The position numbers and the translations under genes are program-made. Under the pieces are notes generated by a model that was not told the DNA's origin, ran no database searches, and saw only the letters and a list, made by a program, of their open reading frames with translations. From IMG/VR virus record IMGVR_UViG_3300042691_025837, positions 1 to 37,470 of that record: DNA of 37,470 nucleotides. One strand, written 5' to 3'. Below are positions 1-37,470 of this stretch, one piece after another. This stretch comes from a virus. Numbering within the stretch: the stretch's first letter is position 1; every line of letters begins with the position of its first letter.

Positions 1-7
1 AACTCGC

Positions 8-826
8 TCACTTGCCACCCCACTTTTTCAGAAGGTCCATCGTCTCGGGAAGCGTCTTCGGCAACGGGCCTTCGAACCCTGTTTTGCCGTTCGAAATAAC
101 GATCCACGGAAGCGATGTCCTCGGCCGTAACATGGCCTCACGCCACGTCTTTGACACGTTCGAAGTCGGTACGTCTTTGTCCCAGATTCGCCATTCGCGA
201 AGCTTGCCGTCGTCGCCGATTGGACAGTTGGTGTCGAGGTAATCGAGGAGCTGTTTCGACTGAAGCATTGAGACTTGGCTTGCGGGCATCTTTGAAAGGT
301 CGGCCGATTCGTACACCACCAGCACCCGCAACCCGTCGCCCGGAATCGGTGCAGGTTCCGGTTTCGGCTCCGGCGGCTTCGGCTTCGGCTCAACATCCGG
401 CTCCGGCGTCGGCGGCGGAAGCGGCGCATGCCCCATGTCGCACATGACCCACGCCACCGGCCCGACGGCTCCCTTGTGCTCGCATTGCAGGCCCAGATAG
501 CAGTCTTCCGCCACCTGCGATCGACGCGACAGCAAAACATCGTTGCCGAATTGCTCGACCTGAAGCGATTTCGAGATGCCTGGGTACTCGACGACGCGGA
601 CTGTGCCGATGGTTTTCAACGGGAGCCGAATCATTCCTCGATCGGGAATCGTCACCTTCTCCGCGACCACCAAGGGCCGGTCGTCCGTCGGCTCGATCAG
701 AGGTTTGGGAGCCGGTTCCGGTTTCGGGCCAGCATCCGGCAGCGTCTTCCACGTCGACCAGCCGCCGAGGGCCAGAGCGAGGGCGATGGCCGCGATCGTT
801 GTGTAGCGTCGAATTTGGTCGATCAT
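8..826 (-). CDS. Membrane-anchored or exported Pro-rich protein with thioredoxin-like C-terminal region
   Basis: The protein has 272 residues. It starts with a short basic stretch followed by a hydrophobic segment (about residues 8-26, rich in Ala, Leu and Ile), so it is probably exported or anchored by an uncleaved signal. Two Pro-Lys-Glu-rich linkers (about residues 32-48 and 135-160) separate a middle domain from a C-terminal domain of about 110 residues. That domain resembles a thioredoxin fold in outline (a beta strand LRVLVVYES, later PWIVISN), but it has no CxxC motif. The ATG at 826 overlaps the stop of the preceding gene as ATGA, which fixes the start. It lies at the end of the late region next to a small membrane protein, so an envelope or lysis role is possible but unproven. 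The stop overlaps a GTG at base 11 that may begin a further gene outside the window. Confidence 0.7.
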   Translation of the reverse strand: MIDQIRRYTTIAAIALALALGGWSTWKTLPDAGPKPEPAPKPLIEPTDDRPLVVAEKVTIPDRGMIRLPLKTIGTVRVVEYPGISKSLQVEQFGNDVLLSRRSQVAEDCYLGLQCEHKGAVGPVAWVMCDMGHAPLPPPTPEPDVEPKPKPPEPKPEPAPIPGDGLRVLVVYESADLSKMPASQVSMLQSKQLLDYLDTNCPIGDDGKLREWRIWDKDVPTSNVSKTWREAMLRPRTSLPWIVISNGKTGFEGPLPKTLPETMDLLKKWGGK

Positions 827-1140
827 GCCTGTTCCCCGTTCTGATGCGGCGGGACCCCAAGGCCGCGAAGTTCGCACTGTCGCCTGAGATCGGAAATACC
901 GCGAGCGGTCACCGTGCTGTTTGCCTCGATCTTTTTGAGGCTGTCTGTCTGCTGCATGAGGTTGTCCGAGAACGTGTCGATGTTCCGTTCAACCTTGTCG
1001 AGAAACCCGAAAGCCCGGTCACGCACAGGCAGCACCACGTCTCGCCAAGCCGCGCCGACTGCCTTCCAAGCAGCCCACGCAAACGCCGCGAGAAGCAGCG
1101 TTGGCAATCCGTATTGTGCCGCGATTTCGAGTCCTTCCAT
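823..1140 (-). CDS. Small membrane protein with coiled-coil tail, holin-like candidate
   Basis: This 105-residue protein has one hydrophobic segment near the N-terminus (about residues 10-32) followed by a charged helical region with heptad-like spacing (about residues 45-85). One N-terminal membrane helix plus a coiled coil is seen in some small phage holins and in inner-membrane spanin subunits. The position fits too, because it lies after the tail fibre genes at the late end of the module. No family motif is recognisable, so the holin reading is inference. Its stop overlaps the next gene by four bases (ATGA), implying translational coupling with the exported protein. Confidence 0.65.
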   Translation of the reverse strand: MEGLEIAAQYGLPTLLLAAFAWAAWKAVGAAWRDVVLPVRDRAFGFLDKVERNIDTFSDNLMQQTDSLKKIEANSTVTARGISDLRRQCELRGLGVPPHQNGEQA

Positions 1141-1210
1141 GGCCTACCGCCTTCTCCCTGTGTCCCCTACGCGACTGGCAGCCGAAATGAGGCGCCAGAT
1201 GTTTGTTCGA

Positions 1211-1714
1211 TCAGCTCGAGTACGCCCACGTCGTGCCAGCGCGGAGCTGTCGCTCCGCCTGGTAAAAGTCGAGCGTGTCGACAAAGCCGCTGCCGTCCAG
1301 GTCCATGCCCGCCTGATAGCCTTCGGCCCCTTCCGCCTTGTCGAGCGATGCGACACAGGCGTCAACGTCGGCCGCTCCCACGCTGCCATCGCGATCGAGA
1401 TCGCCGAAAAGTTGGTGAAAGGTCTTGATCTCTTCGCCGCGATAGAACAGCCCGAAAACGCTGTCCACGGGCAGGAACAGCGACAGGCGAAACCGCTTGC
1501 TGTCCGCGTCCAGACGCGAGAACTGCACCGGCAGCGGCGTCGGCACAGGGGCCGGTTGCTTCGGCATGCCGTTGATCCCCGCCGCCTGGGTGACCGTGAC
1601 GGCGCGGAGGCTTTTCTTGGCGACAAGGTCGCCCGGCTGCAAATCGACCGGGTTCGCAAACTCGATAACGCCGGTGTTGACGATCGAGCCGCTGCGGATT
1701 GTGACGGTAGGCAT
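1211..1714 (-). CDS. Virion or lysis-region protein with dockerin-like calcium-binding repeats
   Basis: The 167-residue product has an N-terminal beta-rich part and a Pro-rich linker (about residues 50-65). Its C-terminus carries two EF-hand-like loops: GDLDRDGSVGAADVD and, about 25 residues later, MDLDGSGFVDTLDF. The paired D-x-D-x-D/S-G-x-V-D pattern is that of type I dockerin modules, which bind calcium and dock onto cohesin domains; dockerin-like modules are frequent in planctomycete exported proteins. A strong ribosome-binding site (AAGGAG, about 5 nt from ATG) fixes the start. It directly follows the tail-fibre gene, so it may be a fibre accessory that attaches to a host surface protein; that role is inference. 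Confidence 0.75.
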   Translation of the reverse strand: MPTVTIRSGSIVNTGVIEFANPVDLQPGDLVAKKSLRAVTVTQAAGINGMPKQPAPVPTPLPVQFSRLDADSKRFRLSLFLPVDSVFGLFYRGEEIKTFHQLFGDLDRDGSVGAADVDACVASLDKAEGAEGYQAGMDLDGSGFVDTLDFYQAERQLRAGTTWAYSS

Positions 1715-1722
1715 AATGCTCC

Positions 1723-3516
1723 TTAGTTAAGGTCGGCCCACGAGCCGTTCGCCAGCCCGCGGAACTTGTACGTTGTCGTGTTGTAGTAGACGCACCCATC
1801 GCTGACCGTGCCACCTGTTGGGTCAGCGAGTGACGATGTCAGCTTCATGAAGGCAGCGCCGTCGCCGTCGACGCAAAAGCTAATGCCTGTCCAAGGGTCG
1901 TCGCCATCTTTAAGGGTGATGGCGGGAGTGCCGTCCGCTCCTGCCAAATTGATCTGGTTCGCGTTCGTGGCCGGATCGCCAGACAGGAACGCCGCACCTT
2001 GGACGCCCGTACCAGAGTCGGGGGTCCATGCAACACGAACACCTCCCTGGCTGCCGTCCGCCTGGTCCATCGTAATGCTGAACCAAACAACCGTGTTCGC
2101 CGTTCCGCCCGTGCCGTTCCACGCGGTCGCATTGCCCATTACAAATCGTGGCGTGTTCAAGTTCGGCGTATTGATCTGCGGGCTTGTCAGAGTCTTGTTT
2201 GTGAGCGTTTGCGTTCCGGTCAGAGTGACAATCGCGGTGTTGTTGGTGATCGCGATGAGTCGCCATTTGCTCGTCGCCGAGTTGTAGACGAAGACGCAGT
2301 CGAGCCGGGTCGTAGTGACACTCGTCGGCAGGGCAATCGTCGAGGCCTCGAACGCACTCCCGAACGCAACCGTTCGGGTAGCCGTGCCGGTTAACGCGAT
2401 GCGAAGCGTCTGCCCCTGCGTTGGCGTACCCGTTACGGAGATGCTTGTGATGTTGTCCGCGAGCGCAGCGATCTCTGCGGCGTCGTACGAATCCGAGTCG
2501 ATGGATGGCGTCGCAGAGCTCGCCAGCGACGCAATGCGTGGGGTGATCCGCTTACCAGTCAGCGTCTCAGCGCCGGTCGTGTAGACAACCGTGCCACCAG
2601 CACCGAAAGCCACCGAGCTGCCATCCGTACCGGAGAAAGTGAGCGTGTTGCTCGCCGTGAGCGTCTTGCTGTTGGCGATGGTCAGCGTGCCGGTCGTCGC
2701 CGAGATCGTCAGACCATTGTAGGTCTTGTTGGTCAGGGCCGCCGCCGCTGCGTTTTTCGTCGCGTCGCTCGTGTTGTCCACGTTGCCGAGGCCGACTTGC
2801 GTCTTGGTGACGGCGTGCGGGTTGGCTGTGTCCGCGATGTGAGTGGAGAGCGACGAGGAGGAAGCCGCGTCGGTGATGCCGTAGCCGAGGAGGGTGGTGG
2901 GGGTGCCTGAGAGGTCGCCGAATGCGCCGGAGAAGGAGGAGGTGCCGGCGCCGATGGCCGTTCTCATTGCCGCCTGCGTGCTGCATGCGATGAGCGTTCG
3001 GCCAAGCTCGGTGAGGGCCGTCAGCGCAACGGCGTCGGCCCCGGTGCAGTAGATGAGGCGATCGGCGACTGTGGTCAGGGCGGCAATGGCCGTGAGAAGG
3101 GCGTCGCGCGGCTGATAGATTGTGTTGAGCGGCTCGGCGGTTCCTGGAGACAGGTCGGAGTTCTCGCCGAGCTGCATCCAGCCGAACGAAAGCAGCTCTT
3201 TGTCGGTTTCGTCAAATGCCTGCCAGTACCATGTCCCGGCCGCCATTTCTGCCGTCGATGCGTCGCCGTCGTCATCGAGGATCGCCGTGAACGATGTTCC
3301 GGAGACTGTGGCGGTGATTTTGGCCGACGTGCGAGCAGTGTCCTTGCCGTAGGCGAACCGCACCGTGATTGTGTGACCGGTGATGCTTTTCGAGCCGCTC
3401 GCCCGAGAGAATGTGAGCTCCAGCGCCTCGCCGCGCGTAGCCTTGAACGATTGCCGATCGAGGCCCGTTTCCGCTGCCGGCGATGCCCACAATAATGCGA
3501 CTGGCTCACGAGCCAT
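1723..3516 (-). CDS. Tail fibre protein
   Basis: This 597-residue protein contains the repeat wording typical of phage tail fibres: GDLSGTPTTLLGYGITDA, then NPHAVTKTQVGLGNVDNTS, then several low-complexity Thr/Ser/Asn-rich beta repeats (TLTNKTLTSP, LTNKTYNGL). The N-terminal 100 residues form a separate beta domain that probably attaches to the tail. The C-terminal 100 residues are more complex and may be the receptor-binding tip. The ATG at 3516 is the first in frame. A CCCCTTTTTTG motif lies 72 bases upstream, so this gene appears to begin its own transcription unit. A fibre role is well supported by the repeats; the receptor is unknown. Confidence 0.85.
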   Translation of the reverse strand: MAREPVALLWASPAAETGLDRQSFKATRGEALELTFSRASGSKSITGHTITVRFAYGKDTARTSAKITATVSGTSFTAILDDDGDASTAEMAAGTWYWQAFDETDKELLSFGWMQLGENSDLSPGTAEPLNTIYQPRDALLTAIAALTTVADRLIYCTGADAVALTALTELGRTLIACSTQAAMRTAIGAGTSSFSGAFGDLSGTPTTLLGYGITDAASSSSLSTHIADTANPHAVTKTQVGLGNVDNTSDATKNAAAAALTNKTYNGLTISATTGTLTIANSKTLTASNTLTFSGTDGSSVAFGAGGTVVYTTGAETLTGKRITPRIASLASSATPSIDSDSYDAAEIAALADNITSISVTGTPTQGQTLRIALTGTATRTVAFGSAFEASTIALPTSVTTTRLDCVFVYNSATSKWRLIAITNNTAIVTLTGTQTLTNKTLTSPQINTPNLNTPRFVMGNATAWNGTGGTANTVVWFSITMDQADGSQGGVRVAWTPDSGTGVQGAAFLSGDPATNANQINLAGADGTPAITLKDGDDPWTGISFCVDGDGAAFMKLTSSLADPTGGTVSDGCVYYNTTTYKFRGLANGSWADLN

Positions 3517-3587
3517 TTCGGCTGCCCCTCAAATTGGCCTGTTCGGCAACGTGCCAGCCGAGGATAGCGGAAAGTCCCAGAGCGACG

Positions 3588-3598
3588 CAAAAAAGGGG
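3588..3598 (-). promoter_or_regulatory. Late promoter-like motif A (CCCCTTTTTTG)
   Basis: The minus strand reads TTTCCCCTTTTTTGCG here. The motif is 72 bases from the fibre start codon, the same distance as motif D from the portal start. Nineteen bases downstream of the motif the sequence reads GCTATC, close to GCTACC at the identical offset behind motif B. Confidence 0.45.
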
Positions 3599-3608
3599 AA
3601 AGGGAAAA

Positions 3609-5621
3609 TCAGGGGTCCAGCCAGTCGGCAGTACCGGCCCCGGTTGACGTGTAGACCTTGCCGGAAACCGTTGGTTTCTGGACCATCATGAAATCGGCGA
3701 TGTCGGCCGAGACGTCAACCACGATGCCCTTGACAACCTCGAGGAGCACTTGCGAGCCGCTTGGCGTCATGCCAAGCAGGTCAAACGTCGGCCCGTCATA
3801 CCATTCCATGTCGTCGCCGAATCCCACAAGCATCTGTTTGTCGGCCCCAGCAGGCGGTGCTGGAGCAAGGTGATAGTCGTCAGCAACCGCCGTGACGATG
3901 CCGCCGCGGATGGATATGGCGTTCGCCTCGAGCCCGCTGGGGATATTCTTGCTCGCAACCCCTTTATCTGAGCCGAACGCATAAGCCTCGCACCCGGACA
4001 CACGGAAAAAAATGTCGCTGTCGCTCCAGAAGCCCGCGCGATAGGTGCTCAACGTGTCCGGTGAGACAGCGAACAGTGCTGCCGCGTCCTCCGTGCTCGT
4101 CTCGACGCCCGTGCTGCGCCACCAGACGCCGTCCGTGTCCCGGAAGCGGAGTTGGGATTGGTCAAGCAGCATGTCCTTCAGGTCTGGATCTTCAGCCGCC
4201 GTCGTCGAGTTGATCGTGATTCGCGGGCGCAGAACGCTTTCCACGAGGTCGGAACTGACGACGACCGATTGCGCGATTGGATCAAGTTGCGTCGCCACGC
4301 CAATCGTCACCGAGTCGACGAACCCTTTGTCGCCGGCGAATAGCTGGGCTTCCGTCGAGACGGCGCCCTGCTGCGTATCGGTCGCTCGCAGCAAAGCATA
4401 GCCAGAAACGCCGTCGTCGACTGGGTCATTGATTGCTGTGATGCCGGTGTCGCGATAAAGGTGCAGGTCGTCAGACTGCACGGACGCATCGGCCGCGATT
4501 TCGTTGTCCAGCACAACGCCCGACACCAGTGAGTCGTCGCGCGTCACCTTCTGAACCGAATGATGGAAGAAGTAGGGGAACGGGCCCGTGACAGCTCGCT
4601 GCAACGCCACGCGCACCATCGGCACAGGGCGAAAGTCGTCCTTGAATTCGACAACAAACGACTCGCCATCTCCCGTTACCTCAACGTCGTCAAAGAGCGT
4701 TGTCGCGGTCCCCGGCACGATGACATCGAGAATTTGCAGCCGAATCGATGCTGCGTCGTCAGTGAATAGGATCGGGTCATTCTGCGGCGTGAAGCCAGTG
4801 AGCCCGTCGGCGTTCGTGAATTGGAGAACGTAGCCGCCACCGTTGACGTCGTAGTTCCCCTTCCACTCAACCTTCTGCTTCATGTTGATTTCGTTTTCTT
4901 CGTCCGCTTCCGTGTCCACGGTGATGACCGCTTCGGGGCGATCTTGCAGGAATCCGCCGTCCTCCGTGCCGTCGACGCGAACCGGGTAGCGGAACCCGCG
5001 AACGATCGTGCCATTGCCGATGCCCTGCGCGCGGTTAATCTCGTACAGCCGTTCGCCATTGAGCCCGAAAGCAGGCTTGTCCGTGAACGTGTAGCCGGTC
5101 GCTTCCGCCTCGGCCGGCTCAACCTCCGTGCCGGTGTAATACTGCACCAGCCCCGGGCCGTTAACGATGTCGTCTTCGTCGACGTAGCCGCCAATTTCGA
5201 ACAGGATCTCCCGGCCGTATTCGAACCACAGGAAATCCTGCCCCGGCGCCGGCCACGCCAACACAACTGCCGTGCCATCGGTCGGCACTGCGTCATTACC
5301 CGAGACCTCAATAGCCGGCCATGGCGGTCGCTCTGGATCGGTGAACGCATCGACAACGTCTTGATTCTTGGGCCCGCCACGCATGACGCCGTCGAAGTCC
5401 GCGGGCCGTTGCTCGAGGGGCTCGGATGGCGTGAAGGCCAGTGTCCAGGAATACTGCGTGACGAGCTTGTAGCCCCAGTCGGCCCCGTGTTCGTCGGCGT
5501 CGTACATCCGTTGACCGCCGGTGATGCGGATGAGGATCGGGGCGTCGATGGGGAACGGGCGATAGTACGGGTCGCGTTCGATGGTCGCGTCTGGAGTCCG
5601 CTCCGGCTGCATCGGAAACAT
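3609..5621 (-). CDS. Distal tail or baseplate-type structural protein
   Basis: The 670-residue product is acidic and beta-rich, with no signal peptide or membrane segment. It follows a 319-residue protein of similar character and precedes the fibre gene, which is where siphophages encode distal tail and tip proteins. I recognise no named domain. The C-terminal end (Gly-Lys-Val-Tyr-Thr-Ser-Thr-Gly-Ala-Gly-Thr) looks like the short beta-turn repeats that end in a trimeric fibre or a collar. The start ATG at 5621 has GGAG about nine bases upstream and lies 13 bases after the preceding stop. Structural tail protein is a position-based call. Confidence 0.7.
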   Translation of the reverse strand: MFPMQPERTPDATIERDPYYRPFPIDAPILIRITGGQRMYDADEHGADWGYKLVTQYSWTLAFTPSEPLEQRPADFDGVMRGGPKNQDVVDAFTDPERPPWPAIEVSGNDAVPTDGTAVVLAWPAPGQDFLWFEYGREILFEIGGYVDEDDIVNGPGLVQYYTGTEVEPAEAEATGYTFTDKPAFGLNGERLYEINRAQGIGNGTIVRGFRYPVRVDGTEDGGFLQDRPEAVITVDTEADEENEINMKQKVEWKGNYDVNGGGYVLQFTNADGLTGFTPQNDPILFTDDAASIRLQILDVIVPGTATTLFDDVEVTGDGESFVVEFKDDFRPVPMVRVALQRAVTGPFPYFFHHSVQKVTRDDSLVSGVVLDNEIAADASVQSDDLHLYRDTGITAINDPVDDGVSGYALLRATDTQQGAVSTEAQLFAGDKGFVDSVTIGVATQLDPIAQSVVVSSDLVESVLRPRITINSTTAAEDPDLKDMLLDQSQLRFRDTDGVWWRSTGVETSTEDAAALFAVSPDTLSTYRAGFWSDSDIFFRVSGCEAYAFGSDKGVASKNIPSGLEANAISIRGGIVTAVADDYHLAPAPPAGADKQMLVGFGDDMEWYDGPTFDLLGMTPSGSQVLLEVVKGIVVDVSADIADFMMVQKPTVSGKVYTSTGAGTADWLDP

Positions 5622-5634
5622 ACTGGCCGCTCCG

Positions 5635-6594
5635 TTAGAGGGGCTTGAAGAGTTTGGCGAAATCGTCCTCTTCGAAGAGGGTTTTCGTGTTGTCGCTGTT
5701 CATCACGACGCGGAACCATTCGTTTTGCCGACTCGGGTCCGGCAGATAGTCCCATCGCCGACGATTTTTCTTGAACTTGTAATGCAGGTTCACGGCACGG
5801 GCCTGGTTCGGGAGGCGAGTAAAGACCGGCTTACAGCCCACAAACATGAGTGTCCGGATGGCGTGAATTCCGCCCAAGTCGGCATCCCCAAACGAAACGG
5901 AATTGATCTTGTTCGTCATGGCCGAGATGCGAGACCACGGCACGATCTCAATCGGCACTTGATGCCAGACCAGCGTGAATGATTCTTCGTAATGCGGAAA
6001 TGGCGCCCCCTGCATTACTGGGCGAGAAATCGCATTGTTGATTGTGCCGTCTGCTTCGGCATACCTGGCTCCCGTCCCGTATGCCTGAATGATTCGCCCT
6101 TCGTATGACCGCTCCGCGAGCTCGACGTACCTCTTGAGAAGCGACTCGTCCGGGGCCTCCGTGGCGGATTCTCCTTCACCCTGTGTCGTCAGAATCTCAT
6201 AATCTTCCGCCAGGAAGTAATCGAGATCCTCGTAGATGACGGTGATGATCGCCTCGTCATAGCAATCGGGCTCCGTCCGTGTGCCGTAGCCGCGTGTGTT
6301 CGTGATGCGGGCCGCGAATAGCTTTCGCTCGGCTATGTTCGAGCCCTCCTCGTCTTCGATCCATTCGTGAGGCAGGATGCGGCTCAGGTGAATCCGTGGG
6401 ATCGTTTCAACGGTTGTGCGGCCGAGAAGCAAGTCGCGAGCGAGGAATCTTTTGTCCCATGGAATCCGGTACTGGACGGTCACGCGCGATTCGTCAAGCC
6501 CCCATTGCTGGTTGAGGGACTCGATGTTCATGATTTTGAACTCGACGGTGTTCGTCGTGTCCGGTTCCTGAAGTTCGAACGCCTCGATTGCCAT
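5635..6594 (-). CDS. Tail structural protein, unknown family
   Basis: I choose the ATG at 6594, giving 319 residues. The open frame runs on upstream to 6777, but that extension translates a purine-rich low-complexity stretch and starts with TTG. An in-frame ATG at 6624 is a second possibility. The protein is soluble and mixed alpha/beta, rich in Arg, Glu and Tyr, with no domain I can name. It opens the transcription unit that continues into the 670-residue tail protein 13 bases away. Motif B lies 37 bases upstream of the start. A role in the distal tail is inferred from its place between the tape measure and the fibre. Confidence 0.7.
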   Translation of the reverse strand: MAIEAFELQEPDTTNTVEFKIMNIESLNQQWGLDESRVTVQYRIPWDKRFLARDLLLGRTTVETIPRIHLSRILPHEWIEDEEGSNIAERKLFAARITNTRGYGTRTEPDCYDEAIITVIYEDLDYFLAEDYEILTTQGEGESATEAPDESLLKRYVELAERSYEGRIIQAYGTGARYAEADGTINNAISRPVMQGAPFPHYEESFTLVWHQVPIEIVPWSRISAMTNKINSVSFGDADLGGIHAIRTLMFVGCKPVFTRLPNQARAVNLHYKFKKNRRRWDYLPDPSRQNEWFRVVMNSDNTKTLFEEDDFAKLFKPL

Positions 6595-6630
6595 GGCGAG
6601 ACGACGGTAGCAAACCGCGGCCATGGCACG

Positions 6631-6641
6631 CAAAAAAGGGG
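6631..6641 (-). promoter_or_regulatory. Late promoter-like motif B (CCCCTTTTTTG)
   Basis: Minus-strand copy of the motif, 37 bases before the start codon at 6594. Nineteen bases after the motif comes GCTACC, which matches GCTATC at the same offset behind motif A. This supports a two-part element rather than a chance T-tract. Confidence 0.45.
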
Positions 6642-6847
6642 ACGGAAAGAACGAGAGCCGATTCTTTCCAGATTCTTTCCCTGGCACTCCCCACAGGAGC
6701 ACAGTCAAGCGACTTTTTCGGTTCTTTTCGACCTTTTCGATTCTTTTCCTTTCTTTCCGTTTTCTTTCCACGGACAAAGTCCGGTTTGAATTTGTCCGGC
6801 GCTCGCTGAATTTGTCGAGGGCAATTTGTTGCCGCTGCTTCGCGGAA

Positions 6848-6896
6848 AACTCTGCAAAACTCTGCGCGCAGAGATTAGCCAGAGTTTCGCAGAGTT
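6848..6896. repeat. Phased AACTCTGC motif array
   Basis: Five copies of an octamer lie in 49 bases: AACTCTGC at 6848 and 6858, then inverted GCAGAGAT at 6868, CCAGAGTT at 6879 and GCAGAGTT at 6889. Start-to-start spacing is 10, 10, 11 and 10, so all sites face the same side of the helix. The centre forms the 14-base palindrome CTCTGCGCGCAGAG. This is typical of a multimeric operator. It lies about 100 bases before the plus-strand gene. Confidence 0.65.
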
Positions 6897-6995
6897 CCTG
6901 TGAGGTCGCTCGTCAGCCAGGCCCGGATTCTGCTTGCGTGCGTGGGTCGGAGGGGCTTAGAATTCCGGAGGTGAAAATGTGAGGCAGCTGAAAAG

Positions 6996-7325
6996 ATGAA
7001 CGAACCGCCAAAAACTCCGGTTGTCGCGACGCTGGCACCCGAGCCACCGTCATGGCCTCCAAGGCCGACCGAGCCGCCGCAACGGTCTGGGGATTATTCT
7101 GGAGCCCAAATCATCGGCGGCATCATTCGTGTGATCGCCTGGATTTACTGCTTCATCAAACTGTATGACGCCTATCGCTCGCTGCGACCGATTAGCGGCA
7201 ATGCTCCGATCGGCCATGGCTATGCCGTCGCCGACATCGCCTTGGCCATCTTCGTCGCCATGTTCGGCTATATCGTCGCCCGTGGTGTCGAATCGATCGT
7301 GGATGCAGTTCTGCCGCGAGGGTAG
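6996..7325 (+). CDS. Plus-strand two-helix membrane protein (moron-like)
   Basis: This 109-residue protein reads against the surrounding late genes. It has a Pro-rich N-terminus (about residues 1-32) and two hydrophobic segments (about residues 36-60 and 80-100) with a short basic loop between, so it is probably an inner-membrane protein. The ATG at 6996 follows a GAGG-containing stretch. The stop lies two bases from the convergent stop of the tape-measure gene. It has its own upstream control region with a phased operator-like array. A lysogenic or host-modifying role is inferred only from orientation and context. Confidence 0.6.
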   Translation: MNEPPKTPVVATLAPEPPSWPPRPTEPPQRSGDYSGAQIIGGIIRVIAWIYCFIKLYDAYRSLRPISGNAPIGHGYAVADIALAIFVAMFGYIVARGVESIVDAVLPRG

Positions 7326-7327
7326 CC

Positions 7328-9163
7328 TTACCGCGGAGCCGGATTCCCAACGGCGTTGATTGCACCGACGATTTGATTGCCCACTTCAATCGCTCGCTGG
7401 TCGTTGTTGATGAGTTGCTGCAAAATCTGCTGCTCAAGATTGCCGCGTCCAAGAACCTGCTGCAAGATGTCGCCGTAGAACTGATCTCCGGAGGCGAACG
7501 TGCGAGGCTGGAAGTTGCCACGAGACATTGCGAGCCCTTCGAACAGGCCCGGGATGCCGTTCTGCTGCACTTGCCGCAGAACTTCCGCCTGCGAACGAAG
7601 GCCGGCAATATCCGAGAACCCGGAAGCCTGGCGAGATGCTGCTTGGATTAGCTCGGCAGTTGGCGCATTGCCGAGAGCGCCTTCGCGAGTGGCGCCAACT
7701 GCTTCAATTGCACGGCGAGACGCTTCCATCCGCGGAACTCCGGCCCCTTCAAGAAGCTGCTGAATAGCCCTTTGCCGCTGCAGGGCTTCTTGGCCGCCTT
7801 GATTCCATCGGCGATTGTTGCCGAGAATTTCTTCGATTCGTGTCTGCAAAACGGTAGGGTTTGTCTGCATCAGCCTTTCAAGGTCGCCTTCCGTCGCGTT
7901 GATCATGTTCTGCAGCGTCACATGACGTTGTTCGGGATCAGTTCGGCCGTTGCGCCCCCTTGCCCCTTCAAGTCCCATACGCACATTAATCGGCAGCGAC
8001 TCGTAATCCGATCGCGTGATTGCTCCGCCTTGCTGCAGTCGGCCAATACGTTCCCGTGCTTCATCCGCCCGTGCCCCTGCCCGCGAAATGGAGTCGCCGA
8101 GCAATCCGAAACCGTTTGTGAGATAGCCAACTGCCGCCGTCGCCGCGACAATTCCCGCCACCCATGGATTCGCCACAGCAAAGCCAGCAACCGCGACCGC
8201 TGCACGAGTCCCGGCAACCGCCAGCATTCCAAACCCCTGCACGACCGGCATGATCACCGCGCCGAGCTTGCTAATAGCGCCGCCCGCAATCACCAGACCG
8301 CCGCCCCAGACGGCAACCGTACTGACAAAGCCCTTCGTCCGCTCATCCCACGATTTGACCCACGCCGCTCCGCGCTGAATCCACGCCGATGCCTGCACAA
8401 ACGCAGGAATCAGCATGTTCGCGAACTCGCCGGAAAGAAGCTGGATAGAGCCGGTGAACGTCGCCCAGGCTGCTGGGGCCGTCGCTGCAACCGCTGCCGA
8501 TGCCGCTGCCGCTCCGGCGAGGGCTGCAACCTGGAATTGCTTCATGCCCTCGGCGGCTTGGCGGAAGATACTTACCGAACCTTTGCCGCCGTCTCCCCAA
8601 ACGACCGAACTAAGAAAGCCGCTATTGCCCCCGCCAGGCGGTTGGGTCGATCCCGGGTTGTACGGAGGCTGGCCGCCGCCACCGCCCATGAATCCGCCTG
8701 CCGCCTGAATGCCAGACGTGACGGCGTTTCGCATTGCTGACACGAAACCGTTATTGCTTGCATTTGCCTTCTGCAAAGACTCGATACGTGCGATCTCGGC
8801 ATCAGTCGATGCCCGCCATCGCTCATGTTCGGCCTTGGCTTCCTGGATTGGATCGGCTGCCGATGCCGTATCGCCACCGCCGGCAAGACGTGCCGCTGCT
8901 ACAGCCTCGTCACGTTTGCGAAGGAACTCGTTGGCCTTGGCGGTGAGCTCGGCACGCACCCGGGCCAGTTCGCTGGAATTGTCATCGCCGCCGGCGTCAG
9001 ACACCACGCCATCGGACCGTGTCGGGCGAGGTATACCCGCCGTGGCGCCCTTCGTCGCTTCGGACAGGGCCTTTTCGACCGTTTGGGCCGCTTCCTTCGC
9101 CGCTGGACCGACGTTGTTTTCGCCCTCGATCGAGACGCGGACTGTTACGTTGCGGTCGCTCAC
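7328..9163 (-). CDS. Tail tape measure protein
   Basis: The 611-residue protein sets tail length in long-tailed phages if the call is right. It has a helical N-terminus rich in Ala, Glu and Lys and a Gly-rich linker (about residues 165-190). Two long hydrophobic stretches follow (about 210-235 and 305-350), as in tape measures that cross the host membrane during DNA entry. The C-terminal third is Gln/Asn-rich and helical. It directly follows the frameshifted chaperone pair, the standard order in siphophages. At 611 residues the tail should be short. Translation starts at GTG 9163, whose GTGA overlaps the stop of the chaperone extension. Confidence 0.8.
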   Translation of the reverse strand: MSDRNVTVRVSIEGENNVGPAAKEAAQTVEKALSEATKGATAGIPRPTRSDGVVSDAGGDDNSSELARVRAELTAKANEFLRKRDEAVAAARLAGGGDTASAADPIQEAKAEHERWRASTDAEIARIESLQKANASNNGFVSAMRNAVTSGIQAAGGFMGGGGGQPPYNPGSTQPPGGGNSGFLSSVVWGDGGKGSVSIFRQAAEGMKQFQVAALAGAAAASAAVAATAPAAWATFTGSIQLLSGEFANMLIPAFVQASAWIQRGAAWVKSWDERTKGFVSTVAVWGGGLVIAGGAISKLGAVIMPVVQGFGMLAVAGTRAAVAVAGFAVANPWVAGIVAATAAVGYLTNGFGLLGDSISRAGARADEARERIGRLQQGGAITRSDYESLPINVRMGLEGARGRNGRTDPEQRHVTLQNMINATEGDLERLMQTNPTVLQTRIEEILGNNRRWNQGGQEALQRQRAIQQLLEGAGVPRMEASRRAIEAVGATREGALGNAPTAELIQAASRQASGFSDIAGLRSQAEVLRQVQQNGIPGLFEGLAMSRGNFQPRTFASGDQFYGDILQQVLGRGNLEQQILQQLINNDQRAIEVGNQIVGAINAVGNPAPR

Positions 9164-9582
9164 TTTTTGCCGCCTTTCTTGCCCTTTTTGACGATCGGTG
9201 ACGGCTTGTTGTCGGCCGCCTTCGTCTTACGCTCGAGCCGTCGCTGCTCGATCCGCTCCCACGCCTCGGCAATCTGCCAATCTTCCCATCCGTGTTTTCG
9301 GGCATGAATTTCGAACATGTCCCGCCGCGATGTTTTGATTGACGTTCGCTTCGGCTTGGGACGGACAACCAGCTCACCGTACTTGCCGCGAGCATGAAAG
9401 TAGATGTTCGCGATCCACCACCGATCGAGGTTCTCGATCTGCTCGGGAAGCAGTTTGCCGTGACGCACGAGCTCCGCGCAAACTTCAATGAGGTCGAGCG
9501 ACTCACCTTCTCCTGGGCCCGGCGTCACTCGGGCGGCAAAGGGTTTGGGTCGTTGAACGACTCGCCCAGAGCCTTGTCCCAT
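9160..9582 (-). CDS. Tail assembly chaperone, extension made by -1 frameshift
   Basis: This frame overlaps the end of the upstream chaperone and is read after a slip at 9537-9549. The slip joins 141 residues of the upstream frame to 127 residues here, giving a fusion of about 268 residues, like lambda gpGT. An in-frame ATG exists at 9582, but it has no need to be used. The sequence is helical and Arg/Lys/Trp-rich, and ends in a basic Lys/Gly tail. In known phages the short and fused forms together coat the tape measure during tail assembly. The stop overlaps the tape-measure GTG start. Confidence 0.8.
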   Translation of the reverse strand: MGQGSGRVVQRPKPFAARVTPGPGEGESLDLIEVCAELVRHGKLLPEQIENLDRWWIANIYFHARGKYGELVVRPKPKRTSIKTSRRDMFEIHARKHGWEDWQIAEAWERIEQRRLERKTKAADNKPSPIVKKGKKGGKK

Positions 9583-9965
9583 GCCTCCTTATTGTCCATG
9601 TACAGCCGGTAGGCGTCACCCTCGCTGGCGATATGCAAGCGGTCAGCATCTTGCGGATGGTTGCGGTTGACCCAGTACAGAACCCAGTGTGCCGTGTTTT
9701 CCGGCGATTCCAGCGAATCCCAGAAGCCTTTACGGAGCCATCCCCAATGGCTGTTAGTGCAGTCGCTTCGCCATTGTCGCAGGGACTCGCCGTAGCCGAT
9801 CGGCCCCAGCTCGAGACGGTTTCGCTCGATGGATCGGGCGTCCTTCTTTTCCATGTACGTTGCGTATTCGCGCTCGACGGCGAGAGTTGGCCGCGGAAGC
9901 GCCCACTTGCGGCCGTCTTTGGCCTCGATCTCAAACTTGCGAAACAAGATCGCTGCTTCACTCAC
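9525..9965 (-). CDS. Tail assembly chaperone, upstream (G-like) part
   Basis: The 146-residue product lies between the tail-tube gene and the tape measure and carries the slippery site near its 3' end, as tail chaperone genes do. It is soluble, acidic and Trp-rich, and conserved family motifs are not obvious. I place the start at GTG 9965 instead of the in-frame GTG at 9980. Aligning the leader with the two related leaders upstream of the decoration and capsid genes puts the start codon there in all three cases, each behind a nearby out-of-frame ATG. The gene is preceded by an intrinsic terminator and the third structured leader. Confidence 0.8.
   Translation of the reverse strand: MSEAAILFRKFEIEAKDGRKWALPRPTLAVEREYATYMEKKDARSIERNRLELGPIGYGESLRQWRSDCTNSHWGWLRKGFWDSLESPENTAHWVLYWVNRNHPQDADRLHIASEGDAYRLYMDNKEAWDKALGESFNDPNPLPPE
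9537..9549 (-). promoter_or_regulatory. Programmed -1 ribosomal frameshift site (tandem slippery heptamers)
   Basis: The minus strand reads CCCAAACCCTTTG. In the upstream gene's frame (CCA AAC CCT TTG) both CCCAAAC and CCCTTTG fit the X XXY YYZ heptamer rule. The two share a C and use the same zero frame. A -1 slip at either one enters the downstream open frame, and the zero-frame stop comes soon after. Confidence 0.85.
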
Positions 9966-10058
9966 GTTGCATGCTTTCACGCTCCCGTCGCGCTTGCCCT
10001 TGGTTTCAATCGCGCCCGCAGGGAATTACGGGGATTCGGTGGCCGCTCCTAGCGATTG
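9966..10058 (-). ncRNA. Structured leader R3 (third copy)
   Basis: As RNA this begins with the stem CAATCGC/GCGATTG (10052-10058 with 10007-10013). The stem encloses the conserved strand AGGAGCGGCCACCGAA and a short CCCG/CGGG hairpin. After it comes a small hairpin CGC-GACGGGA-GCG whose loop holds a Shine-Dalgarno-like GGGAG, then the start region. The stem sequence differs from those of R1 and R2, but pairing is kept. It sits just downstream of the terminator at 10084-10118. Confidence 0.7.
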
Positions 10059-10083
10059 CTGTCGTCGTTGGGCCCGTCCAAAC

Positions 10084-10118
10084 AAAAACCCCGGGGCGTC
10101 ATGACGACACCACCGGGG
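10084..10118 (-). terminator. Intrinsic terminator after the tail-tube gene
   Basis: The minus strand has CCCCGG, a central segment containing the self-complementary CGTCATGACG, then CCGGGG followed by TTTTTG. A GC-rich stem followed by a T-tract is the classical Rho-independent form. It ends the capsid-to-tube unit about 70 bases after the tube stop and precedes leader R3. Confidence 0.75.
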
Positions 10119-10185
10119 CCAACGGAGGGACAGGCGATGGAGTGCTTGCTTTCACGGTCGCGCCGCTGGCCACGGCGTTTCAAAA

Positions 10186-10614
10186 TCAGGCATCGCCGGG
10201 GCGCTTGTAGTCCTCGGTGGACACGCCCGCGACGGTGACGGTCAGGAAGCCGCTGTCGGCGTCGAACTGCTCGTCGTAGTCGGTGTAGACGCCGTAAAAT
10301 CGCCACGCCTTCGTATCGTCGCCGATCTCGGCCCCGTTCGGGAAGTACTTGAACACGCCATATTCGTCGTCTTCGGTGACGCCCGACGTCGCGATCTCCG
10401 TTCCGCTCGTGTGCAGGTTGACGCTGCTGTAGCGAATGGCGGTGAAGTTGAAATTCACGACCTGCTTGTCACGGCGGTTGACCTGATACAAGCCCGTCGA
10501 CGTCGTGTCGCCCCGCGCAGTCGAGCGAGCTTCCTTCACGTTGCCGCGCTTGACGTCGAACAAATAGCCATTGATGTACACTTTTGGCGATGAGCCTAGG
10601 AGTTCGTCAGCCAT
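10186..10614 (-). CDS. Probable major tail tube protein
   Basis: This 142-residue protein is compact, beta-rich and without signal or membrane segments. Its place right before the frameshifted chaperones and after the tail-completion gene is the standard position of the tail tube protein. The N-terminus (VYINGYLFDVKRGNVKEARST) and the C-terminal GFLTVTVAGV strand suit the tube beta-sandwich fold, but I cannot align it to a named family. The ATG at 10614 is closely preceded by AAGGA. An intrinsic terminator follows, consistent with strong separate expression. Confidence 0.65.
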   Translation of the reverse strand: MADELLGSSPKVYINGYLFDVKRGNVKEARSTARGDTTSTGLYQVNRRDKQVVNFNFTAIRYSSVNLHTSGTEIATSGVTEDDEYGVFKYFPNGAEIGDDTKAWRFYGVYTDYDEQFDADSGFLTVTVAGVSTEDYKRPGDA

Positions 10615-10671
10615 GATCCTTCATCCTCACTGTGCCTGCGTGCGGTAAACCTCGCGTTGGTTCGTTGGCTT

Positions 10672-11100
10672 TTATGGCGCCGGGGTTGTCACGCCGATCG
10701 AGAGCGGCGAAATCTTGACTTCGTTTGCTGCGACGAACCACCCGGCGATGACGACTCGTTGGCTCGTGCCCAGGTCGCCGTAAGGAGCCACCTTGCCGGC
10801 CGTCGTCGAGAGGATCACAATCGGATCGGCAAGGCTGCCAATCGAGCCGACAAGGATATTGCCCTTGCCGATCGTCACGCGCTGGCCGGAGCTGCACGAG
10901 TTCATTGCCATGCCGAGAATCACGGCGGTCGATGCCGTGTCATTCGAATCGGCCTTGGCGACGATCTTCGTGGCCGAGGTTTTGAGGTAAAGAATGTCGC
11001 CGGCCGTGATCGACGCATCCGACTTCCATTCGCCGGTGACTTCCTCGTAGCCGCTGGTCGCTGGCTTCACATCGGCCGCCGTGATCGAATAATCCGCCAT
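10672..11100 (-). CDS. Beta-rich virion protein, DUF2190-like
   Basis: The 142-residue product reads like a small capsid-decoration or tail beta-barrel: ITAGDILYLKTSATKI, then ILGMAMNSCSSGQRVTIG, then IVILSTTAGKVAPYGDLG. This alternating pattern of a "value" strand, a "freshness" strand and a Gly-rich turn is seen in DUF2190-type decoration proteins. It lies between the tail-completion and tube genes, which is unusual for a decoration protein, so a tail role is equally possible. A weaker version of the same pattern is present in the 103-residue exported protein at 27608-27919. Confidence 0.6.
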   Translation of the reverse strand: MADYSITAADVKPATSGYEEVTGEWKSDASITAGDILYLKTSATKIVAKADSNDTASTAVILGMAMNSCSSGQRVTIGKGNILVGSIGSLADPIVILSTTAGKVAPYGDLGTSQRVVIAGWFVAANEVKISPLSIGVTTPAP

Positions 11101-11113
11101 GCTCGCTTCCCCC

Positions 11114-11599
11114 TTATCCCGCCCGCGCCACGCTTGCTTCCGCCTTCACCACGAAGCCGGAAATAACGTTGCGGTACTGTTTCAGCCGCTCGTCGAAAAT
11201 CACTCGAGGGATCACCCTGGTCGCGTAGACTTCGGTGCATCCGTCGAGAACGCTTGTGATCGTTGCCGTCCGCTGGCGCCGGTCGAAGGCGTCCATTGCC
11301 GTCGCCCGCCACTCCTGAAGCTTCGCCGCGTCCGTTGGCATCTCCATGTCAGTTGCCAACAGGAACACCCGCACCGGGTAGGCGATCATCCGTGAATTCG
11401 TCGTGCCGCCGATGATCTCTTCCTGCTCCCCTTCGACCGACACCACCCAGCACGGCCGCTCAAAATTCGTGTCCTCAAGAACCGCTTCGTCGTTGACGCC
11501 GCCGTGCAGGTCGGTAAACGTCAACGATCTGAGAAGCGCCACCACGCCCGCCTTGATTCGTGTGTGCAGCGTTGCCGTGCTTGTCTCCGTCGCCGGCAT
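11114..11599 (-). CDS. Probable tail terminator or completion protein
   Basis: The 161-residue protein follows the gpG-like morphogenesis protein and precedes the tube region, where tail terminator/neck proteins are encoded. Its pattern is an N-terminal helix, then ERPCWVVSVEGE, a central alpha/beta part and a C-terminal beta strand pair, which resembles small tail-terminator folds; there is no diagnostic motif. I place the start at ATG 11599 because it forms a TGATG overlap with the preceding stop. A GTG one codon earlier is in frame but needless. Confidence 0.6.
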   Translation of the reverse strand: MPATETSTATLHTRIKAGVVALLRSLTFTDLHGGVNDEAVLEDTNFERPCWVVSVEGEQEEIIGGTTNSRMIAYPVRVFLLATDMEMPTDAAKLQEWRATAMDAFDRRQRTATITSVLDGCTEVYATRVIPRVIFDERLKQYRNVISGFVVKAEASVARAG

Positions 11600-12234
11600 C
11601 ACTGCCCCCCGGTCATTCGCTTGGCGACTTCATCCGCTGCGTGTGTCACCACCCAATCCGAGTACTCGCCGGCCTTCTCCTCAGTCACGCCAAGGAATGG
11701 CCGCTTCGGAATCGAGACGCTGCGAGCGAAGTAGTACTGAATCTCTCCGCGCAGGTTTTTGGCAACGCCGCCCTTCTTGCCGAACGAAAATTCAAGCTGC
11801 CCATCGGGCCAGTTCCGCGGGCTCCCGATTCGTTGCGCCTCGCGCGTTGCCGGGATCGCCAGCATCTTCGCCACCTTCGGCGTGATGACGCCGCCGAATT
11901 GGTGGATGGGGCCATGCTCGAAGTTTGTGCCCCAAAGGATCGATTTTTCGTCGCTCTCATCGATGTTTCCCGGCGAGCCGGGACTGGTCACCGATGCCGC
12001 CAGCATTCCGAAGTCTCGCAGCGGCAGGTCGCCGCCCTTGCTGCTCACCCGCGGATGCTTGAGCGGGGCCCATGTTTTACCGTCGGGGTCCGTCCCCTTG
12101 TCGAAATTCGTCCGCGTTTCGGCGATGACGTCCAGGCGAATCGCCTTGAGAACGGGCCGAAAGTCGACATCCTTCGACGCCTCTTTCAGTGCGTCGTCAA
12201 GCTGCTTCAGCGTGATTCGTCTGCCCGCAGCCAT
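11599..12234 (-). CDS. Phage virion morphogenesis protein (Mu gpG / P2 gpS type)
   Basis: The 211-residue protein shows the family signature: NFDKGTDPDGKTWAPLK, then LRDFGMLAASV, ILWGTNFEHGPIHQFGG, LAIPAT and finally IPKRPFLG near the C-terminus. In Mu and P2 such proteins finish the head-tail connection or tail. The order here (adaptor, then this gene, then the terminator-like gene) matches Mu-like heads. It starts with ATG 12234, seven bases after the preceding stop, and its stop overlaps the next start as TGATG. Confidence 0.85.
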   Translation of the reverse strand: MAAGRRITLKQLDDALKEASKDVDFRPVLKAIRLDVIAETRTNFDKGTDPDGKTWAPLKHPRVSSKGGDLPLRDFGMLAASVTSPGSPGNIDESDEKSILWGTNFEHGPIHQFGGVITPKVAKMLAIPATREAQRIGSPRNWPDGQLEFSFGKKGGVAKNLRGEIQYYFARSVSIPKRPFLGVTEEKAGEYSDWVVTHAADEVAKRMTGGQ

Positions 12235-12241
12235 CGCACCC

Positions 12242-12721
12242 TCAAAACTGCGTCACTTCGCCGATTCGCGGATCGTATGGGTCCATCACGAACAGGTCGT
12301 CCGTCGTCGAAAGCGGCCCGTAATTCGGTTGGCCGTAGGTGCCTGCCGGGTCCAAAATCTCGCCATCCACAATCAGCGGAACGGCGGGGATCTCCTTCGT
12401 GCCTCGCAGCTCGGGCCGGCGATCCAGAGCGTCAAGGTTCGCTTGTCCCAGGACGTCGGAGTGCATCACTCCAAGCCGCTTGAGGGCCCACCACGCCCCG
12501 ATGTCAAGCTGGAACTCACGGCCACGGTCCCATTGATCGGTTTGGGCTTTCGTGTAGCCGCGAAGCGCGAACGCCGAAACGATCTCGTAGTAGGCGCTCG
12601 TCACGCCCTGGCGAATGATCGAATCCCAATACGGCTTGAGTTGCTCCGTCTTGGCCTTCTGGAGATGGTCCTTGACGTAGTCGCTCAAATCGCCTTCATC
12701 GAGCCAGCCGACAGTCGCCAT
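12242..12721 (-). CDS. Head-tail adaptor, DUF1320 (Mu gp36-like)
   Basis: This 159-residue protein has the helical layout of gp36/gp6-type connector proteins: an N-terminal helix with WLDEGDLSDYVK, a central helix covering the "diArY.L" position (QLDIGAWWALKRLGV) and a C-terminal tail of beta turns. Such proteins form the ring between portal and tail. It follows the capsid gene and a zinc-ribbon gene and precedes the gpG-like gene. The ATG at 12721 is three bases after the preceding stop, so the genes are co-translated. Confidence 0.7.
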   Translation of the reverse strand: MATVGWLDEGDLSDYVKDHLQKAKTEQLKPYWDSIIRQGVTSAYYEIVSAFALRGYTKAQTDQWDRGREFQLDIGAWWALKRLGVMHSDVLGQANLDALDRRPELRGTKEIPAVPLIVDGEILDPAGTYGQPNYGPLSTTDDLFVMDPYDPRIGEVTQF

Positions 12722-12724
12722 GCG

Positions 12725-13324
12725 TCACCGCCTTTGCCGGCGATGACGCTGTTTCGTGGATTGCGGCGCCTTCTTGCTCGGCGGCGCGTCGTTGCTCTTG
12801 ATCTCGACCGGAACTTCAACGGCCGCGACGGTTGCAACCGGTGCCTCGTCTGGCTCCGCTTGGCTGCCGCACACCGGGCATGTCAGCTTTGCAGGCAGCA
12901 TCTTGCCGCTTTCGTCGTATCCGCACATGAGCTCGCGTGCGACTCCGGCACAGTCCTCGCCAAAGCAGCGCGAATTGGGGCGCATGACGGGCGCTGGCGT
13001 TCGGCCGAGAATTGCGCCGTCTGTACCAATGCGGTGATCGCACACCGGACAGGCCAAGATGCCGGCAACCAGCGCCACATCCGCACCGCAGTACGCACAT
13101 ACCGGCATGATGGCCGGGGCTTGTGAGTGCTGGCGGTAGACGTCGTTGATCGATTTTCCGGAAGGAGGAATAGCGGGCGACGACGGCGGGGGTGATTGCT
13201 CCGGCTCGTTGTGGCCGCAATGGTCGCAGTGCCGCGTCTCTCGCGCCGCTCCGCATTGCGAACAATGAGGGGCCGCCATGAGAACGTGCGAACGCTGACC
13301 GAAGATCGTGTCGATACTCGCCAT
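12725..13324 (-). CDS. Multiple zinc-ribbon protein of unknown role
   Basis: The 199-residue protein contains four cysteine pairs arranged as ribbons: CSQC with CDHC (about residues 21-36), CAYC with CPVC (about 76-95), a CxxxxC pair (about 120-125) and a final CPVC near residue 149, alternating with Pro-rich linkers. The C-terminus is basic (QRHRRQRR). Such modules bind zinc and often nucleic acid or protein partners. It sits between the capsid gene and the connector genes, where Mu-like phages do not usually carry a zinc-ribbon protein. I recognise no family and infer no function. Confidence 0.7.
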   Translation of the reverse strand: MASIDTIFGQRSHVLMAAPHCSQCGAARETRHCDHCGHNEPEQSPPPSSPAIPPSGKSINDVYRQHSQAPAIMPVCAYCGADVALVAGILACPVCDHRIGTDGAILGRTPAPVMRPNSRCFGEDCAGVARELMCGYDESGKMLPAKLTCPVCGSQAEPDEAPVATVAAVEVPVEIKSNDAPPSKKAPQSTKQRHRRQRR

Positions 13325-13368
13325 GCCCTTGCCCGTTGCTGTGAGTGCCGCCGCGGGCTATGGAGGCA

Positions 13369-13401
13369 GCCCGCTGGCGGCTGGCGTAACGACCGGCGGG
13401 C
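13369..13401 (-). other. GC-rich hairpin after the capsid gene
   Basis: GCCCGC and GCGGGC flank a 21-base loop that can pair again internally. No T-tract follows, so it is not a standard terminator. It could stabilise the capsid mRNA end or slow read-through. Confidence 0.3.
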
Positions 13402-13403
13402 CG

Positions 13404-14408
13404 TTAGTTCAGGTGGTTGCTCGTCGTGACGCTGAACTTGCCGTAGTAGGCGTTGTTCACCTGCAGGCCGCTCGTGCTGCCCGCCTGATTGACGCCGAGC
13501 AGGTTTTGCGTCACCACGCGGTCGAACAGCGTTTCCAGGCCCACCGAGCAGACGACGTGAGCCGTCTTCGGCGAGATGACGAGCTGTTCGTGCGGGTATT
13601 CGGTCGGGTCGGTGACGAGGGCCTTAGGCAGTTCGAATCGACGCAGCGCCTGGCGAGCACAGTCGACGGCGCCGATCAGTTCCAGCACGCTCGGCGTGTT
13701 GGTGATCTCGACCATGACGGCGTTCCACCAGTAGCCGAACGCCGCGGCAGCTTCGAGGTCGATCCAGAAATCGGCCTTCTTCGCCTTGCTCGACTGCGGC
13801 GTGCCGGCGTCCGTCATGAAATTCGGCTTCTTGCGGGTCTGGTAAATCATCGGATTGAGAACCGAATCCTTCACCAGCATCACGAATCGATGCGTGAGCC
13901 CGTCTGACGTCGCCGCAGCGGTGACGCCGAGAAGGTTGCCGCCCGTGTTGCCCGACGTGCCGGGGATGCTGGTCGCATAGCCGCCGATGTTGTGGCTCGT
14001 CGCAAAGAAGTTGGACCCATCGAAACAGGTTGTCGACTTGCCGGCCGCAAGCGTTTGAAGGATGAGACGCGATTTGAACGGCGTCTTGGACTTCTCGACG
14101 AGGTCGCGCATCCGCAGCTTGTAGCCGCCGACCTGATCATCCTCGACGTCGCGAAGCGACACCGAGAACGCCCCGTCATATTCGAGGTTCTCGACGGAGT
14201 ACTTGACAGGGCTCATTTGAGCCAGACGGCGATAGCCCTGGTAACGGCTGATGCCGGGGGCCGGCGTCATCCATGCGTAGTTCTCGATGCGGGCGGTCGA
14301 AGGAACGGGAGTAACCCAGTCCTCGATCGGCGCCGGCTCGGCGGCTCCCTCCATCGAATTGAGGAATTCCGCACGCATGGCCGCGGTGAAAATCGTGATG
14401 TCTGCCAC
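13404..14408 (-). CDS. Major capsid protein (Mu gpT-like)
   Basis: The 334-residue protein matches the gpT major head subunit pattern: PSTARIENYAWMTPAPGIS, then RRLAQMSPVKYSVENLEYDGAFSVSLRDVEDDQVGGYKLRM (about residues 60-100), then CFDGSNFFATSHNIGG (about 128-143). The C-terminus carries beta strands. It starts at GTG 14408 behind leader R2, and no processing-site peptide of the T-F-S-E type is seen in it. The upstream neighbours are protease-scaffold and decoration-like genes, as in Mu-like heads. A hairpin but no clear terminator follows. Confidence 0.88.
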   Translation of the reverse strand: MADITIFTAAMRAEFLNSMEGAAEPAPIEDWVTPVPSTARIENYAWMTPAPGISRYQGYRRLAQMSPVKYSVENLEYDGAFSVSLRDVEDDQVGGYKLRMRDLVEKSKTPFKSRLILQTLAAGKSTTCFDGSNFFATSHNIGGYATSIPGTSGNTGGNLLGVTAAATSDGLTHRFVMLVKDSVLNPMIYQTRKKPNFMTDAGTPQSSKAKKADFWIDLEAAAAFGYWWNAVMVEITNTPSVLELIGAVDCARQALRRFELPKALVTDPTEYPHEQLVISPKTAHVVCSVGLETLFDRVVTQNLLGVNQAGSTSGLQVNNAYYGKFSVTTSNHLN

Positions 14409-14510
14409 GTCATCTTCTCACCCGCTCCCGTCGCGGCTTTCCCGTTAAATGTCTCAGGCGGATTCCCCGGCACGGGATGCCGGATTTTCGGTGGCCAGAC
14501 CTATCCGCCT
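14409..14510 (-). ncRNA. Structured leader R2 before the major capsid gene
   Basis: The RNA has outer stem AGGCGGAT/ATCCGCCT (14503-14510 with 14456-14463), the conserved strand AGGTCTGGCCACCGAA, and an inner hairpin CCGGC/GCCGG with a 7-nt loop. A 23-base segment at 14417-14439 follows that is identical to R1 and can fold as CCGC-GACGGGA-GCGG. The capsid GTG comes nine bases after that segment, with an out-of-frame ATG just before it. Confidence 0.75.
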
Positions 14511-14530
14511 AATTTCGAGTCGCTGAGTCG

Positions 14531-15673
14531 TTAGCTGTTCGCGGTGTAAATCGCCGCCCATGTCGCACTGTCGAGGGCGATGAAAATCGCCATGGTCTTT
14601 CCTTCGATCGTGACAGCCGCGTCGGTCGTACCGTCGTTGATGTCGTCGCCCGAGGCCGGGTAAACCTTCAGGCCGTCCGAGGCGTGCAGGTTGTAAACGA
14701 TCCGGATGAGACCGGCCGTCGCGGACGGAAGAACAACCCCTGTCGTTCCATCAGCGGCCGAAACGTAGGTGATTTGCGAGACGATGGCAGCGGCATCGCC
14801 CTGGGCCGAGCCGGTGGCCGCCAGCGTCGCAGCGTTGGTCAGCGCCAGAGGCTTGGCGACGACGACCGCTTCCGCCGAGTTCGTTGTGATGAACGTCAGA
14901 TAAGCCGTCGAGGCTTCCTTGACGCTCAGCGCGTCGGCCAGGTTGTCCGTCAACTTGACGATGTTGTTGCCGGTCGTCCCGGGAAACGCGAGCGTCTTGT
15001 TAACGCTGATTTGCTCGCCGCTATTGGTGGTGACGAACGTCATGTAAGCGTTCGACCCCTCCTTGATCGTCAGCGCAGCGGCCTGATTGTCGGGGATCGA
15101 GATGTTGGCGTCGCCAGTCGACGCGGCATCGAAGACGATGTTCGTCGTCAGCGTGAGATCAGTGACGCTGGCGTTAGCTCCGAGCTGGCCAGCACCGGCG
15201 ATGTTGTCGATTGCCGGCGGGGCGACGACGAGAAGCGTGCCGGTGAGCGAGTTCGGCATCCCCGAACCCTTCACATCCTTGATGTAGCCAATGACGTTGG
15301 CGTAGGTCGTGCCAGAGAGAGCAGCCTTGCCAGCGTCGTAGGCGTAGGCAGTCGAACCGATGTGCGAGGCTTTCGACGCCGTGCCTGATGCAAGCTGAAT
15401 TTCGATGAATTGCGGGCGACGAAGGCGGACAAGCTTGGCGCCGGCCGCGTCGCCAGAATCGACTTGAACCGGATGGCCGTCAACGATGCCGAGAAAAACA
15501 AGGTCGTCGGTGGCGTCGTCGAAATCGCCGGCATAACCGTTCGAGTACTTGCCGATCATCTGACCGGTCTGGTACGTCTTTGCGGCGTCGGAGCCGCTAC
15601 GGAGCGGCCAGTAGAAACAGTTGTCGTCGTAGCCGGTGGTGGCGTGGCTCACTTGCGTCGTGGGGTTGGCCAT
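14531..15673 (-). CDS. Capsid decoration or head-fibre-like protein with internal repeat
   Basis: The 380-residue protein has an N-terminal domain with decoration-protein features (GIVDGHPVQVDSGDAAGAKLVRLRR). The middle contains two copies of a unit of about 45 residues: DNQAAALTIKEGSNAYMTF and DNLADALSVKEASTAYLTF, each followed by TTNS. The C-terminal beta domain is about 100 residues. It lies between protease-scaffold and capsid genes, the place of decoration proteins in Mu-like phages, and it has leader R1 in front. The repeat suggests an elongated protruding fibre. The start is ATG 15673; an ATG seven bases earlier is out of frame. Confidence 0.72.
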   Translation of the reverse strand: MANPTTQVSHATTGYDDNCFYWPLRSGSDAAKTYQTGQMIGKYSNGYAGDFDDATDDLVFLGIVDGHPVQVDSGDAAGAKLVRLRRPQFIEIQLASGTASKASHIGSTAYAYDAGKAALSGTTYANVIGYIKDVKGSGMPNSLTGTLLVVAPPAIDNIAGAGQLGANASVTDLTLTTNIVFDAASTGDANISIPDNQAAALTIKEGSNAYMTFVTTNSGEQISVNKTLAFPGTTGNNIVKLTDNLADALSVKEASTAYLTFITTNSAEAVVVAKPLALTNAATLAATGSAQGDAAAIVSQITYVSAADGTTGVVLPSATAGLIRIVYNLHASDGLKVYPASGDDINDGTTDAAVTIEGKTMAIFIALDSATWAAIYTANS

Positions 15674-15769
15674 GTTTCATAAGCTCACCCGCTCCCGTCG
15701 CGGCTTACCTCTGATTGTTGATCGCTTCCCGCGAGGCTTGCGGGGTTTCGGGGGCCAGTCCTAGCGATC
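15674..15769 (-). ncRNA. Structured leader R1 before the decoration-like gene
   Basis: The RNA has outer stem GATCGCT/AGCGATC (15763-15769 with 15720-15726), conserved strand AGGACTGGCCCCCGAAA, and inner hairpin CCCGC/GCGGG with a 7-nt loop. The 23-base segment at 15684-15706 is identical to R2 and contains the GACGGGA loop. R1, R2 and R3 share layout but not stem sequence. Confidence 0.75.
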
Positions 15770-15792
15770 TTCAAAGTCTCGTTCGGTCCCAA

Positions 15793-17022
15793 TCACCCGG
15801 CGAACTTAACGCCAAGCTCCAATTCGCGCCGGTTGTCGGCGTTCGCCTTGTCCCATGCGGACAGGAATTCCGCCGGCTCCATGCCGATCAGCGGAAACTC
15901 GCTGTAGGTTTCGATGTGAGCCGCCAGGCGTTCCCGGCGTCCCTTGTTCGCGTCCTCGCTGAACGTCGCCACGCCGCCGGTCCCCGTCGGGATGCGTTCG
16001 CGATTGAGCCGCGGAGCTCGCTTGCTGATCGCTCGCATCTCGGCGTCAAGCTGCGTCATCTCGATCTTGTTGCCGTTTTCGGAGAACGTGTGAACCTTGG
16101 CCGTGTCGTCGAGAGCGAAGAGTCGATCGGCGAGCGTCGGGCCGGCGCCGGCGTCCATGTCGGCGGGGTCAATGCGGCCGGAACGCAGATGGGTTTCGCA
16201 GAAGATGTCGATCCGTTGGCGCTTGAGGGCCGATTCGTTGGCGCTCAGCTTGTCGGTGATTCGCTGATTGAGAGCCGGGGTCAGTTTCTCCGCAAGCCGG
16301 TCGGTGATGACTTCAAGTTGGCCTTCCGAGAACGTGGCGATCTGTTCGACCTTCTGGCCTGCCGCGTCAAACAAGCGGACGCATTCGGCAAGTTGCTCCT
16401 CGCTGTACGTCGCAAGCAATTCGGCGTTTCCGCCTGCGCTGGTCAGCTTCGAAACCATCTCGTCGCGGGTCATCGGAACGTCCTCAGAGAAAGTCGTGTA
16501 GCCGGATTCTCGCGTTCGCCGGGCCCTCGTCACCGCCACCTTCGGCCATGACTCGGAGCATGTCACAAGCTTGTCTTTCAGGCCCGTCCCAGCGTTGAGC
16601 CCCTTCACGAAGGGGATGTCGCCGCCGAGGATCGCCAGCCGCCGAAACATCTTGCCTTTGGCGCCACGCCGCCTGAACTCGTCGGGCGGATCATGGTAAA
16701 TCTCGGCGGAAACGTCCTCGAAGTTGCCCGCCTTGATCGCGTTCGCCAGGTCTTCGTCCACTCCGTCGATGTCTGCCTTGAGAACTTCGCCTTCGCGATA
16801 CAGCCGGCCGTGATCGCCACGTTTGGCGACGGCTGAATTGTGCAGGTCTTTTTCCGTGTGTCCGACAACGACGGGGGCGCGTTGCAATCGGTTCGCGCCA
16901 AGCTTGGGGCTTTGGAACATCTCAAAATTGCGGATCATGTCGTCGAGATCGTTCGTCGAGAAGTGGTTTCCTCGATGAACGCCTGCCCGAAAAACTTCCA
17001 CGCCTTTGAGTGCTGTCCCCAT
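15793..17022 (-). CDS. Prohead protease fused to scaffold (Mu gpI/Z-like)
   Basis: The ATG at 17022 gives 409 residues. The N-terminal domain has the phage protease pattern: APVVVGHTEK with likely catalytic His55, then LKADIDGVDEDLANAIKAG and VSAEIY with likely catalytic Ser105, then RRLAILGGDIPFVKGL. From residue 176 the protein becomes helical and scaffold-like. It is cut up by six copies of a short peptide: TTFSE (176), ATYSE (204), ATFSE (229), HTFSE (311), ATFSE (352) and ETYSE (371). None lies inside the protease domain. The pieces between them are helical peptides, as expected for a scaffold degraded during head maturation. Motif C is 39 bases upstream, so the gene opens a transcription unit. 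Confidence 0.85.
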   Translation of the reverse strand: MGTALKGVEVFRAGVHRGNHFSTNDLDDMIRNFEMFQSPKLGANRLQRAPVVVGHTEKDLHNSAVAKRGDHGRLYREGEVLKADIDGVDEDLANAIKAGNFEDVSAEIYHDPPDEFRRRGAKGKMFRRLAILGGDIPFVKGLNAGTGLKDKLVTCSESWPKVAVTRARRTRESGYTTFSEDVPMTRDEMVSKLTSAGGNAELLATYSEEQLAECVRLFDAAGQKVEQIATFSEGQLEVITDRLAEKLTPALNQRITDKLSANESALKRQRIDIFCETHLRSGRIDPADMDAGAGPTLADRLFALDDTAKVHTFSENGNKIEMTQLDAEMRAISKRAPRLNRERIPTGTGGVATFSEDANKGRRERLAAHIETYSEFPLIGMEPAEFLSAWDKANADNRRELELGVKFAG

Positions 17023-17060
17023 GGTTGCGAGGCATGATGACACACGCCCGCCCGAACCGT

Positions 17061-17071
17061 CAAAAAAGGGG
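17061..17071 (-). promoter_or_regulatory. Late promoter-like motif C (CCCCTTTTTTG)
   Basis: Minus-strand copy 39 bases before the protease-scaffold start, in the 85-base gap between that start and the divergent plus-strand gene at 17108. The upstream flank reads ATTCCCC, as expected from motifs A and D. Confidence 0.45.
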
Positions 17072-17107
17072 AATGATTTTTTTCCAAAAACGGTTAGACT
17101 CGACAGA

Positions 17108-17437
17108 ATGGCATCTTTCTTTGACATCATTCCGTCATCATTCGTGGACGACTATCGCCTGCAGTGGCGTGAGCGCAGCGCAGACTTTGGCAAAGCAGAA
17201 GGCGGGGTCATTTATTTCGTCAACTATGAAGCCGCAATCGATGCTGACGTGGTCAATATTTATGGGCATCGTACGCGATGCTTCTTCTTCGGCCGCGGGA
17301 TGCCACGCCTTCTCGGCGAAAGGCAGGATTACGTCATCAACTTCGCCGGCGAGGAAGTGTGCTGGCATATGAGCTATCGCAAGACCGGCCTGAGTGCAAA
17401 CCTGCAATACGTGCTGGCAGGCCACGGAATTCAATGA
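17108..17437 (+). CDS. Plus-strand 109-residue hypothetical protein (moron-like)
   Basis: This soluble protein reads against the late operon and ends one base from the convergent stop of the F-like gene. Its codon choice is natural on this strand, while the opposite frame has a poorer amino-acid mix, so I take the plus strand as real. The sequence is aromatic-rich (DIIPSSFVDDYRLQW, CFFFGRGMPRLL, CWHMSYRK) with no family I recognise. Placed between two late units with its own short upstream region, it looks like a moron, but function is unknown. Confidence 0.6.
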   Translation: MASFFDIIPSSFVDDYRLQWRERSADFGKAEGGVIYFVNYEAAIDADVVNIYGHRTRCFFFGRGMPRLLGERQDYVINFAGEEVCWHMSYRKTGLSANLQYVLAGHGIQ

Positions 17438-18352
17438 CTATGTCGCCAGCCGCGTCAGCTTCGCGCCCTGCTTTTGCAGGCTCGCCCACTTGAACTTGTT
17501 GATCGGAATGAAGTTGCAGCGGCAATTTGCAACGTCGCGAATCTCGTTACCGCGCACATCCCAAAACGACACGTCGCGATCGAAGAACTTGCCGAACCAT
17601 CGATGATGATCGGGCTTGTCTGGAAGCGGGCCCATACGCTCGCGTCCGTCGGGAATGCCGGAGTATTGCCAGACCGGGAACATCGCCACCACGTCCGGGT
17701 CGTTGAACTCGTTCCACGAGCCGCGCCGATAGGCTTCCATCGTATTCGTTCGCCAGACCATTTCGGCGTATTGCGGGTTCTTCGGCGCCACGCCAGCCGC
17801 CTCGAGGATCTCTTGAATCTCCCGCGGTGCGTTGCGGACCTGCCGGCCCGTCTCCATGCGCTCCGTGATAATCCTCGCCACGGCGCGGCGCACGGTGGTT
17901 GATGTCGTCGCGGCGATCGTGAACGCCTGCCCGGTGACGAGGGAGCCGAATAGCGCGTCACCGATCCGGATGGGAATCAATCGCCGGAAGTAATCGAGGG
18001 CGCTTTGCGGTGTGAGAAGCTTGATCAGTTCGCGGAGCGTGTAATCTTCGGGCTCGTTGAATGTCGCCACGGACTCCATCGCCTCGGCCAGAGCTCGACG
18101 AATGCGGGCCCTGCCGAGCAGCTCGCAGACAGCCAGCGGGCCGGCGATGGCATTCGCCAGGCGGTTCGTCTCGGAGTCGGTAAAGAGCCCGCTATCGTCG
18201 CCCGCAATCGCCGCGGGCTTGACGACGGCGCGCTTGAGAGCGGATTCTGTTACCCCTTGCAGGGCTTCGGCGAATCCGTCTTGGGCGTCGTCCACGTACC
18301 GAACGAGTGCTGGCGTCAGATCGTCGGCGGCCTTGATGATTGTGGCCGGCAT
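17438..18352 (-). CDS. Minor head protein, Mu gpF-like head morphogenesis
   Basis: The 304-residue protein ends with the F-like signature: MVWRTNTMEAYRRGSWNEF, then MFPVWQYSGIPDGRERMGP, DKPDHHRWFGKFFDRD and the closing RCNFIPI motif. F-like proteins bind the portal region inside the prohead. One candidate processing peptide, ATFNE, occurs at residue 96, at the boundary between the first helical domain and the rest. The ATG at 18352 overlaps the preceding stop (TGATG). It is the last gene of the portal unit, followed by a convergent plus-strand gene. Confidence 0.85.
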   Translation of the reverse strand: MPATIIKAADDLTPALVRYVDDAQDGFAEALQGVTESALKRAVVKPAAIAGDDSGLFTDSETNRLANAIAGPLAVCELLGRARIRRALAEAMESVATFNEPEDYTLRELIKLLTPQSALDYFRRLIPIRIGDALFGSLVTGQAFTIAATTSTTVRRAVARIITERMETGRQVRNAPREIQEILEAAGVAPKNPQYAEMVWRTNTMEAYRRGSWNEFNDPDVVAMFPVWQYSGIPDGRERMGPLPDKPDHHRWFGKFFDRDVSFWDVRGNEIRDVANCRCNFIPINKFKWASLQKQGAKLTRLAT

Positions 18353-19428
18353 CAAACGGCTCCGTGCTTTTTCGCCATTTGAAAGCAGCGGTCAGTCAAT
18401 TTGTCCATGAACTCGATCGCGGCAAGCGAGTCGTGGGCAGCATCCGGCTCGCTGTGGATCTCGACATGAGTCGGCAGGACGGCGCGGGCGACGGCTCGCA
18501 CCGCATGAACCAAAGCGATTGCCGGCATTGCCAGTGCCGCGGCCCCCAGCTTCGCCGATGCCGTCACTATTTCCGGAATTGTGTCCACGGCCATGGCCGA
18601 GAGCAGCCCGGGGCCAATCAAAGCCGCCGCCGACGCTCCACCAGCAATTGCGCCCGTTGCGGCCAAGGCGACAATGGGAGCAGCTCCAGCCATGCCGTAT
18701 TTGTCCACAAGGGCCGACACTTCCATATTGGCCGCATCGACAACCGCAGCCGTGAATGTGTCGGTGTTCAGGTTCGGATTATCGGCCACAGCGGGCATGA
18801 CGGCCTTCTCGTACTCTCCAGCCTCTTGAACCTTCTGTGCCGTGTCGCGGCCACTCCACTTGGATGCAACGGAACTCGCCAACGCTGCGGCCCGTTCGGG
18901 GACTGCGGCACGGTCGGCCTTGATCGTGTCTGCGATGTCCTGCGGCTCGACTTGGCTGTTTCCAAAGATTTCCTCGAGATCCTTTTCCGAGATCGGAGGC
19001 AACGAATCGGGGGCCGGGCCGCCGAATGTTTTCTTGAGCTCCGCGTCGTCCATCGGCTTTGTCAGCGCATCCTGTTTCGCTTCAGGCTTCGACTTTGCAT
19101 CCGTATTCGTCTTGGCTCCTGCCTTCCGTCCCTTGGCCGGGTTGTCCTTCGAGTACTGAATGGCTCCCGTCTTCGTGTGCCGCCAGCGGTTCTGCGTCCG
19201 CTTCGTGGGCTCGCGCGTCCACTCCGATTCGGCGAACGTCGCAACCATGGCCGCTTCGTCTTCGGCGGTCCAGTGGTTCGACGTGATGCCTACGGATCGC
19301 TCAAGCTGCACCTTTTCGGCGACGGGCGAGCGCTTCCACTCGGCGACGAAAGCGGCCGGCGACATGGGTAGCGATGCGGCCTCGGCGAAGGTGGCGATGC
19401 GGGAAAGCTTGAGGTCGGTGGTGGTCAT
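18352..19428 (-). CDS. Modular head-associated protein sharing linker modules with the portal polyprotein
   Basis: I place the start at ATG 19428, which overlaps the polyprotein stop as ATGA (358 residues); a longer frame to 19524 would overlap the portal gene by 100 bases. Residues 12-16 read ATFAE and residues 63-67 read ATFAE again. The second is followed by the module EW-PTKRTQNRWRHTKTG-IQYSKDNP, also present in the polyprotein. A Lys/Asp/Glu-rich linker follows, then an Ala-rich hydrophobic region (about residues 235-300) that could insert in or lie on a membrane. It is probably an internal virion protein delivered or processed with its neighbours; function unknown. Confidence 0.7.
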   Translation of the reverse strand: MTTTDLKLSRIATFAEAASLPMSPAAFVAEWKRSPVAEKVQLERSVGITSNHWTAEDEAAMVATFAESEWTREPTKRTQNRWRHTKTGAIQYSKDNPAKGRKAGAKTNTDAKSKPEAKQDALTKPMDDAELKKTFGGPAPDSLPPISEKDLEEIFGNSQVEPQDIADTIKADRAAVPERAAALASSVASKWSGRDTAQKVQEAGEYEKAVMPAVADNPNLNTDTFTAAVVDAANMEVSALVDKYGMAGAAPIVALAATGAIAGGASAAALIGPGLLSAMAVDTIPEIVTASAKLGAAALAMPAIALVHAVRAVARAVLPTHVEIHSEPDAAHDSLAAIEFMDKLTDRCFQMAKKHGAV

Positions 19429-22400
19429 CGGTTCGGTTCCTTCTGGAAATGCTTCTGGCGAATCGCCGCGAATAACGCTTCGAAGTGTGGAGCCATCTTT
19501 TCCGACTCTTGTTTGGTCGGCCAAAGCGGATGTCCCGTCTTGTGCAGCCCGGTCAGGTACGTATTCTCGCGGCCCTGCGAATGCAACTTATCCTGAATGT
19601 GGCGCTCAAACGTGCGGGCAAACATCTCCGTGCTCGACGCCCAATATTCCAAGGCATTTTTCGGCAGCACACCGTCACGAATTCGTTGGCGGACTTCGCT
19701 GACGAGGCGGCTTTTGAATCCGCTGTCAACCATCGCCTTTCGAACAGCCTTCATTGTTTCCCCGACCGGGCCGTCCTGAACTCTTTCGCTACTGAAGCTC
19801 TTGAAATCTGACAGGTAATTATCGAGACCATGACCCCATTCGTGAGCGAGCGACCCAACGCCTTTTGCTCGCGTTAAGTTGATGACTTGGCTATCCGATT
19901 CGTAATGAGCACGAGCCCCCGCCTTGCCTCGGGCTCCAATCGCCAGGCCAAGTTTACCGCCAAGCGAAATAGCGTCATCGGGGAAGCCGGTTGCGTCGGC
20001 AAGATCAGCAAACGCCTCCGCGGTTTTCGTGAGGTGGTGTTGCCGCTCGTCGTCGGTGACGTAGTTGCCCCACTGGACGCCACGAAGCTTGAGGTTGTCC
20101 AGCAAGAATGCCCTCCCGGCCTCCACGGTTGCAGCATCAATCACGCGCCCCCCTTTTCGCTCTGCATGGTTGACGTAAGCATCGGACGGGTTAAATCGCT
20201 TCGGGCCCGACCCGCTTGCGCCGAACGTCTTGTTGAAGGAGCCCCCTTCGATAACGTCTTCAACGTGAGACTTGATCTTGTCGAGCATCTCAACTGACAC
20301 ATTCTTGCCGTATTTCGCGATCACGCGGCCCATGAAGTCTTCCATACGGCCGAGAATATCGTTCTTGCGTGGACGCCCCCAGATGGGCACTTCCAGACGC
20401 TCATGCAGGTCAACAAGGCCGTTTGCCACAGGGTTGTAAGGATCGTTTTCGCGATGCTTTGCAATGATGCCGCCAACATGCTTGCGGATATTCTGGATCG
20501 CTTCTTTGTGGTCCTTCGTGGTGATTGCCTGGCTGGAAGCAAAGTCCCGCACATTCTTGTAGGCGTCGAGGTATTGCTGGCGAAGCTTGTCGGGCGCGGT
20601 CGGCGGCGGAAGCTTCTGCCCGGCTTGCGGGCCTCGATTCCATGTGTAGAGATGGTAGTTTTTGGGGTATTCGCCAGGCTCCTTTGGGAACGCATTGATC
20701 GCCAAGTGAGCAACGAGATGCGGCACCGCCGTTGTGTTCGTGATCGTCGCCATCAATTCATGCGGCTCGATCTTGAGCAATGTGTCGCGCGTCATCATCG
20801 CGGCGGCCGTGCCGTCCGCTTCGGCTTGAGCAAGGCCGCGCCATTCGTTGGCTGTGTGACGCGCCGCACCCTTCAGGTCTTCACCGAAATTCGGCACCGC
20901 TGAATCGCGGGCAAACTCGTATTCAGAAGTTTCCGCTTGCGTGATCGCCGCCGCTACCTCGCGAGGGCTTTCATCTTTCGCTTCGGCTTCTTCTGCGGCC
21001 TTTGCGGCTGGCGACGATGGGGCATCATCAAACGTCATCGTCTCAGGAACGGCTCCAACAGGTTCCGGCTTCGCGATCTCCGGCGCATCCCCCAGCGCAT
21101 CCAGCATCCCCTCGGCCATCTTGAGTTGCTGAGCGAACCATGCCCGATTTGTCTCGTTGTCCGCCGCGTCGTGCCCCTTCTGGAGATCGCCGATTAACTC
21201 CTCAATCCGATGATGCGTCAGCTCCCCGTGATGGGCTTTGAGCGCCGCTAGGATTCGCTTCGCCCGCTTCTTCTGCGGCTCGGCCAACTCCGTCGCGGCA
21301 TGCGGCTTGAGTTGTTCGCGGAGCTTCGCCGTGTCCACCGTGCCACGTTCTCGGCGAGCTTTGTTCCGGTCGTCCTTCGTTCGCCCTGGGTTCTCGTCGG
21401 AGTAGCGGACGAGGCCACTCTTGACATGCACCCAACGACGTTGCGACCGTGGCCCCGGCTCCTTTCGCCAGTCCTCTTCGGCGAACGTGTCGGCATCATC
21501 CACGCGGATGACAGCCCACTTGTCATTGTCGTTGCTGAGACGCCATGGCGTGTTCAGTAGCTCGGCGTCCGCGGCGTCGATTTGCTCCTCGCTGACCGTG
21601 CCGCCGTGCGATTCGATGCCGTTCCACAGGTCGGCGTAGTAGTCGGCCAGGGCCTTGGACGAATCAGCCCAAATTGCACGGCGAGCGATGCTCATCGCCT
21701 GACGCCAATCGCCCTTCGTCCGATCCATCGCCACCATGAAGCAGCCGGCCGCCATGTCGGCATCCGGCACCGATAGCAACCATTCCACGAACTCATGGCG
21801 GAACGCTTCGTTATCCGCCTCGGCGAACGTCGCAGCGCTGCCACCCATGGCCGACGACACAAGCCCATGAATCGCCTTGAGCGTCGCCACAGGGTTTTTG
21901 GCCGCCGACACCGAGAGATAGGCGAGCGATCCGAGCGGCAGGAATCCGCCCAACTTCTTGGCGACAAAGCCGAGCCCGATTGTCGACGCGGCGAAGCCAA
22001 CGCCGTAAGCGACAACATAATCAGCCGCCGACGTGTACCATGCGATGTTCGCCACCTGCTCATCCGACAGTCCGCGGGCCTTGGCGACCTGCTTGACGGC
22101 CGCATGAGCGGCGGTGAACGTGGCGCCATAAGCGGCGTGAAGCTTCTTGAGCGGCTCGGCAATGGGCTTGGGGAGACGATTGACTTGATTGGCGACGAGC
22201 TTCTTGAACTCACCATGCACTTCGGCAGCCAGGCCACCAACAGCCTTGGCATGCTTCATGATCGCCTTGACGACGGTTTTCTTCGAGGCGGCGTATTGTT
22301 CGCGGCGTTGGCGAGCTTCGACAGCGGCTTTTGCCTGACCGTGCGGCTCATCGCGGCGCCAGCGGTGATTGTGGAAAACGAGCCCAGACGAGTTCCGTTC

Positions 22401-25400
22401 GCCTTCGCGCGGGCCTTCGTTGAAGATTTCCGCCCAGTCGGGTTCGCTGAACGTGGACCACTTTTGGATTGTGCGGATAACCTTGTGGTGCTGGCGGTTT
22501 TTCTCTTTTTGCGATTCTGCCTTTCTGTCAATCTCCATCTCAAAATCTGCGTCCGTTGGGTCGTCAGCTTCAAGTAGGCCCCAAACCGGTTCGTCGTCCG
22601 CCCCGTACTTCTGTTGAATTTCCTTGAACTGATCGACCGGCACAGACATGGCTACTTGCGTCGCACCCATATCGCGCATGACGGCAAAGCGGTGCCGTCC
22701 GTCCTCGAGGGACAGCCCGTTTCTGTCAAGCGTGCCGCGGCTTGCCTGGACCGGCTTTCCTGTTTTCAAGAACTCTTTGAATGCCTTGCGGCCGCCGAGC
22801 TTCTCCGATTGACCGTAATAGGGTCCGTCTTTTCTTTCCTTGGGCAAATAATAGCCGATCTTCTCATCCGCTTTTTTCCACGCTTCTTCCACTTTGCCGA
22901 CATCGACCATGAGCGTGCGATAGCCGCCGGAGCTCATGGCGCTGGCATTCGGGATGAACGAAATCTCTTGGCCGCCGACATTCGCTTTGCCGATGACGGC
23001 ATCCGGTTCCTCGTCCGGCTCGACGCGACTGCTTGCCGCCCCAAACTCAAAATCCCCTACTTCTCCTCCGGCTCCTTCTTCGTCGGCCATGCCGCCAAGA
23101 GCTTCGCCAGCTTCCCATGCTTCGCCTTCAGCGCGGCCAGCTTCTTCGCCTGCTCGTACAGCGGCTTCAACTTCGGATTCGTCGGCATGCTGCTTGGCAT
23201 TTTCCAGTTCCTCGTAATACTTGGCTTGCTCGGCTTCAAGCTGCTTGCCCATGTCGGCGTGCAGGCTTGTGGCCTTGTTCTGGAGCAACTCCATCAAGTA
23301 ATCGTCGGCGTTGCGGCCTTCGGGGACCTTGATGTGTCCCTCTTCCGCAAGGCTCTGGGCGATGTCATCGAGTCCGGCGCCGCCGCTCTTGGAAAATAGC
23401 CCAAGCAATCCAGCTTGGGCGAAATCCTCGCCGATGTTCCAATCGTCGCCCAGCTTCGCCCGAGAGATTCCGCCACGCTTCTTGATGATCGAGGCGAGCG
23501 ATTCTCCCTTCGTTTCCTGCGGCTTGCTGCCGGCCTTAGCCACACGATTATACACCGCCTTGGCAAGCTTCGCGTCCCCTGCGCCGACAGTGAACTTGTC
23601 GCTCACCTGCTGCATGCCGCTGACGGCTTGCTTCTCGGCGTCGGAGAGATCAACGCCCGCTTTTCGGGCCGCTTTCACGAGCTCCGCACCGCTGACCGTT
23701 TTGCCGCCGGCGATCGAGCGAACAAGGTCGTCAGACGCCGACGGACGTCCGGGCGCGTCCTTGAGCTTTGCCGCTTCGACCGAGCGTTCCTTGACCGCCT
23801 GGACGATGGCCGCCACCATCTCGGCCTTGCGGCCGGTCGCGGTGATGTTGTTGGTCGCCTTGAGCTCCTTGAGCTGCGGAATCGTCAACTCGTTGAGTGC
23901 CTTGGCTACGTCGTCGCGGGCTTGCATGTCGCCCGAGAGCATGCGCCCAACGAGGTCCTTTGCCGACGACAGACGCGATGCCTTGTCTTCCGGCGAGTTC
24001 TTTCGTCCCTTGCCCTTGCCCGGGTTTTCGTCGGCGTACTTGACCTGGCCCGTTTTGACATGGACCCATCGCCGCTTCGAACGCGGGCCCGGCTGCCGGC
24101 TCCAGTCCTCCTCCGCGAAGACGAGCACCGCCCAATCCTGTTCCTCGCCGTCGTCCTCGCTGAAGCCGATGAACTTGCGGACCTTCGAGAGAAGCCCCTT
24201 GTTCTTCGCCGCAGCGTTGGCCTGGTTCGTGGCGAGCGTGCGGGCCGTCTCGAAGTCGAGCGCCTCGCCCGTGTCGTCGTGGAAGACAGTCAGGGGAACA
24301 CCAGTGCGTTCGCTGAACTGCCGCATGACATCGGCGTGCGGGCCAATGGTTTCCGACGCCGGGATGCGGATTTCCTCGACGGCCTCCTTCGTCAGTGGAA
24401 ATTCTCCACCCCAGACTTGGACTTCGGTGTAAGCATCGTGGCCGGCGTCGTGCTCGATGCCAGCCGCCCTGAGCGCTCGCCGGTTTGCCGCCAGCGCCGC
24501 CAGTGGATCTGCCATCGTGCCCGTCGTCGAGGCGTCCCGCAGGCCCCAAGTGTCGCGGGCTGTGAGTGTCGCACGATCTTTGATCGCGTCTTTCTTCAGG
24601 ACGAGGCACGCATTACCGTAGACCGGAGCCGCGCCGTTCCGTGAGCGCCCACCCCAGTTGACGGCAGCGTAGATCGGTCGTTCTTCGTCCGGAACGTCGG
24701 TCGCCCCCAGGACACTGGATTCCACCTTGCGGCGCATGCCAAGGTAGCCGGCGTCGTTTTTCTTCGTGCCGCCGAATGACGTTTTGAGTGAGCCGCTGCC
24801 AAAGATGCCGGCGGCCGATGCCGACGGGCTGAAATTGACCGTGACTTCGGCGTCATCGAGGGCCTTTTGCAGGCGCTTCGCGTGCGCCGCCGTGTCGCCG
24901 CCGATCTTCGCGACCGCTGCCTCTCCGCGGGCCTTCGCCTCGCTCTGGTGCGTTTTCAGGACGCTGGATGTCTTCGCCGACAGCTTCTTGGCCGCCGAGC
25001 TCTGCTTGCCGCCCTTGGCGTCATCGCTGGCCGCTTGCTTCGGCTGATCGGGCTGCGCGGGCTGGCGTCCGTCGCCGCCAGGATTCGTGTCGGCGTAGAC
25101 CTTCTGGCCGGTCTTGGAATTGACCCAGAGGCGGGACGACCGCGGGCCCTTTGTGTGGACCCAGTCCTGAGCATTGAACGCCTCCGGCTCCTCGCCCTCG
25201 CCCTCGCCCTCCGTTTCCTGCCATTCCCCTTCGTCGGCCCCTTCTTCATCCTTGCCGCCGCCAAGCCACCCCTTCATAATTTCGGCGATCAGCTTGGCCT
25301 TTTCTTCCTGATCCTCGCCGTCGTTGCTCTGATCGTAGATGAATCCTTCAGGATCGCCGCCCGGCGCCGGAGGCATGCCGCCTGCTTGGCCGAGGTCGTA

Positions 25401-26861
25401 ATCCTCCATCGGCATGCCGTCCGGCTGCTGGCCGTTCGGGTCGCCAGGCATCGCCGGATTGCCGCCCATGGGCTGCCCCGGCATCGGCTGGCCGGGGATC
25501 GGCTGGCCGTCCGGGCCCATGCCGCCGCCAGCCTGTTGAGCCTCGACGAATTTGCGGCCGTAACGATCTTCGAGCTCCTCGCGGTCGAGCTGCAGGCCGA
25601 GCGGCTGCACGATTCTTTGCAGCGATTCGTCAACCCGCACCGATTCCGTCAGTTCTCGGTCGTCGACGCCGCCGGCGGATGCCACTGGATATTCGTCGAT
25701 GCCGCTGAAATTGAGGTCGACAAGCCAGGGAATGATGCCGTTTTCGTGATCGTTGAGCAAATGGCACAGAGCGGACACCAAGTGCCACGCAGCAAGGTCT
25801 GCGGTGTCCTTGTGAACGTCGGAGCTGCCCCGTTGATTGGGGCTGGTCATCGTTTGCAGAATCGCCCACAGGATCGACGTCGTCACTTCTTCGCGGAGGT
25901 CGCGAACCGCTTCGCTGAAGATTTGATGCGACTGGCCGGCGATGTCAAAGGCTTGAAGCTGCGTGTCTTTGGGGACGCTGAGCCAGTTTTGATACCGGAT
26001 CTTGGCCAGCGCCGTTTCCAACTTGCTTTGCGCCTTGGGATCGGCCCATTCGCCGACGATGATGGGCATCGATCGCTTATCAATCGCCAGCGCTCGCAGC
26101 TTCCAGACCGTGTCCAGAAGCCAGTAGGCGCGATATGCGGCCCGAAAATCGGACATGCCGACCGGGTTTTCGTACAGGCCCAGGTGCGTGTAGATGACGA
26201 AATCTTTCGGATTGAAGACTTCGCCGCCGTTGTAACGCAGGCCACGAATGCCGGTGATGTTCTTGAAGGCGTCGATTTCCAGGACGAGATCCTGATTGAC
26301 GTCCTTTGCCTTGAGGCGAGCAAGGCGCCGCTTGCCCTTCCACGGGCCCGACTCCTCGACCGGCCCCACGATCTTTTCGCAGACGGAAACGCCGTCTATG
26401 AGCCCGCCGCTGAAGATATCCCAGACCATGCCCGGGATGCCTTCATGCAGGCCGTGCTTGAGATTCCAGTCGATGAACTCGGCGGCCTTCTGATGCCGCT
26501 GTGACTTGCGTTTCGATTTCGGCGGCCGGACGGACAGTTCCGACGATGCGACCGCCATGACCTTCCGCATGAAGGCGGATTTAACGTATGGCTCGGCGAG
26601 CATGCGGCGGTAGGCGTCTCGCATCTCGGCGGTTTCGCCTGCCGTCTGGAGTGTGTCAAAGTAGGGCAGGAACGCAGGGATTGGGACCGCCGAGCGAATC
26701 TTTTCGCTCGTGGATGTTGAATAGTCGCCGTCGTCGTACGATCGGCGTCGTGTTGAAGACGTGAAGCTCGTTGACCTGGATGATTCCGCGAAGAATTCCG
26801 CGTCAAAATCGCCGAGCGCAGAGACGGAGATGCCGACGGGGAATTGCTCAAACGGAGGCAT
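19425..26861 (-). CDS. Giant portal polyprotein: DUF935 portal fused to polyvalent domains and LPD1 zincin
   Basis: One open frame of 2478 codons starts at ATG 26861; upstream in-frame sequence crosses motif D and is not taken. Residues about 50-440 match DUF935/Mu gp29 portals (PVGMSDFRAAYRAYWLLD, SMPIIVGEW), ending in a Pro-Gly-Met linker. Next come a tryptophan linker module (about 560-595), an ADP-ribosyltransferase-like DUF3626-type domain (about 720-840; RPIYAAVNWGG, YTEVQVWGGEF), a second linker module (914-950) and a SAP-like helix pair (about 985-1020). A polyvalent helical domain follows (about 1105-1205), then an acidic linker and a ParB-like domain with DGRHRF at 1387. A third linker is at 1469, a hydrophobic helical region at about 1590-1670, and a fourth linker at 1791. 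The C-terminus is an LPD1 domain with HEWGH at 2340. Candidate cleavage peptides lie at 898, 914, 1469, 1677 and 1791. Confidence 0.85.
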   Translation of the reverse strand: MPPFEQFPVGISVSALGDFDAEFFAESSRSTSFTSSTRRRSYDDGDYSTSTSEKIRSAVPIPAFLPYFDTLQTAGETAEMRDAYRRMLAEPYVKSAFMRKVMAVASSELSVRPPKSKRKSQRHQKAAEFIDWNLKHGLHEGIPGMVWDIFSGGLIDGVSVCEKIVGPVEESGPWKGKRRLARLKAKDVNQDLVLEIDAFKNITGIRGLRYNGGEVFNPKDFVIYTHLGLYENPVGMSDFRAAYRAYWLLDTVWKLRALAIDKRSMPIIVGEWADPKAQSKLETALAKIRYQNWLSVPKDTQLQAFDIAGQSHQIFSEAVRDLREEVTTSILWAILQTMTSPNQRGSSDVHKDTADLAAWHLVSALCHLLNDHENGIIPWLVDLNFSGIDEYPVASAGGVDDRELTESVRVDESLQRIVQPLGLQLDREELEDRYGRKFVEAQQAGGGMGPDGQPIPGQPMPGQPMGGNPAMPGDPNGQQPDGMPMEDYDLGQAGGMPPAPGGDPEGFIYDQSNDGEDQEEKAKLIAEIMKGWLGGGKDEEGADEGEWQETEGEGEGEEPEAFNAQDWVHTKGPRSSRLWVNSKTGQKVYADTNPGGDGRQPAQPDQPKQAASDDAKGGKQSSAAKKLSAKTSSVLKTHQSEAKARGEAAVAKIGGDTAAHAKRLQKALDDAEVTVNFSPSASAAGIFGSGSLKTSFGGTKKNDAGYLGMRRKVESSVLGATDVPDEERPIYAAVNWGGRSRNGAAPVYGNACLVLKKDAIKDRATLTARDTWGLRDASTTGTMADPLAALAANRRALRAAGIEHDAGHDAYTEVQVWGGEFPLTKEAVEEIRIPASETIGPHADVMRQFSERTGVPLTVFHDDTGEALDFETARTLATNQANAAAKNKGLLSKVRKFIGFSEDDGEEQDWAVLVFAEEDWSRQPGPRSKRRWVHVKTGQVKYADENPGKGKGRKNSPEDKASRLSSAKDLVGRMLSGDMQARDDVAKALNELTIPQLKELKATNNITATGRKAEMVAAIVQAVKERSVEAAKLKDAPGRPSASDDLVRSIAGGKTVSGAELVKAARKAGVDLSDAEKQAVSGMQQVSDKFTVGAGDAKLAKAVYNRVAKAGSKPQETKGESLASIIKKRGGISRAKLGDDWNIGEDFAQAGLLGLFSKSGGAGLDDIAQSLAEEGHIKVPEGRNADDYLMELLQNKATSLHADMGKQLEAEQAKYYEELENAKQHADESEVEAAVRAGEEAGRAEGEAWEAGEALGGMADEEGAGGEVGDFEFGAASSRVEPDEEPDAVIGKANVGGQEISFIPNASAMSSGGYRTLMVDVGKVEEAWKKADEKIGYYLPKERKDGPYYGQSEKLGGRKAFKEFLKTGKPVQASRGTLDRNGLSLEDGRHRFAVMRDMGATQVAMSVPVDQFKEIQQKYGADDEPVWGLLEADDPTDADFEMEIDRKAESQKEKNRQHHKVIRTIQKWSTFSEPDWAEIFNEGPREGERNSSGLVFHNHRWRRDEPHGQAKAAVEARQRREQYAASKKTVVKAIMKHAKAVGGLAAEVHGEFKKLVANQVNRLPKPIAEPLKKLHAAYGATFTAAHAAVKQVAKARGLSDEQVANIAWYTSAADYVVAYGVGFAASTIGLGFVAKKLGGFLPLGSLAYLSVSAAKNPVATLKAIHGLVSSAMGGSAATFAEADNEAFRHEFVEWLLSVPDADMAAGCFMVAMDRTKGDWRQAMSIARRAIWADSSKALADYYADLWNGIESHGGTVSEEQIDAADAELLNTPWRLSNDNDKWAVIRVDDADTFAEEDWRKEPGPRSQRRWVHVKSGLVRYSDENPGRTKDDRNKARRERGTVDTAKLREQLKPHAATELAEPQKKRAKRILAALKAHHGELTHHRIEELIGDLQKGHDAADNETNRAWFAQQLKMAEGMLDALGDAPEIAKPEPVGAVPETMTFDDAPSSPAAKAAEEAEAKDESPREVAAAITQAETSEYEFARDSAVPNFGEDLKGAARHTANEWRGLAQAEADGTAAAMMTRDTLLKIEPHELMATITNTTAVPHLVAHLAINAFPKEPGEYPKNYHLYTWNRGPQAGQKLPPPTAPDKLRQQYLDAYKNVRDFASSQAITTKDHKEAIQNIRKHVGGIIAKHRENDPYNPVANGLVDLHERLEVPIWGRPRKNDILGRMEDFMGRVIAKYGKNVSVEMLDKIKSHVEDVIEGGSFNKTFGASGSGPKRFNPSDAYVNHAERKGGRVIDAATVEAGRAFLLDNLKLRGVQWGNYVTDDERQHHLTKTAEAFADLADATGFPDDAISLGGKLGLAIGARGKAGARAHYESDSQVINLTRAKGVGSLAHEWGHGLDNYLSDFKSFSSERVQDGPVGETMKAVRKAMVDSGFKSRLVSEVRQRIRDGVLPKNALEYWASSTEMFARTFERHIQDKLHSQGRENTYLTGLHKTGHPLWPTKQESEKMAPHFEALFAAIRQKHFQKEPNR

Positions 26862-26932
26862 GACGCTGTACGCTCCCGGCCCTGAGTTTGCGGGTGTTGG
26901 CCGAGAGTGTACGTCAGGCGTTGATACGGATG

Positions 26933-26943
26933 CAAAAAAGGGG
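26933..26943 (-). promoter_or_regulatory. Late promoter-like motif D (CCCCTTTTTTG)
   Basis: Minus-strand copy 72 bases before the portal start, exactly the distance of motif A from the fibre start. The flank TTCCCC is shared with motifs A and C. Confidence 0.45.
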
Positions 26944-27094
26944 AAGGCGGCTGGGCGATTGTGGAGCGTCTGTGGGATCTTTGTTGGATTTTCGTGGGGA
27001 GCGCGTTCGCAGTCCAATCACGAAGGAATCAACCGCTTGCCCCGCACCTTGTCCGGCTCGACAACTTCATACGCCTGCCACAGCCGGGCCAGTC

Positions 27095-27142
27095 TTGTTA
27101 GATGTTGTTAGTCGTGTTGTTAGGCCTAACAAGATCTAACAA
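27095..27142. repeat. TTGTTAG heptamer array with central palindrome
   Basis: Five heptamers lie in 48 bases: TTGTTAG at 27095, 27105 and 27117, and inverted CTAACAA at 27126 and 27136. The third and fourth form the perfect 16-base palindrome TTGTTAGGCCTAACAA. Outer copies are 10 bases away on either side. This is a strong candidate operator for a dimeric or tetrameric regulator. Confidence 0.7.
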
Positions 27143-27145
27143 CCG

Positions 27146-27255
27146 ATGGAGACTCCCCGCCGTGGCGACGTGAACAGGGCCGCCTTTATGGGCTGGCCCC
27201 ATCGCAAGGCCGATTGCCACCGTCCCAACCTGGCCCACGCGCCCATCCGGTCGCA
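27146..27255. repeat. 110-bp perfect direct repeat, copy 1
   Basis: Identical base for base to 27635-27744. On the minus strand it encodes the C-terminal part of the exported beta protein (RPDGRVGQVGTVAIGLAM onward) without that gene's start or stop. This copy is therefore a gene fragment. Confidence 0.9.
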
Positions 27256-27307
27256 GCTCATCAGCCAAGATAGCGCCGCAATTCTGCTTCAATCCCCTGG
27301 CTAGTAA

Positions 27308-27357
27308 CCCGCGAAAGTCCCGCTAAAAAGCGGGCATTTAGCGGGATGAATAGCGGG
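27308..27357. repeat. Phased CCCGC/GCGGG array
   Basis: CCCGC at 27308 and 27319 is followed by GCGGG at 27330, 27341 and 27353. Spacings are 11, 11, 11 and 12 bases. The second and third copies form the hairpin CCCGCT-AAAA-AGCGGG. It ends about 50 bases before the plus-strand start, a likely operator or leader. Confidence 0.6.
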
Positions 27358-27374
27358 TACCACCTCATGCATAA

Positions 27375-27400
27375 TTCCTCCGTCTCACTTGACGGAGGAA
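27375..27400 (+). promoter_or_regulatory. Hairpin covering the ribosome-binding site of the 66-residue gene
   Basis: TTCCTCCGTC (27375-27384) and GACGGAGGAA (27391-27400) form a perfect 10-bp stem with a 6-nt loop. The 3' arm is the Shine-Dalgarno sequence GGAGGA, seven bases before the TTG start. The folded state would hide the site. No T-tract follows on either strand, so it is not a terminator. Confidence 0.65.
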
Positions 27401-27406
27401 CCGCCC

Positions 27407-27607
27407 TTGTCACGGAAACAGTACGACCCGCTTGCAGCGATACCGTCGCCCGGCGCAATCCGCGAACGCTTGGCGGAGACGCTAACGCTCGCCGAACGGT
27501 TGCGCATCTTGCTCGACTTGGCGGAGCGATTGAAGCTGCCCGCCACAACCGCCGACCAGCTCGCCGTCCCTGACACCGCGAAGGCGGAGGGGGGCAATCA
27601 TGGCTAA
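27407..27607 (+). CDS. Plus-strand 66-residue helical protein
   Basis: TTG at 27407 has GGAGGA seven bases upstream and is preferred over TTG 27389. The protein opens with SRKQYDPLAAIPSP and continues as an amphipathic helix (RERLAETLTLAERLRILLDLAERLKLP) that could form a coiled coil, ending in a short disordered tail. I associate this wording with small planctomycete proteins next to mobile elements, which is memory and not a search result. It runs convergently to the exported-protein gene with no gap. Its leader is highly structured, so translation is probably regulated. Confidence 0.6.
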   Translation: MSRKQYDPLAAIPSPGAIRERLAETLTLAERLRILLDLAERLKLPATTADQLAVPDTAKAEGGNHG

Positions 27608-27919
27608 TCAACCGTCACTACCGTCACTGCCACCATGGAGACTCCCCGCCGTGGCGACGTGAACAGGGCCGCCTTTATGGGCTGGCCCCATCGCAAGGCC
27701 GATTGCCACCGTCCCAACCTGGCCCACGCGCCCATCCGGTCGCATGAACACAAACGTCCCGGCTGCGATCGGTTCGCCTGCGATCAACGTCGCCGACGAG
27801 GCGACGAACGAGCGGCCGCGCCAACGGTTCACCGCCGCTCGCACCGGGCGCGGTACGGTTGCCACCGCAACGGTGCCGACGAATCCAGCAACGCTCTTGA
27901 AGAACGATCGACGATTCAT
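27608..27919 (-). CDS. Exported beta protein with twin-arginine signal
   Basis: The 103-residue protein starts NRRSFFK followed by a hydrophobic stretch and an Ala-rich end (about residues 1-29), which fits a twin-arginine signal peptide. The remainder (GEPIAAGTFVFMRPDGRVG, GLAMGPAHKGGPVHVATAG) is one small beta domain with the pattern of DUF2190-type decoration proteins. A folded-export signal on a phage-style beta domain is unexpected. GGAGG lies about 10 bases before the ATG. Its 3' part is duplicated 489 bases away. Confidence 0.65.
   Translation of the reverse strand: MNRRSFFKSVAGFVGTVAVATVPRPVRAAVNRWRGRSFVASSATLIAGEPIAAGTFVFMRPDGRVGQVGTVAIGLAMGPAHKGGPVHVATAGSLHGGSDGSDG
27635..27744. 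repeat. 110-bp perfect direct repeat, copy 2
   Basis: Second copy, inside the intact exported-protein gene. The 379 bases between copies carry the plus-strand gene and its control elements. The lack of any mismatch implies a recent duplication or ongoing recombination. Confidence 0.9.
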
Positions 27920-27938
27920 ATTGGTTCTGCCTCCACAC

Positions 27939-28553
27939 TCAGCGAGCCATCACGCCTGTAGCCAGGCACTTGGCTTGTGCCTTCCGGATGCGTTCTATTG
28001 CCTTCCTTGCTTTGGCCTCTTCTTTTATGGCTTTCTTGATAATGCGGGCATTTATTTTTTTAGCTTCGTCAATGAGATCCTCACCGTTTGGCCCAATCCA
28101 CTCGACCATGTAGCCATCGCGGCGGGCATTGAACTCAAGAGCGATTGCCGACAAATGCGACGGTGACCACGGATGCCGTAACTCGCCAGCGAGATCGCGG
28201 ATAGCTCGCATGGGTTCATGGATTTTCTTCGCCCGAAATTGAAGATGCTTGCTGACCCCGTAATACAAGGCGGCACGGTCGATTCTTGGGCCCTCCTGCC
28301 AAACCCTTGCGTATTGCTCGTCGCACCAATCTTTCGTTTCTTCCGGAGGGCAGAAGAAGGCGTTCCATGCCGCTCGGCCTTCGTCTGCCGTCTCTGACAT
28401 GACGAGCGATTTGAATCGCTTCATGTACTCGTCAAGGATCTTGCTTACCGGATCAAGGCTGTAGGTACGGTAAAATTGCCGCCAGTATTGCTGCGTTTCG
28501 TTGTGTGCAATGGATTCTTCAAGCGTCATGTCTTTCAAAAAATTCCGCCCCAT
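27939..28553 (-). CDS. Helical, basic hypothetical protein downstream of large terminase
   Basis: I choose ATG 28553 (204 residues); a TTG at 28571 overlapping the terminase stop is possible. The product is soluble, with an acidic first half (ESIAHNETQQYWRQFYRTY) and a Lys/Arg/Ala-rich C-terminal coiled-coil region (about residues 165-200). No family is recognised. Located right after the large terminase and before the portal unit, it might serve packaging, but nothing in the sequence shows that. Confidence 0.6.
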   Translation of the reverse strand: MGRNFLKDMTLEESIAHNETQQYWRQFYRTYSLDPVSKILDEYMKRFKSLVMSETADEGRAAWNAFFCPPEETKDWCDEQYARVWQEGPRIDRAALYYGVSKHLQFRAKKIHEPMRAIRDLAGELRHPWSPSHLSAIALEFNARRDGYMVEWIGPNGEDLIDEAKKINARIIKKAIKEEAKARKAIERIRKAQAKCLATGVMAR

Positions 28554-28567
28554 ATCCACCCCCGTTG

Positions 28568-30046
28568 TCAAAACCTCATCCCCAGATAATCCACCCCGCC
28601 GCCCTCATCCTGCCGTTCACGCCTGCTCGCATCAAACACCGTCTGCGGCATCCGGTTGAGGATGTTATCAGACGGGTCCGAGCCGGAGATTTCCCACGCC
28701 CCGGCGCCGCCGTCCGCATGCTTCACAGCGTAGCGCACGCCATCGACGCCATGGTCATTGATTTTCACCGGCTCCTCGCCCTGGTTGCGGCTCTTTTCCT
28801 TGTCCCAGACGTATCCGTCCCATTCCTCGTCAGTACAGCACGGCTTTTTCGAGTCGCTCAGTGCCGGGTCCCGATAGACGAGCGAGTCCCGCAGGAAGAA
28901 GATTCGCGGCTTGCCGTCGCCGGCGACCTGGAGCCGTGCGGAGACTGCTTGGATGCCCTCCCGCACGTCCTTGATTGCTGCCGTCGTGCTGCGTCCCAGG
29001 TGCCGCTCGAGCGTTGCCCGCCCCTCGGCGTCGTGGTCGCAGATGATCGCATCAACGTCGTCGATCGTCTCCCGCCAGTTGCCATCGTCGCCCCGGCCGT
29101 CGGTCGCCATCGCCTCGAGGATGTCCGCCGCATGATCCTCAACGAGCTGTTTCGTTCGGTAAATCTCGCGGTAACGGTAGAGTCGCCCGTCGCCGTCCAG
29201 CGCCCACCACTGGGCCACAAACGGATTTGTGTACCCAAAATCGACGGTCATGAATCGCGGCCAAGATCGCGGAATCGTTCGCCGGTCGATGAGATGGATG
29301 GCCGCGTCGTAGTTGGCGTAGACGACGCCTTCGGCCTGCACCCATCGACCATGCCGGAGCCGGTCCTTGCGCGGTCCGGTGAGCGCGTCGAGCAGCGACA
29401 GGTATCGCTCGCCTCGTGGCGTGAGCTTGCCCGTTGTTTGATCGAAGAGAACCGGGTTGTCCTCGTGCCGGCATTCGATGAGCGTTGTCCGGCCGGCATC
29501 GCAGCGGCGTTTGAGCCAGTGTTGTGGGGAATCGGGGTTTGTGTCCGCGATGAGCTGCTGATACGTCATTTTGCCGTTTCGAAGTCGAGTCGTGAGCGAC
29601 TCCCAGTCGTTTTCGGTAAGCTCAATGGCTTCTTGGACATAGATCATGTCGTATTCGGTCGACATGATCTTCGTCGGCTTGTCCATGCCGCCGACGACGA
29701 TCGCTGATCCGTTGGGATACTGGTATGCTTGCCGCATCTTCCGTTGACCGCCCGAATCCAAGATCAGATGACCGGCCTCAACGACGTGCGATTCGAAAGT
29801 GACAAGGGCCGTTTCGGTGAGAGACTCGCGGGTTTTGCGGATGATGAGGGCCCGCATTCCGGGATAGTTCTGCGCGGCAAGGTGCAGCTTTTCGAGGGCC
29901 GCGCGGCTCTTGCCTGTGCCTGCGGGTCCCGAGAGAAGAATTTCCGGATCACGGCACCGCATCAGCTTGAGGGCGGCGCCGTAGGGGCGATAGGGGCGGC
30001 ACTCGCTGCGATTGAGGTCAGCGGCGGTTGCGGTAGATGACGGCAT
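28568..30046 (-). CDS. terL: Terminase large subunit
   Basis: The 492-residue DNA-packaging ATPase/nuclease has Walker A GPAGTGKS at residues 40-47 and a hydrophobic strand ending in YVQEA (about 136-140) as Walker B; the usual Asp-Glu reads Gln-Glu here. The coupling region IADTNPDSPQHWLKRR follows. The nuclease domain begins with VDFGYTNPFV (Asp269) and includes IICDHDAEGR and a later acidic DHGVDGVRYAV strand. ATG 30046 overlaps the preceding stop (TGATG) and has GAGG upstream, so it is preferred over the GTG one codon earlier. The wording is closest to PBSX-type terminases. Confidence 0.92.
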   Translation of the reverse strand: MPSSTATAADLNRSECRPYRPYGAALKLMRCRDPEILLSGPAGTGKSRAALEKLHLAAQNYPGMRALIIRKTRESLTETALVTFESHVVEAGHLILDSGGQRKMRQAYQYPNGSAIVVGGMDKPTKIMSTEYDMIYVQEAIELTENDWESLTTRLRNGKMTYQQLIADTNPDSPQHWLKRRCDAGRTTLIECRHEDNPVLFDQTTGKLTPRGERYLSLLDALTGPRKDRLRHGRWVQAEGVVYANYDAAIHLIDRRTIPRSWPRFMTVDFGYTNPFVAQWWALDGDGRLYRYREIYRTKQLVEDHAADILEAMATDGRGDDGNWRETIDDVDAIICDHDAEGRATLERHLGRSTTAAIKDVREGIQAVSARLQVAGDGKPRIFFLRDSLVYRDPALSDSKKPCCTDEEWDGYVWDKEKSRNQGEEPVKINDHGVDGVRYAVKHADGGAGAWEISGSDPSDNILNRMPQTVFDASRRERQDEGGGVDYLGMRF

Positions 30047-30264
30047 CACCGATCCTCGTCCATGGCCTTTTCTGCCGCCTCGACGAAGCTGCTGTCGTAC
30101 TCTCGTTTGTGCGTGAACATCAGGCTTACATCACGTCGTCCCGGGTCGTCATGGTCGAGCAGCTCGAAGCACGCCGCGCAGAACTCGCCGACACTCGCCC
30201 CCAGGATCGTCGCCCGATTGATCCACGCAAACCGGCCGCATTCCTTGCAGTGGCCTTCTCGCAC
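30046..30264 (-). CDS. Small zinc-ribbon protein
   Basis: The 72-residue protein begins at GTG 30264, two bases after the preceding stop and with GAGGG upstream. It has two cysteine pairs, CKEC and CAAC (about residues 6-9 and 29-32), separated by 19 residues, followed by an acidic C-terminal tail. This fits a single zinc ribbon. Such genes often lie between the terminase genes of phages without known role. Confidence 0.6.
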   Translation of the reverse strand: MREGHCKECGRFAWINRATILGASVGEFCAACFELLDHDDPGRRDVSLMFTHKREYDSSFVEAAEKAMDEDR

Positions 30265-30266
30265 GA

Positions 30267-30563
30267 TCAGCCCTCATTGCCTTCAAATCGACTCCCCGCA
30301 AAAGACCGATACGACGGTCCCCGCGTCTTCCACTCGCTCCGAATCATCGCCAGCCCGGCCGGTCTGCCGTCTTCGCCGTCAAGGATCGAAACGTGAACCG
30401 TGTCCGGTCGCCTGGTTGGCGCTCCTTGCAAGCCGTGGTCAGTCGAGAACCGCTTGCGTCCGATCATGTGAGCCTCGACGCAGCCTTCAGGCCCGTCGAT
30501 GTCGTAGACCTCGGTAACACTCGTTCGCCTGGCGTTGGTCGATGTGATGCGATGTGTGAGCAT
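30267..30563 (-). CDS. Small hypothetical protein
   Basis: A strong AAGGAG site seven bases before ATG 30563 supports this 98-residue gene. The protein is mixed alpha/beta (EVYDIDGPEGCVEAHMIGRKRF, DTVHVSILDGEDG) with no cysteine pair or membrane helix and no family I can name. Its 5' end lies inside the 3' end of the small membrane gene upstream, an overlap of 77 bases in a different frame. Confidence 0.6.
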   Translation of the reverse strand: MLTHRITSTNARRTSVTEVYDIDGPEGCVEAHMIGRKRFSTDHGLQGAPTRRPDTVHVSILDGEDGRPAGLAMIRSEWKTRGPSYRSFAGSRFEGNEG

Positions 30564-30777
30564 CAGACAACTCCTTTTTGCCTGTGACAGCATCCATGAC
30601 GATTCCGAGAGACAGCACAGCCGCCTGAACGATTGCCAACGCGACGCAGGCGACGAAGGCGAGAAGGATGAGGATCGCCCCAGCAGCGGCAAAAGCCGCA
30701 ACGATTACGACGCTAGCACAGAAAGCAACGCCTCGCTGATAACACTCGTTCGCCGGGCGGTCTAGCCAACAACGCAA
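30487..30777 (-). CDS. Small two-helix membrane protein
   Basis: The open frame contains a long hydrophobic region (about residues 19-60) that can span the membrane twice, then a basic tail (VTGKKELSDAH). No ATG exists before the membrane region, so TTG 30777, inside the end of the preceding gene, is the best start and gives 96 residues. The 77-base overlap with the next gene is long. A holin is one option because of size and helices, but the packaging-region location argues against it. Start and function are uncertain. Confidence 0.4.
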   Translation of the reverse strand: MRCWLDRPANECYQRGVAFCASVVIVAAFAAAGAILILLAFVACVALAIVQAAVLSLGIVMDAVTGKKELSDAHTSHHIDQRQANECYRGLRHRRA

Positions 30778-30983
30778 TCGTGAATTCCGCTGACAATTTG
30801 CTGGCCATTTGGCGTGTCGATCATCTCCCATCTCTGGTCTTCCCAAGCAATCATGCGCCCGCAGCGGGCGCATTGGCTACGTGATCCACGAGGACTAGCA
30901 TGGCCCCCATCGTTTAGCAGCCTCTCGCATTGTTCGCGTCGTCTTGCAGAGAAATCGTCGCCCGTGCGGTCACCGTTCGTCAT
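30762..30983 (-). CDS. Small hypothetical protein with one CxxC pair
   Basis: The GGAGG site is placed for ATG 30983 (73 residues), though an in-frame GTG at 30992 overlaps the terminase small-subunit stop. The sequence has a basic N-terminal half and CARC followed by WEDQRWEMIDTPNGQQI. It may bind zinc with another ligand such as His-Asp-Cys at the end (IHDC). Function unknown. Confidence 0.5.
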   Translation of the reverse strand: MTNGDRTGDDFSARRREQCERLLNDGGHASPRGSRSQCARCGRMIAWEDQRWEMIDTPNGQQIVSGIHDCVVG

Positions 30984-30988
30984 AAGTC

Positions 30989-31435
30989 TCACACCTCCGT
31001 CGGATCGAAGCCCACGTAAACCTTGTACGGGATCTCGCCACCATTCGGGCCCGAGTGTTCGTGCTTGTGCTGTTCGCGATACTTAGCCGGGCGCCGGCCC
31101 TTGAGTAGGAAAATCAGAAGCGTGTCGGAATACTCACGAATCCGCCCGACCTCCCTGCCGCCTTGGAACACAGGGCGGTCAACGCCATCGAATGCCCGGC
31201 GGATCGCTTCGTCCTCAAGCGTGTCCGTTCCTCGCTCCGCAGCCTCGTCCCATGCCTTTGCAAATTCGTCGGATTCCTTTCGCCATCGGTAGACGTTCAT
31301 CTTTGGAACATCGGACATTTCGCAGGCCCGCCCGATGTTGCCGCCACATCGAATGAGCGCGGCCAAGAAGTCGCCCTTCTGCTCGGCTGGCGAGCGAATT
31401 GGCTTCTTCTTGCCGTCCTTTTTAGGGCGTACCAT
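30989..31435 (-). CDS. terS: Terminase small subunit
   Basis: ATG 31435 gives 148 residues; the longer frame upstream runs through the divergent plus-strand gene and is rejected. After a basic tail (KKDGKKKPIRSP) comes a helix-turn-helix (DFLAALIRCGGNIGRACEMSDVPKMNVYRWRKES), the DNA-binding pattern of small terminases. The oligomerisation helix region (AWDEAAERGTDTLEDEAIRRAFDG) and a C-terminal part (DTLLIFLLKGRRPAKYRE) follow and match the family. It recognises phage DNA for packaging by the large subunit encoded about 0.9 kb downstream. Confidence 0.85.
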   Translation of the reverse strand: MVRPKKDGKKKPIRSPAEQKGDFLAALIRCGGNIGRACEMSDVPKMNVYRWRKESDEFAKAWDEAAERGTDTLEDEAIRRAFDGVDRPVFQGGREVGRIREYSDTLLIFLLKGRRPAKYREQHKHEHSGPNGGEIPYKVYVGFDPTEV

Positions 31436-31519
31436 TTTCGTACCAAGCGATAGCCTGCCTCTATAGCTATTTCGTTCGCCATAGCTTATACTTATCGTTA
31501 GACCAATGCAACAAAATAC

Positions 31520-31538
31520 CTCGGCAGGGGATGCCGAG
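31520..31538. promoter_or_regulatory. Inverted repeat in the divergent region of terS and the plus-strand gene
   Basis: CTCGGCA and TGCCGAG form a 7-bp stem around GGGGA. About 35-75 bases away lie ATAGCTAT and ATAGCTTAT in an AT-rich patch. The 179-base region between the two divergent starts plausibly holds both promoters. Confidence 0.35.
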
Positions 31539-31614
31539 TCGTTTGACCTAACCGGATGACGGGTGGTTTTCGGGCGCGGGCCAGCGCGAACGAATCTGCG
31601 CAAAGGGTCTCGAC

Positions 31615-31899
31615 ATGGGTGTCGGTTTGGCTCTCGCTGGTTCCCTTTCCCATTCCTGCCGTTACTGCCGAACAAAACCACAGGCTCCGCGAAGCCGCGG
31701 GCTCTGTTGGTCATGCCGCAAAAAAAGCGAGGCTCGCGCGGCCTTCGCTCCTCCGGGCTGTGTCTCATTTAGGCCGAAAAGGACGCTGCCCCAATCGCCG
31801 ACCGGTGCTTTGCCAGGGACGCCGGAAAAGATCGCTGTCATGGCCGAGCGAGCCGCTCGTGGGGAGTGGCTATTTCACCCCGGGGATTCGCAGCGGTGA
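31615..31899 (+). CDS. Plus-strand zinc-ribbon protein of planctomycete type
   Basis: The 94-residue protein has CRYC and CWSC pairs separated by 11 residues (about residues 15-32), a zinc ribbon. It ends with ALPGTPEKIAVMAERAARG-WLFHPGD, a wording I recall from small planctomycete proteins. AAAGGG lies about eight bases before ATG 31615. It is transcribed away from the terminase genes. A regulatory role (for instance in host gene control) is possible but not shown. Confidence 0.65.
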   Translation: MGVGLALAGSLSHSCRYCRTKPQAPRSRGLCWSCRKKSEARAAFAPPGCVSFRPKRTLPQSPTGALPGTPEKIAVMAERAARGEWLFHPGDSQR

Positions 31900-32154
31900 G
31901 CTTGGCAAGGATCACGCTGCCCGAAGTAATGCCGCTTGAAGATCGTCCGGCCCCGAACCGGCACGCCCGTTGCTATCTCTTCCTTGCATGAACGATCTCC
32001 CCCTCTTACAACTCTGGCTGTCATCTCCAACGCTCACGTTTGCCGAGGCCTCTGCGCAGTCTGCGAAACTCCCCCGCCGCCGGCTGCGCGGGCGCCGTCC
32101 CCGCCTCACGTCTCAGGTCGTTCGTCAAGTGAAGCAGGGGCAGGAGGGGAAACG
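31900..32154. other. Intergenic region, no supported gene
   Basis: The 255 bases between the plus-strand zinc-ribbon gene and the convergent minus-strand operon end contain short plus-strand frames with atypical codon use. CTCTGCGCAGTCTGCG at about 32050 resembles the AACTCTGC motif weakly. I support no gene here. Confidence 0.4.
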
Positions 32155-32322
32155 CTAATCGTCCTCACGGAAAAACGTCCTTTCGATGCAGTCCTCTTCG
32201 CCGCGATACAAAGTCACCTTAACCGTGCCCGGCCATTTCACCTTTTCGACATCGGGACCAATAAAGGCGACGAACAGCATCAGTCCGTCTGGTGTCGTGT
32301 ACGTTGCTTCTATGTCGCTCAT
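32155..32322 (-). CDS. 55-residue hypothetical protein
   Basis: This short gene has an excellent GGAGG site six bases before ATG 32322 and follows the preceding stop by 10 bases. The protein (starting SDIEATYTTPDGLMLFVAF, ending in an acidic ERTFFREDD) looks like a small beta domain. Codon use fits its neighbours. It closes the minus-strand accessory run. No family is recognised. Confidence 0.6.
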   Translation of the reverse strand: MSDIEATYTTPDGLMLFVAFIGPDVEKVKWPGTVKVTLYRGEEDCIERTFFREDD

Positions 32323-32332
32323 CTTTCCTCCC

Positions 32333-32542
32333 TCACCGTGACTCTCCTTCGCCCCTCGTAATGCCCTTCCGCCGCTCCCCGAGCGTGCGCCGTGACCCGT
32401 TCACCCTGGTCTGTACTCGCTGGGCGCTCCGAAAGATGTCCTGCCCCGGCACAAGCTCCATGTCCTTCGCCTCAATGACCAGCGTTCCGCCAGCCATCAG
32501 GTGAGCGATGTCTTGCAGGTCCAGTGTTACTCTCTCAGGCAT
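32333..32542 (-). CDS. 69-residue hypothetical protein
   Basis: ATG 32542 with AAGGA nine bases upstream is chosen; an in-frame ATG three codons earlier is possible. The first half is a compact alpha/beta pattern (LDLQDIAHLMAGGTLVIEA) and the second half is basic and probably disordered. It overlaps the preceding gene by eight bases. Function unknown. Confidence 0.55.
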   Translation of the reverse strand: MPERVTLDLQDIAHLMAGGTLVIEAKDMELVPGQDIFRSAQRVQTRVNGSRRTLGERRKGITRGEGESR

Positions 32543-32792
32543 CGTTGTCATTCCTTTTGCCGGAAGGGGTATATGCAGTAGCGATACCCCTCCCCCTTTC
32601 CGCTCGCTTGCCCAAGACTTCCGAACAAGCCGCCAGCCTCTCACAAAGCTGCCGGTTGAATTCCCGTGCCCGCTCCAGCTCGTCGCACAGAGATTTGATC
32701 GCACACTCTGGCCACACAAGCTCATCGCCGGGCGAGAAAGCCGAGTTGTCGTAGTCGTCGTAAGCGCGGCGGATGGCGTCGAGGTCAAGCAT
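32535..32792 (-). CDS. 85-residue helical hypothetical protein
   Basis: The start ATG 32792 lies inside the last codons of the DUF5131-type gene. The protein has an acidic N-terminus (LDLDAIRRAYDDYDNSAF) and a central coiled-coil helix (CDELERAREFNRQLCERLAA). The layout resembles the many small accessory proteins of phage replication regions; no family is recognised. Confidence 0.55.
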   Translation of the reverse strand: MLDLDAIRRAYDDYDNSAFSPGDELVWPECAIKSLCDELERAREFNRQLCERLAACSEVLGKRAERGRGIATAYTPSGKRNDNDA

Positions 32793-33534
32793 TGGGCATC
32801 TCCCCTTCACTGATCCACTCACCCCACCCCAAGAAAACGAACGGCACTCCTGCCGCTTGGCACTGGTCGCAAACTGACCGCACCCAATCCGGGTGCATCG
32901 GCTCGGAGCCGCCGCGAACGATGACGAAGTCGATACCAACGTGAACTCGCGGATCGTAGTGCCCGTCGCAATCGTATTTCGTCAAATCCACCCCCTCCCG
33001 CAATCCATCCAAAAACAGCCCCCGCTTCGCCGCTGGCATCTCTAAGAGTGCTGGCAGCCTGGCGTCAAGTTCGGCTTGGGTTGAGGCGATGAGGGCGGGC
33101 CAGAGGTTGGTTCGGTAAATGTCTCGCTCGCCAGCCGGACATTGGCGACGTGGCGAGTGTTCCGGCATCACCTTCGCCAGCCGCTCGGCATCCGATGTCG
33201 GCACGATGAACGGCGTTTTGACGGCGTCGATTATCTCGAAGAGGCGGCGGCGAACGTCGTCGAGGACAAGAGGCCTGTAGCCCTGCTTATCGCGATATTC
33301 CTCGAATCGACCGCAAAATTCGTCGAACGAATCCCAAAAATCGCCAAGGTAGGATTGAATCATCCGCTCCCCGCTTTGGTTCTGAAGAGGACTAAGCCCC
33401 CACTCCGCCGCCATGTCCGCATCCACCAACACCGGCCCGGCGAGCCTCCGCAGCCGCTCCCACTCGGCTTCCGGCGCGACAACACACTTGCCGTCGACAA
33501 TCGTCCACGGTTTGAAAATCTGCAGCTCGCTCAT
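32785..33534 (-). CDS. DUF5131 (Gp37/Gp68)-like protein lacking the N-terminal cysteine part
   Basis: In the 249-residue protein the middle and end follow the DUF5131 order. RRRLFEIIDAVKTPF comes first, then a PTSDAERLAKVMP segment at the family's LTKRP position. LWPALIASTQAELDARLPALLEMPAAKR, GVDL and finally MHPDWVRSVCDQCQAAGVPF-FLGWGEW follow. The family's first part with CxxCY (a likely iron-sulphur site) is absent. In its place are 80-100 unrelated residues starting SELQIFKPWTIVDGK. Key family peptides are altered (LTKRP, GGESG), so activity is doubtful. The start overlaps the nuclease stop (ATGA). A fragment with the missing part lies 2.7 kb upstream. Confidence 0.7.
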   Translation of the reverse strand: MSELQIFKPWTIVDGKCVVAPEAEWERLRRLAGPVLVDADMAAEWGLSPLQNQSGERMIQSYLGDFWDSFDEFCGRFEEYRDKQGYRPLVLDDVRRRLFEIIDAVKTPFIVPTSDAERLAKVMPEHSPRRQCPAGERDIYRTNLWPALIASTQAELDARLPALLEMPAAKRGLFLDGLREGVDLTKYDCDGHYDPRVHVGIDFVIVRGGSEPMHPDWVRSVCDQCQAAGVPFVFLGWGEWISEGEMPNA

Positions 33535-33833
33535 AAATTGCTCCTTTGCCCAAGAACCATTTCGATCTCTCCCCAGTCTTCAGGCCGCCACACGTAAACC
33601 TCTTGCCCCGCCCGCACCAAAGCGTCAATCCACGCCTGTTGCTCCGCGCTGACCTTGCCCCGATCGCTTTTCAGTTCGGCCCAGATAACTCGTTCGCGGA
33701 CGAGGACCAGGTCGGGGAAGCCGGGATGCGACCGCCGCGAGTCGTGCGTGTGGTACGGACGCCAGCCGTGCAAACGCGCGAAGGCAAGCACCTGGGATTG
33801 GAAAGCGGATTCGGGGATGGATTTGGTTTTCAT
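33531..33833 (-). CDS. VRR-NUC domain nuclease
   Basis: The 100-residue protein is a single VRR-NUC module of the PD-(D/E)xK superfamily: residues 1-30 form the helical lead-in, then HPGFPDLVLV supplies the Asp, WAELKSDRGKVSAEQQAW the Glu-x-Lys and conserved Gln. Stand-alone VRR-NUC proteins in phages cut branched or structured DNA. The start ATG 33833 overlaps the helicase stop (ATGA), and its own stop overlaps the next start (ATGA). Coupling with the helicase suggests joint work on replication forks or recombination intermediates. Confidence 0.88.
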   Translation of the reverse strand: MKTKSIPESAFQSQVLAFARLHGWRPYHTHDSRRSHPGFPDLVLVRERVIWAELKSDRGKVSAEQQAWIDALVRAGQEVYVWRPEDWGEIEMVLGQRSNL

Positions 33834-35302
33834 CGCTTCCACGCCTTGAACAGCTTCTCTTGCTCGTCCGTGTCCGCCTGCACCCGATCCGCCTTCCGCA
33901 GAACGGATTCGATCATGGGAACTTCGACTTCCGTGACCGGAATATGCACATTGAGCGGCCGAGTTGAGCCGACGCGGTTCGACCGCTTCACGGCTTGGTA
34001 ATAGCTCTCGTAGCTGTCCTGCAAGCCGCTGAAAATCTGCCGAGTCGCAATCTGGAGATTCAGGCCGAACCCCAGGATCTTGGGCTTGGAAATGAGAATG
34101 CGACGTGTGCCGGCTTTGAAATCGGCTATCAGCCGCTCTCGTTCTCCGATGGGCGTTGATCCGTCGATATTCGCTGCGTCCGGAAACATCTTCGCGATGC
34201 CATCTTGCTCCTCGTTGTACAGGCACCAAATGATCGTTGACTCCGTCGGCCACGACTCGACCAGCGAACGGATGAAAACCGGCTTGTCGGACGCAATTCC
34301 CTTTGTTCCCTTGCCGATTTGGGCCAGCTTCGACCGCTTCGTGATGCCCCCGGCTGACGTCACGAACAATTCACCCGTTGCCGATAGAACAGCGTCGCGT
34401 TGCCCCTGCGTCATGTCAACATGATGAATGTGCGTGATGATCGGCGGAATCTTGCCGGCGTTGTCTTTCCATCCGTAGGTTTCCGGGTTGGCAAGGAAGA
34501 TCGACCAGTGCGACAACGCCCGATAGAACGGGCCGATCGCGTGCGGCTTCAGCACCCACCGCTCTTGCGTCTGGCCGCGATTGACGAAGTAGCGAGCCAG
34601 GAACGCGTTGATCGTTGGGAACGCATCAAGGAAAACGGCATGGTTCGCGTACTCGATGCGGTCGTTCGGCGCTGGCGTCCCGGTGAGGCAGAGTTTCCAA
34701 TCCAAACCGGCCCCGAGATTCAAACAGACTTGCCCCCACTTGCCGTAGTGCGACTTCAGGACGCTCGATTCGTCGAGAACCAAGCACCCAAGGCATCCTT
34801 GCTTCAGGTCGTCCGTCAGGGCGTCGTAGTTGGTGATGCCGAGTCGGTTACCCTCGCCCTTGAGCCAGTCGGCGAGTTCGGCCGCCGGAACGTGCTCGAT
34901 GTCCAGCTCGCCTTCGTAAAACTTCGCGGCTTCAGCGAGCGTCTGCCGTACAACCATGAGCGGGCAGACGATCAAGAGCCGTTTGTGCGTCGGCAGCACT
35001 TTGGCCGCGTGCCGCATGAATTCCAGCAGCATCATTGTTTTGCCAAGGCCGCAATCGGCAAAGATGGCGAATTTGCGTTTCTGAATCGCCATGGCCGCGA
35101 TGTCACGCTGATAGTCAAACAGTCCCGGCCATGGCTTGTATTTTCGCGCCGCGGCCGGCTTCTTCGCTTCGCCGTTGACCAGCGACGCGTACTCATCGGG
35201 GAATGACAGCTCTCGCCCGGCACAGCGAAACGACGGCAGCGATTTGACCGCCAGGAACTTCCGGTAATCGTCGATGTTCGATGGGTCCACAACGATCCGC
35301 AT
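33830..35302 (-). CDS. SNF2-like superfamily 2 DNA helicase/translocase
   Basis: The 490-residue enzyme has the Q-like entry LFDYQRDIAAMAI, motif I DCGLGKTM (about residues 83-90), motif Ia LLIVCPLMVVRQTL, motif II LDESS (about 176-180) and motif III LTGTPAPND. The C-terminal motifs ILGFGLNLQ and QAVKRSNRVGS correspond to motifs V and VI. This is the compact phage form of SNF2-like helicases. The start overlaps the methyltransferase stop (TAATG). With the nuclease downstream it forms a probable DNA-processing pair. Confidence 0.9.
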   Translation of the reverse strand: MRIVVDPSNIDDYRKFLAVKSLPSFRCAGRELSFPDEYASLVNGEAKKPAAARKYKPWPGLFDYQRDIAAMAIQKRKFAIFADCGLGKTMMLLEFMRHAAKVLPTHKRLLIVCPLMVVRQTLAEAAKFYEGELDIEHVPAAELADWLKGEGNRLGITNYDALTDDLKQGCLGCLVLDESSVLKSHYGKWGQVCLNLGAGLDWKLCLTGTPAPNDRIEYANHAVFLDAFPTINAFLARYFVNRGQTQERWVLKPHAIGPFYRALSHWSIFLANPETYGWKDNAGKIPPIITHIHHVDMTQGQRDAVLSATGELFVTSAGGITKRSKLAQIGKGTKGIASDKPVFIRSLVESWPTESTIIWCLYNEEQDGIAKMFPDAANIDGSTPIGERERLIADFKAGTRRILISKPKILGFGLNLQIATRQIFSGLQDSYESYYQAVKRSNRVGSTRPLNVHIPVTEVEVPMIESVLRKADRVQADTDEQEKLFKAWKR

Positions 35303-36177
35303 TAGCCAACCTCCATGAATAGAGCTGGAGCCGTTTCCTGATGCATCGATCGGGCACGTTCAAGGTTCATTCGTGCCGCCTGAAAATACTCGCTCTTGAG
35401 TTCCGTGCCGTAGAACTGGCGGCCGAGTTTCAGTGCCTCGAAACCCTCACTGCCGATGCCGGCAAATGGGGAGAAGACGATCTCGCCGGGGTTCGTGTAA
35501 AGGCGAATTAGGCGGTTGATGACGCCGAGTTGCAGCGGGCAAATGTGCTTTGTGTCGTCGTCGCCGCGGCCTTCTTTGACGTTAAGCGTGTCCGTTTCCT
35601 TGATGTCCGACCAGCACGCTTCCGCCCACTCGATCCAATTGTTCCGCGACACGTCGCCCTTCGACTCAACCGGGACGGCATTGACGCCCGGCACGCGGAA
35701 CTTGAGTAAGTAATCCGGCAGACAACCGCGGCTCTTGGCCCGATCCGATTCAAGGCCGGCAAATTGAAGCTCCCGGCTTCGTGTGCGAATTGCCTGAGCT
35801 TGTGGGTTCTTTCTGACGCACCAATCGTATTCAAACGTCAGGCCGGCACGCTCGCCGATGCGGATGTTGAGCCCGCGGAAGTCGAACACCCCCTCTTCAC
35901 CGCTGCGTTTCATGCGGGGTATCTGCATAACGTGAACGACGATCACCCGCCCCGGCTTGATGACGCGGGCAAGCTGTCGATAGAAGAAAGACAGATGCAG
36001 TTTCGCTTCGCCGCGAAGATCCTCGCTGTTGCCGATGTCCGCCTCTTGCGACGTGTACGCATAGAGCGACGGAAACGGCGGCGAGAACACCGCGAAGTCA
36101 AAGCACGCCTCGGGCAGTTCTGCCATGTGCGTGATGCAATCCGTGTTAACGAGTGTGTAGCCGTTAGGTCCGATCAT
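35302..36177 (-). CDS. Beta-class DNA methyltransferase (N4-cytosine or N6-adenine)
   Basis: The 291-residue enzyme has the catalytic motif IV SPPF at residues 32-35 near its start and the S-adenosylmethionine motif I VFSPFAGIGSEGFEA near residue 235. This order (IV before I) defines the beta class. SPP-F/Y is more usual for N4-cytosine, though not decisive. No restriction enzyme is next to it, so it is an orphan methylase that may protect phage DNA or mark it for packaging. ATG 36177 is overlapped by a short frame ending in TGA from the decayed gene upstream. Confidence 0.88.
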   Translation of the reverse strand: MIGPNGYTLVNTDCITHMAELPEACFDFAVFSPPFPSLYAYTSQEADIGNSEDLRGEAKLHLSFFYRQLARVIKPGRVIVVHVMQIPRMKRSGEEGVFDFRGLNIRIGERAGLTFEYDWCVRKNPQAQAIRTRSRELQFAGLESDRAKSRGCLPDYLLKFRVPGVNAVPVESKGDVSRNNWIEWAEACWSDIKETDTLNVKEGRGDDDTKHICPLQLGVINRLIRLYTNPGEIVFSPFAGIGSEGFEALKLGRQFYGTELKSEYFQAARMNLERARSMHQETAPALFMEVG

Positions 36178-36240
36178 TGATTACCCTTTACGTTTTGAAT
36201 CGCCTCTCTAACCGTCTCAAACGCCTTCCCGCTATCGATG

Positions 36241-36453
36241 TCAGCCCACCTTGCGGCCCCACTTCAGCGGCTCACGCCACATCGCTTCGCTGGCGACGAC
36301 GCGCGTCCCGTTCGGCCCCCAGACACCGAGAGTCTTCGGGTTTCGGCGGCTCATCGTCTCGGCGTAGCAGTTGCCGCCGGAAAGCCCTTGGGACCGTAGA
36401 ACTACGTGTACTGGCGTATATGCCCCTGTTTTTGCGCTAGCCTTAAGAGAAAA
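36241..36453 (-). pseudogene. Decayed DUF5131 N-terminal fragment
   Basis: The minus-strand frame reads GGNCYAETMSRRNP followed by GVWGPNGTRVVASEAMWREP, the wording of the DUF5131 N-terminal part including the final Cys-Tyr of its cysteine motif. The first cysteines are missing, there is no start codon before the motif, and the frame stops at 36241. The adjacent frame continues with a protein-like DSGKAFETVREAIQNVKG, ending exactly at the methyltransferase ATG, which suggests a frameshift. It complements the protein at 32785-33534, which lacks this part. Confidence 0.5.
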
Positions 36454-36493
36454 CTAAGAGAGTACTAATTAATAGGGCTTTTCAGAGTTCGCC

Positions 36494-36636
36494 TTGACGT
36501 TTGACGAAAATCGACATTTTCCTTATGTGATAAGGACTTACGTAAAGGCATCTGTCTTGACGAAATAATGACGTAAATTGACGTAATTATTTTCGTCAAG
36601 GTTGACGCAAATCGATTTTTTGACGTAATTTTGACG
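36494..36636. repeat. TTGACG iteron-like array in AT-rich DNA
   Basis: TTGACG occurs at 36494, 36501, 36557, 36578, 36602, 36620 and 36631, with inverted CGTCAA at 36594 and a one-mismatch copy at 36568. Several extend to TTGACGTAAT. The block also has the inverted repeat CCTTAT-GTG-ATAAGG (36521) and the palindrome TTACGTAA (36538). It directly follows the primase/helicase gene, so it is a candidate replication origin or operator cluster. Confidence 0.65.
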
Positions 36637-36643
36637 TTAATCG

Positions 36644-37470
36644 TCAGGCTTTCCTGACGATCTTGACAGGCCGCCCACGTGATGTTGGCGGTACTTCTGA
36701 GATGATGATCTCGCCCAGTTCCTCGAGTTCGGTGAGAAGCTCGACACGCTCTCGGCGAGACATGTACTGTGTCTTTCGCGTGATCTCGTTCCATGTTAAC
36801 TTATCCTCCCCAATGATTTCAAGTAGCTTTTTGCTATTTCGTTCCCTGTCGTTCTTTCCCACCTTCCCCCACACCTGGCTAATCATGCGTCTCGTCAGCC
36901 AGTTGCTCAACCGAACCGCGTTGTCCGCGTCCTCCAGTGTGATTTGCAGACTGCCGGCCGACGGATCAGCCACCCGCGAACAGGCGAAGATGAGCGCCAG
37001 CTTGTACGACTTCTCGGCCGTGCGGCTCCACACCGCCGCTCGAATCGAATCCTCTTTCACCCGCCGTTCAGCGATCTCCCATTGATGCTCCTTCAGCCGC
37101 TTCCGGGCCGCCGAATCGAATGGCACGACCACGGCCCGCACATCGGCCAGATTCCCCTCGGGCTTTGGCTGCCAGTTTGCCCACGCCTGAAGCCGCTTGG
37201 CGATGTGCGACGGACAGCACGCCAGACGGGCGCCGTCCTGATTGCGGACGTAGCTGCCCGAGAAGATCATGAGCCGCGGCAGAACGCCGTCACCGATGTT
37301 CGATGGCGTGATGCTCTCCCAAAACTTGTCCGGTGAGCCGGTGCCGTAGAGCACCAGATGCGGATAGCGGATCACCTTGTTCTTGCTTGTGTCGGCGTAA
37401 CCGCCGGTCATCCACGTCGAATCGGCAGAGCTGTAGATTTCCTTCAGGTATGTTTCAATCGTTGCCAGAT
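36644..37470 (-). CDS. Primase/helicase C-terminal part (DUF3987-like), cut by window edge
   Basis: The frame is open to the window end, so at least 274 residues are present and the N-terminus is missing. It reads KVIRYPHLVLYGTGSPDKFWESI, then GDGVLPRLMIFSG, and a helical part with RRLKEHQWEI-like spacing. The pattern matches DUF3987, the C-terminal ATPase-associated half of phage and mobile-element primase/helicases. A final winged-helix-like domain (KLLEIIGEDKLTWNEITRKTQ) may bind DNA. The stop is followed by the TTGACG array, a typical arrangement of replication gene and origin. Assignment is fair; catalytic motifs lie outside the window. Confidence 0.65.
   Translation of the reverse strand, partial: LATIETYLKEIYSSADSTWMTGGYADTSKNKVIRYPHLVLYGTGSPDKFWESITPSNIGDGVLPRLMIFSGSYVRNQDGARLACCPSHIAKRLQAWANWQPKPEGNLADVRAVVVPFDSAARKRLKEHQWEIAERRVKEDSIRAAVWSRTAEKSYKLALIFACSRVADPSAGSLQITLEDADNAVRLSNWLTRRMISQVWGKVGKNDRERNSKKLLEIIGEDKLTWNEITRKTQYMSRRERVELLTELEELGEIIISEVPPTSRGRPVKIVRKA

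Follow-up and report, generated by a model that had tools for sequence, protein, structure and literature searches.

The tripeptide [FY]-[SA]-E recurs in the head proteins of phages that encode a B3/BcepMu-type protease and, judged from sequence comparison, is likely to be the P3-P2-P1 maturation cleavage code of this protease, which would cut C-terminal to the glutamate. Because the peptide is found in head proteins of relatives with the same protease type and is absent with the other type, a cut signal is its most likely meaning. Cleavage after the motif glutamate in scaffold, portal polyprotein and cargo had been suggested by a first-pass annotation of the DNA analysed here; the sequence evidence favours this suggestion, and no cut has been observed.

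The analysed DNA (the window, 37,470 bases) is an entire virus record from start to end, and its minus strand, to which all window coordinates below refer, carries a Mu-like head module. This comprises a large terminase (28568-30049), a portal polyprotein of 2478 residues (19425-26861; PF06074, E=4.5e-35; PF18796 LPD1, E=2.4e-15), a presumed cargo protein of 358 residues with two motif copies (18355-19428), a MuF-like minor head protein of 305 residues (17438-18355), a protease-scaffold fusion of 445 residues (15793-17130) and a major capsid protein of the gpT type (13404-14408; PF10124, E=5.4e-33). The 358-residue protein gave no match in Pfam and a weak one to PHROG 24083 (E=4e-5). The MuF-like protein matched PHROG 220, 'minor head protein and DNA pilot' (E=2.5e-15), and PF04233 at E=4e-5, which falls below Pfam's cutoff. 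The protease-scaffold matched PHROG 976, the B3/BcepMu-type head maturation protease, over residues 36-409, covering protease and scaffold (E=8.4e-23). The window holds head genes of a tailed phage related to Mu, with a protease of the B3/BcepMu type (PHROG 976). An identity as Mu-type protease I was rejected: the match is to PHROG 976 instead, the YEH and YFSPVF residues are absent and there is no Pfam match. The window protease also grouped with the B3-type seeds, but it was itself one of those seeds.

We asked how often the motif would arise by chance. Over the 29 gene models of the window, T[FY][SAN]E was observed 12 times against 0.48 expected from composition shuffles (maximum 4 in 1000), and all 12 copies were confined to the protease-scaffold, the MuF-like protein, the 358-residue protein and the portal polyprotein; the major capsid protein has none. 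The protease-scaffold alone contains six (0.026 expected), a number reached by none of 20,000 composition shuffles and none of 3000 dipeptide-preserving shuffles. For the looser [FY][SA]E the null is less extreme, with six copies in this protein against 2.1 and 6 of 3000 dipeptide-preserving shuffles reaching that count. Every copy that the first-pass annotation had listed was recovered at its place: TTFSE, ATYSE, ATFSE, HTFSE, ATFSE and ETYSE in the protease-scaffold, ATFNE in the MuF-like protein, ATFAE twice in the 358-residue protein (from residues 12 and 63) and STFSE, ATFAE, DTFAE, VFAE and GFSE in the portal polyprotein. Additional [FY][SAN]E copies, which it had not listed, lie at residues 24, 315, 849 and 1480 of the portal polyprotein and at 28 and 196 of the MuF-like protein. 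Those at 315, 849 and MuF 196 seem to be buried in folded domains and probably do not serve as sites; indeed, reading the motif as a cut code means that copies within folded domains must be assumed to stay uncut. The reported variety of serine codons in the scaffold copies was also found (TCT, AGC, TCG, TCC, AGC and AGC), and because the codons differ between copies, the repeat is maintained at the protein level.

In the protease-scaffold, residue numbers refer to the longest open reading frame; the earlier numbering counted from a later start, so that its Ser105 is our Ser141. His91 (GH motif) and Ser141 (VSAE) are invariant or nearly so, and the GH and S columns are invariant in two of our alignments (A3 and A9), as for the conserved His and Ser of a serine protease. 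All six copies lie C-terminal of the protease domain. The annotation's statement that the motif never enters this domain is therefore right for the window, but it does not extend to relatives, in which copies do occur there. We predicted the structure with AF2 from a 16-sequence alignment (mean pLDDT 70, pTM 0.36) and assigned secondary structure by DSSP. TFSE 213-216 at the protease/scaffold border (16483-16494; codons TTC TCT GAG G) ends a short low-confidence strand in the model. TYSE 241-244 (16399-16410) is placed in a loop ahead of helix 244-264, TFSE 266-269 (16324-16335) in a loop ahead of helix 269-282, TFSE 348-351 (16078-16089) in a predicted beta hairpin, TFSE 389-392 (15955-15966) in a low-confidence loop ahead of a helix and TYSE 408-411 (15898-15909) in a break between two helices. 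Four scaffold copies are thus modelled in loops or where a helix starts or breaks, and one in a hairpin; counting strand ends as well, five of the six are predicted at loops, strand ends or helix starts, with low confidence for some.

Used as a single query sequence, the window protease retrieved no relatives from viral contigs or from genomes. Relatives (L002-L006 and L011-L013) were obtained by searches with the capsid protein, and the genome collections contributed only one distant locus. The protease-scaffolds of these relatives contain four to seven [FY][SAN]E copies each: 4, 5, 5 and 6 in L002-L005 against 0.35-0.68 expected, 4 against 0.46 in L011 and 7 against 0.79 in L013. The leading threonine of the first-pass motif holds for the window virus but not for the general code, as relatives have T, R, K, H or other residues at P4; Thr at P4 was accordingly rejected. 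What is conserved is the core [FY]-[SA]-E, and the Thr is particular to the window virus on the sequences compared. The same triplet is present in the isolated phages B3, phiSHP3, RR1-B and phiT1, which have related proteases; the Mu, D3112 and JBD30 scaffolds, which go with the Mu-type protease, lack it. The code is not uniform throughout. The L171 scaffold has solely FGE, FTE, FDE and FVE, and the newer relatives L191, L192, L194 and L195 have just one or two copies each (11 against 1.9 for the five new ones pooled). Within the window clade, scaffold copies favour Ser at P2 (25 S, 7 A) and portal and MuF copies favour Ala (7 S, 19 A), a split that perhaps reflects graded cutting.

To compare the two protease types, 80 Mu-type loci (L027-L106) and 80 B3-type loci were fetched, their open reading frames were called and classed by phmmer, and the proteases were dereplicated at 60%, leaving 24 of the B type (six of them from the window clade) and 15 of the Mu type. 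An unbiased count of all tripeptides in the dereplicated scaffold regions put FSE on top in the window clade (16 vs 0.3 expected) and FAE on top in the other B-type phages (41 vs 2.6). In Mu-type scaffolds LSA, AAL, IAA, ALT and ALS were raised (LSA 22 vs 3.3), and neither FSE nor FAE was among their listed enriched tripeptides. Counted as a pattern, [FY][SA]E occurred 87 times against 7.3 in the 18 other B-type protease-scaffolds and 32 times against 2.6 in the six of the window clade, but only twice against 3.9 in the 15 Mu-type ones. Homologues that keep the protease while losing the motif at random, which the annotation had named as grounds for refutation, are hence not what these counts describe. 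A null that preserves dipeptides left the B-type excess standing (87 vs 21, maximum 33). The control pattern [LIVM][SA]E was near expectation in B-type scaffolds (29 vs 23), and [FY][SA]E was at chance in the unclassified other genes of the loci. The gpT/capE capsid proteins showed no copy at all (0 vs 2.9 in other B-type phages, 0 vs 1.7 in the window clade), as would be expected if the shell protein has to remain whole. Pooled counts are partly inflated by homologous scaffold positions, and recurrence within proteins and in other genes therefore weighs more.

The Mu-type pattern, [AVS][LV][ST]A, was at 5 vs 4.6 in B-type scaffolds, 1 vs 1.2 in the window clade and 32 vs 4.3 in the Mu type. 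Peptides resembling [AV]L[ST]A recur in Mu-type scaffolds, as in Mu itself (L024; AALTA, AALSA, SLSA, AALSA, AALSA and VLSA) and also in JBD30 (L023) and D3112 (L026). From sequence, [AV]L[ST]A is a candidate for the cut code of Mu protease I.

As scaffold and protease are encoded in one gene, some of the scaffold signal is due to common ancestry, and the portal is the better test. Portals were dereplicated at 75%, and the tail was taken as everything beyond the position of Mu residue 388, of which the first 200 residues were searched; splitting by alignment column occupancy had misassigned the linker to the 'core', and Mu residue 388 was used instead. [FY][SA]E was found in the tails of 12 of 18 B-type portals (2.1 expected by shuffling), of five of six in the window clade (0.6 expected) and of none of 11 Mu-type portals. 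Together, 17 of the 24 B-type and window-clade tails carry the motif against none of the 11 Mu-type tails (Fisher P=1e-4; about 2.7 of 24 in shuffled tails). Six of the 18 B-type portals lack it, and the window's own portal is the sole member of its clade without a copy in the 200-residue stretch, its copies starting further out. The Mu-type motif was present in six of 11 Mu-type portal tails (1.6 expected), a looser pattern than that for the scaffolds. Several Mu-type portal tails carry AAL[SKA]. A cryo-EM structure of Mu lacks the final 124 residues of the portal gp29, a loss that the authors of the structure put down to protease I (PMC11915804), and gp29 has AALSA at 427-431, inside the missing part and 81 residues before the end. 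By analogy, the Mu case supports the logic that a peptide recurring in the scaffold also marks a cut portal linker, for the Mu-type motif only and without fixing the bond.

The portal polyprotein of the window consists of a Mu-type portal core (82-435), about 1970 residues of further domains and a C-terminal LPD1 (2403-2470), with an HEWGH motif immediately upstream of LPD1. It meets the description of a polyvalent protein, namely LPD1 (E=2.4e-15) in a 2478-residue protein with a portal core in a phage head region; a SAP domain in segment 918-1473 remained below threshold (E=0.005). Zincin-like motifs occur near the C end of both portal polyproteins, HEWGH in the window (19428-20561) and HELCH in L011 (174-3818). 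Motif copies in the polyprotein begin with FAE 24-26 (FFAE; 26784-26792), which is N-terminal of the portal core, a position where the RR1-B portal has FAE as well (residue 12). They continue with FSE 900-902 (GFSE; 24156-24164), FAE 915-917 (VFAE; 24111-24119), which is followed by an EDW module, TFSE 1470-1473 (22443-22454), followed by PDW, TFAE 1678-1681 (21819-21830), which comes after a hydrophobic stretch, and TFAE 1792-1795 (21477-21488), again followed by an EDW module. The 358-residue protein has TFAE 13-16 (19381-19392) and TFAE 64-67 (19228-19239), the latter followed by a SEW...NRW-type module. In the MuF-like protein, TFNE 98-101 (18053-18064) lies just upstream of the MuF domain core. 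The triplet stands just before this core in L004 and RR1-B too (FAE in both); at the same place L002 and L192 have FAE and L005 has FSD. In L002 (3137-5578) and L192 (7036-9483), portal and MuF are joined in a single open reading frame with FAE between them.

A repeated module, DW...GPRSxRRWxHxKTGxxxYxxENPG or EW..KHPR..GGQF, is usually found downstream of FAE. It is located at 562-600, 917-950, 1473-1505 and 1795-1830 of the window polyprotein, at 67-100 of the 358-residue protein and in L011, with variants in L004 and L013. Such a Trp-containing module starts within a few residues of the VFAE, TFSE and TFAE that end at 917, 1473 and 1795 and is possibly a tag for the start of cargo.

Maturation at glutamate is known from head proteases of the gp21 kind. 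The first-pass annotation had given the T4-type site as I/L-x-x-E, which is wrong: the site of T4 gp21 is L/I-X-E, with the cut on the C-terminal side of the Glu (PMC9026906). Read correctly, the T4 site is a closer parallel, with the same P3-P2-P1 layout as [FY]-[SA]-E. phiKZ cuts after S/A-X-E (PMC9026906) and SPN3US after A-X-E (PMC10052503). With T4 our system shares a weakly matching predicted fold (best TM about 0.5) and a scaffold with many candidate sites and, by inference, a three-residue code with Glu at P1 and processed internal proteins. Foldseek searches of the PDB ranked T4 gp21 first for the whole protease-scaffold model; for the protease domain, the Epstein-Barr virus protease came first and T4 gp21 had the best TM-score (0.51) among the matches listed. 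The matches were weak (best E 0.17 and 0.055, none below 0.05) and a sequence search of the PDB gave no match, leaving a predicted fold that weakly resembles T4 gp21 and herpesvirus proteases. The T4 rule of L or I at P3 is not met, as the recurrent triplet has an aromatic F or Y at P3 and a small residue at P2; moreover, the protease is fused to the scaffold, the window's major capsid protein has no site and the portal polyprotein carries cargo. phiKZ gp175 and SPN3US gp245 likewise use Glu at P1, cut many head proteins, including the portal and ejected proteins, and have several sites per propeptide, but P3 is S/A rather than F/Y and they belong to giant phages rather than a Mu-like head module. 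Mu itself, with its protease I, its scaffold Z and the portal gp29, has the same gene order, protease-scaffold fusion and gpT capsid and an annotated internal scaffold start, of which the window has a likely counterpart; its portal lacks a C-terminal tail in the virion structure, attributed to the protease (PMC11915804); it differs in its Mu-type protease, in scaffold repeats of [AV]L[ST]A instead of [FY][SA]E and in an ordinary portal without large fused cargo. The proteases of B3/BcepMu-type phages are of the same family by profile match (PHROG 976), and the motif is shared by the scaffolds and portal linkers of these phages, although P4 is mostly D, S or E there instead of the window's T and P2 mostly Ala instead of the Ser of window-clade scaffolds. 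Polyvalent proteins (LPD domains, MuF/portal fusions) are also large, multidomain and head-associated, carry LPD1 and have been proposed to be processed by peptidases (PMC5512222). There, processing is mostly assigned to built-in metallopeptidases, whereas here a separate head protease with a code is indicated.

The main rival to a cut code is a binding motif by which scaffold, portal and cargo all dock to one partner, be it a protease exosite, other scaffold chains or the shell, and are so collected in the prohead, much as with the T4 capsid targeting sequence. We consider this unlikely as the sole explanation, but it deserves to be taken seriously. The proteins with the motif (scaffold, portal, MuF and presumed cargo) are those that need to co-assemble, and in the window clade FAE is often followed by the Trp-containing module (EDW..RRWVHxKTG; EW..KHPR..GGQF). 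In addition, the scaffold site at 348-351, VH[TKR]FS[ED], keeps F and S invariant (alignment A1) but not always the Glu, which is replaced by Asp in L002, L005 and L011. Either Asp is accepted or this site serves another purpose; [FY][SA]D is likewise enriched in the window clade (11 vs 1.9). Against docking, the Glu belongs to the recurrent unit while its flanks drift, and copies lie at domain borders of fusion proteins. The major capsid protein is also a poor candidate for a simple docking partner. Scaffolds average 4.2 copies with a B protease and a gpT capsid, the combination found in the window clade, 3.5 with a B protease and capE, and 0.1 with a Mu-type protease and gpT. B-protease scaffolds are thus rich in the motif with either capsid and Mu-type ones with gpT are poor, so that the motif goes with protease type, not capsid type. 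Docking or packaging and a cut code are compatible and could coexist.

Much less probable is that composition and structure alone account for the motif, with aromatic-small-acidic triplets acting as helix caps in helical, Glu-rich scaffolds and spreading by descent from one ancestor. Many copies do sit at predicted helix starts and several gene classes show a mild excess of [LIVM][SA]E, but neither composition nor dipeptide shuffles reproduce the motif, Mu-type scaffolds are without it, and it appears in other genes, in portal linkers and ahead of MuF. We give still less weight to the idea that the portal polyprotein is cut at the motif by its own zincin-like LPD1 region at the C end: LPD1 with its nearby HEWGH is present and autoproteolysis by metallopeptidase domains has been proposed for polyvalent proteins (PMC5512222), but the motif is commonest in scaffolds, including those of B3 and phiSHP3, whose retrieved head genes show no such large fusion.

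The border copy has a second possible cause of conservation, because a GAGG Shine-Dalgarno lies within its S-E-V/D codons, 8 nt upstream of an in-frame ATG (16470-16494). This FSE-xxx-ATG layout is common to the window, L004, L005 and L011 (GAGG, spacing 8) and L002 (GGAG, spacing 9). The ATG is likely the internal start of a free scaffold, with initiation inferred from the sequence, and border cleavage and internal initiation would yield a nearly identical scaffold N-terminus. That the peptide persists merely because its codons form this Shine-Dalgarno, as in Mu I/Z, is the least credible reading, for although Mu, B3 and KS10 have annotated internal scaffold starts, it accounts for a single scaffold copy out of six and for no copy in the portal or the cargo.

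Under the preferred reading, a cut code, the protease would act inside the assembled prohead, where it would free itself near the protease/scaffold border, cut the scaffold into pieces of roughly 20-80 residues able to leave, trim or open the portal in its N-terminal and C-terminal linkers and release cargo domains, both those fused to the portal and those of the 358-residue protein. Recognition by the protease, cutting after Glu, the choice among copies, where and in what order processing takes place and the release of cargo are all inferred. The material available to us holds no observed cut for any B-type phage; a literature search for chain ends from mass spectrometry gave nothing usable, structure papers on XM1, 7-7-1 and P1 contained no B-type processing data, and we found no description of the cut sites of Mu-like head proteases in the literature searched.

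As far as that literature shows, the aromatic code, the difference between protease types and the use of the code in a portal polyprotein are new. In the fuller picture, a portal polyprotein of about 2500 residues with several cargo domains would be matured together with scaffold and cargo by the scaffold-linked protease at one [FY][SA]E code in the prohead, much as RNA virus polyproteins are, and clades of Mu-like proteases would differ in code (a Glu type, [FY][SA]E, and an Ala/Ser type, [AV]L[ST]A), with the sites in scaffold, portal and cargo changing along; this whole could as well prove wrong as right. If the code holds, it makes testable predictions for the model phages B3 and Mu and makes cargo borders readable in uncultured phages. 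It would also show which domains of head fusions are set free as proteins of their own, probably to be injected, and that the specificity of a protease changes in step with its substrate sites even in different genes.
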